64,000 bases of DNA from Desulfurococcaceae archaeon. GTDB taxonomy: Archaea; Thermoproteota; Thermoprotei_A; Sulfolobales; Desulfurococcaceae. The translations under genes were made by a program, and so were the position numbers. The number at the start of each line of letters is the position of its first letter. The stretch's first letter is position 1. Below, in pieces: positions 1 to 64,000 of the stretch. The stretch is taken from the NCBI GenBank assembly GCA_023269825.1, contig JAGDWI010000001.1, positions 368,492-432,491 of the forward strand, read 5' to 3'. The notes beneath the pieces were generated by a model. That model saw only the letters and a list, made by a program, of their open reading frames with translations. It was not told where the DNA came from and made no database searches.

Positions 1-1
1 G

Positions 2-1369
2 TACTATGAACTCTATAATACAAGGTCGATTAGACCAGTATTACAGAGAATTAAAATGAAGAGTGCTCTAGAATACTGGAGCAGCGATGAATTACCAGTA
101 GCAAAGTATACATGGGTTTATGGCCCCAAGAAGCCAAGAGATCAGGTTAGATCCAGGGAAATACCGCCCGAGAACGTTGAACTCAAAAACCTCGTAGAGA
201 AAGGAATAGTGTCACTGATGGAACCCGTGGAAATACAAGACGTGTTCGATGTCAATAAGTTATCTGAAGATGCTGATGCATATATTGTTGGCGACATGGA
301 GGACTGGCTCACTGATGAAGAACTTCTTGAAGCTATAGCACGTAAAGGTAAACCTTTAATAGCTGAATGGGATCAATGGGGGTACAGTGTACATGGAAGA
401 CTCTCAAGATTTAGATTAAACAGGTTCAAGGGAGCCAAGTACATTGTACCCATGGGCTACGAGGAAGTATACGATGTGATTAGGGCTCTACGTGCACTCA
501 GATATCTTAAATATCTCAGAGTACTATATATCGGGGAGTATCCTCCTCGAAGCGTGACAGTTCCAAGGGATATATCGCTCGAAGCGATTGAGGGAAAATT
601 CGGCTTGAAAATTACTAAAATAAACTTGAGCGAGTACCTTGAAGCATTGAAGAAAGTAGAGCCTGAGGAAGCAGGTGAAGTTGCTGATCAATGGATGAGA
701 AAATACCGTGTCGCGGAGAATTTAAGAAAAGATTTCGCGGACTACGCGAAGATATACATTGGAACAAAGAAACTACTTGAAAAACACAATGCCAATGCAC
801 TGACGCTGGAGTGCCCCGCTCTCCCAGATATTAAGTATGTTCCTTGCTTGGCTTTCTCCATGTTGCTAGATGAGGGAATACCAGCAGGGTGTGAAGCTGA
901 TTTACCCGCTCTACTAACTATGATCTTTCTAATGACTGCATCCGGTGACACTGCATTCATGGGTAATCTAAATGAGAACGTTACACACTGGGATATAGAA
1001 CATAATATTGTTACAATAAACCATGACGTCGTTCCCCCGAGTTATAGTTGTCCAGGCTGCAGTTACATTATCAAGGACTACCATGACATGGGAATAGGTA
1101 CAACGCCCTACACTGAACTACAAGCCGGATTAAAAGTTACATTAGCAGGTATGCACTGGAATATGGATAAAATTTGGGCAACACGTGGAGAAGTCATTAG
1201 TACGCATGATACAGTTCACTGCAGGATAACAGTTCGAGTTAAAGTAAGTGATGCGAAGAGAGTGAGTCGTAACGCTTTTGGACACCACATGGTGTTAATT
1301 AGAGGAGACTATGTTAACACATTGAAAACACTGGCTCAACTACTTGATCTAGAGTTCTATGAGTTCTAA
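2..1369 (+). CDS. L-fucose/L-arabinose isomerase-like protein, 5' end cut by window
   Basis: The protein resembles the C-terminal part of the L-fucose/L-arabinose isomerase fold family (COG2407), which interconverts aldoses and ketoses with a divalent metal. Visible signs are the acidic stretch CEADLPALLTM with an earlier TLECPALP segment, and a His-rich C-terminal part (WDIEHN, HDTVHCR). The first ATG is at 56, but the frame is open without a stop from base 2 (it reads YYELYNTRSIRPVLQRIK before that Met), so the true start very probably lies outside the window. It precedes a sugar ABC transporter on the same strand, which fits a role in sugar use. The substrate is not determined. Confidence 0.7.
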   Translation, partial: YYELYNTRSIRPVLQRIKMKSALEYWSSDELPVAKYTWVYGPKKPRDQVRSREIPPENVELKNLVEKGIVSLMEPVEIQDVFDVNKLSEDADAYIVGDMEDWLTDEELLEAIARKGKPLIAEWDQWGYSVHGRLSRFRLNRFKGAKYIVPMGYEEVYDVIRALRALRYLKYLRVLYIGEYPPRSVTVPRDISLEAIEGKFGLKITKINLSEYLEALKKVEPEEAGEVADQWMRKYRVAENLRKDFADYAKIYIGTKKLLEKHNANALTLECPALPDIKYVPCLAFSMLLDEGIPAGCEADLPALLTMIFLMTASGDTAFMGNLNENVTHWDIEHNIVTINHDVVPPSYSCPGCSYIIKDYHDMGIGTTPYTELQAGLKVTLAGMHWNMDKIWATRGEVISTHDTVHCRITVRVKVSDAKRVSRNAFGHHMVLIRGDYVNTLKTLAQLLDLEFYEF

Positions 1370-1425
1370 AGCGAAAAATTGTATACTTACCTATATACCA
1401 TATATATTTCCTATACGCGAAAAGA

Positions 1426-1451
1426 CTTATAAGTTTCTGGATCCTTATATA
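1426..1451 (+). promoter_or_regulatory. Probable TATA elements before the sugar-binding protein gene
   Basis: Two archaeal TATA-like boxes, CTTATAAG at 1426-1433 and CTTATATAG near 1444-1452, lie 30-60 bases before the ATG at 1485. Either would place transcription start some 10-30 bases before the gene, so the transporter probably has its own promoter even though the isomerase is just upstream. Confidence 0.4.
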
Positions 1452-1484
1452 GTACTTGAAAGGTGTGTTATATAGGCGGATACT

Positions 1485-2576
1485 ATGACTACTCAACCTA
1501 AAGGAATACCCACCTCGGTTTTCATAATTGTTATAATCCTGGTTGCAGTAATAGCGGGAGTAGTGGGATACTTTTCAGCGCCTAAACCCACAGAAGGAGT
1601 TGCACCTGGAGCAACAGCTACAATAACAACCACTCTAACTCAGACCGTAACAACTACTCCAACTCTACCTGGCACCGGGTTAACAATATATTGGATAGGT
1701 GGAGGAGCCGGAGATCCATTCGACGCGAGATTATATAAGGGAGCTACAGATGCAGCTAATCTACTCGGAGTGAAACTAATTTATGTTCACACGGAGTGGG
1801 ATCCAGCAAAAATGGTGGAAGAATTCACTAAGGCGATAGCTGCTCGACCCGATGGAATTGTAGTTATGGGTCATCCCGGTCTCGATGCTCTAAAACCATT
1901 ATTTGAGCAAGCAGCTAATAACGGTATACTCGTAACCCTTGCTAATGTAGATATACCTGAGCTGAGAGAGAAATACTGGTATACTGGGTACGTTGGTCAA
2001 AACTTATATCAATCTGGGTATACTTTATGTAAAACAGCTGTTGAAAAATACAGTAATGTTCTTAAAGCAGGCGTAAGGGCGGCCATATTCTCTGGTAGCT
2101 GGGAGCAACCGGCTCGTGCACTACGTGCCGTTGGATGCGAGGATGCTTTAAAAGAAGCAGGTTTAGTTGTTGACAGAGTATCGCATCCACCGGCAGTCTA
2201 CGGTAGTCCCTCAGAGGGAACAACTTATGTAACAGGGTACTTAGCAGCTCACCCAGATGTTAAATTAATAGTGTTTGATGGAGGCGGTACTACAGCTGCT
2301 GCCGCTGATTACATGAGATCAGCTGGGAAGAAACCAGGTGAAATAATAGTAATTGGGTTTGATTTAACGCCTGGATCAGTACAAGGAATTAAAGATGGAT
2401 ATGTGCAAATGGTTATTGATCAGCAACCTTACTTACAGGGATTCATGACTGTTCTAAACCTAGTACTCAGCAAGAAATACGGTTTCCAGGGCTTATACAT
2501 AGATACTGGAGGATCAATCGTTGATAGTAGTAATGTTGGATTAGTGGAGAAACTTGTTTCAGAGGGATATCGTTAA
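1485..2576 (+). CDS. Sugar ABC transporter substrate-binding protein (RbsB-like)
   Basis: This is a periplasmic-binding-protein-like receptor of the ribose/galactose type (Peripla_BP_4), the extracellular sugar catcher of an ABC importer. Residues about 10-30 form one hydrophobic anchor or signal segment (VFIIVIILVAVIAGVVGYF). A Thr/Ser/Pro-rich stalk (about 40-65) follows, as is usual in archaeal binding proteins, and then the type I binding fold, with typical strands such as GIVVMGHPG, ILVTLANVD and LIVFDGGG. It is followed by the ATPase (2659) and permease (3475) genes, forming one operon. The ligand is unknown; the neighbouring isomerase suggests a pentose or deoxyhexose. Confidence 0.85.
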   Translation: MTTQPKGIPTSVFIIVIILVAVIAGVVGYFSAPKPTEGVAPGATATITTTLTQTVTTTPTLPGTGLTIYWIGGGAGDPFDARLYKGATDAANLLGVKLIYVHTEWDPAKMVEEFTKAIAARPDGIVVMGHPGLDALKPLFEQAANNGILVTLANVDIPELREKYWYTGYVGQNLYQSGYTLCKTAVEKYSNVLKAGVRAAIFSGSWEQPARALRAVGCEDALKEAGLVVDRVSHPPAVYGSPSEGTTYVTGYLAAHPDVKLIVFDGGGTTAAAADYMRSAGKKPGEIIVIGFDLTPGSVQGIKDGYVQMVIDQQPYLQGFMTVLNLVLSKKYGFQGLYIDTGGSIVDSSNVGLVEKLVSEGYR

Positions 2577-2658
2577 ATTGAAAATATTCTTATTTTTTCT
2601 CTTTCTTTTCCTCTATCTCCATGTGATTATGTTTGTTGTTAAAATGTGGTGAGTAGCT

Positions 2659-3456
2659 TTGAGTACGAAGAATATTGTTGAAATGCGCAATATTGTTAAA
2701 AGATTTGGCTCGGTAGTGGCACTTAGAGGAGTAGATTTCTACGTGAGGGAAAACGAAGTAGTAGGTTTAGTTGGAGATAACGGTGCTGGAAAATCTACAC
2801 TCGTGAAGATATTGTTTGGTATTCATGCACCAGACGAAGGAGAAATCATTATTAAAGGAATGAAATTCAAGAAACTAACTCCGAAATTAGCCTATGAACT
2901 AGGCATAGTTCTCATACATCAAGAACGTACGCTATGCACTAATCACCCTATATGGAGAAACATTTTCATGGGCAGAGAGATCACAAATAAACTAGGATTT
3001 CTAAGAATCGATGACATGAAGAAAATCGCTTATGAAAGCTTATCGCAACTCGAGTTAACTAGGATGCCTGTTGAAACACCTGTGAAGTATCTATCGGGCG
3101 GGTATCAACAAGGAGTACAGATATCTAGGGCTCTTGTTTTTGAAGCAGACCTAGTCATTCTGGATGAACCAACAGTCGCACTAAGTCTCGCAGAAACGCA
3201 GAGAGTGCTTGAATACGTAAACGAGTTGAAGAAGAAAGGTAAATCCGCTGTATTCATAAGTCATAATATATACCATGTTTACCCTGTCGCTGATAGGTTC
3301 GTGATACTGGATAAAGGTAGAGTTGTGGCTGAATTCTACAAGGAGAATTTAACACCGGAAGACCTCACGGAGATAATGATTTCTATTGCTAGAACAGGCA
3401 GTGTTCCCGAGAAGTACAAGGAATTAAACCTATATAGGAAATCGCAGCTTACCTAG
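2659..3456 (+). CDS. Sugar ABC transporter ATP-binding protein, single-domain
   Basis: This ABC ATPase of the carbohydrate-uptake type powers import by the neighbouring permease. Walker A is GDNGAGKST, the Q-loop is IHQE, the signature is LSGGYQQGVQISRA, Walker B is LVILDEPT and the H-loop is FISHN. Its 265 residues are half the size of RbsA/XylG proteins with two ATPase domains, so it resembles FrcA-type single-domain subunits and must act as a homodimer. The start is TTG at 2659, preceded by GGTGAG at 2648-2653. Confidence 0.88.
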   Translation: MSTKNIVEMRNIVKRFGSVVALRGVDFYVRENEVVGLVGDNGAGKSTLVKILFGIHAPDEGEIIIKGMKFKKLTPKLAYELGIVLIHQERTLCTNHPIWRNIFMGREITNKLGFLRIDDMKKIAYESLSQLELTRMPVETPVKYLSGGYQQGVQISRALVFEADLVILDEPTVALSLAETQRVLEYVNELKKKGKSAVFISHNIYHVYPVADRFVILDKGRVVAEFYKENLTPEDLTEIMISIARTGSVPEKYKELNLYRKSQLT

Positions 3457-3474
3457 CCATTTTAGGTGATATTG

Positions 3475-4515
3475 ATGACTGCGATCCATGAGTTGAAAGG
3501 AGTTAGGGGAATAATATCTGATTATAAATTACAAGTAGTTATAACGGCTATATTTTTTGCAATATGGTTTGCTTTCTACGTTTTAAATCCAAGTGCTTTC
3601 ACTAATCCATTTACATATACTTCATTAATGAGCATTTCACCGTATACAATTATCCCAGCTATTAGCTTAACGCTCGTAATAATAACGGGGGAAATAGATT
3701 TATCTTTCTCATCTATAATGGCTCTAGGTCCACTAATTATGGCGATGACTTGGCAAGCGCAAGGCGAAGCATCACTTCTAGGAGTTATACTGGGATTACT
3801 TGCTGGTTTAGGAGCTGGACTGTTCAACGGTATCTTAATAACTAAACTAGGTATTCCATCATTAATTGCAACAATAGGTACCACTTTCCTATGGAGAGGC
3901 GTAGTTTTAGTTGCTACACAGGGTTTCAGTATTCCACTGGGACAATACAGGGATTCCATGGTCTTCAGCGCACTAGTCGGGTGGCTAGGAGGTATACCAG
4001 TTCAATTCCTGTGGACTATTGGATTAGCAATAATCTTCTGGTTGATTCTGAACAGGCATAGGTTCGGCGCATACATTTACTACATAGGAGATAACAGAGT
4101 AGCAGCTCAAATGGTGGGTATAAATGTCGACAGGGTATTAATATCTGTTTACGCTATACATGGGTTAATTGCCGCTTTCGCAGGTATAATTAACACTCTT
4201 GGAATGGCTACTTTTTGGCCAACTCTTGGAGATATTTACATGTTGAAATCTGTGTCATCAGTTGTAATAGGTGGAACACCAGTAACCGGCGGATTAGGTA
4301 CAATTTATGGAACCTTTATTGGTGGATTGATCCTAGAATTCATAGAAATGGGGGTATTGACATCGGGAGTGACTGGGTTCTGGATAAGATTAGTCCACGG
4401 GGTTGTAATAATAGTTGCACTGGCAGCACAAGGAATACTTAGAAGAAGGGAAATAATTAGAGCAAGAGTAATGAGGTTAATAACTACGCAGGCAACTCAG
4501 CAATCAACTAGCTAA
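3475..4515 (+). CDS. Sugar ABC transporter permease (RbsC-like)
   Basis: A polytopic membrane protein of the BPD_transp_2 (RbsC/XylH) family, with about nine to ten hydrophobic segments and the family stretch SSVVIGGTPVTGGLGT that contacts the ATPase. It forms the membrane channel of the importer encoded by the two preceding genes. The frame can also begin at GTG 3466, but ATG 3475 is preferred because GGTGAT (3466-3471) lies three bases before it as a Shine-Dalgarno. The gene is separated from the ATPase gene by fewer than 20 bases. Confidence 0.85.
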   Translation: MTAIHELKGVRGIISDYKLQVVITAIFFAIWFAFYVLNPSAFTNPFTYTSLMSISPYTIIPAISLTLVIITGEIDLSFSSIMALGPLIMAMTWQAQGEASLLGVILGLLAGLGAGLFNGILITKLGIPSLIATIGTTFLWRGVVLVATQGFSIPLGQYRDSMVFSALVGWLGGIPVQFLWTIGLAIIFWLILNRHRFGAYIYYIGDNRVAAQMVGINVDRVLISVYAIHGLIAAFAGIINTLGMATFWPTLGDIYMLKSVSSVVIGGTPVTGGLGTIYGTFIGGLILEFIEMGVLTSGVTGFWIRLVHGVVIIVALAAQGILRRREIIRARVMRLITTQATQQSTS

Positions 4516-4653
4516 GAGAAGGAAATCACATAGAAACACGTTATATGGATTTTTCACATATTTCACAATACTTGTAGATCAATACCAGTAGGTGTGAACA
4601 TGTTTTACATAATTTTAATTTGGTGAATAAATAAATTATACCAATTCCTCAAT

Positions 4654-4673
4654 AATCAGAGGTTCCTCTGATT
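4654..4673. repeat. Perfect 9-bp inverted repeat with 2-base loop
   Basis: AATCAGAGG and CCTCTGATT are exact reverse complements separated by TT. The palindrome lies 140 bases beyond the permease stop and just beyond the 3' end of the minus-strand pseudogene. It could be a bidirectional transcription end or an operator. No T-run follows immediately. Confidence 0.5.
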
Positions 4674-4688
4674 TAAGCACATGAAGTA

Positions 4689-5405
4689 TTACTTGGGAAC
4701 ACTAGGTATAAATAATGAAGGGAACACTAGGTATAAATAATGAAGTGGATGAAAATTATTCATTGTCCGACTCAATATTTGCTTAAATGCAGTAATGATT
4801 TCGTTTTCTAGTATAGAGTGACTCTCGAAGCGTTGATTCGAGTCCTTGGTTAACGTATATACCCAGTATACCATAAAGAGCCCTGTTGTCAATGTTAATA
4901 TAAAGTATGGCAATGTACTTCTATCTGGTACCACTATGAATTCTTCAAGCCTCCCTGTAAATGAAGGTAGTCTCCCTCCTACTTCACCGAGTAGCTCGGA
5001 AATCAGAGGTTTCTCTCTAGCAGAGTTTTCCCTAAAATCTTTGTTTAGGAAGCAAAATACATGAACTATGTACAGTGGTAAGATGATCAATATTGTATTA
5101 GCTAAAGCATTTCTTATTCCGGAGTTAACTACTCGCAGCTCGTTGAGTCTAGATTTAACTGCGTGAATTCTCTTGAATTATGTCCTTCTGAAGCGCTCGT
5201 TCCTTCCATCAACCCATTCGTATACAACGTAGAGGTTAAGGAACATTCCTGCAATAAATAACATCAAATTCGTTGTTAGTAGAATGAACACTGTAGAATG
5301 TACAAGTGTTCCTATGAAACCCATAGTCATTAACAATAAGCCAACACTGCTTAAAATAGCTGGAATAAATGGAAGAATGGCATCCTGTAATCCCTGAACT
5401 TTGAC
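4689..5405 (-). pseudogene. Membrane protein gene broken by one in-frame TAA (DUF4234-like?)
   Basis: On the minus strand one frame is open from 5405 to 4689 except for a TAA at complement(5178..5180). Before the stop it reads two membrane segments and then EWVDGRNERFRRT. After it come FKRIHAVKSRLNELRV, a membrane segment, a soluble loop, another membrane segment (YFILTLTTGLFMVYWVYTL) and TKDSNQRFESHSILENEI. The two halves share a pattern of membrane helix followed by charged (N)xRF, reminiscent of DUF4234-type archaeal membrane proteins; that name is a guess. No clear start codon remains at the 5' end. A single GAA to TAA change would explain the break. The function is unknown. Confidence 0.6.
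4695..4744. repeat. Perfect 25-bp tandem duplication
   Basis: Bases 4695-4719 and 4720-4744 are identical. The repeat lies at the 3' end of a decayed minus-strand gene, so its last codons are probably not original. The unit begins GGGAACACTAGG. Confidence 0.9.
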
Positions 5406-5543
5406 TTATTAATTAACTCCTCTGATCTCCTGAGGAGAGCTTTAATTCTTTCTTAACTTGATATTAATGACTCCCCCTATTAGATAAACGCGTTCAATAA
5501 TATTTAAACAATACTAATGGTTCAATTTACTATTAGAAAGTTT

Positions 5544-6212
5544 TCACGGTAATATAGAGTACGGTGTAAATCTCTTTAACACCATATTTAAACCAAATAG
5601 CATTAAGATCAATCCAAGCGCTATCATGAGAAGAGAATGGCCTCTTGAACCCATGATCCTGGATCCCCTGTTACCTGTCTCAGCTAATAAGATAAGCCAT
5701 AGGTAATCCAGCCACAGGTGACTCATAAGCAACAATAATAAACCAAATACACCAAGTTTTATGGAAAATGAAACAAGCTCCAAGCCTATGCTCAGCCACC
5801 ATAATAGAAACCACACGTTTAAACCAGTGAATAGAACCCCGATTAAGACAGGGTTCCTTAAATTAGGAGGCGTCTTAGTGTTTGAACCATTACTGTCACC
5901 GCTTATGTATCTAAATCCTTCCCTAATTGTTGATACAGCAAAGTATAATACGATTATTGAACCCATCAATGTTAGTGCATCTCCAATAACACTATCTAAT
6001 GCTGCTTTAGCGTATGAGAAAAAGTAGAACAATAGAGTTACGTAGGTTACTTCAACTAAAGTATGACCAAAAGCTACTTGAAACCCGCTTCTCCAACCGT
6101 TCCTGGAACCAAGCGCTATAGTTGCAACAGTTAAAGGCCCTGGGCTTAAAGCACCAGATGCGGACACCAATACTGTTAAGTAGACTAATCTCAAAGCATC
6201 ATCAAGCACCAT
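5544..6212 (-). CDS. LysE/RhtB-family amino-acid exporter
   Basis: A six-helix membrane protein of the LysE translocator family, which exports amino acids or small metabolites. It has the N-terminal family motif ALSPGPLTVATIALG followed by SRNGWRSGF, and the usual length of just over 200 residues. The start is the ATG at 6212. It lies just downstream of the TRAP transporter operon on the same strand (50-base gap), so it may be co-transcribed. The substrate cannot be read from sequence. Confidence 0.85.
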   Translation of the reverse strand: MVLDDALRLVYLTVLVSASGALSPGPLTVATIALGSRNGWRSGFQVAFGHTLVEVTYVTLLFYFFSYAKAALDSVIGDALTLMGSIIVLYFAVSTIREGFRYISGDSNGSNTKTPPNLRNPVLIGVLFTGLNVWFLLWWLSIGLELVSFSIKLGVFGLLLLLMSHLWLDYLWLILLAETGNRGSRIMGSRGHSLLMIALGLILMLFGLNMVLKRFTPYSILP

Positions 6213-6261
6213 GAGTTATCACTCTGCTTCATTGTTATTTCTCAATTAATAATACGGGGTT

Positions 6262-7575
6262 TTAATAACCAGTAAGCAGCTTAACTGGTATCAATATTAT
6301 ATCAGGGTACATAATGAAAAGGATGGTTAACCCTAATTCAATAGTTAAGAACGGAAATATTGATTCGAAGATTTTCGACATTGGCACTTCAGGTACTACG
6401 CCCTTGAACAAGTATACTCCCATAGCTACGGGAGGCGTTAGGAAACCTGTCATTAAAGCAAAGCAGAAAATATTGCCCCACCATAATGGATCTAAACCAA
6501 GACTGCGAATAATGTAATCTGATATAGGGCCTGCAATAGTTGCTACGGAAGAAGTCTCCATGAACATCCCGAGGAAAACAACAAGCATAACTAGTATTAG
6601 GGGTGCAAGTAATTCAGCTCTTGGAATTGAGAGCAGAACGCTGGTAATAGTTGAGTAACCACCAGTAATTGAGAAAACGGATCCAAATGCGACTGCACCG
6701 CTTATTATCCATCCAACCATTGCCGAGAGCTTTATTGTCGTCAACAAGGATTCCCTTATGATCCTCCAGTTTAATCTACCCGTTGACAAAGCATAGAGTA
6801 ATACAGCTAATGCACCCATCCCAGATGCCTCTGTGGGTGTAGCCATACCCGTGAAAATTGAACCAAGCACGGATATAACTATTATTACAGGCGGAATTAA
6901 ACCAATTAAATTGAGGGCTTTCTCTCTGCGTGGAGCTTCAACAGTGATTTTTGGTATTTTATCTTTATTCACGATACAGTAGAATAAAATATAAATTGTC
7001 GCTATCACCGTCAATATCGTGCCCATAACTAATCCACCTGCAAATAACTTTACTACAGGTACACCAGTCATTGATCCATATATAACCATGTTTAAACTTG
7101 GAGGTATTAGTTGAGGTAAAGTACCAGCGAACACTGTTATACCAATGGAAATATCGTCTGCTTCTGGATAAGTTTTCCTCAGCACAGGGTATACTACTAA
7201 AGCAATACTTACAACGCCTGCAGCTGCTACACTGGACATAGCTCCAATAATGTAACCCATTAATAATGCAACGATTAGTAATGATCCTCGTACTCCACCA
7301 ACAATGTCTCTGATGGCTCTATAGATGTCTTCAACGATACCGGATTTCTCGAGTAAAGTAGACATAAATACGAACATTGGAACAGCTACAAGAGTGAAAT
7401 TATTCATTGTTGACCAGAAGGCTTGGAAAACAAGGTCCAGTGAGCTCCAACCAAGGATCAGTAGTCCAAATAGTATGGCTGTAAATAGTAGAGAGAAAGA
7501 AACAGGTACACCAGCCAAGAGGAGAGCAAGTAGTAAAATGAACATTAGGAAAGGAGTTAAATTCATGGTAGCCAT
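6262..7575 (-). CDS. dctM: TRAP transporter large permease (DctM)
   Basis: The large, roughly twelve-helix subunit of a tripartite ATP-independent periplasmic transporter, which couples ion gradients to uptake of carboxylates or related solutes. Family features are the N-terminal LLALLLAGVPVSFSLLF and the internal GATATPTEA-type segment (GMATPTEASGMGAL). The length of 437 residues is typical. ATG 7575 is preceded by a GAGGT-like ribosome site. It follows dctQ by ten bases. Confidence 0.9.
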   Translation of the reverse strand: MATMNLTPFLMFILLLALLLAGVPVSFSLLFTAILFGLLILGWSSLDLVFQAFWSTMNNFTLVAVPMFVFMSTLLEKSGIVEDIYRAIRDIVGGVRGSLLIVALLMGYIIGAMSSVAAAGVVSIALVVYPVLRKTYPEADDISIGITVFAGTLPQLIPPSLNMVIYGSMTGVPVVKLFAGGLVMGTILTVIATIYILFYCIVNKDKIPKITVEAPRREKALNLIGLIPPVIIVISVLGSIFTGMATPTEASGMGALAVLLYALSTGRLNWRIIRESLLTTIKLSAMVGWIISGAVAFGSVFSITGGYSTITSVLLSIPRAELLAPLILVMLVVFLGMFMETSSVATIAGPISDYIIRSLGLDPLWWGNIFCFALMTGFLTPPVAMGVYLFKGVVPEVPMSKIFESIFPFLTIELGLTILFIMYPDIILIPVKLLTGY

Positions 7576-7585
7576 GCACGGTACC

Positions 7586-8059
7586 TCATCGGGATTTTAA
7601 CTCATTTATTATCACTGATGAAACCTGGATAGCGGCGAGTATGAATGTGAAAACCAGTAGCCACTTATACCACCATATTGGAGGCGAGTATAAGGGGATC
7701 GTTGAATCCAGCTCATTACTAATATATGATCTCCACGCGAGTTGCAGAGAATTAGGTAACACTATGATCAAGCACAGTAAACAAATAACTAAACCCATAA
7801 TATCCATTATTCTCCTAGTTCTATGTGCAGTATTTGTGTATAATACGTCTACCCGTATATGTGATTTCTCATACAACGCGTATCCAAATCCAAGAAGGAA
7901 AATTATTCCCCAGAGCCATATGGATATGAAATAAGAACGCACATCTGGAGCACGTAGAATGTACCTCATAATAGTAGAGTAGACGGTTAAAACCATTAAT
8001 AGTAATACACAGAGAAATAAGGTCGCATTGATAAAGGCATACGTCACTTTCTTAATCAC
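7586..8059 (-). CDS. dctQ: TRAP transporter small permease (DctQ)
   Basis: A 157-residue protein with four hydrophobic segments, including the DctQ-typical segment LWGIIFLLGFGYALYEKSHI and RVDVLY. It forms the membrane complex with DctM. The start is GTG at 8059, overlapping the dctP stop as GTGA, which suggests translational coupling. Confidence 0.85.
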   Translation of the reverse strand: MIKKVTYAFINATLFLCVLLLMVLTVYSTIMRYILRAPDVRSYFISIWLWGIIFLLGFGYALYEKSHIRVDVLYTNTAHRTRRIMDIMGLVICLLCLIIVLPNSLQLAWRSYISNELDSTIPLYSPPIWWYKWLLVFTFILAAIQVSSVIINELKSR

Positions 8060-9198
8060 ATTAAACCAGCCCTCTTTAAATCATTTTCAACAGCACTTGC
8101 CCATTCCATGTAACCTAGTTGCCTCCAAACATCCACCATTGCGATGATGAATTCCCTTGCATCATTACTCTGTTTCGCTAGATCCACGTAGATTTGAGTT
8201 GATATATTTACTATTAGTTTCGCCTCCTCGGTAGTAATGGTTGTTATTATTGCTCCCGATTGTTTCCATAATTCACGTGCTTCAAAGTACCCCCAGTGAT
8301 ACATTAACTCCACGGCATATTTCCACGTAGCGTTAATGGCTATTAGAACAGCTTGCTTCAAGTCAATCGGTAAATTACTCCAAGCGTTGGGGTTAACTAT
8401 CAAGAAGTTATCCATGTATGTTTGCGAGTGTAATGAGTAACCTGGAGGTGGTTCAAGAACGTACTTACATATTTCTTGGAACCCCATTAAGTAGTTTCCA
8501 CCATACTCACCGTACTCGAGTGCATCTATTGTTCCGAATTGTAGAGCTTGTATTATTTCACTAGGTGATATTGCAACTACTTTAGCGCCCAAGGCTTCAT
8601 ATATTTTAGCTGAAATACCTACGCTTCTAACAAGTAAACCCTTTAAATCACTCAACGAGTACACTGGTTTCCTGCTCATGAAGACTTCAACTGGAGTGAA
8701 AGCCAATGGTCCCAGTAGAATTACTCCTCTTGCTTCAACGTGTTTCCGTATAATTGGTTCAACTTTACTGTAGAGGTACAGTATCTCATCCGGAGACCTA
8801 ATCGGCCCCGGGATAGATGCACCGAGAGCCATCACGGGGTCTTCGGCAACCCAGTAACCAAGGAACACTTCAGCTAATTCAACTGTACCCCTTGATACAG
8901 CTTCAAACGTCTGTGAAACCTGGAACAATTCTCCTCCTGGATGTAGATCTATGATTAATCGCCCATTAGTCAAGTTTTCAACTAATTCAACGAAGTACTT
9001 GTCTATTTTAAACCTGGGATCACTTGTTGAAACATGAGCTGCCATGCGCCAAATAATTGGTTGATTAACTTCCCGAGTCGAAGAAGATTCAGTGTTTCCC
9101 GTTTTAACCATGGATCCGAAAATATACCCAATGTAGCCGGAAAAAATCACCATCATGGTTAAAAACACTAAGATGATATTATATTTGCTGGTTTTCAT
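8056..9198 (-). CDS. dctP: TRAP transporter substrate-binding protein (DctP)
   Basis: The extracytoplasmic solute receptor of the TRAP system. Residues about 8-30 are a signal or anchor helix (IILVFLTMMVIFSGYIGYIF). The DctP fold follows, with WRMAAH near the start, the central segment DLKGLLVRSVG holding the Arg that usually binds a carboxylate, and a hinge near ALQFGTIDALEYGEYGG. The set dctP-dctQ-dctM is complete. The 380-residue length is slightly over average because of the N-terminal anchor. The ligand is unknown. Confidence 0.88.
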   Translation of the reverse strand: MKTSKYNIILVFLTMMVIFSGYIGYIFGSMVKTGNTESSSTREVNQPIIWRMAAHVSTSDPRFKIDKYFVELVENLTNGRLIIDLHPGGELFQVSQTFEAVSRGTVELAEVFLGYWVAEDPVMALGASIPGPIRSPDEILYLYSKVEPIIRKHVEARGVILLGPLAFTPVEVFMSRKPVYSLSDLKGLLVRSVGISAKIYEALGAKVVAISPSEIIQALQFGTIDALEYGEYGGNYLMGFQEICKYVLEPPPGYSLHSQTYMDNFLIVNPNAWSNLPIDLKQAVLIAINATWKYAVELMYHWGYFEARELWKQSGAIITTITTEEAKLIVNISTQIYVDLAKQSNDAREFIIAMVDVWRQLGYMEWASAVENDLKRAGLM

Positions 9199-9230
9199 CG
9201 TGCCAAAGCCTCATTTGGTTTTCATGGTAC

Positions 9231-9240
9231 TTTATATCTC
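9231..9240 (-). promoter_or_regulatory. TATA box of the dctPQM operon
   Basis: The minus strand reads GAGATATAAA here, about 33 bases before the dctP ATG at 9198, so the transcript probably has a very short leader. The purine-rich GGAG just upstream could act as a BRE. Confidence 0.45.
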
Positions 9241-9425
9241 CACTACTTCTCAAATATTACAAGTAAAACATGGATTTAAAATATTAATAATGTGCATGAA
9301 CATGATTTAATAGATGAGGACATAGAACTAAGATCGATTCATCCAATAACTGTTATATGAACTCTTTTTATTTTAATCTATATTGATTAGAGTTGGGTTT
9401 CTTAGGAGCATTGGATGAGTAAGAG

Positions 9426-9977
9426 TTGGTTCATATGCATCCAGGTAGTGAGGTAACTATTTGTATTGGGTCCACGAACCCTGTGAAAATACGTGGAGTA
9501 AGTGAAGCATTCAGCGTGTTTTACAAGATTAAAGGAATAGAGTCTAAGAAGATTTCAACTAGTGTTCCTCCGCAACCAATAGGCTTGGATCAAATACTTC
9601 TCGGAGCTAAGCAGAGGGCATTGGGAAGCATGAGCGTGAATTGTGATTTCGGAGTTGGAGTTGAAGCAGGGTTCTACTTGTTTAACGGTGAACCATTTGA
9701 TGTTGAATTAGCTTACATTGTGAGCAGAGACCAACGGTACTCTATTGGAATGTCACCATCTTTCCCTATTCCCCGTAGAATATATGAAGCCATAATAAGA
9801 GGCGAGCACCGCGAACTAGATGAAGCAGTTGAGAAAATATTCGGAGTCGAGAACATTGGCGAAAAAGAGGGATTCATAGGAATACTGACGAGGATGACTT
9901 GTGAAAGATACATACTGAGCTACTACGCGACACTCATGGCTCTAGTAAAATTCCTCAATGAGAGTCTGTATTATTGA
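9426..9977 (+). CDS. Non-canonical purine NTP phosphatase (YjjX/DUF84)
   Basis: A DUF84/YjjX-family phosphatase, which hydrolyses ITP and XTP to keep deaminated purines out of nucleic acids. Diagnostic parts are CIGSTNPVKIRGVSEAF at the N-terminus and DFGVGVEAGFY in the middle. The length of about 180 residues is typical. The start is TTG 9426, with ATG 9435 an equally possible start that would remove only three residues. Confidence 0.85.
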   Translation: MVHMHPGSEVTICIGSTNPVKIRGVSEAFSVFYKIKGIESKKISTSVPPQPIGLDQILLGAKQRALGSMSVNCDFGVGVEAGFYLFNGEPFDVELAYIVSRDQRYSIGMSPSFPIPRRIYEAIIRGEHRELDEAVEKIFGVENIGEKEGFIGILTRMTCERYILSYYATLMALVKFLNESLYY

Positions 9978-10001
9978 TGTTAGCGGCGTTGACTTTGCAA
10001 A

Positions 10002-11243
10002 CTACTTATTGTTACGTGTTTCTATTCGCTCAGTGTATTCTTCTGGTGTTTCAACGCATTTTTCAACTAGGTATTCGAGTAGCTCTATGTACTTTATCCC
10101 ATGATCAGGTATAATGACTACCACGTCTCCCTCTATTTCATTGTTATCAATTAAATGCTTAGTTGCGTATAATACAGCACCTGAACTTAATCCCACCAGT
10201 ATACCGTCGCTTCTAGCTACGTGTATGATTGCCTGAAAGGCTTCCTCGAGTGAAACATCGATTATCTCATCGATTTTAACCATGTGGATCCATTTCATAC
10301 CTGTTTCAATTCTCCTTATGCCTGGAATAGTTGATCCTTTCTTCGGTTGAACACCATATGCTTCGACATCTCTATACTTGTTTTTAAAGTAGAAAGCTAT
10401 GGCTGATAAGTGACCTGAAGTACCTATACCTCCCACTATAACTCTTGGTTTCACTCCTCTTGCTGATAACTGGTAGTCTATCTCCTTCGCTGTGTACTTT
10501 AAGTGAACTATGAAGTTTAAGTCGTTTTCAAACTGGTTTAAGACAGTTGCGTTGTCTCTTTCTGCATCCATTAGCACTTGCTTCAACAGCTTAGTTGTAA
10601 TATCTGCTTGAGATCTAACAACGTCAGCACCCATAGCTTTAAACACGTAGTCGACGCATTTCTGAGCTGTAGATGGTAAGTATATCCTTGTCTTTAACCC
10701 ATAGAAATTCGCTAAACCAACAAGTCCTAGCCCAGTATTAGTTGATGTAGCCTCGTAGATTAACTGGCTTTTCAACATGTTTCTTTCAAGGGTAGTTTTC
10801 AACATGTACCATGCTACTCTATCCTTTATGCTTAAACTAAATGGATGATACCATTCAAGTTTAGCCCATACCCTCACATTCTTATTACTGAGGGACTTTA
10901 ATTTAACCATGGGTGTCGGCATATCTCGTCCAACTAGCTCCACAACGTTATCGTATATCCTGGGATTATGACTAGATACCTCGTGGTAAAAGTCGAGTTC
11001 ACTCAGTGAAACCCGCTCACTTAGTTCACTTGGATCCATGGTTACAGGTATGAGGCGTGTACCCAGGGCCCAGAGTGCATTATATACATCGTGGTTTCCA
11101 ACGACTACGCCTTCACTGTTAATTAATACAGGCGGTGTAGCCCACTCTCTCAATATGTATCCTAAAGTGTCAATGTAATAATCTAATTTACTTAAATCAC
11201 CATGGATGAGATTGAAATCTACGAGCCTCATGTGATGCACCAT
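10002..11243 (-). CDS. O-phosphoserine sulfhydrylase (cysteine synthase family)
   Basis: A fold type II PLP enzyme that makes cysteine from O-phosphoserine and sulfide. It matches the archaeal O-phosphoserine sulfhydrylase type known from Aeropyrum in the blocks FSLSIKDR (PLP lysine), ATSTNTG, VVGGIGTSGHLSA-like (VGGIGTSGHLSAIAF), IPGIRRIETGMKWI and VARSDGILVGLSSG. The first 100 residues are an extra domain with VINSEGVVVGNHDVYNALW, resembling the ParB-like fold of archaeal free-serine kinase. The start is ATG 11243 or the internal ATG 11231. The gene stands alone. Confidence 0.85.
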   Translation of the reverse strand: MVHHMRLVDFNLIHGDLSKLDYYIDTLGYILREWATPPVLINSEGVVVGNHDVYNALWALGTRLIPVTMDPSELSERVSLSELDFYHEVSSHNPRIYDNVVELVGRDMPTPMVKLKSLSNKNVRVWAKLEWYHPFSLSIKDRVAWYMLKTTLERNMLKSQLIYEATSTNTGLGLVGLANFYGLKTRIYLPSTAQKCVDYVFKAMGADVVRSQADITTKLLKQVLMDAERDNATVLNQFENDLNFIVHLKYTAKEIDYQLSARGVKPRVIVGGIGTSGHLSAIAFYFKNKYRDVEAYGVQPKKGSTIPGIRRIETGMKWIHMVKIDEIIDVSLEEAFQAIIHVARSDGILVGLSSGAVLYATKHLIDNNEIEGDVVVIIPDHGIKYIELLEYLVEKCVETPEEYTERIETRNNK

Positions 11244-11370
11244 TAGAAAACGCCACTGCTTTTCTCAATGGGGAATTAAAAGGTAAACTTGCTTTTAAGT
11301 CTGCTATAAATATGTTGCGAGAATGATTGAAATCTTCGTGGATCAGAAAGCAACTATACTCACGTTAATT

Positions 11371-12114
11371 CTATAATTGACCATGAGCCTCCTCTAACTT
11401 AACTTTAAGCCATTGCGGTAGCTCAGCTTGGTTTACCACGTAGTCAACATTCACGTTGCTCAGAGAGCTATTGTACTCGTGTTTAACCAATACTCGAATA
11501 TCTGCTTCATTAAACGCGGGTATGTCTCTATAGCTGTCTCCGAAGTAAACCACTTTGTCAACGCCTAGTAGAGTTTTAAGTATTCTCAGCGATTCCCCCT
11601 TTGTTCTCTTGGAGACATGTATTTCAATGAATTCAGCTACATTACCCCACCTACTAATGGGGTTAACCACTAGTTTACTCTTTTTAGCTTCCTCTATTAA
11701 TTCATCGAGTTCAACTGGTTTACCCTTATCCAAGTACCAGTAAACACTCATACCAATTGGTACACCAGTTAGCGTTCTACCCAGTATTAATCCACCTCTA
11801 TCACCGATGATTTTCTCTATTCTAAAAGCTAATTCACTTATGATTCTCGGTTTATCACTGAAATACGCTTCATCATCGAGAACAGTGTATCCTCCGCCAT
11901 GAATTTCCAACCCGAAAATACAAGCGTACCCGTTTAACCCAGGTATCCTATTATAGAGAAATGGGCAGTCTCTACCACTAATAACGGCTATAGTGTACTC
12001 TCTCTGCATGCTCCTAATAGTGTTCATCATTATGGACGGTACACTGACATCCAATGGGTTTTCAGTTATTGGTGCTAAAACACCGTCAAAATCAAAGAAC
12101 AACCCTACCCGCAA
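11371..12114 (-). CDS. HAD-family phosphatase, trehalose-6-phosphatase-like
   Basis: A haloacid-dehalogenase-superfamily phosphatase. Motif I is FFDFDGVLAPI with nucleophile Asp and acid/base Asp, motif II is VISGRD, and motif IV is VYFGDSYRDIPAFNEAD. Spacing and the APIxxNP start resemble trehalose-6-phosphate phosphatase (OtsB, HAD-IIB), and the length (247) fits. No trehalose synthase gene lies nearby, so the substrate is uncertain. The start is TTG 12114 behind a G-rich ribosome site (GGGGGAG). Confidence 0.75.
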   Translation of the reverse strand: MRVGLFFDFDGVLAPITENPLDVSVPSIMMNTIRSMQREYTIAVISGRDCPFLYNRIPGLNGYACIFGLEIHGGGYTVLDDEAYFSDKPRIISELAFRIEKIIGDRGGLILGRTLTGVPIGMSVYWYLDKGKPVELDELIEEAKKSKLVVNPISRWGNVAEFIEIHVSKRTKGESLRILKTLLGVDKVVYFGDSYRDIPAFNEADIRVLVKHEYNSSLSNVNVDYVVNQAELPQWLKVKLEEAHGQL

Positions 12115-12863
12115 GTTTCACGCTCCCCCTTAGGTATAAGTCTATCTAGGAGTCCACAAATATAAATAAAACAGCGTATTTTCATCTCTCGTTGGCTTTT
12201 TATTCAAACAATTACTGATTACCCTACATTCCGAGTATTGTTAAGTAGAAAATCTGGTTTACCACGAATAATTTGAGCATGAATAGTTCGCTCAGCTTCC
12301 TCATCTTAATCAAGTAAACTCTTGGAACCCGTACTTATTTGAAACTCGTTGGATAATTTTCCCTTACAACTCTAAAGGAGACAGCGAAAATAGCTGTTAA
12401 AGTAATAACAAAGATAACCTATGACATGAGGTTCATAAAGTCGATCAATCGCTTCGCACTAAGGCCTGGTAACCCAGCGGTAAGGAAGGATGAAATAATA
12501 TTTTTCGCTACAAGTTCGGATTACATACAATATACTCTAGAACAATTTTTCTCAAAGCTTCTCTGGGAGAAGCACAGTCAATAAAATAATGTTCTCTTCA
12601 ACACTAAATGAGAGATTAGAAACAGCATTAACACCGCTAAATTTCTTAGTTACAATACTGATGGTAGTAATCTTCGATGGAGTATCTATCCTCATTACGA
12701 TAATTACTTGAACCTTTTTTCTCTCATTTATGCAGAGAACAAAACATATATTGGATTTAGTTGTATAAGCTCGATAACTTTATTTAAGTTTAATTAAGTT
12801 GTTTAATGAAATCATGTAGTGAGGGCATTTGCTTTAATAAAAAAAATAATAGGCGTCAATGAA
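12115..12863. other. Gene-poor stretch with possible gene debris
   Basis: No convincing gene. The plus strand holds short protein-like pieces without starts: one from about 12462 to 12583, ending LEQFFSKLLWEKHSQ, and an ATG-initiated 40-codon frame at 12589-12711 with one hydrophobic segment. They are in different frames and look like remnants. A TATA-like TTTATTTAAG at 12779-12788 probably serves the HEPN gene. Confidence 0.35.
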
Positions 12864-13256
12864 ATGGTTTCAAGGAGCATGGATTGGATCAGGCAAGCAA
12901 GGAGAAACCTCGCTTCAGCCTTAGCTAATTGTGAAAAAGAGCTTTACGAGGAAACCTGCTTCGAATCCCATCAAGCAGCTGAGAAAGCTATTAAGGGTTT
13001 ACTTAGTCATTTTCACCGAGAGAGAAGAGGACATTCAATTACCTTCATTATATTAGATGCTGGAATAGATGTTCCAGCGGAGATCAAGAATTGCGCATCT
13101 ATACTAGACAAGCATTATATTCCGTCTAGATACCCCGATGTATACGATGAAGGTGCTCCAATGGACTACTACACGAAGGAGGACGCGGAGAAATGTATAA
13201 GATGCGCTGAGACTATATTGAAGTGGGTTGAAAGCATTGTTAGAGGAGCTAAATGA
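12864..13256 (+). CDS. HEPN-domain protein (HEPN-MNT module)
   Basis: A HEPN-domain protein of the COG2250 type, usually paired with a minimal nucleotidyltransferase. Such pairs behave as toxin-antitoxin systems in characterised cases. Family signs are WIRQARRNLASALANC, FESHQAAEKAIKGLL and the C-terminal SRYPDVYDEGAP, YTKEDAEKCIRCAETIL. Many HEPN toxins have an RxxxxxH RNase motif; here I see only HFHRERRGHS, so catalysis is uncertain. ATG 12864 starts just before the domain; GTG 12819 would add 15 residues. It overlaps the next gene by 29 bases. Confidence 0.85.
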   Translation: MVSRSMDWIRQARRNLASALANCEKELYEETCFESHQAAEKAIKGLLSHFHRERRGHSITFIILDAGIDVPAEIKNCASILDKHYIPSRYPDVYDEGAPMDYYTKEDAEKCIRCAETILKWVESIVRGAK

Positions 13257-13626
13257 TATAGTCGAGAATATAAAAGCGTATGGAGTTAAATTAGTTGTAT
13301 TGTATGGATCCATGGCGAGAGGAGACTACACGGTTGAAAGCGATATCGACATCTTAATTGTCGCTGATAACTTTCCAAGAGATCCTAGGGACGGGTACGA
13401 GATTGTTATGAAATACGTTAATCCGAGAGTGCATCCAGTATGCTTAAACACTGATTCATTTAGGAAACTCCTAGAGAACGAGAGCACCTTCATACTGGAG
13501 ATACTTGAAGACGGAAAAATCCTTTACTCAGACAAAGTCTTCCTTGAGGAGACTCTGAACAAGTACCGAGAAATAAGGAAGAAATGGACTCGGAGAGGGA
13601 AAACCTGGATTAAAAACATGAGTTAA
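13228..13626 (+). CDS. Minimal nucleotidyltransferase (MNT antitoxin type)
   Basis: A 132-residue nucleotidyltransferase of the MNT family. The catalytic pattern is GSMARGD (Gly27-Ser28) with Asp39 and Asp41 in SDIDILIV. In studied HEPN-MNT pairs the MNT partner silences the HEPN RNase by AMPylating it. The start is TTG 13228 inside the HEPN gene, so translation is probably coupled. Confidence 0.88.
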   Translation: MKALLEELNDIVENIKAYGVKLVVLYGSMARGDYTVESDIDILIVADNFPRDPRDGYEIVMKYVNPRVHPVCLNTDSFRKLLENESTFILEILEDGKILYSDKVFLEETLNKYREIRKKWTRRGKTWIKNMS

Positions 13627-13710
13627 GAAACTATAATCAAGTAGAGAGCATTCTTCGAAAAATGGTTCAAACCCGTTGTTAATTTATGATTTATTCTCCA
13701 CGTGTAATTC

Positions 13711-13719
13711 ATTTATAAA
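13711..13719 (+). promoter_or_regulatory. TATA box of the class V aminotransferase gene
   Basis: ATTTATAAA at 13711-13719 lies 29 bases (from its centre) before ATG 13744, which predicts a leaderless transcript. No Shine-Dalgarno precedes the ATG, in agreement. Confidence 0.55.
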
Positions 13720-13743
13720 CACTCCTTAAGTTAATCATTTTAC

Positions 13744-14928
13744 ATGGTGGGTTCTTTGGTTAAATTATATACTGATCGATTCATTATGACTCCTGGTCCA
13801 ACGGAGATACCTTACCGTGTTAAATTAGCTTTAATGAAGGAATCAACTAACCCGGACTTAGACCCCGATTTCCTCAGAGTTTACAATGAAACACGTGAAA
13901 AACTAAAGCATGTTCTCAATGTTAGGGAGGGATCAATCTACGTGATGACTGGGGAAGCCATGCTAGGATTAGAAGCAGCTATAGCTAACACTGTTAAAGA
14001 CGGAACTAGAGTACTAGTTATCGCGAACGGTGTTTTCGGTGAAGGATTCGCTGATCTGATTAAAGCGTATGGTGGTGAACCATTAATTGTTGAGAACTGT
14101 GAAGAATGCTGGAGGAGGAGCGCTGACCCCAGCGTAATAGATAGAGAACTCGAGAAACACAGGGATATTGAAGTAGTCACGTTAGTGCACTGTGATACTC
14201 CATCGGGAATACTGAACAATCTAGTTGAAGTAGGTAAAGTAGTGAGGGATCATGGATCACTATTAATAGTTGATGCTGTTTCAAGCATTGGGGGAGTACC
14301 AGTGGACTTCGATAAAGCGGAAGTAGATATACTTATAGGTGGATCTCAGAAAGCGTTGAATACGCCTCCGGGGTTAACGATCATGGCTATTAGTGAACGA
14401 GCATGGGATAGAATCGAGAAAATAAACTACAGAGGATTCTACTTAGATTTGAAGACTTGGAGGGATATGTTGGATAACAGGGGGATATTCCCGTATACTA
14501 TGTGCGACGTGTTGATTTACGCCTTGAATGAGTCAATTAAAATGATCATGGAGGAAGGACTCGAAAACGTCCACAGGAGACACTTATTGGCGATGAAGGC
14601 TTCATGGCGTGCACTCGAAGCATTAAACCTGAATCCTTATCCATCATCAATGAATTACTCCTCGCCAACAGTTACAGCGTTCGAACCCCCTAAAGGAATC
14701 AATAGCGAGGAGTTAAGGAAAATAATATGGGAGAAATACGGTGTAATGATAGCTGGCAGCTGGGGGAGACTAATGGGCAAAGTACTGAGAGTGGGTCATA
14801 TGGGGGTACAAGCTTCAAGAACACACGTTCTCTCAGCGTTTACCGCATTAGCGCGGGCTTTAAGAGACCTAGGTTACAGTGTAAACATTGGTAAAGTAGC
14901 TGAAGCTATTGAGGAGGAATACAAGTAA
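13744..14928 (+). CDS. Class V aminotransferase (alanine/serine-glyoxylate type)
   Basis: A PLP-dependent fold type I aminotransferase of the serine-pyruvate/alanine-glyoxylate family. The N-terminal RFIMTPGPTEIP is characteristic. VDAVSSIGG contains the PLP-pyridine Asp, and GGSQKALNTPPGL carries the Schiff-base Lys. The C-terminal segment GRLMGKVLRVGHMG is also typical. The length of 394 matches the family. The exact amino donor is unknown; in archaea such enzymes interconvert glyoxylate, glycine, serine and alanine. Confidence 0.87.
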   Translation: MVGSLVKLYTDRFIMTPGPTEIPYRVKLALMKESTNPDLDPDFLRVYNETREKLKHVLNVREGSIYVMTGEAMLGLEAAIANTVKDGTRVLVIANGVFGEGFADLIKAYGGEPLIVENCEECWRRSADPSVIDRELEKHRDIEVVTLVHCDTPSGILNNLVEVGKVVRDHGSLLIVDAVSSIGGVPVDFDKAEVDILIGGSQKALNTPPGLTIMAISERAWDRIEKINYRGFYLDLKTWRDMLDNRGIFPYTMCDVLIYALNESIKMIMEEGLENVHRRHLLAMKASWRALEALNLNPYPSSMNYSSPTVTAFEPPKGINSEELRKIIWEKYGVMIAGSWGRLMGKVLRVGHMGVQASRTHVLSAFTALARALRDLGYSVNIGKVAEAIEEEYK

Positions 14929-15310
14929 CAAAAACCTAGAGATCGAGAATGAGGGAAAATTCGAAAAACAACCTACATGAACACTATATCGCTTTCACGC
15001 GAAACATAGATTCATTACTTGATGAAACAACCGAAGGAATCTAAAGCATCATTCGCCAAGCTTTATAGCTTACTATTATACAAGTAAACCAAGCACTGTT
15101 ATGGATATTTTGGCCTTTACGTGTAGGAAAATTGAAGCATTAGAGAAACACGAGTCTCAGCTCTCCGATGAATCATTATTAAACCCAATAGTGGATAAAC
15201 AGAAGGATAACTAGATGAAAATATGCGTAATGCTCACAGGGGAGTTCAGAGTTCTTCTCGCTAAATTGCTTCCATGTTTTTCCAATATTGGATTACGTTT
15301 TTAGATCCCT
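14929..15310. other. Intergenic stretch with two very short open frames
   Basis: No recognisable gene. A TATA-like CTTTATAGC at 15061 precedes a 37-codon frame from ATG 15101, and a 30-codon frame starts at ATG 15214 (MKICVMLTGEFR). The second looks like the first residues of a larger lost protein. Both are weak candidates. Confidence 0.25.
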
Positions 15311-16756
15311 TCACCTAGATAACTGGTGTCTATTAACGTATTTATCCACCATGTAACCAGTCAACAGGATCAAAGTTGAAACCAATAACACCCAAAGCGA
15401 TAGAGGTAAACCATTTATTGATTCCCTGAAAGCTCTCCTAGGCCCTAACTCAACCGCGTAATAAGTCGCTAACCCTGTCCCAGCAAATAGGGATAAGATA
15501 GCAGAAGTCTTCACGTGTTTTTTGAAGACTCCATGCTTGTATACTGCGAGAATAGTTATAGGTGCAAGTGGTAGCAAGATAACTGATGTTAAAACAGATA
15601 AATCCACTATGAAGCCTACGTTCGTTAAAGCAACTATTGCAGCAGATAAGACTAATAGAGCATCTAGAATTCTTGCAGCTAGCAAGCTACTTGACTCACT
15701 CAGCGTTGATAAAACGCTACCAGATACAGCTAAAACTATGCTGTTCGCAGTGGAGACAGCTGCTGCAACAATTGAGACACCTATTATTGAACCCAGTAGG
15801 GGTGGCATTAAGTTAAGTAAGTAAGGTGTAACAGTGTCCCACTGCATGTTTCCAGGTATTAAACCTATTTTAGATAAACCAGCTGCAGTTAAACCAATTA
15901 CTACAACTATTATAGTGTAGATGAATCCATAAATGAAGAACAATGATACAGTGTTCCTATATGACTTATAATCTCTAGGCAAGTAGAGTCTAACGACAAC
16001 TTGTGGATTCGTGACAGCGAAGAAAACCCAGGGAATAGTGTAAGCTAGGAATACTCCTAAACTCCAGAAACTCGTTAAACCAAGGTAATTGCTATTAGAT
16101 AATGCTTTATAGATATCTGAGTAGGAAACACCACTTGAAGGTACATAGTAGAAAATCGTCCACAAAAAGTAACTCAGTCCACAAGTGAACATTAATAATC
16201 CCTGATATAAATCCGTTACTGCAACACTCCACATACCTGCCAGCACGATCCAAGCGTAAACCATAATAGAGGATATAATCAAGGCCTCTAATTCCCCGAA
16301 TCCTCCATAGTTGAAGATTACCTTCAACCCCTGTATTTGAGCGGCTAAGTATGGTACCATGGCGAATAAATATATTGATGCAACCATGACAGCTAGTAAT
16401 CTACTACCGTATAGTTCACCAATCATTTGCGAAGGCGAAATCCACTGCTTATTCCTCGATAGCTCCCATATTCTAACCCCAATTGTTGACAATAGTAAAA
16501 CAGTTGACGCTAAGTATAGTAATTCGAATCCAAGTGCCCCAACTCCCGTAGCGTAAGTCATACCGACTAATCCAACCATCATGAATGCACTATAGGTGGT
16601 AGCTGCGTAGGTTCCAAAACTCAAAAGGGAATTCAATCTACCGCCTGCAACATAGTAGTCCTTGAGGTTGCCTCTGAAAAATCTTCTCGAGAAAACAGCT
16701 AGAATTGTTCCAACGAGAACATATAGTAATAGAAGAATGAAGAACTCTGCTCTCAC
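15311..16756 (-). CDS. Sodium:solute symporter family protein
   Basis: A 481-residue SSS-family (LeuT-fold) transporter with about 13 hydrophobic segments. The N-terminal FRGNLKDYYVAGGRLNSL and GTYAATTYSAFMMVGLVGM are hallmarks of this family. It probably imports a carboxylate or amino acid with sodium. It overlaps the small upstream membrane gene by four bases, as SSS genes in many prokaryotes do with a small two-helix partner, and lies opposite a regulator gene. Confidence 0.85.
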   Translation of the reverse strand: MRAEFFILLLLYVLVGTILAVFSRRFFRGNLKDYYVAGGRLNSLLSFGTYAATTYSAFMMVGLVGMTYATGVGALGFELLYLASTVLLLSTIGVRIWELSRNKQWISPSQMIGELYGSRLLAVMVASIYLFAMVPYLAAQIQGLKVIFNYGGFGELEALIISSIMVYAWIVLAGMWSVAVTDLYQGLLMFTCGLSYFLWTIFYYVPSSGVSYSDIYKALSNSNYLGLTSFWSLGVFLAYTIPWVFFAVTNPQVVVRLYLPRDYKSYRNTVSLFFIYGFIYTIIVVVIGLTAAGLSKIGLIPGNMQWDTVTPYLLNLMPPLLGSIIGVSIVAAAVSTANSIVLAVSGSVLSTLSESSSLLAARILDALLVLSAAIVALTNVGFIVDLSVLTSVILLPLAPITILAVYKHGVFKKHVKTSAILSLFAGTGLATYYAVELGPRRAFRESINGLPLSLWVLLVSTLILLTGYMVDKYVNRHQLSR

Positions 16757-16929
16757 TTCTTCTCACCCTTAATCTTATTCAACCTATTGATCGAAATGAT
16801 GCCTGTAATCGAAGTTGCTATAACATAGAACAAGAATAACTCTAACCCCTTGGAATCGTGGAGAAAAATGTAGGGTACTATGTAAAAACACAGAATCACC
16901 AATAACTGGATAATCAACACGGGATCCAT
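16753..16929 (-). CDS. Small two-helix membrane partner of the symporter
   Basis: About 58 residues with two hydrophobic helices (VLIIQLLVILCFYIVPYIF and LELFLFYVIATSITGII) and a basic tail. Small proteins of this shape accompany SSS symporters. A longer frame reaches 17013, but ATG 16929 is chosen because GGTGAT (complement 16939-16944) stands a normal distance before it and the longer form would run into the divergent regulator gene. The ATGA overlap with the symporter start indicates coupling. Confidence 0.65.
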   Translation of the reverse strand: MDPVLIIQLLVILCFYIVPYIFLHDSKGLELFLFYVIATSITGIISINRLNKIKGEKK

Positions 16930-17013
16930 CAATGCTCGATCACCGAACATTTGTTCGATTTTCCAGTAAGAATTATAAGGGCAATGCTTAAAAACTTTAA
17001 CTGAGTGAAGCAA

Positions 17014-18018
17014 ATGAAAACCAGCTTAAAGAACAAGGTTCTAGAACTACTTAGAAACCACCAAGGCTCATATGTTCCGCAATCATTCATTTACAGGGCC
17101 TTAGGAGCATCTAAGAGCAGAGTATCCGAGATCCTCAGCGAGCTGGAACACGAGGGGTTAATATCGAGGATTACAGTGGGTAGAACCAAGATCGTATACA
17201 TTTATCCCCAATTGAGAGAAGCTGACTTCGAACTCAAACAAAGAGTACTAAAATTGGGGATAGTGTTTTCGAGCGAATACTTGTTTCTAGGAGATTTCAT
17301 CAAGAAACTCAGAGAAAAGAACATAAATGTAGAAGTAATCGTGTACAGAGATGGCTTAGAAGCCACAATAGCTCTTGCTAAGAACGCTGTAGACCTAGCA
17401 CTATCTCCTCTCGTCGGTCAACTATACATCTACCCTGTTTATAGGACTTACAAAGTGATATTAGCCGGGTTAAAGGGTGGATTCAGAGTATTGAGCTCTA
17501 AAGCAGGTGATGCAGTGTATTCAAGTATCATTAGCACTATGGATTACGTTAGACACTACCTCGTTTCCAGAAAACTCATAGAAGCATCTGAGACTCTATA
17601 CTACAAGGATCCTGGTCAAATAACTTCATTATTTAAGAGGAAGGGAGGTTACGTTGTCACATGGCACCCAGTGTACTTAGAACTAGAGAAGCATGGTTTC
17701 AGAGAATTATACACTCCAAGCGAGCTAGAAATCGATTTCTGTTGCACTCTAGGTATTTCAAACACTGTGGGTAAAAGAACATATAAGTTGATCAAGGAAG
17801 CTTACCTAGCATCCATTGATGAATATGCGAGAAACCCGGGCAGAAACATTGAGTACTATGCTTCACTAACAGGTATCGATACATCAGTCTTGAAGACTGC
17901 TGTGGACGAGTACAAGGTTTCAAGTGAATTAGGGCTTGAAACCATAGATAAACTAGTTAACGCATACGCATTCAATATTCCGAGTAGAAGTAAATACATT
18001 GAAGCATGTGATGCCTAA
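17014..18018 (+). CDS. Winged-helix regulator with substrate-binding-like C-terminal domain
   Basis: The first 70 residues form a MarR/Lrp-like winged helix (KVLELLRNHQGSYVPQSF, SKSRVSEILSELEHEGLI, then a wing). The remaining 260 residues resemble a type 2 periplasmic-binding fold used as a ligand sensor (GIVFSSEYLFLGDF near its start, ALAKNAVDLALSPL in the middle). It is divergent from the symporter pair, so it is probably their ligand-responsive regulator. ATG 17014 is chosen: a CTTAAAAAC TATA element lies 25 bases upstream and would make the transcript leaderless; GTG 17005 is possible. Confidence 0.6.
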   Translation: MKTSLKNKVLELLRNHQGSYVPQSFIYRALGASKSRVSEILSELEHEGLISRITVGRTKIVYIYPQLREADFELKQRVLKLGIVFSSEYLFLGDFIKKLREKNINVEVIVYRDGLEATIALAKNAVDLALSPLVGQLYIYPVYRTYKVILAGLKGGFRVLSSKAGDAVYSSIISTMDYVRHYLVSRKLIEASETLYYKDPGQITSLFKRKGGYVVTWHPVYLELEKHGFRELYTPSELEIDFCCTLGISNTVGKRTYKLIKEAYLASIDEYARNPGRNIEYYASLTGIDTSVLKTAVDEYKVSSELGLETIDKLVNAYAFNIPSRSKYIEACDA

Positions 18019-18047
18019 GTAACAGTGATCAATAATATAACTGGAGC

Positions 18048-19028
18048 TCAAACCCTGTAGAGTAAACTAGTACTATACTTGAATTCACTTAATTCCTCGC
18101 TCCCAAATGGTTTTCTTAGAATGAATAGTTTCTCGTGCGCTATTAAGAGGAAATCTCTGTTCTTGATTCTCCGCCAGATCTCACGTGTCGTCTTCATCTT
18201 ATGCTGTACCTTGATGACCTCCTCCTTCAAAACAAACCCTGTTTCAAGGAATACTCTCAGAACATGGTGTGAGATCGGGACATAGTGCCTGCGGACTCTC
18301 GTATCACCCACCAGGATCGCAGCATACTTACCTGGTTTTAGAACTCTGTATATCTCTCTTGCAACATCCCTCATGAGATCTAAGTACTCTTCGAGTTTCT
18401 TCGTGCAAGATAAGTCACCTGGATTACATGTACCCTGGTACTCAATAATGTTCCAGTATGGAGGGTGAGTGAACACTGCGTCAACGCTGTTATCACTCAG
18501 TAACACCAGTTTCCTAGCATCTCCGTGATACACACGAATACTGGTTTGCAACACGTCCTCTATGGAAACGTCCCCAATACTATATGGTATGAGTTTTGTT
18601 TCCACGTGCTTCTTCAATGCTTCTTCAAGCCAGTAGATTCTATGCATAGTTAACATTAATGCTTCGTAGTTTATGTCCACCGCTATGCAGTTTCTACCGA
18701 GTAATCTGGCTTCTATGCAAGTTGTACCAGAACCTATCATTGGGTCAAGTACGGTTTCACCTTTAGCAGTATACATCGATATTAAAGCTCTAGGTATTTG
18801 AGGAGCCCAATTACCCCTATAATCACCTCTATGAGTAGCCCATGATCCACGTTGTGGAAAACTCCAAACAGTTGTCGAAATATCAGTTAACTCTGAGGAA
18901 GATGGAACCAAGTTCCCTACTTTGATTGGTTCAAGGGAGATCTCTTGATCCTCTATTCTAATAATCTTATTCCTTGAAACAAACTCTAAGTACTCGTTGA
19001 ACGTTACTTCCCGCAAATAAGACACCAT
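18048..19028 (-). CDS. DNA methyltransferase (N4-cytosine/N6-adenine type)
   Basis: An S-adenosylmethionine-dependent amino-methyltransferase. The cofactor motif DPMIGSGTTCIEARLLGR is near residue 97 and the catalytic motif THPPYWNIIEY near 185. The order of cofactor motif before catalytic motif and the size of 326 residues fit a solitary modification enzyme. No restriction nuclease lies beside it, so it may be an orphan methylase. The TRM11-like RNA methylases share these motifs and cannot be fully excluded. Confidence 0.75.
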   Translation of the reverse strand: MVSYLREVTFNEYLEFVSRNKIIRIEDQEISLEPIKVGNLVPSSSELTDISTTVWSFPQRGSWATHRGDYRGNWAPQIPRALISMYTAKGETVLDPMIGSGTTCIEARLLGRNCIAVDINYEALMLTMHRIYWLEEALKKHVETKLIPYSIGDVSIEDVLQTSIRVYHGDARKLVLLSDNSVDAVFTHPPYWNIIEYQGTCNPGDLSCTKKLEEYLDLMRDVAREIYRVLKPGKYAAILVGDTRVRRHYVPISHHVLRVFLETGFVLKEEVIKVQHKMKTTREIWRRIKNRDFLLIAHEKLFILRKPFGSEELSEFKYSTSLLYRV

Positions 19029-19175
19029 AGCCTACTAAACAGCAATAATCTTCACTCAACTATGTTAAATTTAATGATATTATTAATGTTAACAGGATCC
19101 CTCCTTTGAACCATTAAACAATAAACACTTATACAAATGTGCTCGGGGTTGCAAATATATTCAATCATTTCATGT

Positions 19176-19832
19176 TTAGGTATGTATAATTTCTCCATTA
19201 ACTAACTCCGTTATTTGCTTAGCGCGTGTTCTTAGGTCTCTATGCATGTAGTGCGTGGCGATGATGATGATGCTTCCATTATCCACCAGCTTCGCAAGAT
19301 CCTGTATTAGAAGCATTGTCCTCGTGTTATCTAGGAAAGTGAATGGTTCATCTAGAGCCAGTATCCTTGGGTTCAAGATTAATGCTCTTAAAATAGTTAT
19401 TATTTTAGCTTGCCCAGAGCTCAGTTTACTAGCTGGTTTACTTAATAAATCTTCAAGCATGTACCTCTTCACGAGGTTATTAATGAGCGATTTATCTACT
19501 TCAACGTTATTTCTAAGTTTTAATCCAAGCTCAAGATTGTACCTTGCTGTACCTCTGACCAGTATTGGTTTATCTCTGACATATGCAATTCTACTTCTAA
19601 CTTCTTGCTTATCTTTCTCAATCATATTCCAGAAATCAGCGTTATCAATAAGTACTCTGCCTTTCGTTGGTTTAAATAAGAGTGATATTATTTTCAGTAG
19701 AGTTGTTTTACCTGAACCATTAGGGCCCATTAATATGTATAAACCAGGGTTCGCGAACTCTAAGTTCACGTTTTTCAAGACGTAAGAGGAGCCATCATAA
19801 GTAAACCAGACATTCTCTAATCTAATCTCCAT
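19176..19832 (-). CDS. tupC: Tungstate ABC transporter ATP-binding protein
   Basis: A 218-residue ABC ATPase that energises the permease encoded just upstream. Walker A is GPNGSGKTT, the signature LSSGQAKII (with Ala-Lys in place of the usual Gln-Arg), Walker B ILALDEP and the H-loop IIATHY. Its start overlaps the 3' end of the permease gene by 16 bases. Assignment to tungstate rests on the binding protein and permease. Confidence 0.82.
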   Translation of the reverse strand: MEIRLENVWFTYDGSSYVLKNVNLEFANPGLYILMGPNGSGKTTLLKIISLLFKPTKGRVLIDNADFWNMIEKDKQEVRSRIAYVRDKPILVRGTARYNLELGLKLRNNVEVDKSLINNLVKRYMLEDLLSKPASKLSSGQAKIITILRALILNPRILALDEPFTFLDNTRTMLLIQDLAKLVDNGSIIIIATHYMHRDLRTRAKQITELVNGEIIHT

Positions 19833-20470
19833 AGCACGCGTTCACCCAGGATCTTCATGGTTACAATAAGCATTATAGTGATGGATACAAGTATTGCTCC
19901 GAGTTGAATAGCGTACTCGTAGTTGCCTATTGATGTTTGAAGAGCTATTGCTGTAGTTAATACGTTAGTGTAACCCTCAATTCCACCACCCACGATGAGC
20001 GCTACACCTAGTTCACCCATAGCTCTAGAGAAGGATACAAAGTACGCTGATAAGAGAATAGGCGTGAGCTCTCTTAAGAGAAGCTTGAAAGCCTTCTTCT
20101 CCGGGCATCCAAGCGATAATACGAGTTCTCTAATAGTGTCTCGCATAGCATAGTAGTGTCTAAACATGTAAGTGTAAACCATGGGGAGAGCTACGAGGAA
20201 CTCACCTATTATGATAGCGTGGGGTGTGTATAGTAGTTTCAGTGTTCCCAAAGGGCCACCAGGGAAAAATAGCATATATACTAGTAAACCTATAACTGTT
20301 GTTGGAACACCCACAAGGGCCTCAAAAACCCCTGATATTACTTCAACGTATTTCCTTGACATCCTTGAGAAAGCGGCGTTTAAAGCTAAGGAGGATAAGA
20401 ATGCTATTAGAGCAGCTATTGATGAGACATAAATACTTCTAATAGTCACTGTTAAAATGGATTCAGTCAT
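19817..20470 (-). CDS. tupB: Tungstate ABC transporter permease
   Basis: A 217-residue inner-membrane protein with about five helices and the ABC-permease loop FKLLLRELTPILLSAYFVSF followed by RAMGELGVALIVGG, which docks on the ATPase. The GGGIEGYTNVLTTAIALQTS segment is like TupB. It lies between binding-protein and ATPase genes. Confidence 0.85.
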   Translation of the reverse strand: MTESILTVTIRSIYVSSIAALIAFLSSLALNAAFSRMSRKYVEVISGVFEALVGVPTTVIGLLVYMLFFPGGPLGTLKLLYTPHAIIIGEFLVALPMVYTYMFRHYYAMRDTIRELVLSLGCPEKKAFKLLLRELTPILLSAYFVSFSRAMGELGVALIVGGGIEGYTNVLTTAIALQTSIGNYEYAIQLGAILVSITIMLIVTMKILGERVLWRLD

Positions 20471-20504
20471 CGCTGGGTCCTCTCACCGTTCTCATATATA
20501 TTAA

Positions 20505-21437
20505 CTAACTGAGCTTTGTTAAAGCTAACCATGCCTGTAGTACCATGTCTTCACGCCCTTTCACAGGGTTAAGTAAACCCATGTATTTAATTGATATAAG
20601 GTCTTGACCTCTGCTGAGCAAGTAATCCCTGAGCTTGAATGCAATGTACCAGGTATAGGGGTCATCGCACGGTGTGGTCTTCGACAAGTACATTGAGTAG
20701 ACGTTAATTAAGTACGTTGGATCACTCTTCAAAGTCACTAAGTTCCTTAGTTTCCCCTGGTTTTCGAGCTTCATGTATGTTCCAATATCTGTTAAAGTGT
20801 AAGCATCCAAGTTATCAGCTATTATGAGGACTTGAGACATACCTTGACCTGTTTTCAAGTACCATGATTTGCCCTCAGGGTTTAAGCCCGCTAAGTTCCA
20901 TAATTGAATTTCCCTAATGTTTGTTCCAGACATGTCTCCTCTACTGATGAATCTCGCTAATCCAAGTTCTCCGGCCATATATATCCTCTTGAATGCTTCG
21001 ACCGCGTTGACAGCTGAGCTAACATTAGCTGGATCGCTTCTCGGACCTACAATGATGAACTCATTGTACGCGAAGAGAGCGAGTCTCTCGATTTTCCCCT
21101 GAGTAATGAATTCTTGTTCTAGCGCGGGAGCGTGAACGAAACCAATGCAAGTTGAACCATCGGCGAGAAGCCTTAAAGCTTCACCAGAACCCTTAGCTAA
21201 TACGTCAAACTTTGCGTTTAAACCCGTTACATTATTGAAATCGCTGAATAAATCATCGAGAACCCCTAACTGATATAGAGAAGTCGTTGTCGAAACCTTA
21301 ACCGAGTACTGGGTTAAAGAGCTATGGGAGAGTTCTACATGGTACACACCTATAATGAAGCCGGTTATCCACGCTAATACTACCACTAGAGATATTATTA
21401 CAATCCGCAATCCTGCTCTCCGCCTCAATGGATTCAC
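20505..21437 (-). CDS. tupA: Tungstate-binding protein
   Basis: The extracellular binding protein of the Tup system. After a hydrophobic N-terminal anchor (about residues 10-30), the mature part begins VKVSTTTSLYQLGVLDDLF; the TTTS is the oxyanion loop typical of TupA. The second signature is FISRGDMSGTNIREIQLW, and KTGQGMSQVLIIADN follows. Tungsten is needed for aldehyde:ferredoxin oxidoreductases common in hyperthermophilic archaea, though none is coded in this window. Confidence 0.87.
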   Translation of the reverse strand: MNPLRRRAGLRIVIISLVVVLAWITGFIIGVYHVELSHSSLTQYSVKVSTTTSLYQLGVLDDLFSDFNNVTGLNAKFDVLAKGSGEALRLLADGSTCIGFVHAPALEQEFITQGKIERLALFAYNEFIIVGPRSDPANVSSAVNAVEAFKRIYMAGELGLARFISRGDMSGTNIREIQLWNLAGLNPEGKSWYLKTGQGMSQVLIIADNLDAYTLTDIGTYMKLENQGKLRNLVTLKSDPTYLINVYSMYLSKTTPCDDPYTWYIAFKLRDYLLSRGQDLISIKYMGLLNPVKGREDMVLQAWLALTKLS

Positions 21438-21516
21438 CTAAAGTAATGAAATTTAGCTCTACTACGTTGATTTAAACGATTTCAATAGAAGTAAATAAGG
21501 GTTGCGAAAAACGCGT

Positions 21517-21795
21517 TTAAGTCATTTGCTTGAATTTCACGCTATATATCAGTATTGCTAACCAAGTAAGCAACGCTGAGATAACTAAAGTGATTGTTAA
21601 CAATACCGCATCATAGTTGAATTCAAATAATACGCCTTCATTCAAGTAGCTGTAGATATTATCAACTAGGAACATTAAACCAGCACTACCAGATATCACC
21701 GCGAGTAAGTCGAATCTATACTTGTTTACAGCCCTGGTCTTAAACCAAGCAATAGTGGATAGAGCTGAGATAAGTAAAAGTGCTATAGCCCACAA
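21517..21795 (-). CDS. Small membrane protein, unknown function
   Basis: A 92-residue protein with three predicted membrane helices (at the N-terminus, about 35-50 and 65-87). The start is TTG 21795, only a few bases after the preceding gene's stop, whose 3' end carries the ribosome-binding sequence. It forms a two-gene operon with 21799-22155. I do not recognise a family. Confidence 0.6.
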   Translation of the reverse strand: MWAIALLLISALSTIAWFKTRAVNKYRFDLLAVISGSAGLMFLVDNIYSYLNEGVLFEFNYDAVLLTITLVISALLTWLAILIYSVKFKQMT

Positions 21796-21798
21796 TGA

Positions 21799-22155
21799 TC
21801 ACACCTTATCGAGAGTTAATATTATGCGTGTAGGAGGCCGTACTTTTACCTCCATTCTCTTAGCAAATGCTACTACTACACTCCATGCAGCTGTAACAAC
21901 GATGGTCATTGATCCTCCAATAACAGTTATCTCGTTGATCAAAACCGGTATGTCGGATGAGTTTTGCATAGCAGTTAAAAATGGAGGATATGGTACGATT
22001 TCGCCGTGCCAAACGTGTTCAACGGCGAGTATCAGTGAGCCAGCTAGGAGCATTTTGACCAGTAAACCTAGTTTTATTTTATCAGCGTTTTTCCACAGCT
22101 TCTTAATAACACTGAGTACTATACCCGTTAACATTGGTGTAATGAAGCAAGCCAT
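21799..22155 (-). CDS. Membrane protein, unknown function
   Basis: About 118 residues with three to four hydrophobic segments and a polar loop VWHGEIVPYPPFL containing a His-Glu pair. The frame could be extended to 22197, but a TATA box (TTTATAAAT, complement 22196-22204) covers that ATG, and AGGTGA (complement 22161-22166) lies five bases before ATG 22155, so 22155 is the likely start. Confidence 0.62.
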   Translation of the reverse strand: MACFITPMLTGIVLSVIKKLWKNADKIKLGLLVKMLLAGSLILAVEHVWHGEIVPYPPFLTAMQNSSDIPVLINEITVIGGSMTIVVTAAWSVVVAFAKRMEVKVRPPTRIILTLDKV

Positions 22156-22271
22156 ATTAATCACCTGTGCACACTTTAAGTAAATAGGGTGCACCATTTA
22201 TAAATTTTTAGCTAACATGAATCAATAGAACAAGATGTTCGTAGTAAAGATGAGTTGGTGAGAAATGGATT

Positions 22272-23414
22272 CTACAGAGAATAGGTCACGATGTCTTTTA
22301 CGATTTCACTCGTCAACGGAAAAGGCGAATCCTCGTGTAGGTAATTCAACTTGTTGAAGACGTAATCAATTATCAAATCAATGTCTTTGACCGTGAACCC
22401 ATAATCGCTGAGTCTCTCATCGAATCCAACCTCGTGCTGGAATTCCTCAACAGTCTTCTGGGCTTTCTCCGCGTCCTCAGCTATGGGTTTCAGAGTGGGG
22501 TCTAGTGTTCTTAGAACGTAGGCGGAGTACTCGGGTACTACTTTATGCGTATAGTAGATGGACCTAGGGCCTATTAGCGCTAAACCACAGCCATGAGGTA
22601 ACTTTGGTTGTAAACCACTCAACACGTGTTCTATCGCGTGTATTACGTGCGTTGAACCAGAATCTATGGCTATTCCAGCTATCATTGAAGCGTAAAGCAA
22701 TTTCTCCCTTAAGTCAAGGTTTTTGAGGTCGCTCACCAACCTTGGTAGATTACTTGCAATTATTGATGTAGCTTCCCTAGCTAGGGACTCCACGAATAAG
22801 TTCCTGGATTTACATGTTGCTGATTCATATGAGTGGTAAAACGCGTCGAGAGCAGTGTAAATGGTTTGCTTCTCGTCGAGTGTTAGAGTATACCTTGGAT
22901 CATCTATTGATATCTCCGGGTACTTCACGCTTAAACCATGCTTCTCGCGAGTATCATCCAGTGTAACTACAGCGTACCTGTCAACCTCTGTACCAGTACC
23001 ATGAGTTAAATTTATAGCTAGTAAAGGCACACTTCTCTTAGGTACCCTTGAGCCCGCAACGTAATCTTTAACTCTCCCACCACTCAAAGCTATAACTGAA
23101 GCCATTTTAGCTGCGTCAATGGGGCTACCTCCACCAATAGCTACGACGAGGTCAGCACCCCTGCTCCAAATAACTTCAGCGAGTTCTTCGACTTGGCTAG
23201 CCCAAGGGTTAGGCGATATGTTATCGTATACAACGTAGTTTACTCCGTGATTCCTCAAAACCTTCTCTACATCCCCCATTGCCCCCGAAACTCTAGCAGA
23301 TGATTTACCAGTAACTACGACTACTTCCCTGTAACATGATATGCACTCTTCTAGTTCACTCAGTGCGTTTACTCCAAAGTACAACTTAGTTGATCCATAC
23401 CTTAAAGTGAACAT
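22272..23414 (-). CDS. Iron-containing alcohol dehydrogenase
   Basis: A group III (Fe-ADH) NAD(P)-dependent dehydrogenase of 380 residues. The nucleotide-binding stretch is IGGGSPIDAAKM. The metal ligands are visible as Asp and His in ALDAFYHSYES, His in HAIEHVLSG and His in LPHGCGLAL. Such enzymes reduce aldehydes or oxidise alcohols in fermentative archaea. It is a single-gene unit with start ATG 23414. Confidence 0.88.
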   Translation of the reverse strand: MFTLRYGSTKLYFGVNALSELEECISCYREVVVVTGKSSARVSGAMGDVEKVLRNHGVNYVVYDNISPNPWASQVEELAEVIWSRGADLVVAIGGGSPIDAAKMASVIALSGGRVKDYVAGSRVPKRSVPLLAINLTHGTGTEVDRYAVVTLDDTREKHGLSVKYPEISIDDPRYTLTLDEKQTIYTALDAFYHSYESATCKSRNLFVESLAREATSIIASNLPRLVSDLKNLDLREKLLYASMIAGIAIDSGSTHVIHAIEHVLSGLQPKLPHGCGLALIGPRSIYYTHKVVPEYSAYVLRTLDPTLKPIAEDAEKAQKTVEEFQHEVGFDERLSDYGFTVKDIDLIIDYVFNKLNYLHEDSPFPLTSEIVKDIVTYSL

Positions 23415-24008
23415 AACGCATTCACCTACATTATGTAAATTGGAAAATAGAAATAAAAATAAAAGTAATACGCAGTAAACTACTTAAATATAGGTTATGA
23501 AAACTGACCCATAGGCAGATCGTTAAACACTTGACAGAGGTTAAACTTGGGATCTCTAAGCAATATGATTACATCTGTAAGCTGTATTAATGATAGGTGC
23601 GTTGATGATTCACCAGGCTTGTTGATCTGTGCCCTTAAAGATAATGCTCCTCACTAATTGCTGACATCTATGAACCGAACGCAACTAAGTAATAGGAGGA
23701 CAAATCATTAAGTATTTTACTCACTAGGGGGACTAAACCGGGATCATGTGGTCCCTTTTCTCAGCAATGAAGGACTCCCATGTCTGATATTTAAACCAAC
23801 TCCTATGCAACATTAACTCGCTTCTCTAAATGAGATCATCTATGTCGATCAAGAGCATGAACAACTATCCTATGGAAGCATGTTTATATGTGGATTCATT
23901 AATTGATATATAATTGACTCAGAATAATTGTCGATGCTTCAACGATATGATGTATGAGTTTTCCAGGCACTAACATGCGTTAATTCCATATCGTACTTGG
24001 TGATCAAG
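23415..24008. other. Long intergenic region
   Basis: No convincing gene is seen. It contains an imperfect hairpin (GGGATCATGTGGTCCC) followed by TTTT near 23742-23761, and C/D-box-like words TTGATGA (near 23604) and CTGA (near 23661) whose internal boxes do not fit an sRNA. Confidence 0.3.
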
Positions 24009-25376
24009 TTGAAAGCTGTCAATGAGAGATGGGTACTAGAAGAACCATTGTTCAAAGTAATGCTGAAAATAGGGTTACCAATAGCTGCTGTGCAAGTATT
24101 AAACGTAGTTTACAATATCGTGGACTTATACTGGCTTGGTAGATATAGTACATACGCTATAGCAGCAATTAACTCGTCGTGGCCAACATTCTTTCTCATC
24201 ATATCTGCTTTCAATGGATTACTCGGAGCTGGAAACGCGTTGGTTTCACAAGCATGGGGTGCGGGGAAATATGATTACGCGGTTAAATCAGCTTGTCAAT
24301 TAGTATCCTTCGCTATTATAGGTGGAATTCCATTAGCACTTTTTACAGTCATGGTTTCACCTTATCTACTATCATTCATAACGGTTGATCCAAATGTATT
24401 CAATTTAGCTATTCAATATATTTCAATAATAGCTATGGGTCTCCCGCTCTTCGGTGTTTTTGGTTCAATTCAATCAGCTTATGTTTCAGTCGGGAAATCC
24501 AGCATTATTCTCTTATTCATGGTTATAAGCAACGCGCTTAACATGGTATTAGACCCATTATTTATCTTCGGCTGGTTCGGTTTACCGGAGATGGGTGCAG
24601 CCGGTGCAGCCTTGGCAACAATTCTGAGTGAAGGAATTGCTTCACTAATGGCGTTAACATATTTCTTTGTTAGAGGATTAAACGATCATAAGGCTTCACG
24701 AGCATACTTCATACCTGACCTAGAGATATTTAAGAAGATACTTAGAATCGGTTTACCTTTATCTGGTTCAAACTTCGCAGACGCATCCGGATTTTACGTT
24801 CTCGCAGCTATTATTGGTTTAATGGGTACAAAAGCGCTCTCCGCATGGGGGATAGGGGATAGACCCTTCAGCATTATCTCAATAATAGATGCTGGTTTAC
24901 TAGCAGCGTGTACAACAATTGTTGGTCAAAGCATTGGCGCCAGAGAATTTAATAGAGCAAAGGAAACCGCTAAAAGAGTCTTACTATTGATCGTTTCTCT
25001 AACAGCTCTAATGGTTGTCCCCATGGTATTACTAAGACTTGAAATAGCATCATTTTTCTCTCCTCTAGATTACGAAGTAGCTTACTACGCTTCAGAGTTC
25101 ATGCTTTACATGGGTCCATCATTGATAACGCTTGCAATACTCCAAGTAGCTGGAGCAGTTGCAAACGGTAGTGGTCACACTAAACCATTAATGATGTTGT
25201 CAATGCTGAGACTATGGGTACTTAGAAACATACTAGCATACTTAATGGGCCCGGGCCCCATCGGCTTAGGAGTAAGCGGCCTCTGGATAGGTATGTCGCT
25301 GAGCAACGTTATAACTGGTTTAGTGGCGTTGACTTGGATAATCTCATATAAGTGGCTTAAACCAGTAATTGATTAA
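24009..25376 (+). CDS. MATE-family efflux transporter
   Basis: A multidrug and toxic compound extrusion family antiporter with twelve hydrophobic segments in two related halves; ALVSQAWGAGKYDYA in the first half corresponds to TIVGQSIGARE in the second, a MATE signature. It exports organic cations or metabolites using sodium or protons. The open frame begins at TTG 23997, but GGTGAT at 23999-24004 is a good ribosome site for TTG 24009, giving a start MKAVNERWVLEEPLF. Confidence 0.88.
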   Translation: MKAVNERWVLEEPLFKVMLKIGLPIAAVQVLNVVYNIVDLYWLGRYSTYAIAAINSSWPTFFLIISAFNGLLGAGNALVSQAWGAGKYDYAVKSACQLVSFAIIGGIPLALFTVMVSPYLLSFITVDPNVFNLAIQYISIIAMGLPLFGVFGSIQSAYVSVGKSSIILLFMVISNALNMVLDPLFIFGWFGLPEMGAAGAALATILSEGIASLMALTYFFVRGLNDHKASRAYFIPDLEIFKKILRIGLPLSGSNFADASGFYVLAAIIGLMGTKALSAWGIGDRPFSIISIIDAGLLAACTTIVGQSIGAREFNRAKETAKRVLLLIVSLTALMVVPMVLLRLEIASFFSPLDYEVAYYASEFMLYMGPSLITLAILQVAGAVANGSGHTKPLMMLSMLRLWVLRNILAYLMGPGPIGLGVSGLWIGMSLSNVITGLVALTWIISYKWLKPVID

Positions 25377-25520
25377 CACTTGGATAATTAGTTCATCAGT
25401 GGATAATAGTGAACCATGTTCCTAGACTTCAAATAATAGTAACCCCGGTATCAAACAGGTAACCTATATCAATCGTGATTTTTATATTTCTCTTTGCATA
25501 TGCTAACCTGTGGTGTAACA

Positions 25521-25682
25521 ATGTCTAGCGAAGAAAAAGAGAAGAGAAGAAAATTAGCTCACGCAGTGACCGGGGGAGTATTCCTCATAGGTCTCGCCAT
25601 ACTATTCTACTTCGATTTATTTTGGCCATGGATACTTGCTTTAGTAGGGATCCTGGTTATTCTCGAGGCATTACTTCACTAA
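25521..25682 (+). CDS. Small two-helix membrane protein (LiaI/LiaF-like TM)
   Basis: About 53 residues: a charged N-terminus (SSEEKEKRRKLAH) and a hydrophobic hairpin GGVFLIGLAILFYFDLFWPW plus ILALVGILVILEALL. The pattern of a GxxLIGLxILF helix, a Trp-Pro-Trp turn and a second helix resembles the LiaI-LiaF TM domain (DUF5668). ATG 25521 is preferred over the TTG/ATG choices upstream because GGTG lies a few bases before it and the hydrophilic start is natural. Confidence 0.6.
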   Translation: MSSEEKEKRRKLAHAVTGGVFLIGLAILFYFDLFWPWILALVGILVILEALLH

Positions 25683-25902
25683 TTTAACCTTAAGTGGACT
25701 TTTTCCATTCATTTATGTTGTCTTGCATAATTATTGATGTTAACTAATAGTTTAAATTTCCACTTCTAGGTTTACTCAGCGTTTATTCTTTTGATTTAAA
25801 TGATTCACTTATATATGGGTTCACGCATAAAGATATGCTCAAATCCAGGTTGAGGTTTAACCGGGTCAAGCTTTTAATGGTTTAACATGAGAGGTGTTGG
25901 AT

Positions 25903-27060
25903 GTGAAGTTTGGGACTGAGATCGTTTCAGGCCACGAGTTCAGAGATCAATTCGGGTCTCATATTCCGCCCATATATGTTAGCGCAGTATATGAGTACAT
26001 TGATAGCGAAGGAGGTTTAGCTGTTTACACTGATCGTGGAACATACGTCAGATATGGGAGAGAAGAGAATCCAATGGTTAGAGCATTGGAGAGGGTTCTT
26101 TCAAAAATAGAGATGGGTGCAGATGCATTAGTGTTTAATAGTGGTATGGCAGCTGAGTTAGCGCTCTTTCTGCACTTCATTAAACCTGGATCCAAGGTTA
26201 TTGTCCCCTATGAGGTCTATAGTACAACTCTTCTATTACTCGAGAAGCTCTCCGAGAAAATGAACTTCAAACTAATTAAAGTTTGGCCCAGTGCTAGAAG
26301 CATCATTGAATCATACGATGAGAACACCTCAATGATTTTCCTCGAAGTAATGACTAATCCAACACTTAAAGTAATTGACTTGCTTGAAGTATGCGAGGAG
26401 ATCGGCGGCAAAGCCTTATTAATAGTTGACAACACGTTTACAACTCCTATTCTGCTGAAACCGCTGAAGCACTGTGCTAGCATAGTGGTACATAGTTTAA
26501 CCAAGTATATTGCAGGACATAACGACGTAGTTGGAGGAGCATTAATCTCGAAGACACCGAACATATTTGATCTCTGGGACTGGAGGAGAATAACTGGTGG
26601 CATTATTCAAGCGCTCGAAGCATACCTAGTTCTCAGAGGATTGAAAACACTTGAAGTACGCTTCGAGAAACAATCGAAAACAGCGCTTGAGATAGCTGAA
26701 TTCCTCTCCGAGCACCCGAGAGTAGAGGAAGTATATTACCCTGGTTTAACGAGTAGCCCATATCACTCCGTTGCAGACAAGTTGTTCGAGAGAAAGCTAT
26801 ACGGTGGAGTCGTAGCCTTCAAAGTTAAAGGCGGATATAGGGAAGCGGTTGAATTCCTCAAGAAACTTAAGGTAATTAAGAGAGCACCTAGTCTAGGGGG
26901 AACCGAGAGCTTAGCTGTGTTACCAGCTAAAGCTGGCAGCATGTTTATCCCCGAGGATGCGAGGTTAAGGCTTGGAATAACAGAGAATCTCGTAAGGTTA
27001 TCTATTGGATTAGAGGATCCAGAGGATTTAAGAGAGGACCTTGATCAAGCCCTTAAGTAG
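25903..27060 (+). CDS. Cystathionine gamma-synthase/lyase family PLP enzyme
   Basis: A Cys/Met-metabolism PLP-dependent enzyme. Substrate/PLP blocks are YVRYGREENPMVRALE, NSGMAAELALF, the Asp in IVDNTFTTPI and the Schiff-base Lys in HSLTKYIAGH. The C-terminal LGGTESLAVLP is typical. It lies tail-to-tail with the aspartate-to-threonine operon, so cystathionine synthesis or cleavage from a homoserine derivative is plausible; methionine gamma-lyase is an alternative. GTG 25903 is chosen because GAGGTG (25891-25896) stands six bases before it; GTG 25894 would lie within that site. Confidence 0.82.
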   Translation: MKFGTEIVSGHEFRDQFGSHIPPIYVSAVYEYIDSEGGLAVYTDRGTYVRYGREENPMVRALERVLSKIEMGADALVFNSGMAAELALFLHFIKPGSKVIVPYEVYSTTLLLLEKLSEKMNFKLIKVWPSARSIIESYDENTSMIFLEVMTNPTLKVIDLLEVCEEIGGKALLIVDNTFTTPILLKPLKHCASIVVHSLTKYIAGHNDVVGGALISKTPNIFDLWDWRRITGGIIQALEAYLVLRGLKTLEVRFEKQSKTALEIAEFLSEHPRVEEVYYPGLTSSPYHSVADKLFERKLYGGVVAFKVKGGYREAVEFLKKLKVIKRAPSLGGTESLAVLPAKAGSMFIPEDARLRLGITENLVRLSIGLEDPEDLREDLDQALK

Positions 27061-27071
27061 GATTATACGGT

Positions 27072-28136
27072 CTACGCTAAACCCTTCGCAACCAGTAATT
27101 CAGCTATGAGAACTCCGTTTCCAGCGGCCCCCCTAATAGTGTTGTGGCCTAGTACAATGTATTTTACTAACCCGACCTCCTCATCGCGCCTAATTCTACC
27201 GACAACCACGCTCATTCCTTTGCCCTCGAATCTATCGAGTCTTGGTTGAGGTCTATCGCTCTCATTCCTCACGATGATCGGGTTTAAAGGCGCTGTTGGG
27301 AGCTTTAAATTCTTGATCTTGTTTGATTTAAACTCCTTCATGGCTTCAACTAATTCGCTTACACTAGCGCTTCTACGTAGCTCCACGAAAACAGATAATG
27401 TGTGGCCTTCTAGTACGTTTACTCTGTGACAAGACGCGGAGACCTTGATCTCCTTGTTCAAAGCGACACCTTTCTCGCTTACTTCGCCAAGTATCTTAAT
27501 GGATTCACTTTGCACTTTTTCTTCTTCACCCTCAATGAACGGTACTAGGTTGTCTGCTATGATCACGGCTGGTAAACCAGTTAAACCAGCGCCTGAAATC
27601 GCCTGCATGGATGAAACAATGACTCTTCTAACACCGAACTCGTCTACGAGGGGTTTAAGTGAGAGAGTTAGAATAGATGTCGTGCAATTAGGTACTTTGA
27701 CTATTCCTCCATTCCAGTTCCTAATTCTCCTCTGTAACTCTAATACTTCAACGTGGTCAGCGTTAACCTCGGGATTCAATAAAGGTGTGTCGGGCTCCAT
27801 TCTCATAGGTGAAGCATTTGAGACAACTACTATACCCTTCTTAGCTAGCTCCACCTCCACATCTACTGCTACCTCGGGTGGTAGAGCTGAGAACACTATG
27901 TCTACTTGTTCCTTGGAAATCCTCTCGGGTTCAAGTTTCTCGATCACCATGTCTCCGAGAGCGCTCGGCATGGGTTCCTCTAGTACCCATTTAACTACCT
28001 CTCCGTACTTTCTACCACAACCTCTCTCCGATCCAGCCAGCAGAGCGATCTCGAACCATGGGTGCTTAGCTAGTAGGGATACGAATCTTTGGCCAACTAA
28101 CCCAGTGGCTCCTAAAACAGCTACTCTCCTAGTCAT
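27072..28136 (-). CDS. asd: Aspartate-semialdehyde dehydrogenase
   Basis: Reduces aspartyl phosphate to aspartate semialdehyde with NADPH, the second step toward threonine, methionine and lysine. The N-terminal VAVLGATGLVGQRFV binds the dinucleotide, VPNCTTSILTL carries the catalytic Cys, and SCHRVNVLEGHT holds substrate-binding residues. The size (354) fits the archaeal/fungal type. The start overlaps the stop of the kinase gene by four bases. Confidence 0.93.
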   Translation of the reverse strand: MTRRVAVLGATGLVGQRFVSLLAKHPWFEIALLAGSERGCGRKYGEVVKWVLEEPMPSALGDMVIEKLEPERISKEQVDIVFSALPPEVAVDVEVELAKKGIVVVSNASPMRMEPDTPLLNPEVNADHVEVLELQRRIRNWNGGIVKVPNCTTSILTLSLKPLVDEFGVRRVIVSSMQAISGAGLTGLPAVIIADNLVPFIEGEEEKVQSESIKILGEVSEKGVALNKEIKVSASCHRVNVLEGHTLSVFVELRRSASVSELVEAMKEFKSNKIKNLKLPTAPLNPIIVRNESDRPQPRLDRFEGKGMSVVVGRIRRDEEVGLVKYIVLGHNTIRGAAGNGVLIAELLVAKGLA

Positions 28137-29245
28137 GTATCATCACCCTTAAGCAGAGCCTTGTATAGAGTTAGAACAGCTTCATTTGCGCCTTCTTCAT
28201 CCTTAAACAACAGGGTTATCGATGGCCTGGGGTAATTCACGTTTAAACCCAGGACATGTTCCCCGAGGTCTCTAAGAGAGCTGACTGCTTTCACCACGTA
28301 TTTCGCTCTATATACTCCTTCACCTATAATTGATACACGTAAATGAGATTCATCTCGACTAGTAGCAATGATCTTGGGGCCCTCATCTCCAGTGTTATCA
28401 TCTATCACTGTTGAGAATTTACCCCATTCACCAACGTAAACTCTTATACCCTTAGAACCTAGTAGTACTTTAAACGTTTTACTATTAAACCTCTTTACTC
28501 CATGTAGGCTCGCCTCATATGCTTCACTGTAGGATAACTTAGGTATTACTTCAACTCGTTTAATTATTGAGGGATTAGCTACGTAGACGCCTGGACCATC
28601 GGTAACTAAGTATACTTTTTCGAGGCCCAGGATCTTGGCTATAGCTGTCGCCGTGTAATCTGATCCGCCTCTGCCCAATGTTGTTACGAATCCCTCTGGA
28701 GACGAACCAATGAATCCCTCTAAGACAGGTATAACTCCTTCACTAATGAACTCCCTTAACTTACTTACTCTCGGCTCAGTTTTCTCTAAGTCTATTTCAG
28801 CGTCCCCGTGGACATTATTGGTTAGTATGAAGTCTCTGGCATCTAGTTCAGTGCTATTTACTCCAACGAGGTCCAGTGCCCCCCGTAAAATTATTTTACT
28901 TAAACGTTCACCTATGGATAAAACGTAGTCACATATAGCTGGGTTCACGGAGCCGTATTTAACTTGAATGCTTGATACTCGACTTACTTCTTCCTCAACT
29001 CTTTTAACGAGTTTAAACCCCCCGATTTCCCTCGCAGCGTTCACGTAGAATTCTTTAACTTCATCTATTGCTTTACTTGAAGAATTCAAGTACTTCAACA
29101 ACTTATCTGTTACACCTTTAGCAGCTGAAACAACTACGATGAATCTTTCTCCTTCCTCAATAAGGTTTCTCAATTCAGCCGCTGTTTTAACGTAGTCTTC
29201 AGTGCTTCTAAGTATTGAGCCTCCTACTTTAACCACGGAGAACAA
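28133..29245 (-). CDS. Aspartate kinase
   Basis: Phosphorylates aspartate as the committing step of the pathway. Visible motifs are VVKVGGSIL at the N-terminus, LGRGGSDYTATAIAKILG in the active site and YLVTDGPGVY. At 370 residues there is room for only a short regulatory part (about residues 290-365) compared with two complete ACT domains in typical bacterial enzymes, so feedback control may differ. The start is TTG 29245 with GGTGAT six bases upstream, inside the end of hom. Confidence 0.9.
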   Translation of the reverse strand: MFSVVKVGGSILRSTEDYVKTAAELRNLIEEGERFIVVVSAAKGVTDKLLKYLNSSSKAIDEVKEFYVNAAREIGGFKLVKRVEEEVSRVSSIQVKYGSVNPAICDYVLSIGERLSKIILRGALDLVGVNSTELDARDFILTNNVHGDAEIDLEKTEPRVSKLREFISEGVIPVLEGFIGSSPEGFVTTLGRGGSDYTATAIAKILGLEKVYLVTDGPGVYVANPSIIKRVEVIPKLSYSEAYEASLHGVKRFNSKTFKVLLGSKGIRVYVGEWGKFSTVIDDNTGDEGPKIIATSRDESHLRVSIIGEGVYRAKYVVKAVSSLRDLGEHVLGLNVNYPRPSITLLFKDEEGANEAVLTLYKALLKGDDT

Positions 29246-29248
29246 TGC

Positions 29249-30280
29249 TCAATCACCTAGAGCTATCTCTAGTACATCGTTTAGAACAGTGTGAGCTGTT
29301 TCAACTCCACCACCTCCTTTACCTTGGAAAAAGTATTCGCCAGTATCTGTTACGATGTGTACAGCGTTCATTGCTCCTTTAACACCTGCGAGAACATCGT
29401 TCACGGGGATTCTCTCAACGTTGACTGATGCGCGTTTTTTCACTAGATCAAGTGTTGAAACCTGCTTGTACACGTAGCCGTTCTTAATGGCTATCATTAT
29501 GTCTCTTAAATCAATGCCTCTAAGGCTGCTTCTCTCAACATTCTCGAATCTAATTGAGTGACCTAGAGTATTGGAGATTATTACTAGTTTAGCTGCTGCA
29601 TCTAACCCATCTATATCTAAACTTGGATTACTTTCAGCTAATCCAATTAACTGTGCTTCTTTAACAGCATCCTCAATGCTTAATATTTTCTCATGCATAA
29701 GAGTTAAAATATAGTTGGATGTTGAGTTCAAGATGCCTCTCAAGTACTCAACTCTGTGAGCCTTCATCCACTTCAAAGCCCGCAGAAAGGGAGTTGCACC
29801 CATAACTGTCCCAGTATACTTGAATTTAACGTTTCTAACTTGAGCCAAAGCCGTTAATTCATTGAATGCTTTCACTAAGGGTGATTTATTAGCTGTTACG
29901 ACGTTTAAGCCATAGTTGAGTGCTCTCCTGATGTTAGATAATCCAGGTTCACCTGTATCATAGTTAGCTGGAGTTAACTCCACGTGTATGTCTGGTTGAA
30001 CTTCACCGTATAGTTCCTCGATGTCAACGTAGTTTCTTCCATAAACCTCGCATGATCCCACGCTGGATCTGGGTTGCTCTAGGAGCTTCAGTAGCTCAAT
30101 GCCGGTGAAACCATCTTTCTTCAACGCCATGCCCTTGGAATCCACTACCCCCACTACTTTAACGGTGATATTCAGCTTCTTAGTTAACTCATTGTTCTTC
30201 AACGCTATAGTTTTCGCTAAACCCCTACCGACATTTCCAAACCCTATGACTACTATTTTAACTAATCCATAACTACTCAT
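29249..30280 (-). CDS. hom: Homoserine dehydrogenase
   Basis: Reduces aspartate semialdehyde to homoserine. The NAD(P)-binding VIGFGNVGRGLAKT is near the start, VTANKSPLV in the middle and GILNSTSNYILTLM plus GLAESNPSLDIDGLDAAAKL in the catalytic domain. It lacks a C-terminal ACT extension. ATG 30280 is chosen because a full GAGGTGAT (complement 30289-30296) lies eight bases before it. A TTG at 30289 would begin next to that site. Confidence 0.92.
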   Translation of the reverse strand: MSSYGLVKIVVIGFGNVGRGLAKTIALKNNELTKKLNITVKVVGVVDSKGMALKKDGFTGIELLKLLEQPRSSVGSCEVYGRNYVDIEELYGEVQPDIHVELTPANYDTGEPGLSNIRRALNYGLNVVTANKSPLVKAFNELTALAQVRNVKFKYTGTVMGATPFLRALKWMKAHRVEYLRGILNSTSNYILTLMHEKILSIEDAVKEAQLIGLAESNPSLDIDGLDAAAKLVIISNTLGHSIRFENVERSSLRGIDLRDIMIAIKNGYVYKQVSTLDLVKKRASVNVERIPVNDVLAGVKGAMNAVHIVTDTGEYFFQGKGGGGVETAHTVLNDVLEIALGD

Positions 30281-31226
30281 GAGTCTCAATCACCTCAACT
30301 CCCTTACTTGAAATACTCGAGGAAAATAACTCGGATTCTACGCCGTTCTCCTCGTAGAAAGACTTGATCTTCAGCGCTATGCTCCAAGCTTTGCTTCGAT
30401 CTTCATGTATGATGAACATTGATGGACCCGCACCACTGATATTGAATCCAAGTGCTCCTTCACTGAGAGCTATTTTCTTTGCCTCCATGTAGAATGGGAT
30501 TAACTTAGCTCTATGTGGTTCAACAACGTGATCTATTGATACAGCTTCCCCAAGTAGTTTCAAGTCCTCTGTTAATATAGCGTAGATTAATTTAGCTATA
30601 GCTGAGGATTGCTTAACGTGGAGCTCTAAATCAATGGATCGCGGTAGAATTGAGCGAGCGTACCCTGTTTTACCGTGCAATCCACCGTATTTGACTTTAG
30701 GAGCAACTATGACTACTGGTATCTCTCTCCACGGAGCGTACTTAAATACCCGCTTACTAGTTAAATCGAGGATCACGAATCCCCCGAATAAACTAGCAGC
30801 AACGTTATCGTAGTGAGGTGCCCCAGCAACATATTGTTCTCCAATACCAGCATAGCGGAGTAATTCATCATCACTTAAACCAACTCCAAAAATATAGCTT
30901 AAAGCTTTAATGGTTCCCGCAGCTGTTGCACCCGAGCTACCTAACCCGTAACCTGGTGGTATCCCTTTAACTACTCTAATGTATACATCGTGGTTGCTTA
31001 AGCCTTGCTCATCAATGAATGCTCTAGCCACATGGTAAGCTACGTTGCTTGAACCATGAGGAGTATTAAACCCCTCTGATTCAACATGGATGGAGCCTAC
31101 GCCAGGAGAGACTGTGACTTCAATGGTATCGTATAGGTTTTTAATTGCAGCGGCTACAACGTCGAATCCCGGCCCCCAGTTAGCTATGGAGGCTGGTGAT
31201 TCAACAACTACTCTCCTACACTTAAT
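30273..31226 (-). CDS. thrB: Homoserine kinase with no canonical start codon
   Basis: A GHMP-family kinase that phosphorylates homoserine. The ATP loop is GIPPGYGLGSSGATAAGT and the C-terminal motif NISGAGPSMFII. The first GTG in the frame (31031) would give only 252 residues and lose the domain start. The frame is open further and encodes the expected VVVESPASIANWGPGFDVVA and following residues. Between the upstream in-frame TAA and 31031 there is no ATG, GTG or TTG. ATT at complement(31224..31226) is proposed as start, with AGGTG at complement 31237-31241; it gives about 317 residues, normal for ThrB. The gene overlaps hom by eight bases. Confidence 0.8.
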   Translation of the reverse strand: MKCRRVVVESPASIANWGPGFDVVAAAIKNLYDTIEVTVSPGVGSIHVESEGFNTPHGSSNVAYHVARAFIDEQGLSNHDVYIRVVKGIPPGYGLGSSGATAAGTIKALSYIFGVGLSDDELLRYAGIGEQYVAGAPHYDNVAASLFGGFVILDLTSKRVFKYAPWREIPVVIVAPKVKYGGLHGKTGYARSILPRSIDLELHVKQSSAIAKLIYAILTEDLKLLGEAVSIDHVVEPHRAKLIPFYMEAKKIALSEGALGFNISGAGPSMFIIHEDRSKAWSIALKIKSFYEENGVESELFSSSISSKGVEVIETHE

Positions 31227-31285
31227 GTATTGAACACACCTATCCCCATTGTGTAAGTTATTGAAGCAATATAATTAGCCGCGGG

Positions 31286-31294
31286 GTTTATAAG
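31286..31294 (-). promoter_or_regulatory. TATA box of the thrB-hom-ask-asd operon
   Basis: The minus strand reads CTTATAAAC here. Transcription would begin near 31264, giving a leader of about 38 bases before the proposed ATT start and about 15 bases before an ATG (31249) that opens a 13-codon out-of-frame ORF. Confidence 0.5.
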
Positions 31295-31379
31295 TTTTTC
31301 ACTTATTCATACTACTTGCTTAATAATTAGTAATCGGGGAACACGCTGCCACGTGTTTAAGTGTTTTTAAACTCAACTA

Positions 31380-31389
31380 TTTATAAATA
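31380..31389 (+). promoter_or_regulatory. TATA box of thrC
   Basis: TTTATAAATA lies about 30 bases before ATG 31414, the first codon of a short upstream ORF, and about 85 bases before the thrC TTG. The intergenic region therefore carries two divergent promoters for the whole threonine pathway. Confidence 0.5.
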
Positions 31390-31413
31390 GTTCTCATGTA
31401 TCCAAAGCATAAT

Positions 31414-31485
31414 ATGAGGCTGAAACCTTGGAAACAGGGATTTAAAACAAGTTTTCAAAGAAAACGTCTACTTGAAGTGCATTAA
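31414..31485 (+). CDS. Possible 23-codon leader ORF overlapping thrC
   Basis: ATG 31414 lies at the transcription start predicted from the TATA box at 31380, so it would be read leaderless. It encodes 23 basic residues (begins MRLKPWKQGF, ends LLEVH) and stops at 31485, 14 bases inside thrC in another frame. It may couple or attenuate translation of thrC. The evidence is positional only. Confidence 0.3.
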   Translation: MRLKPWKQGFKTSFQRKRLLEVH

Positions 31486-32629
31486 GTGTGGTTCAATATA
31501 CCAAGCGGATCCATGGATGTTCTTTTGTCCTCGATGCGGAAGCCTGTTAGAGGTAACTATGCCGCCTAACACTAGTTTTAGCTGGATTGAAGCCAGGAGT
31601 AGAAGGTTCGGTGTTTGGAGATACATTGAGTTATTACCGCTGAGAAACAATATAGAACCCGTTACAATGTGTGAAGGAGGTACTCCATTAGTGAAAATAA
31701 GCAGAATTACGCAGAGCCAAGGAGCATACGTGAAACTCGAGGGTTCTAACCCAACTGGTAGTTTTAAGGATAGAGGCATGACTATTGGTTTAACTATAGC
31801 TAAGTACATTGGAGTAGAAGGAGTAGTCGTAGCTAGCACTGGTAATACTTCTGCTTCAGCGGCTGCATACGCTGCTAGAGCAGGCTTGAAGTGCGTTGTT
31901 GTACTACCACGCGGCAACGTGGCTAAGGGTAAATTAGCGCAAGCGCTCCTATATGGAGCGGAGATACTTGAAGTCGAAGGCGTCTTCGATAATGCATTGG
32001 AGCGCGTCCTCACAGACTACGTTTTGAAGCAGAAGAGAAACATGTATCCTTTAAACTCATATAATCCCTGGAGACTTGAGGGGCAGAAGACAATCGCGTT
32101 CGAAATAGTTGATGAACTAGGTGAAAGCCCAGACTTCGTAATTGTACCCGTAGGTAACGCGGGTAACATATCAGCTATTTGGAAAGGCTTCAAGGAACTC
32201 TACAATTATGGATTAACGAGTAAATTACCCAGGATGATCGGTGTACAAGCCGAGAAAGCTTCACCACTTGTTGCAACCTGGCGTAGTAAAACTCCTTACC
32301 TAATAGAAGTAGATGATCCATCAACAGTAGCTACAGCCATTAAGATAGGTAAACCAGTGAACTGGTTGAAAGCTATCAGGGCAGTAGAGGAGTCGAAGGG
32401 AGAGTTCATAGCGGTCTCAGATAATGAAATACTGAGAGCAATGAGAGATCTGGGTAGATATGAGGGAGTGGGATTAGAACCAGCGAGTGCTGCAACACTA
32501 GCAGGGTATAAACGAGCCCTGGAAGAAGGGATCATAAGAAAAGACGACGTAGTAGTATTAATTGGCACCGGAAACGTACTAAAAGACCCCGACGCGGTGA
32601 TCGCCGCTATTAACGAGAGTAAGACGTAG
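31472..32629 (+). CDS. thrC: Threonine synthase
   Basis: A PLP enzyme (fold type II) that converts O-phosphohomoserine to threonine. It begins with a zinc-ribbon-like CIKCG...CPRCG pair typical of archaeal threonine synthases. The PLP lysine is in NPTGSFKDRGMT, the phosphate cradle is STGNTSASAA, and GNAGNISAIWKGF follows. Length is 385 residues. The start is TTG 31472; there is no clear ribosome site and no other start upstream in frame, but the zinc ribbon begins at once, so the N-terminus seems complete. Divergent from the thrB operon. Confidence 0.9.
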   Translation: MKCIKCGSIYQADPWMFFCPRCGSLLEVTMPPNTSFSWIEARSRRFGVWRYIELLPLRNNIEPVTMCEGGTPLVKISRITQSQGAYVKLEGSNPTGSFKDRGMTIGLTIAKYIGVEGVVVASTGNTSASAAAYAARAGLKCVVVLPRGNVAKGKLAQALLYGAEILEVEGVFDNALERVLTDYVLKQKRNMYPLNSYNPWRLEGQKTIAFEIVDELGESPDFVIVPVGNAGNISAIWKGFKELYNYGLTSKLPRMIGVQAEKASPLVATWRSKTPYLIEVDDPSTVATAIKIGKPVNWLKAIRAVEESKGEFIAVSDNEILRAMRDLGRYEGVGLEPASAATLAGYKRALEEGIIRKDDVVVLIGTGNVLKDPDAVIAAINESKT

Positions 32630-33067
32630 TCTGATTCCTCAACTTAGTTCATATATGTTTTCTTAAAGGTATACAGCGTTATGACTGAATCTACATTCAT
32701 TGACTTCCACTCCTATACCTTTAATTAACTCTATATATTGCAACACGTTATTTGGGTCAATTGAAGTTGATGAAAACGAAGTTAATTAAATGCAAGATTT
32801 AATGGGAGGCTTAGTCCAAATATATGATCAATTTCTCATTGTTCTTATTGGTTAATGAATACTATGTAATATTATGTGTTTAAAGCTGATTTGAGTACTT
32901 TGCTTCGCATAGTGGTTGACTAGGGGGTAAAATAACTTGTAGAGCTACTGTTTAATTATATACATATAGATTGGTTTATCTACTATATTTTTGTAATAAC
33001 ATGTAATAATAGATTATAACACTTTCTTTAAATTACTCCAAGTGAATCCTTTAAATGGTGGAGGTTC
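32630..33067. other. Intergenic region without recognised features
   Basis: AT-rich sequence between thrC and the flavoprotein gene. I see no coding frame or RNA. GGTGGAGG at 33057-33064 is the ribosome site of the next gene. Confidence 0.5.
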
Positions 33068-35023
33068 TTGCCATTTGAGAAACTATTTGAACCATTCTAC
33101 ATAGCTAAAACAATGGTTCCCAATAGGATAGTTATGCCGCCAATGGTTGTGGGTTACGCTGGTCCACGCGGTGAAGTAACTGATCAATTGCTTGGATACT
33201 ATGAAGCTAGAGCTAGAGGAGGAGTTGGATTAATTATTGTTGAAGCATCATATATACGTGAAGACGGCAAGCTTGTCGAAGGAGAACTAGGAATATATCA
33301 TGACTCACTTATCCCTGGGTTAGCGAGATTAGCTGATGTCATCAAGATAAATGGTGCTGTTTCAGCTATACAGATAGCTCACGGAGGTATACAAGCACAT
33401 GTTGATGAGCCGCTTGGACCCTCGAGAATCGGTAGAGTACTTGTACCCCCGGCCAAGACTCCACGGGAGCTCACCACGGAGGAAGTGGAGAAGCTCGTGG
33501 AAGATTTCGCGAAGGCCGCTGTGAGAGCTAAGCAAGCCGGGTTTGACGCCGTTGAAGTCCACGGTACACATGGATACTTGATAACACAGTTTCTCTCACC
33601 TCTCACAAATAAGCGAAACGATAAGTACGGTGTGGATAGAGCATTATTCGCAGTCGAGATCGTTCAGAGAATTAAGAGCCTTTGCGGCCGAGACTACCCA
33701 GTGATCTTCAGGTTGAACGCAAACGAGTTCCTTGAGGGAGGTATAACTACTGAGTACGCTAAGGAAGTAGCTAAGAGACTTGTAGATGCAGGTGTAGACG
33801 CCTTTGACGTGACTGGAGGAAACTATGATTCAATGGACGCTATTCTAACTCCGTACTTTTACGCGAAGGAGGAGGGCTGGTTCTTCAAGCTCGCAAGGGA
33901 GATCAAGAGCGTTGTCAAGGAAACCCCTGTCATAAGCGGAGGCCTCATAACGGACCCAAGGGTCGCTGAGGACGCTATCACCAAGGGGTGGGTTGACGCT
34001 GTTTTCGTGGGGAGGCAGTTAATAGCTGACCCGGAGTGGCCTAGGAAAGTTAGAGAAGGATTACTCGATGACATAAGGCCATGCCTCGCTTGCAACGAGG
34101 GCTGCATAGGTAACAGAGTGTTCTATGGTAGACCAACATGGTGCGCTGTCAACCCATTGACAGGCTTCGAGCACAAGTGGCCTAGAGAGGAGTACATACC
34201 GAGAGCTAACGCTAAGAGGAAAGTGCTAATCATTGGAGCTGGGCCCGCGGGATTAGAAGCAGCTAGAGTAGCCGCTATGCGTGGACACGATGTTATACTC
34301 GTTGATGAAGGCAGGGAGATCGGTGGTACAGCGTCGCTAGCAGCTGTTCCAAGGTTCCTCGAAGGTGACAAACTAAGGGTTGCGAGGTTAAATGAGTGGT
34401 ATAAAAAGCAACTGGGGAAACTCGGAGTTAAGTTAATGCTATCTAAGAGAGCTGATGCAAAACTCGTAGAGGAGTTGAAACCAGACGTGGTCATAATAGC
34501 CACTGGGTCTAAGCCGCTTATACCGAGAATACCTGGCATCGAGCACGCTGTGACAGATGACGATGTACTATTAGGTAAAACACAGGTAGGTAAAACCATA
34601 GTAGTCATTGGCGGTGGACTAGTTGGAGTAGAGACAGCCTTGCACTTAGCAGCTGAAGGTAGAGATGTAACCATTGTTGAAGCTCTACCCGAGGTAGCCA
34701 GAGACATTGAACCTGTTTCAAAAATAGCTCTACTGAGACCGGGCGGAGTTCTGTGGAAGCATAGAGTTAAAGTATTAACCAACACAACCGTTGTAGAAGT
34801 TAAGAAAGATGGAGTAGATGTACTTATTCCACCACTAGAGAGAAAGTTCATAAAGGCAGATACAGTGGTCTTAGCAGCTGGTAGAGTATCAAACCTAGAT
34901 CGAGGTTTACTGGAGGCTGCTAAGAGAGCAGCTAGAGAAGTATATGTGATAGGTGACGCGAAGAACCCGAGGAAGATAATAGATGCAATACACGAAGGAT
35001 TCTACACTGCTCTAAACATTTAA
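33068..35023 (+). CDS. NADH:flavin oxidoreductase / 2,4-dienoyl-CoA reductase family
   Basis: A 651-residue flavoprotein: an N-terminal old-yellow-enzyme TIM barrel binding FMN (residues about 1-340; KTMVPNRIVMPPM, GVGLIIVEA, VEVHGTHGYLITQFLSP), an iron-sulfur site with Cys spacing C-x2-C-x3-C-x12-C near 340-360, and a C-terminal pyridine nucleotide-disulfide oxidoreductase domain (LIIGAGPAGLEAA near 390; VVIGGGLVGVETAL near 512). Electrons pass from NAD(P)H through FAD and the 4Fe-4S cluster to FMN. The substrate is unknown; enoate or dienoyl compounds are typical. Start TTG 33068. Confidence 0.9.
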   Translation: MPFEKLFEPFYIAKTMVPNRIVMPPMVVGYAGPRGEVTDQLLGYYEARARGGVGLIIVEASYIREDGKLVEGELGIYHDSLIPGLARLADVIKINGAVSAIQIAHGGIQAHVDEPLGPSRIGRVLVPPAKTPRELTTEEVEKLVEDFAKAAVRAKQAGFDAVEVHGTHGYLITQFLSPLTNKRNDKYGVDRALFAVEIVQRIKSLCGRDYPVIFRLNANEFLEGGITTEYAKEVAKRLVDAGVDAFDVTGGNYDSMDAILTPYFYAKEEGWFFKLAREIKSVVKETPVISGGLITDPRVAEDAITKGWVDAVFVGRQLIADPEWPRKVREGLLDDIRPCLACNEGCIGNRVFYGRPTWCAVNPLTGFEHKWPREEYIPRANAKRKVLIIGAGPAGLEAARVAAMRGHDVILVDEGREIGGTASLAAVPRFLEGDKLRVARLNEWYKKQLGKLGVKLMLSKRADAKLVEELKPDVVIIATGSKPLIPRIPGIEHAVTDDDVLLGKTQVGKTIVVIGGGLVGVETALHLAAEGRDVTIVEALPEVARDIEPVSKIALLRPGGVLWKHRVKVLTNTTVVEVKKDGVDVLIPPLERKFIKADTVVLAAGRVSNLDRGLLEAAKRAAREVYVIGDAKNPRKIIDAIHEGFYTALNI

Positions 35024-35291
35024 ACCAATATTTTTTCCATCCATATCCTTTAACAATATGCAACCATGATTCTCACATAATCGTAACACCATTGTCATAC
35101 ATTTAAGTAGACGATTCCCATCCTCTACGGATACTTAAGTTATTGTGGTTGCCTCTCCTAGGATTCAAGCAACACACGGTTCCTCGAGGATTCTATTTAA
35201 AAATCTCGAGAAACAACAAGGCTGATCCAGTAGAAGAACTTGAATTAAGGTAATTAAAAAAATAAAAATATTATATTTCAATTACTATTCT

Positions 35292-37526
35292 CTATTTCCT
35301 CCTGTAAATCAATAGTACTATGCCGATTGCTAGGATTAAAAATAGTACTATGCCGATTGCTAGGATTAAAGCCGCGAGGGATGTTAACGCTAACGATGTA
35401 GTTTTATATACTGTGGTTGTGAATGGCTGTGTTGTCGTTAGTGTTGTAGTTGAGTGTAGAGTGGTTGTAGTTGTTTGAGTCGTTGTCTGCGTAGTGGTGA
35501 GTGTTTGCGTAGTCGTCTTCTCGATCGTTAACTCTAATTTCTCCGTAGCTGTTACTACGCTTACCTGAGTATAGGTGACGGTTACAGGTTTAAGTATTGG
35601 TAGCGGTGTACCAGTGGAGTTGAGTGGTGGATTTATACCAAGTAGAGCTGCTACTGTGGGTGCAATGCTTGTCGAGTGAATCAACCCTAATACACCGTGC
35701 CCTACTCCTGCTCCAACGGCTCCGAAGACAGCCCATAGTTCTGGGTAGTATGGGAGATCCTGGTGAGTGGCTGTTATAGTTGATAACGGGGTAACATTCA
35801 CGAATGGGTTACCTGTAGGCGAGAATCCCCCGTATGGCGCGTAACCTGGTTTTGTACTAATAATAATGTCTCCGGCTCTATCACCATATAATCCAAATGC
35901 TTTAGCCTCACTTCTCTTCATGACAACGCTGAACACTGGTTCACCAGTGTCCGGGTCTCTTACACTTGAGAGAACAGCCATTACTTGGTTAACAACGCTA
36001 TCGTACTGGGATGGATCTACTATGCCTCCCTGCTCTCTCCCCTTTAGATTAATGAATACTTGGTTGTACCCATTATACCATGCTATTGTTTCATTGAGTA
36101 GTATTTGGCCCCCGCTTCTCTTGAGGAAACCTGCTTGCTCAAGTATGTTGTTCACGTAGATTAGTTTAGCAACGGGCCATTGACCGTGATCTGAGACAAC
36201 AATAATCGCTGTATTACTCAAGTCTACCTCTGAGATCAACATTTGAACAAATTCATCAGCCCATTTAATTGTTTTCTGGATGTAAGCCATGTACTTTGGC
36301 GCTGTCGATGGATCATAGTAGGGCATCCTAGGATCTATTAATCCAAGGAATTGGTGGTATACGTTGTCCACTATGGATGTATAGGTCATTAAGAGATTCC
36401 AGTCAGTGTTTCTAATGAGCCACCTAGTGAACTCCATGAAGAACATGTTCGTGTAGTGAACAGTCTCCATGAATGTTTCTTCATCAAACCACTTGTTTGT
36501 TAAACCATAGTAGTCGCCGTCAGTTATGAAACCTGTTTTAACTATTACTTCATTCCACACTCTCCACGCTAGGTTTCTGTCACTAAACCATAGTGGAGAT
36601 GCTTCAAAGGGCCTCGTCAGAGACCTATATACCTTGAAGTTTGAGAGAGATAGGTTCAACGCTTTGAAGAGAGGTGCAATAATGTAAGTTGTCTTCTGGT
36701 AGGTTAAAGTAGTGTTTAAAGGCTTACTCCACTCGCCCTCCTTGAGAACCGCTAGTGCGTTTGAAAGATTCTTCTCCCTAGGTACAATCGCGACTATGTC
36801 GGGGTTGAAGTCACTGTTTGTATCCGCAATGAAGAAGTACCATACCTCATCTCCAAAGTTAAAGGAAGCCTCCCAAGTATTGTAGAAAGTGACGCCGGGA
36901 AGGCTCCCAGTCCACCCACTAGCAGGCGTTATGTTGACATAGTAGGCCCTGGGAATACTCTTATTGCTCGTGTAGAGCGTTGAGTATGTCGGTGAACCCA
37001 TCGATGAATCATACGGGTTGAATACTACTGATTGCTTCAACTTCCCCTCCCAAGCCCATGGATCGCTCTGCGGGAAACCAGCTACTACCGCTTTAAGTCC
37101 CTGCCTATCCACTGTTACCCACAGTGGCTCAGCTAACAGCATTGATCCATTGAACCCGGATATTGTGGAAGTTAAAGGAGTTCCAGGAACATGTATAGTG
37201 TTCCCAGTAATCCCTGTAACACCTGGAGGTGCACCAGTCGATATTACAGCGTGACTTACAGCTGTGGATGATGGAAAACTAACAATCATGCCCTGCGCTA
37301 AGAACCCGTTCTGGAATATATACCTGAAGCCCGGGAGATCTATTGCTAGTTGGCTCTGGTTCAACAGCATACTCCACAACATATCCGCTTTCAACGCATC
37401 TATACTTAATATGACGACTCGCTTAGCTAGCCCACTCGTCTGAGCGAGTGCTGGAGTCGCTAAAATTGATAAGGAGACAATGATTAATAATACCGCGGAG
37501 AAAATCCTCGAGTCCAAGTACTTCAC
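35292..37526 (-). CDS. Membrane-anchored type I phosphodiesterase/nucleotide pyrophosphatase
   Basis: An alkaline-phosphatase-superfamily enzyme outside the cell. A signal peptide covers about residues 1-28. The metal and nucleophile sites are LSIDALKADML and PSSTAVSHAVISTG near the N-terminus, then DNVYHQFLG and VVSDHGQWP, with a late GHGVLGLIHS. The family cleaves phosphodiesters or nucleotides. A Thr-rich stalk (about 660-705) leads to a C-terminal membrane helix. That helix is lengthened by a 30-bp duplication and ends with a basic YRRK. It is a single-gene unit. Confidence 0.85.
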   Translation of the reverse strand: MKYLDSRIFSAVLLIIVSLSILATPALAQTSGLAKRVVILSIDALKADMLWSMLLNQSQLAIDLPGFRYIFQNGFLAQGMIVSFPSSTAVSHAVISTGAPPGVTGITGNTIHVPGTPLTSTISGFNGSMLLAEPLWVTVDRQGLKAVVAGFPQSDPWAWEGKLKQSVVFNPYDSSMGSPTYSTLYTSNKSIPRAYYVNITPASGWTGSLPGVTFYNTWEASFNFGDEVWYFFIADTNSDFNPDIVAIVPREKNLSNALAVLKEGEWSKPLNTTLTYQKTTYIIAPLFKALNLSLSNFKVYRSLTRPFEASPLWFSDRNLAWRVWNEVIVKTGFITDGDYYGLTNKWFDEETFMETVHYTNMFFMEFTRWLIRNTDWNLLMTYTSIVDNVYHQFLGLIDPRMPYYDPSTAPKYMAYIQKTIKWADEFVQMLISEVDLSNTAIIVVSDHGQWPVAKLIYVNNILEQAGFLKRSGGQILLNETIAWYNGYNQVFINLKGREQGGIVDPSQYDSVVNQVMAVLSSVRDPDTGEPVFSVVMKRSEAKAFGLYGDRAGDIIISTKPGYAPYGGFSPTGNPFVNVTPLSTITATHQDLPYYPELWAVFGAVGAGVGHGVLGLIHSTSIAPTVAALLGINPPLNSTGTPLPILKPVTVTYTQVSVVTATEKLELTIEKTTTQTLTTTQTTTQTTTTTLHSTTTLTTTQPFTTTVYKTTSLALTSLAALILAIGIVLFLILAIGIVLLIYRRK
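35311..35370. repeat. Perfect 30-bp tandem duplication inside the phosphodiesterase TM anchor
   Basis: Bases 35311-35340 and 35341-35370 are identical. In the minus-strand gene they encode the ten-residue unit LILAIGIVLF/L twice, in frame, making the final hydrophobic stretch about 30 residues instead of about 20. Confidence 0.92.
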
Positions 37527-37901
37527 CTTGATTTCAACCTATTCAAGTTAGAGTTTATAAGTTTTCAATGGATTCAACAGCGACATACAATCTCCTTTCG
37601 CTTAAAAGCGAGGCTTCAGCTATAAAGGAATCTCAGTTGATTCTAGGTGTTTCTCTAGATTTTAAGGTTGGATACTACTATGCCTGTGCCGACTAGGATT
37701 CCCCTGTGATCGTGTCGACAGGTGATCAAAAAGGCTTCCCGAAAACTCAGCGTGCACACTTAGCTGCGTTCAGGGAAGGCTTTGATGCCAAAGCAGCTTA
37801 CATGTGTCTTTAAATAATCATATCACATTTTTACCCGGGATCGTAGTTTGCAGTAAATTTTTATTACCCCCACTACATTGTTGACTAGTGGGAGAGGAGA
37901 C
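37527..37901 (+). pseudogene. Intergenic stretch with a protein-like remnant containing an internal TAG
   Basis: On the plus strand one frame reads from about 37590 to 37813 with a convincing amino-acid pattern interrupted by a TAG: the part before it ends LDFKVGYYYACAD and the part after it begins DSPVIVSTGDQKGFPKTQ and ends DAKAAYMCL before a TAA. No start codon with a ribosome site is seen. I do not recognise the family. Downstream, TTTTTATTA near 37857-37866 may be the TATA element of the next gene. Confidence 0.35.
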
Positions 37902-38327
37902 TTGGGGGACTTAAAGTACCCTGTGTTAACGTTTCTCGTACTCTGCTGCTTAATGTTCTTCTTCGCGTTCTCGACTTTAGTGGCCATCGAGGTGATACGG
38001 TACGCGTTGAGCTTTTCAACTGCTTACTTTTACGCCGTGCTCGCTGTATCGGTGCTGCCCGCGCTGATCCTACACGTATACCTCAGTAAGCGCTACGGGG
38101 AGACAAGGGCCCTACCTCCTCTAGTAGAGATAGTGTTGTTCTTCGCAGTAAACTACTACTACGCGTTTAACTGGAGTCTACTCGGCTTCGAGACCGCGGC
38201 CACGTTATCCCAGTTCTCTCTAGTTATTACGCTGTCCACGCTCACCACCCTACTTCTAGTATACTATGTATTTTACAGGCGGAGATCTAGAAGAGTCGAA
38301 GACTACGTAGCTGAGGTAGCCAAGTAG
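37902..38327 (+). CDS. Four-helix membrane protein, unknown
   Basis: About 141 residues with four hydrophobic helices separated by short basic loops (SKRYGETRALPP) and a charged C-terminus (RRRSRRVEDYVAEVAK). No family is recognised. The open frame extends back to TTG 37878, but TTG 37902 follows the ribosome-site-like GGGAGAGGAG (37890-37899) and is preferred. GC content appears higher than in the flanks. Confidence 0.6.
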   Translation: MGDLKYPVLTFLVLCCLMFFFAFSTLVAIEVIRYALSFSTAYFYAVLAVSVLPALILHVYLSKRYGETRALPPLVEIVLFFAVNYYYAFNWSLLGFETAATLSQFSLVITLSTLTTLLLVYYVFYRRRSRRVEDYVAEVAK

Positions 38328-38484
38328 GGTTAAACTCTACTAGTTGCACTTTCTACACGCTTACTTAGCGAACCCGAGGTAGGAGTTTAGCCTCAAGAAA
38401 AACACATAGAGAACACCCCACTTACTCTTCTCTAGTTGCACGAGTACTCACTTATTCTCTCGGTTTACCAGTAATAAGGGGAGC

Positions 38485-38765
38485 CTAGGTGAGTTGCATT
38501 TCCAGTATTTTCCTTGATGCTTCGAGTACCTCTAGTAAATCTCTTTTCTCCTCCTCGCTTAACCCTCTCCGTAGTTTTAACTGCACTTTAAATGCAACGT
38601 TTCTCCATATTCTCCACGATTCAATAATTATCAAGGGTTTAACTAGTACTACTCTGAGTATTTGGAGCCGCGCAATCTTTAGTATTTCTAGGGAAACCCA
38701 CGATGCACTAATTCGTAGTCTCCTCTACTCAGACCCCTCCACGCATCGCCACTAATGATCTTCAA
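38485..38765 (-). pseudogene. Small gene broken by a frameshift
   Basis: On the minus strand TTG 38765, behind an AAGGAGGAAGG ribosome site, opens a frame reading LKIISGDAWRGLSRGDYELV and HRGFP, then TAG. A second frame, overlapping, continues ASWVSLEILKIARLQILRVV and a helical region ending LEASRKILEMQLT with TAG at 38485. A single indel near 38692-38700 would join them into a protein of about 93 residues. The sequence pattern (GFP-WVSLEILKIARL) is like a small helical archaeal protein, but I cannot name it. Confidence 0.45.
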
Positions 38766-39269
38766 CCTTCCTCCTTCCATGCTCTTTGAGGAGCCTAAAT
38801 CCATAGATAACTACCTATTCCACGGATTCTAAATTTATTGAGTCAGCTATATAATACTCGTAGATATATCGTGTTGAAAGAATAATCTATAACCTCGCGT
38901 CTGGCTAGTAGTATTCCTATTTTCGTAAAACTCGTTGCTAAGCCCAAGCAAGTAGTACAGGGATTATACCTATCGAGGGAGAACTAGTATTCCTTAATTT
39001 TCCTGAATATCTAAACGCAGTCATTATACACAATAACCCTGGTCTCGGAAGTCAACTAGGTAATATCCGAGGGACTTAACCCTCACAGCGGTGATGGAAC
39101 ATGGCTGAGACAAAGAATATGTAACTTTTTACAAACCAAGAAGTATGCTTCAGTGTCTAAGTAGGATCCTTGTAAAATTCCCATAATTTCACGTGATTCT
39201 AATATAAATAACTGTTATTATTTTAATGGTTATATATTTTGAACGACATAACTCATATCTGTGGGAGTG
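38766..39269. other. Intergenic region with unassigned coding-like fragments
   Basis: No intact gene. On the plus strand between about 38936 and 39080 a 45-codon frame without a start reads STGIIPIEGELVFLNF and PEYLNAVIIHNNPGLG, which looks like gene debris. The next gene's ribosome site GGGAGTG lies at 39263-39269. Confidence 0.3.
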
Positions 39270-40538
39270 TTGAAGTGTTCTTCTATTACCCTCAGAGAGG
39301 ATCCAGAAATATACACTCTCACGCCGTTCATTGAGAAATTTGTAGTTGAGGTGGAGAGATGTAGCACGATCGATTGCTACTTGATCAAATTAGCTACACT
39401 TGTAGATTCCGTAAAGGAACATTTCCCTCGTGAAAGAACTCGTAGAGTACTAGAAAAGATCATGAAGTGCGATGAAGTGCAGGATAGCATGAGCCCCCTC
39501 GCCTATTACAGCAGTATTACTATAGAAATCATTACAAGAGATCCCAGGCATGCACCACTACGTAACTATATAGATATAATCACAACCACCCTGCAAGGTA
39601 TTAAACCAAAATATAAGCAATTAGAGGTAACAAGAGAGCCAACATATAGAATAGAAGAGTGGGAAAAGAGTTCTAAGGAGGCAATAGTAGCTCTCCGAAC
39701 ACAGAGAGGAAATATTGGGCCTATGCGTGAACAAGGAGTAGAGAAGCACGTGGAGAGAAAAACAAGCAACTTCGCTAATTTATTAAAAATTATTGCCGTG
39801 ATCATCATAGCAAGCACCATAGGGGTATTGGCGTACTATGCAAAACCCCCTCTATTCAATTCTATTCAAACTACTCCAACTCAAGCCCCAACACAAGTCG
39901 TAAGCTTCGATATTCAAGCAGTCTGGATTAACGAGTCTAATGGAATACAAAGCATGGTCGTCAAATATAATACGAATGTGTCAGGGCTTATCTTAGAGCT
40001 ACTAGATGAGAGAAACGATGTCGTTTGGAGCACGCAGCTGGAGCTCGGCACAGGTGAAGCAATTCTACGCCTTCCACTAGAACCATACCAAACATTAACT
40101 GAGCCGAGACTCTATACTCTGAGAGCAATATATCAAGGCAGAGTAGTGAAAAATCAGATAGTGAGTATAAATGGAGCTAACATAGAGCTATCTATTGTGA
40201 ACCATTTTGCTTATCATTACTTATACCCGAATAGAACTGGAACAGCAGTTCACATTAGACTGAAAACTAGGAATACAGGTGATGCTCCACTATTCCTGTG
40301 TAGTAGCATATATAGGTGTAAGCCACAGGTGGAAGCGTTTATGAGTAACTACCCCGCTGGAATCGCCATATTGGAACTCAATGAACCAATAGTTGTAAAC
40401 CCAGGCGGAGAGAACCTCATCAATGTGCTTATATACATAGATAGCGTATTCCTGAATAGGACATCTGAGCTAAATATAACCCTGAAAATAGGAGCCATAG
40501 TGAAAAACATAACGATCAAAAATGTAAATTGGGTATAA
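39270..40538 (+). CDS. Membrane protein A of a three-paralogue family: shared N-domain, TM, extracellular beta domain
   Basis: Domain order: an N-terminal cytoplasmic helical domain (about residues 1-125) shared with the proteins at 42903 and 44068-45626, a linker, one membrane helix (IIAVIIIASTIGVLAYYA, about 172-190), then about 225 extracellular residues rich in beta strands and N-glycosylation-type sites. Shared blocks are STIDCYLIKLATLVDSV, MKCDEVQDSMSPLAYY and RDPRHAPLRNYIDII. I do not recognise the family. TTG 39270 is chosen over GTG 39261 because it makes the protein begin M-K-C, like the paralogues (MEC, MKC). It converges on the 40576 gene. Confidence 0.65.
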   Translation: MKCSSITLREDPEIYTLTPFIEKFVVEVERCSTIDCYLIKLATLVDSVKEHFPRERTRRVLEKIMKCDEVQDSMSPLAYYSSITIEIITRDPRHAPLRNYIDIITTTLQGIKPKYKQLEVTREPTYRIEEWEKSSKEAIVALRTQRGNIGPMREQGVEKHVERKTSNFANLLKIIAVIIIASTIGVLAYYAKPPLFNSIQTTPTQAPTQVVSFDIQAVWINESNGIQSMVVKYNTNVSGLILELLDERNDVVWSTQLELGTGEAILRLPLEPYQTLTEPRLYTLRAIYQGRVVKNQIVSINGANIELSIVNHFAYHYLYPNRTGTAVHIRLKTRNTGDAPLFLCSSIYRCKPQVEAFMSNYPAGIAILELNEPIVVNPGGENLINVLIYIDSVFLNRTSELNITLKIGAIVKNITIKNVNWV

Positions 40539-40575
40539 TTTACTAGTGGAAGCGCTGAACGAGCCAGTTGAAGAA

Positions 40576-41967
40576 TTATCTCGATGTTTTCACTAGATAT
40601 ATTATAACTACCGCGTAGAGAGCTGCTAGTAGTCCACCCAGGGCTATTACTCCATAGTAGAGCTTCGTGCTTCCCTGCTCGATCGCACCTATCTTCTGTT
40701 CATTCATGCTTGTTTTAATCTTTAAGTAATCTGTTTCGTTCGCTAGGTAGTTGTAGTTGTTTTCAATGCTATTTATTACAGAGCCGATGTTTAACAGACT
40801 CTCGCGCAATGATCCAATGTTATTTGATATGCCATCCAGAGTTTGCCTTATAGTTGCAATATCTCTTGATAAGTCTCCTTGACTCCTCTTCAGCCAATTA
40901 ACATCAACTACTACACTCTGGTACTGATCGATCAGGGAATCTATCCTCGTGAGTAATTGAGTGAGCCTGTTGGAAATATCCGTCGTGGTAGATAATCCAG
41001 TGCCGAGGCGTGCTTCTAATTGACTCGTCTTATTCTCTAGCTCACTTATCTTGGCTTCGTACTCCTGTATGAGCGAGTATATCCTGGCTTCCTCTATGAT
41101 CACCGGGACATACATCGCGATATTCTTCTCCTCGACACCATCATAGTAAATAACACTAACGCGGAGAATACCGGCACCTGGGGAAGCGCCTTTGACGATG
41201 ATCTCGATGGTTTTAGTCTCGTTGACACCTACATTGAGGGGTAGAGGTGTATAAACGTATACCATGAGGAAACTAGGTTGTTGAAACTCAATTCTCCGGA
41301 TCTCCACAGGGCCGTTCAACGATTTCACACTAATACCGAGTTTACCGGGCTCGTTCAATCCCAGGGACAAGTAGCCTGGAGAAACGTCTTGTACCTCCAA
41401 CACCACTATGGGGTTATACTCTACAATGTAGCTATAAGCCCCAACATTACTAACTATTGTTTTGCTATCAATATAAACAGGTGATTGAACATCATAGTCT
41501 TTTACAGTTACCTCTACAATATTACTCTTCAACCGACTGTAAATCTGTCGAGGTATTAAAATAGTGAAATTTGCTGACTGAATGACGGGTATTCCACACT
41601 CAGTGCTAAACCTCACTGTATAAACCGTAAATTCATCTGAGTAATCAGGGGTTTCATACTTAATAACAACGTAGAAAGTAACCCATGTACCAGGCCAACA
41701 ACCACCCTGTAATTCAAACACAGCTTGAACGGTGTTTTCGCGGTCTACTAGTAGACGCGTAGGAACAATTAATTTTAGCCTCCCATATATGTCTGAAGAA
41801 CCAATCCCTATAGCCCTAAATTTGATCTGTGTATATGCATAGGTGTAATCCGATGTGTACTCTCCACTGCTCTCGGCTGTATTAATTGATAACAAATAAC
41901 TTGATGTTATGAAAACTGTGAATAGTATTGTGATGTATTTAATTTTCACAGTATATGTGGTGTTCAA
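40576..41967 (-). CDS. Secreted surface protein with coiled coil and C-terminal anchor
   Basis: A 463-residue protein: signal peptide (about 8-30), about 250 residues of beta-rich extracellular sequence including NEW2/CARDB-like segments (VSPGYLSLGLNEPGKLGI, NVGVNETKTIEIIVKG), a long heptad coiled coil (about 305-430, with ISELENKTSQLEARL), and a final membrane helix YYGVIALGGLLAALYAVVII. This is the build of archaeal S-layer-linked stalk proteins. The function is probably structural. It is the last gene of a minus-strand group starting near 46.9 kb. Confidence 0.65.
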   Translation of the reverse strand: MNTTYTVKIKYITILFTVFITSSYLLSINTAESSGEYTSDYTYAYTQIKFRAIGIGSSDIYGRLKLIVPTRLLVDRENTVQAVFELQGGCWPGTWVTFYVVIKYETPDYSDEFTVYTVRFSTECGIPVIQSANFTILIPRQIYSRLKSNIVEVTVKDYDVQSPVYIDSKTIVSNVGAYSYIVEYNPIVVLEVQDVSPGYLSLGLNEPGKLGISVKSLNGPVEIRRIEFQQPSFLMVYVYTPLPLNVGVNETKTIEIIVKGASPGAGILRVSVIYYDGVEEKNIAMYVPVIIEEARIYSLIQEYEAKISELENKTSQLEARLGTGLSTTTDISNRLTQLLTRIDSLIDQYQSVVVDVNWLKRSQGDLSRDIATIRQTLDGISNNIGSLRESLLNIGSVINSIENNYNYLANETDYLKIKTSMNEQKIGAIEQGSTKLYYGVIALGGLLAALYAVVIIYLVKTSR

Positions 41968-42031
41968 TACTGTACACCATTGTAAATATTATTCGACCCG
42001 CGGTAAAAATTTGTGGTATTGAAAAACGGTA

Positions 42032-42856
42032 TTATGGAAATAGCAGTAGTAATATGGTGATTAAGACGCCAGCTAGTCCTGTAATGGTGAGTATTGGCAG
42101 AATATCTGCTTTGAAGTCTAAGAATTGTAGTGTTTCCACTGCTTCCCTATCTCCAACTATTATTTTCTTCTCTTCTTTTGCACCTTCTAGTTTAACGTAT
42201 AGTATTGAATATTTTGATGCAGAGATTTTTGCTTCGCCTTTTTCATCTGTCTCCGTAGTTGCACTGTATTCCTCTTTACCCTTCTCTGTTGGTACAATGT
42301 AGCGTATGTGTATCCTTTTACCGGGTAGTGGTTTATTGAGTATTTTGCTTCTTACTTTTAACACAACGCTGGTAACTCCGTGTCGAATATCAAGGATTCT
42401 CTCGAGGCCTTTAAATGATCTCTCAATCTCTTGGCTTGAATGTTCATACAATAATGGTGTTTCAAACACCACGATATCGCAGCCGAGTATCCTCAATAGA
42501 TTTATTATTCCACTGTATAAATCCGGGTTTTTATGCATAATCGATGTTGCTAGATTAGCGAGCCCGTGTCTGAAGAAATTTAGATCGATTGTACGTTTGA
42601 GAAATAAATCCCTGTAGGAATAAATAGCATTGACAATGCGGGCTTCCAAGGAGATACCTTCATCTCTATATTCGAATAATACACTAGTATCCTCCTCGTT
42701 GTACCAAACCCTTGTTGTTCTATCACTTTTTGGAGGAGTCGGTGCATACTTATTAACCAGCTCAATGAGTCTGGGATTGAATCTTCTAGGGATTATATTA
42801 TCTAGTACTTCATCACTAGGGAGGCTCGTACACATTAGTTTAAAAGTATTAGGCAA
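42032..42856 (-). CDS. Tail-anchored membrane protein with Ig-like domain, unknown
   Basis: A 274-residue protein: an N-terminal soluble region with FRHGLANLATSIMHKNPD in a helical part, then a carboxypeptidase-regulatory-like beta sandwich near 165-245 (GKRIHIRYIVPTEKGKEEYS, TTETDEKGEAKIS) and a single hydrophobic helix at the extreme C-terminus. There is no signal peptide, so the bulk may be cytoplasmic. It lacks the N-domain of its neighbours but lies in the same cluster, 46 bases from the 42903 gene. Confidence 0.6.
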   Translation of the reverse strand: MPNTFKLMCTSLPSDEVLDNIIPRRFNPRLIELVNKYAPTPPKSDRTTRVWYNEEDTSVLFEYRDEGISLEARIVNAIYSYRDLFLKRTIDLNFFRHGLANLATSIMHKNPDLYSGIINLLRILGCDIVVFETPLLYEHSSQEIERSFKGLERILDIRHGVTSVVLKVRSKILNKPLPGKRIHIRYIVPTEKGKEEYSATTETDEKGEAKISASKYSILYVKLEGAKEEKKIIVGDREAVETLQFLDFKADILPILTITGLAGVLITILLLLFP

Positions 42857-42902
42857 GACGAACCTCCTGTTTTTACTTCAATAATATTTTACTTCATGAA
42901 GG

Positions 42903-43922
42903 CTATTTTATTTTTCTAATTAATGGCACTATGAAGACTTGTATAATCCCTCCTAAAACACCAAGAAAAACACCCGACCCGAATGATAGTTTTAAATACT
43001 GCCTCAGATCTGGATAGTACAAGTTACTCAAAGAGCCCGGTGTCAGGGTATTCTCTATAAGTGAGATAAGTAATTGTAGTTCACTATTTAATTGACTATA
43101 TGTAATAACCAGCCCCAAAAGAAGCATTGTCCCCGTTAATACACTAATGGCTCTCGCGTTCTTCAAGCCTAGAAGAACAGCAAGCCCCACTATTAATCCA
43201 ATAATGTAAATTACAGGGCCAAGCCACTCCCCCATCTTGATTAAATCTGATCCGTATATTGGAGCGGTAATGGAAATAACTGGGAAAAATGAAATACGTG
43301 CTTCCACAAAAAACCAGGGAAGTACAAATCCTACTATAGCCATAATCCAGGACACGAAATAGACTATTCGAGGGGCTAATCCGAGCCCCGAGCTTGGAGC
43401 TTTCCGTTCTAAATGCACTGGGGGAGAAGTATACTCCTCTGTGGGCTCTGCACTTGGTTTGCTTGCCAATTTGACAGGGATGGTATTGTACCTTTTCTCG
43501 AATTGTACGAGCTGAGACCTGATCTCTCGTTCCTCCTGCTCAATTTTATGTGTTGGTGGACGCGTTATTTCTAGTATTTTACTTGTTGATTGTAGCGTCC
43601 CTAATGTTGCTATTAATAAGTTTATGTATCTCTTCACGGGTCTATGTCTTGGATCTGTTAGAGTAAGGTATTCTACTACTTCGATGTGCTCGGCTAGTGG
43701 TCTGAGCGAGTCTCTCACTTCGTTGCACAATAATATTTTTCTGAATACCTCATTGGCTTTATTACCGAATGTTTCTTCTACACTGATGATCAGTGTGTCT
43801 AGCTTCATTAAGTAACAGTCAATACTCTTACATGTAGAAGCGTCGCTAATGAATAATCGGATGGAATCTAAAGCCGTGAATAAGTCAGGATCTGCACGGT
43901 AGTCGATATTTAAGCACTCCAT
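42903..43922 (-). CDS. Membrane protein B of the three-paralogue family: shared N-domain plus four TM helices
   Basis: Residues 1-125 are the shared domain (KSIDCYLMKLDTLIISV, LLCNEVRDSLRPLAEH, DPRHRPVKRYINLL, LEITRPPTHKIE). A charged linker follows, then four membrane helices (from about 190 to 335) with little exposed loop. The name given here is descriptive, since I do not know a family. Start ATG 43922. Compared with paralogue A, the extracellular domain is replaced by a membrane domain. Confidence 0.65.
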   Translation of the reverse strand: MECLNIDYRADPDLFTALDSIRLFISDASTCKSIDCYLMKLDTLIISVEETFGNKANEVFRKILLCNEVRDSLRPLAEHIEVVEYLTLTDPRHRPVKRYINLLIATLGTLQSTSKILEITRPPTHKIEQEEREIRSQLVQFEKRYNTIPVKLASKPSAEPTEEYTSPPVHLERKAPSSGLGLAPRIVYFVSWIMAIVGFVLPWFFVEARISFFPVISITAPIYGSDLIKMGEWLGPVIYIIGLIVGLAVLLGLKNARAISVLTGTMLLLGLVITYSQLNSELQLLISLIENTLTPGSLSNLYYPDLRQYLKLSFGSGVFLGVLGGIIQVFIVPLIRKIK

Positions 43923-44067
43923 CTGTGAACCCTATTATAACTAATAACATTAATTTGTATATATAAATTTTTATTGTAAAGATTAATGATGTTTATCTAT
44001 GACTTAGAAACGGTAATTACTGAGTCCCTTGGAATGACGTTTCGCTATTGAAACCCGGCTCATTGAT

Positions 44068-45626
44068 CTAGGCTAAGTATACGAAAGCGGCATCACCCAA
44101 TACTTCTACCCAGATATACTTGTATCTATATGGTTCGATCTCTGTGGAGATCTCTGAAGCATAGTATTTAACCCACCACTCATTAAACACCGGTGTATAA
44201 AGTCTCGTTATGGGATACGACTTATTGGTTTGAGGGGATACTAGACCAGGGTGGAGATTAAGCATCAGTATTGGGGCATTCTTAGCGTACTCTGAGACAA
44301 GTAGCCCTTTCTCCACTGCGATAGCTTCTGCAATATCTCGGGCAATTGTTGGAGGCAGTGTATCGTTCATGTATTTCTCGAATAATAGGCTTCTAGAGCC
44401 ATATGCAAGTGAAAGCGTTAAATCATGGTAAGTGACTAATTCACCGGAGACCTGGAGTTCAAATACTTTGACATTGCTTGGTGGGTCAAATCTAACTTTA
44501 TATGGTTTTAAGTACTCTATGTAATCTGAGAACTCTGATGGTGGAATACCTGGATTTGTCGCCTCTATAATATATCCTCTATAATATATAATACTCCATC
44601 TATCTCTATACCGGTAACCGCATGTTCAGCGTCTTTGAGTATAATCACGTATACCGGGGTTGCATTCACAGAGATAAGTGCCGTTGCATAGAATAGGGAG
44701 AGATCTATACAGGTACCTCTCTTCTCCCTAAGTACTTCTTCTGGTGCGAGGGCTGGATAATTCACTATGATCTCCAGCGGGAGCGGGCTTTCAATACTTG
44801 AGAGATTTATTTTCCTACCATTAGCTTCACCGTACTTTAGATTCTTCGATGCCCAACTCATTAGCCATAGAACAGCCTCTACTTTGGACTGGGGGATGTA
44901 GCTTCCATATACTTCTCTTCTTATATCCATTAATGTCTGTATACTTGTTACTTTATAGTCTGGAATATATAGCGAGTAACTCGAGGAGTAGCCATAATTA
45001 GACTCCGAATAACTCGGGGTAGATGGCTGGTTTATAGAATTGAATAAGCATATCAATACTAAGATCGTGATGACTGCTATTTGTGTAATAAATATGGCGA
45101 AAGAGATCGCTCTTGTTATACTTATACCGCTACCTTCATCTACACTATCTGCACTATTTTTCTCCACGGCTAGAGCGTTGCTTATCTGTTGTGTCGTGGT
45201 GGCTTCCCCTGGCTCCAGTACGAAGCTATAGTGTGTCTCATCAAGGGATTCCACACGCTTGGACTTAGTTACCTCGAGTAGCTTATCCACAGGCTCCAAC
45301 TCCTTAAGAGTCTTCAATAGTATGTCGAGGTATCTCAGAGTGGGTGCGTGTCTTACATTTGATGCTAGTTCTTCTACTTCATTAATGTAGTTTGCGAGTG
45401 GTCTAAGGGCTTCTCTGAGTTCTTCACATTCCAATATCTTTTCTACCACTTTACTAGCTTTTTCTCTACCATAATAGTCTTCCACACTGTAAAACAAAGT
45501 ATCAAGTTTTGTTAAGTATCCATCAATAGTTCTATATAAAGGAGTCTCCTTCGTAAAGCTCCTGATGAATTGTAGAAATGGATATATATCTTGGGGTACT
45601 CGAGAGTCTGGTATGAGGCACTTCAT
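44068..45626 (-). pseudogene. Paralogue C with transglutaminase-like domain, split by a 14-bp duplication
   Basis: The first frame (45626-44565) encodes the shared N-domain (RTIDGYLTKLDTLFYSV, LRPLANYINEVEEL), a membrane helix near 180-200, and a transglutaminase-like domain with the probable nucleophile in KRGTCIDLSLFYATAL and the His in DAEHAVTGIE. It ends prematurely at YIIEDIL. Removing one copy of the 14-bp repeat at 44562-44589 restores YIIEATNPGIPPSEF and joins the frame to the downstream ORF ending at 44068, giving a protein of about 515 residues. The split may be fixed decay, phase variation or an assembly artefact. Confidence 0.75.
44562..44589. repeat. Perfect 14-bp tandem repeat causing a frameshift
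   Basis: CCTCTATAATATAT occurs twice head to tail (44562-44575, 44576-44589). Because 14 is not a multiple of three, the second copy shifts the reading frame of the minus-strand transglutaminase-like gene. Confidence 0.95.
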
Positions 45627-45710
45627 GCTGTAGGCCCTGAAGGCACACTATGTGTATAGTACCCAATAGGGGTTAAATTAAAAATACTTCTCGGAGTCCA
45701 GGCTACTATT

Positions 45711-46898
45711 TTACTTGGCGGAATGCTTTTCCCTCAACAACATAATCAATAATAATGCTATTGTAACTACTGAGACTACTCCTATTATCTTAGTCATGGT
45801 ATAATCAGGAATCCTTACAGTCTCGGTAGTGGTCTCAATTTCCTCTCTACTAATAATCAGAGTTTTCGTCGTAGTCACTTCTCGGGTTTCAATAATGCTG
45901 GTATGTATAGTAGTATACGTGAGAACATTCGTGGTCTTAGTAACTGTAACTGTGAAGAATTTATTTATTGTAGTTGTAAATGTTGTCGGGGCTGTTCTCA
46001 ATGGTGATATTAACACGTATCCCGCCATGTATACTTCAGCAGGTCTCACCTTGACTGTATCATAGCTAGATAACATACTATACTGGTCTTGTGGAGTGGG
46101 GGCTAGTAAATCCACGACCTTTGGCTGAATCCCTAGTGCGCTGGCTACTGGGTCTGCACCACCAAAGAACCACTCGCTTGGTTCACCAGAATATACTTCT
46201 CTGATTTTATCCCTAGAGGTGAGTCCATCATGACCTGCTATTACTACTAGAAATCTCCAGTTCAATATGTTTTCAACATCTACTAGTATGGTTTTCGAGA
46301 CTTTGAATTCAACAGCATCTTCTCCAGGTATGGCGTAAACATCAAATAATTCGCCTTTAATAGCTATTAATTCACCTGTTGCTGAGTAAATTGCGGGATT
46401 GCTTCCATTTGGCCAAGGTCCCTGTTCATAAGTATTGTTCCATCCACCAACACCCACTATTAGATAGTGCCAACCAGGATAAACATGTATGTTTACCCCG
46501 GGTGCAGTGTTATTTGGAGTTATCCCACTAGTTGTAAGTATATAGATCTGGATGTGTTGCAGGCAAAAACCATTAGACCCATTCCAAGGATTTCCACCGA
46601 GATTCTTGAACACTACTTTGAAGTATACATTATATTTGTCAACGTAAACCTCTAGTCTCAATAGATCAAATACACCCGGTTGGAACACCGGGTTTGTTGG
46701 ATACTTCAACCCACCGGCTCCATTATCGTCTCCCTCAGGATCGCTAAAACCAACGATTAGTGTTCTATTGGTGTACTCTTGTAATCCAGCTTTTACGATC
46801 ATGGCAGGAATTAATTGGAGGAATATGAAGCCAATAAATATCAACAAGGGAAAACCAAGTAATTTTAATGTAGAGGCGTAACACATAGACAACATCAC
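45711..46898 (-). CDS. Membrane-anchored surface protein with glucodextranase C-like domain
   Basis: A signal helix (about 12-32) precedes a beta-rich domain that resembles the C-terminal module of glucodextranase and archaeal pullulanases (GFSDPEGDDNGAGGLKYPT, GVFDLLRLEVYVD, HVYPGWHYLIVG, VVIAGHDGLTSRD, EWFFGGADP). A Thr-rich stalk and a final membrane helix with a basic end (LREKHSAK) anchor it. No catalytic glycosidase domain is present, so a carbohydrate-binding or S-layer role is inferred. It may begin at Met5. It is the first gene of the minus-strand surface cluster. Confidence 0.75.
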   Translation of the reverse strand: MMLSMCYASTLKLLGFPLLIFIGFIFLQLIPAMIVKAGLQEYTNRTLIVGFSDPEGDDNGAGGLKYPTNPVFQPGVFDLLRLEVYVDKYNVYFKVVFKNLGGNPWNGSNGFCLQHIQIYILTTSGITPNNTAPGVNIHVYPGWHYLIVGVGGWNNTYEQGPWPNGSNPAIYSATGELIAIKGELFDVYAIPGEDAVEFKVSKTILVDVENILNWRFLVVIAGHDGLTSRDKIREVYSGEPSEWFFGGADPVASALGIQPKVVDLLAPTPQDQYSMLSSYDTVKVRPAEVYMAGYVLISPLRTAPTTFTTTINKFFTVTVTKTTNVLTYTTIHTSIIETREVTTTKTLIISREEIETTTETVRIPDYTMTKIIGVVSVVTIALLLIMLLREKHSAK

Positions 46899-47005
46899 TA
46901 TACGAATTATTAAATAGCAATGGTTTAAATAATTACACTGATAAGACCTCGTGCTTGAAAATTATTAAATACAACTATACAACTAATTTACTGAATTACC
47001 TCCCA

Positions 47006-47893
47006 CTACTGGATTAAATCGGACGGTGCAACTGTAAACACGACTCCCCTACCCAGTTTGAATTCTACAGGCTCGATCGCCTCTGGCGGTAATAATTCTT
47101 CGTACTCTATTATTTTCTCCACCCACAATTCATGTATTCTCCACAGGTATTCTGCCTCGTGTCCAGCTGCTTTTCTCGCTTTTACTCCCAGATCTAGTAG
47201 GTCTTTCAGGGTTATTGCTGCTGAGTGTTGCTTGTATGAGACTAGTTTATTCGCTATTTCCCCGGCTTTCTCGGGGTTCTCCCTGTACATTCTCCTAGCT
47301 AGTACTCTCCCGCATAGCTCTGCATTGTGCTCTACAGCCATCTTATAGTCACCTAGCTCAACAACGGGTATTCTCTCTAGTATAGCCTTGGCTAGCTCAC
47401 TCGTCAAGCCCTTCTGGCTCAGGAGGTCTAGTATCTCGAGGATTGACTGTAGTGGTATGTAGCGATCGATGTGAGAGTCGTAGATGACTGGATCTACAGG
47501 CCCGAGCTCGGCTACGGGCAACAATACTACTTCGTCGCCTGCGAGAGCTAGTAGTGTTGTAGCACTCTTAGCGTAGCGTGGAATATAGAATACCAGCTTC
47601 TCCCTGGCTAAGTCCTGTAGGTAGGTTGCAAGTATGTATGCTTCATCAATGTCGCCGCCCCCACTAAATGGGACTACAGCCAACTTGTCTACTATACCTA
47701 GCTCTCTGAGAACTGTGTAAATAGAGTCAATAGATCTAGCATTAATATATCTCCGAGGACTATAGAGAACAGGGACAATGGTGAAGCCGCTGGATTCCTC
47801 GAAAGCACTCACAATCTTGGAGGCCCCGTCTACGAAAACCCTGAATGCATGAACCTTCTCAACAACACTGTTGTCAATCAAAACAAACACCAT
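47006..47893 (-). CDS. SDH-family ClpP-fold serine protease-like protein
   Basis: Matches the serine dehydrogenase proteinase/SppA-like family (PF01972). The oxyanion region is VPFSGGGDIDEAYILATYL, the likely nucleophile Ser is in PRYAKSATTLLALAGDEV, and AELGPVDPVI follows. The family is usually membrane-associated through an N-terminal helix; here that helix is absent, so the protein may be soluble. ATG 47893 is preferred because the extra seven residues to 47914 have no support. It stands alone on the edge of the defence island. Confidence 0.75.
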   Translation of the reverse strand: MVFVLIDNSVVEKVHAFRVFVDGASKIVSAFEESSGFTIVPVLYSPRRYINARSIDSIYTVLRELGIVDKLAVVPFSGGGDIDEAYILATYLQDLAREKLVFYIPRYAKSATTLLALAGDEVVLLPVAELGPVDPVIYDSHIDRYIPLQSILEILDLLSQKGLTSELAKAILERIPVVELGDYKMAVEHNAELCGRVLARRMYRENPEKAGEIANKLVSYKQHSAAITLKDLLDLGVKARKAAGHEAEYLWRIHELWVEKIIEYEELLPPEAIEPVEFKLGRGVVFTVAPSDLIQ

Positions 47894-47944
47894 TTCACAT
47901 AATATATAATGCAAACCAGTTGAAATAATTACACTGCTAGGGCG

Positions 47945-48152
47945 TCAAGTATCATCACGATCTTCAACCAGATCTAGCGAGAACCCTTCGAGACTCTTCA
48001 ACCTGCCTTCTCTAACTCATTAGTAGGGTTCTCGAGGATCTCTTCGGCTTCCAGCTCTCTCATCCTCAACTCTATAAACCTAAACCCCTCAGGCCAGCTG
48101 GCCCTACCTCTATACTTATCCCCAACTCAATCATCTTCACACCAAAGCTATC
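47945..48152 (-). pseudogene. VapB-type antitoxin remnant
   Basis: The minus strand encodes DKYRGRASWPEGFRFIELRM followed by RELEAEEILENPTNELEKAG and then, after a TGA and frame change, KSLEGFSLDLVEDRDDT. This follows the intact VapB at 56088-56330 (YRDKVNWAEEVRGFIESRI, RELEAEENYERILGELKKAG, PRGFSARSVREDRDSG) block by block. The Trp after KAG has become TGA, and a second frame break lies near the N-terminus. The VapC partner is missing. Confidence 0.65.
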
Positions 48153-48306
48153 ATTATCCAGCCACGTTCTTGGATAAAGCCTGTATTTAACAATCCCCAG
48201 ATCCACTCGCAATTATGTACAAAGGGTAAAAGTAGCTGTAAAGCAAAGTACTTTAAGGCATCTACGATTAGAAAAAGCAAGGCTTTTCATTATTGCACGT
48301 GTTGAG

Positions 48307-48498
48307 ATGATTATTTTAATTGGGTTTAGGGAGTTATTGATTTCTAGGTGGCGTTTATTGGAGATACCGAGCTATAGAGTTGGTGTGGAGTATTTAGATG
48401 AGCCTTATAGAAGCCTTGTTAGGGAGTTGTGTGTGGCTCTTCAAAGAGTCTTCATGGATAAGCTTGTTTCTAGTGTTTATATTTGGCTCTCCGTTTAA
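48307..48498 (+). other. Coding-like fragment meeting a truncated methylase head-to-head
   Basis: ATG 48307 opens a 63-codon frame with a natural-looking N-terminus (MIILIGFRELLISRWRLL, then YLDEPYRSLVRELCVALQR). It ends inside the 3' end of the minus-strand methylase. I do not recognise it. Probably the 5' part of a gene cut off by the same rearrangement that truncated the methylase. Confidence 0.3.
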
Positions 48499-49332
48499 TG
48501 CTGGGTCTCCTACTATTATCTTCCTGCCATTGACCTCTACTCCAATAGTCCTATTGCCCTTTTTGATAGTCTTGGCTACCTGTAACTCTAATGGGTTTTT
48601 CAATTGTTCTACCTGGATTTCTATGCCGTTCTCAGTCTTCACAGGGGTCATCCATGCTAGTGTTTCAAACCCCTTCTTGCCCTTCACCCGGGCTAGCCAC
48701 CAGTTTCCTACGAGTGGTGTGTACTTTCCGCAGTATGGGCACTTCACCTCCCATGTTCCAATGTATACTGCTATGTCTTCACCGTATAGCTCCTTGATGT
48801 CTGAGTCTTTCCTGAGCTCTTCGAGGATCCAGTTACCCCACTTCTCCACGTCGCTCACTAACAGCTTCTCGATCTTCTTCCCCACGGCCCACTTTGGGTA
48901 TTCCAGTATAGCGCGTAGGAATACCACGGCTGTTGGTAGTAGCTCTGTGGCTACTACTTCGCCTACTCCTAGTCTAATGGCCTCTAGTGGTATGGAACCG
49001 AAGCCGGCGAAGGGGTCTAGTAGTTTAACCCTATTGATCTTTTCGAGGTATTCCTTACCTAGCACCCTGGTGTTTGAGTTTAAGTAGTGTGGTGTCTTAA
49101 AGAACCTACCACTGCCCCTGTAGCTCGGGTATACTATCCTAGTGAAGCGCTCAACGTCAAAGTCTCTGGGTAGTAGAGAGGCGAGTATAACTGCTCTAGC
49201 AGATGCAAGGGGCTTCCGAGTCCACCAGAAGACCATCTCCCAGAATGGTGGTCTACCAGGACCCTTCTCCTTAGCACTAGCAATATTAACTACTTCAACT
49301 GGAAAACTACCAGATTCTATAAAACTCTGCAA
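48394..49332 (-). pseudogene. N-terminal part of a large adenine-specific DNA methylase (DUF1156/COG1743 type)
   Basis: Residues 1-50 resemble DUF1156 (KEKGPGRPPFWEMVFWWTRK, PLASARAVILASLL). LLDPFAGFGSIPLEAIRLG is the AdoMet motif, and VKCPYCGKYTPLVGNWWL is a treble-clef zinc element. Full-length members of this family have some 800-1000 residues and contain a later NPPY-type motif; here the frame ends after 312 residues, shortly after GDPALNGEPNI. The catalytic motif is lost, so the enzyme is probably dead. A breakpoint near 48480 is inferred. Confidence 0.7.
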
Positions 49333-49724
49333 TTAGAAAACACCTATTGCAATAGAGCGGGCCCTGCAACATTCATAATTAGCAAGCAATACGTTAATAA
49401 AAATTTCAGATACATGGCCATGAGCATTATCAAAATATCATACGAGGACGTTGAAGCACCGATTTATCGACTAATAGTTTTAGCTAATAATTTATCAAAT
49501 GAGTAGTTCAATGCTTTATTTTAGTATAAGAAATGATGTTGAATTAGAGCCTATTATTATACTACTAACTAGCCATGAGGCCGAAACTTTAAGTATCAAC
49601 CAATCTAGAAGGTGACTGGTTGCTAAGAATTTCTATTCAATTAATTATTAGCTATTAAGTAGATTCATTGATTTAAATAGCATTAACAATGGCCTGGCTT
49701 GTTCACACTATGGGGCGATCTAGT
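49333..49724. other. Intergenic region without a supported gene
   Basis: A 35-codon frame from ATG 49510 (MLYFSIRNDVELEP) is the only notable reading frame. It has no ribosome site and no recognisable family. Confidence 0.3.
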
Positions 49725-50252
49725 TGAGAAGAAACGCCAGCAATCGGAGTAGACTATGCAGGATTAGAGCGTGCTAATTCCCGCGGGGATTTAGAGTTAT
49801 TCATCCAATTGGCGTTAAAAGAGTATTATAATAGCTTTGAGCACATTCACAGACTCAGGGAAAGAGCCTCTATAGTTGTTAGTGCCGATATGATAGTATT
49901 ATCCATTCTAGGCAGCTACCTTGTGAGCTAATTGAGCAAAAGTAGATTAGGATCTTCTATTATTTACATTATAATCCCCTCTGCAACAGTGCTTATACTG
50001 GCAAGTATATAATCCTCTCTACGTGTTATATGGCCGTATTACTGGGCCGACGTGGATCCAGAGATATTAATAAAAGCCTATAAAAACAAACAATGGGATT
50101 CTCAAGAAGTCGCGATAGAGCTACTCAGTGCGGCTTCATTTAATGCAAATATACGCGTTATGTACGAAGACTGCATTAAGGCCTCGATCATCGCACTATA
50201 TCTAGGCTTATTATTTATAACTATAGGAGAAGTAATAGCATTAATACTATAG
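49725..50252 (+). pseudogene. Three-TM protein gene with two in-frame TAA stops
   Basis: One plus-strand frame runs from about 49728 to TAG 50250-50252 with TAA at 49929-49931 and 50010-50012. It reads an N-terminal helical part (DLELFIQLALKEYYNSFEHI, HRLRERASIVVSADMIVLSI), a second hydrophobic piece (SSIIYIIIPSATVLILASI) and the last piece from 50052 (DPEILIKAYKNKQWDSQEVA ... ALYLGLLFITIGEVIALIL). The layout of amphipathic helices, a TM pair, a linker and a TM resembles SLATT/Pycsar-TM effector proteins; this is inference. There is no cyclase gene beside it. Confidence 0.6.
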
Positions 50253-50393
50253 GGATTTTGAGAGCCGGATATACTTAAACTTCTTAAAGTCAACTCCAAA
50301 TTTCTGTTCAAACCAAGCAACTACTTTGCCAGGTGCTCTAACCGATTTGGCCACATATGAATGACGGGGTTTAGCAGTCTCTTTTTCCTTCAT
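50247..50393 (-). CDS. 48-residue basic protein, unknown
   Basis: ATG 50393, with GGAG a few bases upstream on the minus strand, opens a 48-codon frame: MKEKETAKPRHSYVAKSVRA, then PGKVVAWFEQKFGVDFKKFK and YIRLSKSL. The basic, low-complexity-free composition and the ribosome site favour a real gene. Its stop codon shares the CTATAG palindrome with the stop of the convergent pseudogene. No family is known to me. Confidence 0.5.
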   Translation of the reverse strand: MKEKETAKPRHSYVAKSVRAPGKVVAWFEQKFGVDFKKFKYIRLSKSL

Positions 50394-50855
50394 GGAACTC
50401 CGCTTCTATATTATTATTTCATACCTTAAATGCCATTCTATAATTATATATTCAAATCCAGCTTTGAAGAGATAGGTGGATGAAACATTATTGAAATCTT
50501 TCTATTTTAAACGCTCTTTAGATATTGATCTAATATCAAAGCTATGTGCTGAGGAGTGATAAATTAGTCATAATCAATGGTTCATTACCTTATAGAGTTA
50601 ATTAAATAGAAAAACCCGTGGAACCAGGGTTTATTCTTTCATCGTCGAGAATCTTGATCCTGCATTGCAGGTCCCTCATTCCTTAAAGTGAGAAGAGTGT
50701 TCGAAACGCTTCTCGTTTAATTATAGACTTGTGGGAAGCCATTGGCGGAGTAAAAATATTTTTAAATAGAATATAAATTACTATTGCTTATCTTCAGTGA
50801 AATCTATGGAGAGCAATGGCATAGACGTGATTGTAATTGCCATGGAAAGCTGATT
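50394..50855. other. Intergenic region without a supported gene
   Basis: AT-rich, no coding frame of note. A short palindrome CCTGCATTGCAGG lies near 50659-50671. Confidence 0.35.
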
Positions 50856-51065
50856 TTAAGACAATAGGTAAAGCATTATATGACAGTAAAGCCGCATCTT
50901 TCCATGTCTGTGGCCATTAGAGATATTGAGTCTACTTAAATGCAGCTTAATACATCTCAATGTTTTAACCAGCGATTTAAAATAGTAATCATCGTCTCTA
51001 TATTCTTGGCTATTATAACTTTCCGGTGGAATCCCTATTTGTCGTTGAGAAGGCTCGTAAAACAT
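50856..51065 (-). CDS. Doubtful small ORF downstream of mcrC
   Basis: The frame has a protein-like middle (SYNSQEYRDDDYYFKSLVKT, LRCIKLHLSRLNI). Coding character begins upstream of the only ATG (CDDLLNTLKPIIQ precedes it), directly after the mcrC stop but in another frame and without a start codon. It may be a small third gene of the McrBC operon or a decayed one. No family recognised. Confidence 0.3.
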   Translation of the reverse strand: MFYEPSQRQIGIPPESYNSQEYRDDDYYFKSLVKTLRCIKLHLSRLNISNGHRHGKMRLYCHIMLYLLS

Positions 51066-51105
51066 CTGTATAATTGGTTTCAGTGTATTTAATAGATCGT
51101 CACAT

Positions 51106-52725
51106 TTAGATTAAGGGACAGAGAGACTGCTCCACTACGGCGTTTACCCAATCATCTGGCATTCTTGGGTCTAGTGCGTATAAGTGGATCACGACTTTCA
51201 TTGGTAGTGCATGGTTTTTCACTATTGGTGAATGATACTCTACAACGCAACTTGGCTTCATGCATAATTTGTAGAATGCTCCTGTTAGTAACTTCTCACT
51301 GTTCTCTACTACAGGGGTGGAGAATTCGGCTATATACGCTAGTAGTTTAACTAAATCACTCATTGATAACTTTACCTTGTATTTTGCATCGTAAACTACC
51401 GTTTCTTTAATTGATTCTTTTTCAGCCTCTACTATGAAGTCGGGTCTAATCCTGTAGGGAGCATATAGGAGCTTACTATCCTTGAGTTTTCTCGTGAAAA
51501 ATCCATATTGGGGCATATTATACATTAACCTCACATTCTTCGACTTGAGGACTAAGTATAGGTCTTTATACTTGTCAACACTGGGCATTGTACCGTGCTT
51601 CTCCTCTAGAAAGCCCACAATGCGTGTTAAAACCCACAACTCATATATCTTACTCGACGCGCTTGGGACTATTGCCCCCTTCTCCACGTACTCGTGGATC
51701 AATCCTATATCTGATAAGTACATCTCGTATAGGTCTGCTAGTAACCCGAAGTATAAATTAACCCGTGATGCCTTCCTTGCTTCCTGGATTAACTCATGAT
51801 CCGGTATGTTTTCGCGTATCAGTATGTTGAATGCCTGGTGTAATGGAGGGGTTGTTAAATAGTGGACGTGGAGGCCCTGTAGAATTCCAAGCTTCTCAGC
51901 TATTAATCCATAGAATTCCTCCTTCTCCAACGCCTCGCGCAGGGTTTCCAAGACCTCACCGAGCCTCGAGGATAACTCGTGGTGGAACCTCGCTAGAAGC
52001 ATGTATGGGTAGTCATGTGGCTCTATTCTAATCCTCTCATATACACCAAATGGATTTCCCTGTAGGATATACTTTATTGTTCTAGCCACTATCGGCCGAC
52101 CAACAACGCCCTCCGATAAAACCTCCAATTTAACAGTTTTCTTCGGCGGTGTTGACGATAAAATGAGCTCTGTAAGCCTTAACAAGAGAATACTGTAGGA
52201 GATTGGTGACGATAGCGAGGGATAGTAGAAGTTACCTAGCAGTGGCTCTAAAACACCTGTCTCCCTAGCGAATAAGTCAATGGATTGCCTTGTCTCACGG
52301 AGCATCTTAATGTACCCATCCCAACCAATCTTTGGCTCAACGTGGAGTACAATGTCGCTCCTACCACTACTATAGACTAAGAAGTTTCCAGCGAATTCAC
52401 CTGGGTTTACTTTGTCCTCATCAACCCTTGGGACTGATATGTCTCTAAATCCTCGTTCTCCATAGATTTCACTAATTGACTTGTCAATGGCGTTTCTCAA
52501 TTCCACGAGGAATCCAGCCACTTTCTCAACTATTTCCCCTGGTCCTATGCCAATGAGGTCTCTGTTTAGCCCACTTTGCTTTATTTCCTCATTTATAGCC
52601 TTCTCTAATTCTTCTCTTATGTGTCTTTTATCTTCCACTAAGCAAATGTATAGTGTACTGGAGTCCCCTGAGTATTTTAAATACGCGGTTTTATCGTCTG
52701 GACAAGGTTTTAAACTAGAAGACAT
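51106..52725 (-). CDS. mcrC: McrC-like restriction endonuclease subunit
   Basis: A 539-residue McrC-family protein, the nuclease partner that McrB recruits and translocates with in type IV restriction of modified DNA. The C-terminal PD-(D/E)xK nuclease core is visible as Pro428-Asp429 in RPDFIVEAE and Asp446-x-Lys448 in VVYDAKYKV. The N-terminal part is the McrB-binding region. The start ATG 52725 overlaps the mcrB 3' end by 11 bases. Confidence 0.82.
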   Translation of the reverse strand: MSSSLKPCPDDKTAYLKYSGDSSTLYICLVEDKRHIREELEKAINEEIKQSGLNRDLIGIGPGEIVEKVAGFLVELRNAIDKSISEIYGERGFRDISVPRVDEDKVNPGEFAGNFLVYSSGRSDIVLHVEPKIGWDGYIKMLRETRQSIDLFARETGVLEPLLGNFYYPSLSSPISYSILLLRLTELILSSTPPKKTVKLEVLSEGVVGRPIVARTIKYILQGNPFGVYERIRIEPHDYPYMLLARFHHELSSRLGEVLETLREALEKEEFYGLIAEKLGILQGLHVHYLTTPPLHQAFNILIRENIPDHELIQEARKASRVNLYFGLLADLYEMYLSDIGLIHEYVEKGAIVPSASSKIYELWVLTRIVGFLEEKHGTMPSVDKYKDLYLVLKSKNVRLMYNMPQYGFFTRKLKDSKLLYAPYRIRPDFIVEAEKESIKETVVYDAKYKVKLSMSDLVKLLAYIAEFSTPVVENSEKLLTGAFYKLCMKPSCVVEYHSPIVKNHALPMKVVIHLYALDPRMPDDWVNAVVEQSLCPLI

Positions 52726-55036
52726 GGTATCCCATACTCAGCTTTTCAACGAGGCTTGCTGAGTATACTAGTCCATATGCAATAAGTTTATTTCTGATAT
52801 CGTTTAGAATATCGACAATTGATTTTCTTTCCTCGGTACTAGTAGCTTTTGCAGCCCCTCTCTGGAGTTTCTCCCGGCTCGCGTAGTCGGCTAAAATATC
52901 TAATTGAGGCACTATGTATGTTGAGAACGCGGAGTCTAGCAATAACAGAATATACGCTACTCGCTGAAGATCAGCTGTTTCACTAATCCCCGCTGGAAGC
53001 ACCAATAAGTTCTTCTTGAATGCATAGATTCCAATCGCAATGTACTTTAATGCATCGGCAACCACCCCAGGTGTAATCTTGATGGGGCACACCTCGCAGT
53101 CTGAGAATGCATCAAGGTCTTCATTGATTATTTTCACGAGGCTTATGGCAACATTGTCTAGTCTAACCTTTCCCCCGGGTACTTCAATAGAGTATACTTC
53201 ATCCCTCCACTTCTCCTTCAACTTCTCCTCTAAGCGAGAGATCTCTTCCGCAAAATCCAATGGTGTAATGCAATCAGGGCCCCTACACTTCTTGAGCTCC
53301 TCCTTAATTCTCTCGAAATCGACTCCAATATCCTTTTCAATGCTTTCCGGTCCTTGCTTTAACAATTCAAGTAACTTCCCGCTAGTAGCCTTCTCCACGT
53401 ATTTTCTATAATGCTTATTAATTGCCTGAATATAGGAGTGGTTGATAATGGCAAATCGCCTTGTCAACGCGTATCCAAGCTTGAACAATAGTGCTCTATC
53501 ATAGTTATTCATAGTCGCCAGTACTCTAAACACGTAGGGGACTTCAATTGAATTCTCCCCACTTCCAGGTATTTCTAATTTTTCTTTTTCCCTGTGGATA
53601 GGGTCTAGTAGTGTAAAGAACTTTCCAAAAGCAAGATCGACGTTTGCTCTATTAATTTCATCTATTATCAACCAATAAAGCTTACCATCTCTCTCCAATC
53701 GCTCTCTACACTTTTTAACAGCATCTAATATAAATCCCTCTTTTACATCCCCGGTGGCCAATAAACCCCCAATAGTATCAAATGGAGTCCACTCGGGGTT
53801 GCCAGTCTCTAATCTATATTCTACTCCGAGAGCACTTAGTAATTCCTTCAAGAGACTTGTTTTACCGGAACCAGGAGGCCCTACGAGTAAAATATTTTTA
53901 CCACTAAGTATGTGTAGCAGGATTACGAATTCGCTTAATCCGCGAGATGTCAACTTTCCAGCGAGATTTCTTAATGTATAGTCAGATTCTTTTCTAAGAG
54001 CTACTTCAAGTATTTTTCTCGCATGACTAGGAGCTAACTCCACGAGGTATTTTTGAAGGCTCGTAGGCTTAATTCCCGTTAACTCTGTAAACTCGTCAAG
54101 GCTAATCTTCCTTGGGAATTCAATGTAGTTAGAGAGCTCTACGAAGTAAAACAATGCATACTCAGGGTATTCCAGCCACTCCTCCGCGAACTCTGCGTAT
54201 TCGCTACTCCACACGCTTATAGTGTTTAGTCTTTTCACCAATTCCTCTTTACTAAGTCTTATAAATCTACTATTTACGCGGGAAACACCAACGATCATCT
54301 TCTTGTATGTGCTCGGGGATTCAAGTGTAAGGTAGTGAAGTATGCAGTCTTCGGGTTCAAGGTTCTCCATGTACTTATAACTCCCCGTTGCGGGAGACCA
54401 CAAGCACTTGCCGACATGTCCTGGGTATGGTGGGCCCGTTACTTCCATGTAAAACTTCTTGCATTTCGAGAGAGGATCCCAGCCGTGCTTCACCATTATT
54501 TCACTACTAGTTAACTTAAAGTCAACTAATGTGGAGTTACCCTCGAGGTAGTCAATTATTTTTTGGGCTTTACACCCGCGTACAACGTTAACGTTTGCAC
54601 CTAGTTGAATAGTGGCCTTCCTTAACTCTATTCCACACTTGCTAGCGATAAATCCTTGAACGGCGCCAGCATTAATGAAACAATCTTCACTTGGTTTAAA
54701 TTCCTCCGTGCACGCAATCATATTCATAAAGCACTTCGATATTTTTATTGGCTGCAAAAAGAATCTGTAGTTGTATATTACCTTGTTCTCCTTCAACTCG
54801 TCCGGCCAAAACAACTCAGTGTTCTCTACGCGTTCACCTATTCTCGCAACCATGGCAAAACCGTGATTAACAACGTAGAAGGCAACTAAACGCTTGGTGT
54901 TTCTAAGAACAGTATTAAGGTCGCTTTCCCGTTTAAACCCCCAGAGAAACCTCCCAGTTTTGAATGCCTCGCAGATCGAAGTCAAGAAGTTTTCATAATA
55001 ACCCTTTACAATCACGACCTCGTTATTAACAGTCAA
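52715..55036 (-). CDS. mcrB: McrB-like AAA+ GTPase with PUA/EVE-like reader domains
   Basis: A 773-residue restriction motor. Residues about 25-110 look like an EVE domain (LVAFYVVNHGFAMVARIGE, ELFWPDELKENKVIYNYRF). A second PUA-like region lies at about 190-315 (CILHYLTLE, KKMIVGVSRVNS, ALFYFVELSNYIEFPRKI). The AAA+ core has Walker A GPPGSGKTSL (386-395), IIDEINRAN (457-465) and the McrB signature MNNYD (509-513; MNxxD binds GTP in McrB). EVE domains read modified bases, so the target is probably methylated or hypermodified DNA. Start TTG 55036, GAGGGGAT upstream. Confidence 0.82.
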   Translation of the reverse strand: MTVNNEVVIVKGYYENFLTSICEAFKTGRFLWGFKRESDLNTVLRNTKRLVAFYVVNHGFAMVARIGERVENTELFWPDELKENKVIYNYRFFLQPIKISKCFMNMIACTEEFKPSEDCFINAGAVQGFIASKCGIELRKATIQLGANVNVVRGCKAQKIIDYLEGNSTLVDFKLTSSEIMVKHGWDPLSKCKKFYMEVTGPPYPGHVGKCLWSPATGSYKYMENLEPEDCILHYLTLESPSTYKKMIVGVSRVNSRFIRLSKEELVKRLNTISVWSSEYAEFAEEWLEYPEYALFYFVELSNYIEFPRKISLDEFTELTGIKPTSLQKYLVELAPSHARKILEVALRKESDYTLRNLAGKLTSRGLSEFVILLHILSGKNILLVGPPGSGKTSLLKELLSALGVEYRLETGNPEWTPFDTIGGLLATGDVKEGFILDAVKKCRERLERDGKLYWLIIDEINRANVDLAFGKFFTLLDPIHREKEKLEIPGSGENSIEVPYVFRVLATMNNYDRALLFKLGYALTRRFAIINHSYIQAINKHYRKYVEKATSGKLLELLKQGPESIEKDIGVDFERIKEELKKCRGPDCITPLDFAEEISRLEEKLKEKWRDEVYSIEVPGGKVRLDNVAISLVKIINEDLDAFSDCEVCPIKITPGVVADALKYIAIGIYAFKKNLLVLPAGISETADLQRVAYILLLLDSAFSTYIVPQLDILADYASREKLQRGAAKATSTEERKSIVDILNDIRNKLIAYGLVYSASLVEKLSMGYHVF

Positions 55037-55702
55037 AAGTTAATCCCCTCCCCAGCTCTCCCGTGAGAACATTCATTGATTATCTATATGAATTTAACTT
55101 CTAAATAAACTTAAATAGCTAAGAGGTATACACAATCTAAGTACTTCACTACTGTGTATTTCCCTCCAGGTCAGGACTGGTAAAGCTCTGATATGGGGTT
55201 TAAGAAGTGCAAGACCTGTTGTTCCAGGTTCTATGGGGTTAAGAAGAGTATTGGTTGCCAGAGAGTGGTTAGCTAACGCCATAGACTAGATCCAACAGGC
55301 AATAAATAAGTTTGTGATTATGGTGAAGCTGTGATCTAGTGAAAAAGAATTGTTCACATGTTATAAATCTAGAGAGGGAATTTTTATGGAGAAGATCAAC
55401 ATTAGTAATTAACACAATCAAAGTACTTATCGCTGCGAGAACTATGCTTGTAGCGACTTAGAACATATTGATTTGAGTGTTTTCTATGGCTTCATTGTGC
55501 TTGTATTTCTCATTTCTAATTTTATTTCTCTGATTGTTTCTCTGGTTCTTTACATTTTCAGAGGACGTTCCTCTATCTACTGTTTATTAGTGATTTGCGT
55601 GTAATCTCCCCTCTAATGGTTTTTATCGAAAACGTGTTCTGCCCAAGTAAGTAAGGATAAATCTAGTGTTTGATCCAGTCGCGGCGGGATACGGGTTTTG
55701 CT
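55037..55702. other. Intergenic region with an unassigned coding-like fragment
   Basis: A plus-strand frame without a start (about 55155-55290) reads GKALIWGLRSARPVVPGSMG followed by LRRVLVAREWLANAID and TAG. It could be the 3' remnant of a transposon ORF, but no zinc ribbon or DDE/RuvC motif is visible. The rest (55291-55702) shows nothing recognisable. Confidence 0.25.
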
Positions 55703-56101
55703 TCAGGGTAGTATTTTGATGCCTAGTTTTAGTGCAGTGTCTCTTTGTTTCCTATCGAGGGTTAGTAGTGGAGTTTTCTTGTCTAGTGCGAGGGCTGTGT
55801 ATAGTGAGTCGTAGATTGTTATGCCTGCTTTTAGTGCTATATTGAGTGCTTTATCGATGTACTTCTCCCCGGGTTCTAGTATGAGGTTATTCTCGATGTA
55901 TGAATTGAATAACTCAAGGACTTTTTGCATGCTCTCGTGGTCCAGTGTCTTGAATAAATACATGGCTTTCCAGACGGCATTATAGAACTCTTTGACTACG
56001 TGGTCTACTGAGAACCCCCTCTTCATGTAGGGTTTTAAGTTCTCCCATCCCTCCTCCCTCAGGAAGAAAGCTACTACTGCTGAAGCATCAACCACTATCA
56101 C
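55703..56101 (-). CDS. vapC: VapC-type PIN-domain toxin
   Basis: A 132-residue PIN-domain RNase. The acidic site is Asp5 in IVVDASAVVAFF, the Glu in VKEFYNAVWKAM, the Asp in TIYDSLYTALAL and the Asp in LLTLDRKQRD. It overlaps the antitoxin gene by 14 bases, the usual vapBC order. The toxin degrades RNA unless bound by VapB. Confidence 0.9.
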   Translation of the reverse strand: MIVVDASAVVAFFLREEGWENLKPYMKRGFSVDHVVKEFYNAVWKAMYLFKTLDHESMQKVLELFNSYIENNLILEPGEKYIDKALNIALKAGITIYDSLYTALALDKKTPLLTLDRKQRDTALKLGIKILP

Positions 56102-56330
56102 GATCCTCCCTCACCGACCTGGCTGAAAACCCCCTTGGAACACTCCAACCAGCCTTCTTTAACTCTCCTAGAATCCTCTCATAGTTCTCCTCAGCCTCCA
56201 ACTCCCTTATCCTGGACTCAATAAAACCACGTACCTCCTCAGCCCAGTTAACTTTATCCCTATACTTCTCCATCTTCTCCTTCAACTCCCTCTTAATCTT
56301 CACACTGAAGACACTCACAAACACACCCAT
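56088..56330 (-). CDS. vapB: VapB-type antitoxin
   Basis: An 80-residue protein with a short N-terminal beta strand (VFSVKIKRELKEKMEKYRD) as in ribbon-helix-helix DNA-binding antitoxins, a helical centre (WAEEVRGFIESRIRELEAEE) and a toxin-embracing tail ending REDRDSG. It overlaps vapC. A decayed relative is at 47945-48152. Confidence 0.85.
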   Translation of the reverse strand: MGVFVSVFSVKIKRELKEKMEKYRDKVNWAEEVRGFIESRIRELEAEENYERILGELKKAGWSVPRGFSARSVREDRDSG

Positions 56331-56535
56331 CTAAATAAATAGAGTCTACCACTTAATAAACCCATGTGTCTACCAATAGCCAAGCGACAAGTAGACTCAA
56401 TAATAGCAGGAACACTCCGAGACCTCTCATAGTATACAGGGACAGGGCAAACACGCCACGGAGGGAATAGTGTAGTACTACGGCCTCTAGAAAGTAGAAA
56501 TGTACTTGGATTACTATGAAGTATACTGGACACGC

Positions 56536-56981
56536 TTATTTAAGGTTGTTTATTATTAGCTCTGCATCTCCTCTTGGTATTGGTCTCTTGTAGTTTCCAG
56601 GCGTCCCTATGAGTGGTGCCTCCGGCCTCTTCTTGTCTACTACGAAGCTTAGTCTTGGCGCTAGCTCACCGTAGTCTGCTACCAGCTTGACTGGTTCTAA
56701 ACGGGTTCTCCAGGGGTATTTGACTCTGCCCTCGCGGGCTTCATCGGGCCACAGCGGCTTATCCTCCCTGAACCACTCGGAGGCGACTCTGTATGCTCCA
56801 ACGAACTTACCTCCAAGCCTCTTCGAGTTCTTTTTAGCTACGTAGAATATGACTACATCACCCGGCTTAACGAGCTCCCTCATATGCCTATTGCGAGCGG
56901 CCACTGGGGCATCCTACATGCTAGTCTCCTCGATAAATAGCCGGTTTCCCTCGGAAAAGAGATAACTCAGTAGTTCGCCAA
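56536..56981 (-). pseudogene. EVE-domain gene inactivated by TGA, frameshift and TAG
   Basis: The intact distal part (from 56904) is a clear EVE domain: LVKPGDVVIFYVAKK, KFVGAYRVASEWF, PLWPDE, VKYPWRTRLEPVKL. Upstream, TTG 56981 begins LANY, then TGA (56967-56969) where EVE proteins have Trp, a one-base loss in a T-run about 56950-56955, GNR where EENW is expected, and TAG (56914-56916) before DAPVAARNRHM. Repairing these gives a complete EVE protein of about 147 residues. EVE domains bind modified bases and often accompany restriction systems, as here beside McrBC. Confidence 0.75.
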
Positions 56982-57240
56982 GACTGCGCATCTCTAGATC
57001 ATGCCTCTATACATATGCATTAATAAGTGTTGACGACGAGGAAGCTGAGAGGAAACGGCTTCTCCTCTCATACTACTCTACATTCAATTACCAGTTTAGT
57101 GTTGTACGGCTGGCCTTATACGTATTTCACAGTAGACCAGTAGCTTTCAACACGGAGCATATATTTGGGGCCCGATATTAATCTTTGTTTGAGGAGTAAA
57201 AGCTTGGCGCGTTAGTCGTAGTGTATACTGTGGTGTGTTT

Positions 57241-58740
57241 ATGGCAGAGTTCAAGATTTTCCCAGAGGAGATAACAATAGAGAACTTCAAGAGCATAAAG
57301 AGCGTTACTCTACGCTTAAAGCCCGGAGTAAACCTACTCGTGGGCCCCAACCTAGCTGGAAAAACCAACATACTAGAGGCCATCCACTTCCTCGCGAGGG
57401 CCCTATCGAGGAGAGAGCTATCTAAGATACCTTACATGCCCCACACGTACTATTCGTGGAGCCCGGAAGACCTCTTCTACATGAAGGACACTGGCAACCC
57501 TATAGCCTTTAAAGTCAAGTTCAGAGTAACTCGTAGAGAAGGCGGTAGCTACCATAAGACCTACATAACCTTCGGAGTGAAGTTTGGGTTAAGAAGAGAT
57601 AAGTCAACTGTGGAGCCCGTCCACTTCGAAATCGATTTGGGCACGGCAAAGTGGGATGTACAAGGAAACACCATGAGAGTATATGTGAATAGGAGATACT
57701 TAGAGGATTACATACACTACGTGGAGAAAGCATTAAAGGAAAAGAAAGTAGAGATAGTGGAGGCAGGGTCTTTTGAGGCTATCGAAGAGCTTCAGCGTCT
57801 ACTTAAGAGGATTAGAGAACACATCGATAAAGGGGACGAATATATACATCTTTTCACAATGGTATCCAGGCGTGAAAAACCGGTAATATGGGACCCATTT
57901 CAAGATACGATAGGGCTACCTATATTTGAGTACCTTGAGCGGGAACGGGGATTTTATCTCATTGAAACACTATTTCAAGTAGTCGTAATTGATGAATCTC
58001 GCGAAGAAAGAGTACTAGGTAGACCTATCATTCCTGCTCTATTGGTGTGGCAGGTCACTGATACTAGCGATTTTATGGGTTATACCCTTAAAATCGAGTG
58101 GTTTGAACCGATGGAACTACGAGTAGTAATATTAAGCTTATTTGAGAACTGCGTTTTACTCAAGCACCCAGATGTATCGTCTATAAGTGAGCCTCAGGTG
58201 TTTGGTGGTGATGAGCGATTAGATGTTAGAGCTAGAAACCTGCCTCAGTTGCTCTATAGGCTTATGGCTGAAAGGCGCATGAGTGTAGTTGAAGAGGCTG
58301 TTAGAAAGGTTTTTGGCGAACTATCGATAGGACTGAGAAGTGTCGCTAATAGAGTTTTCTTTGTGGCTAGAGAGAGGGATCTCGAGTTACCTCCTTCGAA
58401 TATCGCTGATGGAGTTATTAAAGTGCTGGCTATTAGTGTAGCTGTTGAATTGGAACCGTTTATCCTGCTCATAGATGAAGTGGAGAATAGTCTCCACGTC
58501 AAGGCGCTCGAGTACGTCTTCGATATGTTGAATAGCCTAGAGGTCCCAGTAGTGCTAGTCACTCACTCACCCATAATCGTTGACTTAGCTAACCCCGAGA
58601 GGACAATTGTAGTCCTCAGGGGTAGCGATGGGTCCACTAAGCTCGAGTACTTCGAAGACCCCAGAGAGCTAAAGAGTAGACTATCAGAGCTAGGTATCGC
58701 ATTTTCTGACTACGTACTCTACGAGAGAACGAGAGAGTAG
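57241..58740 (+). CDS. AAA/OLD-type ATPase of a putative two-gene defence module
   Basis: A 499-residue RecF/SMC-like ATPase (AAA_21/AAA_15 class). EITIENFKSIKSVTLRL opens the fold, Walker A is GPNLAGKTN (35-43), the signature-like region is LPPSNIADGVIKVLAISVA, Walker B is FILLIDEVENSLH (Asp412-Glu413), and the H-loop is LVTHSPIIVD. The insert from 70 to 340 is variable. It is followed after 35 bases by a TOPRIM-like gene, a pairing seen in OLD, RloAB and PARIS defence systems. ATG 57241 is chosen over GTG 57235 because GGTG precedes it. Confidence 0.82.
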   Translation: MAEFKIFPEEITIENFKSIKSVTLRLKPGVNLLVGPNLAGKTNILEAIHFLARALSRRELSKIPYMPHTYYSWSPEDLFYMKDTGNPIAFKVKFRVTRREGGSYHKTYITFGVKFGLRRDKSTVEPVHFEIDLGTAKWDVQGNTMRVYVNRRYLEDYIHYVEKALKEKKVEIVEAGSFEAIEELQRLLKRIREHIDKGDEYIHLFTMVSRREKPVIWDPFQDTIGLPIFEYLERERGFYLIETLFQVVVIDESREERVLGRPIIPALLVWQVTDTSDFMGYTLKIEWFEPMELRVVILSLFENCVLLKHPDVSSISEPQVFGGDERLDVRARNLPQLLYRLMAERRMSVVEEAVRKVFGELSIGLRSVANRVFFVARERDLELPPSNIADGVIKVLAISVAVELEPFILLIDEVENSLHVKALEYVFDMLNSLEVPVVLVTHSPIIVDLANPERTIVVLRGSDGSTKLEYFEDPRELKSRLSELGIAFSDYVLYERTRE

Positions 58741-58775
58741 CGGTGTGAATACGCACTGAAACAGCGTGGTAGCGT

Positions 58776-59303
58776 ATGAAGAGAATTATTAAAGTAGAGG
58801 ACTCCCACGGCGTGGCCTTCCACAGAGAGCTCATAAAGAAGCTCAAAGAAAGAGGACTACTTGGTGACACCGTCCATAATCCACTAGTTGAGAGACTTAA
58901 CACTGGTAAGTGTAATCCCAAATTAGTTAGGACGATCTTGACTCGGCTAGTAGGAGTAAATAGACTCAAAGTACTATTCGTAATAGACTCTGAAGGAAGA
59001 GCGGATGTAGCATATAATGATATACTCAAGCACTTCGAGAAGAAGCCAGGAGTCGAGAGGCTCGACGTTAAAGTCGTAGTTGTAGAACCTAGGCACGAGG
59101 CATGGTTATGCATAGGCTTAGGGGGAGATAGGAAAAAGTGTCGAAGTAATCCAGAAGAAGTCATTAGCCGCATTAAGAACAATCAATACGAGAAGCGGAA
59201 GCTAGGCGACTGGGCTCAAGACGTCGACATCAGCAACCTCCTAAGCGAGAGCGACTTCAAGGAGTATATCCAGGGGGTGAAATGGCTCTTAGAAGTCTGT
59301 TAA
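58776..59303 (+). CDS. TOPRIM/DUF4276/RloB-like nuclease candidate
   Basis: A 175-residue protein with TOPRIM-like acidic motifs: Glu8 in IIKVEDSHGVAFHREL, Asp71 and Glu73 in VLFVIDSEGRADV, and the family-like EPRHEAWLC (Glu104, Glu108). TOPRIM or RloB/DUF4276 partners of OLD-type ATPases act as nucleases triggered by phage infection in characterised systems. A small protein with this motif spacing next to an AAA_21 ATPase most resembles a split OLD, RloAB or PARIS arrangement, but none is an obvious match. Confidence 0.65.
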   Translation: MKRIIKVEDSHGVAFHRELIKKLKERGLLGDTVHNPLVERLNTGKCNPKLVRTILTRLVGVNRLKVLFVIDSEGRADVAYNDILKHFEKKPGVERLDVKVVVVEPRHEAWLCIGLGGDRKKCRSNPEEVISRIKNNQYEKRKLGDWAQDVDISNLLSESDFKEYIQGVKWLLEVC

Positions 59304-60063
59304 TGCGAGGAAACCGCTATACACAATGCACGAACTAAATTAGGTCAATCCGTCTTGCGAGGTTCCCGCATATCTAAAGGCCCAACAGGGCTCTTCATAG
59401 TCGTGTAAAGTTATGCCGCCTACCTCGAAGAATTCTCGCACCTCTACCACGATTAGCCTTCGAGATACAACGAATTGACCTCTTTGATGACGAGCCAGTT
59501 CTCCTCGGAGACGGGTATAATCCAGTAGTTCGCCAACTACAACACCCGATCATACTTACTCATTGATAATAAATAAGCATTAACCATGGCTTGATCACTT
59601 CAGCGAGACGTAGATCTCCTGCTTTATTGTGAAGGATTTATTACTCTCAAAGCCGCTAACAATAAGTAAAATCACTCTAAAACACTTTGATTATCCAAAG
59701 CACTGCAGAATATTAAATAAGTAGCTATATGTGGAACTCCTCGGCGTTATGAATACGAAGGCTACTATAAATTCCCCGTGATCTCTGAGTGCTTGCTCAC
59801 GGCTCTCTGGGCAATCATGGTGAGCTGAGTACGTATTAGTGGGGGTTTGGTAATAATGTAAAGAGCATAGAGTAGGAAGGGGTCAGCGAACTTAGTATGT
59901 GGGGAAATATTTAATAAGGCACCTCTTATAATAATGAGTAGTATTCGCTTACCCCGAATCCCCCCGCCTTCGCAGGAACCCTCGCCATTCATGGCGGAGA
60001 GAAGGTCAGCGCGTATAAGTAGATAATATATTCCCCCACTATATTTTTACATGGGTTTGAATA
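59304..60063. other. Gene-poor stretch containing the EVE fragment
   Basis: Apart from the EVE fragment at 59453-59536, a minus-strand frame (about 59345-59450) reads VVEVREFFEVGGITLHDYEE without a good start, and may be another remnant. From 59560 to 60063 I see no gene; the last 60 bases contain the promoter of the next gene (TATATTTTTA near 60040). Confidence 0.35.
59453..59536 (-). pseudogene. N-terminal fragment of a second EVE-domain gene
   Basis: TTG 59536 opens MANYWIIPVSEENWLVIKEV followed by NSLYLEG and TAA. It corresponds residue by residue to the start of the decayed EVE gene at 56981 (both TTG GCG AAC TAC) and has the Trp and EENW that the other copy lost. The rest of the domain is absent. 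Confidence 0.6.
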
Positions 60064-60711
60064 ATGATGCCACTAAGACCCTTTCAACCGAGCAGGGAAT
60101 CCTACATTGAGGCATTTAAGTTGATGAGGGATGGTGTACTACTACAGATCATAGCGTCTCTATTCACTGGCGGCGGATTATTAGCCATTATCATGTCCTC
60201 TATACCAGTAATGATCGCTGGCAGAGGCCACGCAGGCTGGTTATACGCTGGCGTATTGTTAATTGGGCTTGGACTAGTGTTAATAATCGGAGCGGTATTA
60301 GCCTTAATTGGATTATACGGTAAGTTCCTGCCTGGAGTAGAGAAGCTCGCGGAAGTAAACCCAGATTTCAAGACTTCCAGGGACTTGGTGAGAATAGGGT
60401 ACTACTATGGCATGATACTACTCCTAGTTGGCGCTGTAACACTGATAATACTCGTAGGAATCATCGTGCTGTTTGCGGCGATCATCCTCCTCTTCATAGG
60501 GTACATTGGGTTAATAATGCTCTCCTTTAACCTAAGGGAGGTGGAGGGTGATTCACTGTACTTAGCCGCTGGAATATTGTTCATACTCGGCATATTTCTA
60601 CCCGTTCTCAGCTTCATCGCGTGGATACTGCTCTACATAGCGCTCGGGAACAGTATTAGGAGGCATAGTGCGGTTCAACAACCAACACCCAGCACTGGGC
60701 TACCAGTCTAG
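60064..60711 (+). CDS. DUF973-family membrane protein
   Basis: A 215-residue protein with five or so membrane helices and the DUF973-typical N-terminus (PSRESYIEAFKLMRDGVLLQ). DUF973 proteins are confined to Crenarchaeota and their function is unknown. Start ATG 60064; ATG 60067 is possible. TATATTTTTA at about 60040-60049 fits a leaderless or very short-leader transcript. Confidence 0.75.
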   Translation: MMPLRPFQPSRESYIEAFKLMRDGVLLQIIASLFTGGGLLAIIMSSIPVMIAGRGHAGWLYAGVLLIGLGLVLIIGAVLALIGLYGKFLPGVEKLAEVNPDFKTSRDLVRIGYYYGMILLLVGAVTLIILVGIIVLFAAIILLFIGYIGLIMLSFNLREVEGDSLYLAAGILFILGIFLPVLSFIAWILLYIALGNSIRRHSAVQQPTPSTGLPV

Positions 60712-60812
60712 AATCCAGCACACTATCCCATAATACAACACCTTGCTTAAGCATTGTTGACTAAACCATTTTTTACCTCCACGCTATTGATTAGCATACT
60801 CTGAGGGCACTA

Positions 60813-62303
60813 ATGGCGAGTTGTATGGACTGGGTTTACCGGCAGAGGTATGGGCCTGAGTGGGGTAGTGGCGGAGTCTTCGGGTTAACCTACTATAAGA
60901 GTGTACTATATTACACGCTGGCTATGGAGGCTGAAGCACACTTCGCTAGGGATGATGGATACGAGAGAATCTACAGGTTCGAGCACGTGGGGCCGGGGCC
61001 TGCTTCAGGTGGAGACACTTATAACGCTGTGGAGACTGTGGATGAGTACATCTACTTCGGTGGATGGGTTCACGCTCCAGCTGTCTATAAGGGTAAGAGG
61101 GGCTGCATCGGTGAAATAGACTTCAGGAACAAGTACTCGCATCTCCACGAGTACAACGTGCTCGAGGACAACGTTAGACTCTTATGGGTTGACAGCGTGC
61201 ACCATGAGTACGAGTGGGCTGGAGAAGTATCAAGCATTGTTTACGATAGAGTCAACGATGAACTATTGATCGCTAGGAGCGATGGCCACAGAAACCTTGG
61301 AGTATACAGAGTTGACAGGGGAACTGGGAGAGCTGAGCAGGTAAGTCAAACACCTGGTTTAAAGGGCGCGTTGTTCCAGGAGTATCCTTGCTTCGACATG
61401 CAGCCAGTATGGTATAGAGGCATCGATGGAGTACAGTGCGTGGATCCATACAGTAGGAGGATACTGGAGTACAGGGTTGAAGATTGGAGTAAAATAAGTG
61501 TTGACGGGTATGGAGTAGAGAAACGTGGAAGCGGTTACGCGGCATCAGCTTACACAAGGTACTGGCACTTCTTCAGGGGAGGAGTACTAGTTGGGAACCC
61601 GTTGGAGCCAGATATATACTCAATGAGCTTCATACGTTTACTCGACTTCCCCAATAACCCATATGCACCAGCGAGAAGTAACGCGCTGGAGTTAGCAGGC
61701 GGGTTGCTCGCAGTATTCAACTCCTATACTCACAGCTACCTACACCCAACGAAGAACACGCGGGAAGAGCAGGAGAAGCTTAGAGCATATAGCTGGGTAG
61801 CAGGCCCCAGCGTCCTAGTATACATAACGCCTCCAACTGCTAGGATAATTATGGCGCTTGGAGCAAGAATCACGAGTATGACTAAGAAGAAGGATGCAAT
61901 ACTACTCGGAGCAAACACGGAGCCGAACCTGGGTGGATTGGATGCATCACCAGTAGATACAGGTGTGAGAAGCATAGTGGCCATACCAGAGCACGTGTTG
62001 CTGTCAGCGAGGAATCCACCAATAGTATTCAAGATCAGCGGGAGAGCAGTTGGAGACAGCGCGTTCGGCGGCATACCATTAACAGGCTACAGGAACCCGG
62101 AGCTGAGGATCAAGGCAACAAGAGAAAACAGAGTTGAAATCATAGAATACGACATCGGGCTACCACCAAGTAAGCAAGATGAAACCATATACGAGTTAAA
62201 GCCAGGGCTAAACAAGATACCATTAATCGATTGCAAAAACATAGTGTCATTTAAACTAGAGAAAACAGACCCAGATGCAGTAATACTAGTAGTGTTAGAG
62301 TAG
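60813..62303 (+). CDS. DUF2139-family protein
   Basis: A 496-residue soluble protein of the archaeal DUF2139 family. Diagnostic stretches are DWVYRQRYGPEWGSGGVFGL, GGDTYNAVETVDEYIYFGGW, HHEYEWAGEVSSIVYD and ARSDGHRNLGVYRVDR. Repeated strands with Gly-Trp turns suggest a beta-propeller. Function unknown; common in Desulfurococcales and relatives. Start ATG 60813. Confidence 0.78.
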   Translation: MASCMDWVYRQRYGPEWGSGGVFGLTYYKSVLYYTLAMEAEAHFARDDGYERIYRFEHVGPGPASGGDTYNAVETVDEYIYFGGWVHAPAVYKGKRGCIGEIDFRNKYSHLHEYNVLEDNVRLLWVDSVHHEYEWAGEVSSIVYDRVNDELLIARSDGHRNLGVYRVDRGTGRAEQVSQTPGLKGALFQEYPCFDMQPVWYRGIDGVQCVDPYSRRILEYRVEDWSKISVDGYGVEKRGSGYAASAYTRYWHFFRGGVLVGNPLEPDIYSMSFIRLLDFPNNPYAPARSNALELAGGLLAVFNSYTHSYLHPTKNTREEQEKLRAYSWVAGPSVLVYITPPTARIIMALGARITSMTKKKDAILLGANTEPNLGGLDASPVDTGVRSIVAIPEHVLLSARNPPIVFKISGRAVGDSAFGGIPLTGYRNPELRIKATRENRVEIIEYDIGLPPSKQDETIYELKPGLNKIPLIDCKNIVSFKLEKTDPDAVILVVLE

Positions 62304-62856
62304 ACGGCAACATAGTTGCCAGCGAACACTGCTCTTACTTAATCATAAGCTCACCGAACGTTAACAAACCACGGTTTTCAACTATAAAAACACTTGTTTC
62401 AAGGAGCTCTAACATTACTCATAGTTTCCTCACGGTATCCCGGCAAGTAAACTGCTTCACATCTCCATGGATTACTCGGTTACTTTACACCACTCTTCCA
62501 TTATCTCCTCCTCACTCCTACCCCTTTCAATTAACTGTGTCTCCGCGTTTCCCGAATTCCTCTCATTTTTACTTAGTGTTAATTAAGTGTACTCTACTGC
62601 TCTCCGAGTTGAGTGAGTAGTTATATTTATGTATGCCTTCACGACCGCGGCTACTGCGGCTTCCTGCAATAATATTCCCCGGTCTCATAGAACAAGAATC
62701 AGCCTCATGTAAGTATGACTCTTTGGAATCAAGCCAACCACTTTCAATACATCTCTGTTCCCGTAAATCCTCGCACTACTCGACACTGTTCAAGCACCCT
62801 CAATGAATAATCCAGGATCGATAATCCCAAAAATAAACTCTTCTCAGTCCCCATAG
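62304..62856. other. Intergenic region without a supported gene
   Basis: Between DUF2139 and the minus-strand helical protein I see no coding frame of note on either strand, no tandem repeat and no tRNA. It contains several AT-rich stretches that could be promoter remnants. Confidence 0.4.
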
Positions 62857-63192
62857 TTACAAGTGTTCAGCCAGTAAATCTAGGAACTCCTTGATTCTCC
62901 CAGTCTTCACTAGTTCCAGCAACAGCATGGTTAATTCAGGTTTCTTTAAGTAGTTTACTATTGGGTTTATGAATGCAATTGTGAATGCGTAATCCGTAGT
63001 GTTCACGTCACCGCAGTAATGCATCAGTAACACCGCGTAGAGATTACTCGGTGAACTAAAGAGAAGTGAAACCGGGTCAACCCCGTACCTAACTCTACAT
63101 AAAACCCCTAGGAAACTCAGAAAACCAGGTATAGTTCTAGTAACCTGGCTATAAACATGCTTCTTCAACTCCTCTAACTTATCTCTACTCAT
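62857..63192 (-). CDS. Helical protein, unknown
   Basis: A 111-residue, mostly helical protein (SRDKLEELKKHVYSQVTRTI, GVDPVSLLFSSPSNLYAVLL, LTMLLLELVKTGRIKEFLDL). The position and spacing of DPVSLL and SPSNL suggest an archaeal ligand-binding or NitrOD5-like fold, without strong evidence. ATG 63192. It is monocistronic. Confidence 0.6.
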   Translation of the reverse strand: MSRDKLEELKKHVYSQVTRTIPGFLSFLGVLCRVRYGVDPVSLLFSSPSNLYAVLLMHYCGDVNTTDYAFTIAFINPIVNYLKKPELTMLLLELVKTGRIKEFLDLLAEHL

Positions 63193-63431
63193 TACACCTC
63201 ATCCCCGCGTACTCACAGCTCAACGGGCTCGGGTATAACTATGCGAGCAACTGTGAAATACTGCACAATTACTTATACCAAAATATCATCCATGGGAAGA
63301 GATTATATAGGTTCAGGACTATGAGTAATCCACGTGAGAATTTATTGCAAACACTATGAGAGCACAATATTAACACCTGGTTTAAGTTTATATTAATCTA
63401 TGAGGGGGTTACTGAGCGTCTAAAATTCTCA

Positions 63432-64000
63432 TTGATAATTACAATTACACTTGTAGTTATACTGGTTTCAGCCGCGGTCACCGTGTTCTACTATACTCAG
63501 AGAAGCACACGGAGCAGTTCACCACTAATCCCTGAACCAGTTTTAAGCACTATTGACAATGCTCCTGGAACACTCATTGTTCACAGTGAGTCATTCATGA
63601 ATGCTTCACCAATACCCTCAAAGTATGCGTACTGCGGTGGAGATAACTACTCTCCAAGTATAATCGTTGAGAACACACCGGCGAACACTGAGAGCATTAT
63701 ACTATTAATTTATGATCCGGATGCACCGAGCGGGTTATTCTACCATTGGGTTGTCTACGGTTTGAAAGGTAGCAGAGTAGTGCTACCGGAGGGATCATCG
63801 GAAAACACCACTCTACTGCAGGGTAGTAATAGTTACGGGTTCATAGGGTACAGTGGGCCGTGTCCACCTCCAGGAGATAAACCACATAGATACGTTTTCC
63901 TAGCAATAGCAGTAGACATGGATACAGGTACATGGCCTCCAGGCCTGTCACCTGAGAACGTGCTCGCAAGAATCAAGAACCATGTATTAGCGTATGGTTA
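63432..64000 (+). CDS. PEBP-like protein (YbhB/YbcL family), cut by right edge
   Basis: A phosphatidylethanolamine-binding-protein-like (RKIP) domain exported through an N-terminal hydrophobic segment (LIITITLVVILVSAAVTVFY). The family signature DPDAPSGLFYHWVVYG and GPCPPPGDKPHRYVF are present. The last residues in the window (LARIKNHVLAYG) are the usual end of the family, so only the stop codon may be missing. TTG 63432 is the first start codon in the frame, but the frame is open further upstream (TERLKFS precedes it), so the start is uncertain. Confidence 0.75.
   Translation, partial: MIITITLVVILVSAAVTVFYYTQRSTRSSSPLIPEPVLSTIDNAPGTLIVHSESFMNASPIPSKYAYCGGDNYSPSIIVENTPANTESIILLIYDPDAPSGLFYHWVVYGLKGSRVVLPEGSSENTTLLQGSNSYGFIGYSGPCPPPGDKPHRYVFLAIAVDMDTGTWPPGLSPENVLARIKNHVLAYG

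Follow-up and report, generated by a model that had tools for sequence, protein, structure and literature searches.

A gene interrupted by a 14-bp tandem repeat

A gene at 44068-45626 on the minus strand is divided by a short perfect repeat in the window, which is the whole stretch of 64,000 nucleotides analyzed from a Desulfurococcaceae archaeon. TRF finds an array at 44562-44589 that consists of 2.0 copies of a 14-bp unit, arranged head to tail with a 100% match. The first copy, CCTCTATAATATAT in plus-strand writing, occupies 44562..44575. The second copy abuts it at 44576..44589 and is identical at 14 of 14 bases, and either of the two may be the added one. The 28-mer formed by the array has a single occurrence in the genome (1.50 Mb in three contigs). 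Upstream of the ATG, a putative TATA-box-like, AT-rich stretch, TATTTTTAATTTAA, is found at 45673..45686 on the minus strand.

As sequenced, the reading frame (44565..45626, minus strand) encodes 353 amino acids and terminates in ...YIIEDIL* at a TAG at 44567-44565. Translation halts at the same point, ...GVLYIIEDIL*, with two or with three copies of the unit. The two-copy frame thus ends just past residue 350, and the C-terminal 164 residues are lost. With one copy, the gene is translated into 514 residues followed by a stop, the joint reads IIEATNPGIPPSEF, and the downstream third (44068..44561, minus strand) stays open until a stop at 44070-44068. A sequence-only reading had proposed a 14-bp tandem in a transglutaminase-like gene, where two copies end translation and one copy joins two ORFs, through bases that are all open in the restored frame, into a protein of about 515 residues. 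TRF, the profile match described below and the one-copy translation agree with it on each of these points, the figure of 515 being reached when the stop is counted.

Domain architecture and relatives

The one-copy protein comprises, in order, an N-terminal domain, a hydrophobic segment, a DUF553 domain and a C-terminal part, all encoded on the minus strand. The N-terminal domain (residues ~12-125; 45252..45593) has no assigned function. The hydrophobic segment (residues ~167-194; 45045..45128) is, judging from the translation, a probable transmembrane helix. It is followed by the DUF553 transglutaminase-like domain, which spans residues 246-367 of the one-copy frame (44512..44891) according to the profile match and the relatives. 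The protein is probably membrane-anchored, surface-exposed and of the transglutaminase/papain-fold type, and would be located outside the membrane.

The earlier assignment to the transglutaminase-like class was correct, as the sequenced 353-aa frame matches PF04473 (DUF553) at 42.1 bits (E 7.7e-11), covering profile positions 13-112 of 140. The match of the one-copy frame reaches 48.7 bits and extends over positions 13-130 of 140; both frames exceed the curated cut-off of 20.5 bits. A sequence search of the PDB gave no significant match. Cys306 and His335 are present and both lie ahead of the cut. The protein resembles the DUF553/PF04473 proteins of Desulfurococcaceae and their relatives in its domain match, in the positions of Cys and His and in a similar C-terminal part, but differs from them in that its frame is broken at the third catalytic position. 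This position, occupied by Glu350 here and by Asp in the relatives checked, is the last one shared with them before the cut. The one-copy protein also carries three extra residues at the joint compared to the relatives. Given both the Glu for Asp and these extra residues, activity of the one-copy form should not be assumed, and by this comparison the gene may have departed from the usual form even before the duplication.

Seven relatives from other genomes of the same family and order (L006, L007, L008, L011, L014, L016 and L017) each cross the joint in a single open frame. In most of them, the joint carries the motif LDQ-xLPxxExxDY, and a Y(T/S)PxF-like motif follows ~100 residues later. One of these, L008, whose genome belongs to the same family, has an intact frame of 687 amino acids that contains an N-domain, a transglutaminase domain and a C-terminal end that also matches. 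Since the relatives are unbroken across the joint and the DUF553 match is longer when the two parts are joined, the one-copy frame is, judged at the protein level, the ancestral one; the relatives are too distant for a comparison of DNA. An arrangement of two separate genes can be rejected because each relative has one ORF that spans the joint. Among 32 DUF553 matches listed from 40 genomes of the family, the split gene is the only one with an internal stop.

The consequences of the truncation can be viewed on the AlphaFold2 model of the intact relative L011, which has a mean pLDDT of 75.5 and values above 85 over most of the catalytic domain. The nearest solved folds retrieved by Foldseek are a putative cysteine protease and LapG and, more weakly, transglutaminase, all with low whole-chain TM-scores. 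In the model, Asp339, the equivalent of Glu350, directly follows a strand (334-338). Beyond it are a helix (347-354) and an alpha/beta module (357-488). A truncated product without everything past the third catalytic position would therefore probably be inactive or unstable.

Seven congeners yielded no close orthologue, so that the gene counts as accessory. A search of 60 relatives returned distant homologues only, and a search of the contigs for a relative of the split gene returned none. The loci of nine relatives, all distant homologues, hold no comparable repeat, the locus of L014 having one 9-bp tandem. Viral contigs compared with the repeat and its flank gave no match.

The N-terminal domain, ~110 residues long and without a Pfam match, is common to three neighboring genes, at 39261-40538 (plus strand), 42903-43922 (minus strand) and 44068-45626 (minus strand). 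In each, it is followed by one or more hydrophobic segments and then by a different C-terminal part. A protein of ~170 amino acids with this N-domain adjoins trkH both in the same genome (L024:6802-7317) and in the congener G005 (L061:2331-2828).

The duplication and its possible origins

Perfect two-copy tandems were counted in 887 kb of the genome (about 59%) and in three replicates of first-order Markov sequences with the length and composition of this sample. The Markov expectation is 0.33 at a unit of 11 bp and zero at units of at least 12 bp, while the genome sample contains six tandems with units of at least 12 bp (12, 12, 14, 14, 25 and 30 bp). A chance origin of the repeat is rejected on these counts. 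Only one of the six, the array at 44562-44589, breaks a gene mid-frame, and 400 kb of the congener G005 contains no perfect duplication with a unit of at least 12 bp. Both results lead to the rejection of a genome-wide epidemic of frame-breaking duplications or a pattern of assembly artefacts. No microhomology was seen flanking the ends of the duplication, and the repeat runs for exactly 14 bp.

The part of the gene behind the stop retains the appearance of a coding sequence. Its 164 codons are free of stops in the one-copy frame, whereas the two alternative frames contain 10 and 15. Its codon score is 0.202 bits/codon, compared to 0.192 for the upstream part and a mean of 0.260 (sd 0.067) for other genes in the window. 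Codon usage downstream is as gene-like as upstream, and the downstream part is undecayed. Consequently, the break is either recent or an error.

We consider it likely that a recent, spontaneous 14-bp tandem duplication shifted the frame of an accessory gene in this Desulfurococcaceae archaeon and probably inactivated it. The two copies are perfect and adjacent, the sequence is otherwise unique and in the relatives a single frame runs through the site, as expected for a spontaneous duplication. The original one-copy gene would have encoded the N-domain, the transmembrane helix, the DUF553 catalytic domain and the C-terminal module. Spontaneous duplication of 14 bp would have added the second copy and shifted the frame, so that translation would end just after the third catalytic position. 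The last helix of the domain and the C-terminal module, 164 residues together, would be lost. The extra copy might occasionally be lost again. Within the population sampled, the two-copy allele is presumably either fixed or frequent, although it may be a minor variant.

Mutations of this kind are documented in Sulfolobus acidocaldarius, where tandem duplications of more than 5 bp account for 13 of 163 spontaneous mutations (8%) in pyrE (PMC7785828, Table 6). A 14-bp duplication therefore belongs to an ordinary class of mutation in a crenarchaeon. In both cases a short tandem duplication inactivates, or here probably inactivates, a coding gene, although the pyrE mutations came from laboratory selection on a known gene, while the present case is one event in an assembled genome. 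If the duplication is indeed ordinary, it provides another natural case of a short tandem duplication breaking a crenarchaeal gene. It also calls for caution in annotation, where two partial ORFs are listed in the place of one gene.

An assembly or sequencing error, with a true genome that has one copy and an intact gene, would explain why the downstream part appears fully maintained, and the assembly consists of three contigs with 96.6% completeness. However, at 28 bp the array would fit inside any ordinary read. The five other perfect duplications in the 887 kb, two of them in the window (25 and 30 bp), also fit with real duplications, and we regard an error as unlikely.

The sequence-only reading had further suggested an on/off phase switch. 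Slippage or recombination between the copies would toggle the gene reversibly between one copy (on) and two (off), yielding mixed surface phenotypes. Three points are compatible with switching: the unit length of 14 is not divisible by three, the product is probably located at the surface, and the sequence downstream shows no decay. Short repeat units in large number are typical of contingency loci. In such simple-sequence loci, which vary by slipped-strand events, a change in copy number that is not a multiple of three shifts the frame, as it does here, but the present array has two copies of a 14-mer and not a several-unit array in an ORF or promoter. Two copies are also the minimum left by any single duplication. 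The loci of the intact relatives lack a comparable repeat, congeners yielded no orthologue, and the 31 other DUF553 matches listed are free of internal stops. Moreover, the other perfect duplications sampled in the genome leave genes uncut mid-frame, and ordinary mutation suffices as an explanation (PMC7785828). The proposed switch is thus unsupported and quite improbable, and equally improbable is its fuller form, a reversible 14-bp switch in a surface transglutaminase-like gene of a hyperthermophilic archaeon, the gene belonging to a local set that encodes three N-domain membrane proteins.

Loss of the duplicated copy is nevertheless possible in principle, by analogy with the pneumococcal capsule genes, for which reversible duplications within ORFs are described (Waite et al., 2001, 2003, as cited in PMC4243769). 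There, as proposed here, an in-ORF duplication silences a surface-related gene and can be lost again. According to the citing article, reversion has been reported in pneumococci, whereas the present array is known from one assembled sequence. A limited literature search found no case of duplication-based phase variation in hyperthermophilic archaea; a true toggle would represent this type of variation in a hyperthermophilic archaeon.

The sequenced two-copy gene might itself work, whether its product is the truncated 353-aa protein or recoding carries translation beyond the stop, but this is very improbable. In its favor, the stop lies behind Cys306, His335 and the acidic third catalytic residue, and the upstream part is well maintained. 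Against it, none of the seven relatives ends at that point. A programmed -1 frameshift is rejected because the frame overlap contains no X_XXY_YYZ slippery heptamer for the shift that would be needed. An independent start is likewise rejected because the downstream frame has no ATG, GTG or TTG ahead of 44370, so only its last 100 codons could be initiated independently. On these grounds, the downstream part is unlikely to be expressed separately.

Other features of the window

Two additional perfect tandems are present in the window. A 30-bp tandem at 35311-35370 lies in a PF01663 phosphodiesterase-like gene (35292-37526, minus strand), where it is in frame and doubles the sequence LILAIGIVLF/L within the C-terminal hydrophobic segment. 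A 25-bp tandem at 4695-4745 is located at the 3′ end of an ORF (4689-5090, minus strand) and alters its last residues only.

The window also encodes a conserved DUF2139 protein. Its closest named relatives, at 78% identity, come from a Thermosphaera sp. MAG and a Desulfurococcaceae MAG, in a collection from which the genome of the window may be absent.

About 1.5 kb at 49340-50850 contains no convincing ORF or Rfam match. A DUF1156 gene at 48394-49332 (minus strand) encodes only 312 amino acids and is followed by ~450 bp without a clear gene. It is possibly the truncated relic of a longer methyltransferase-like gene.
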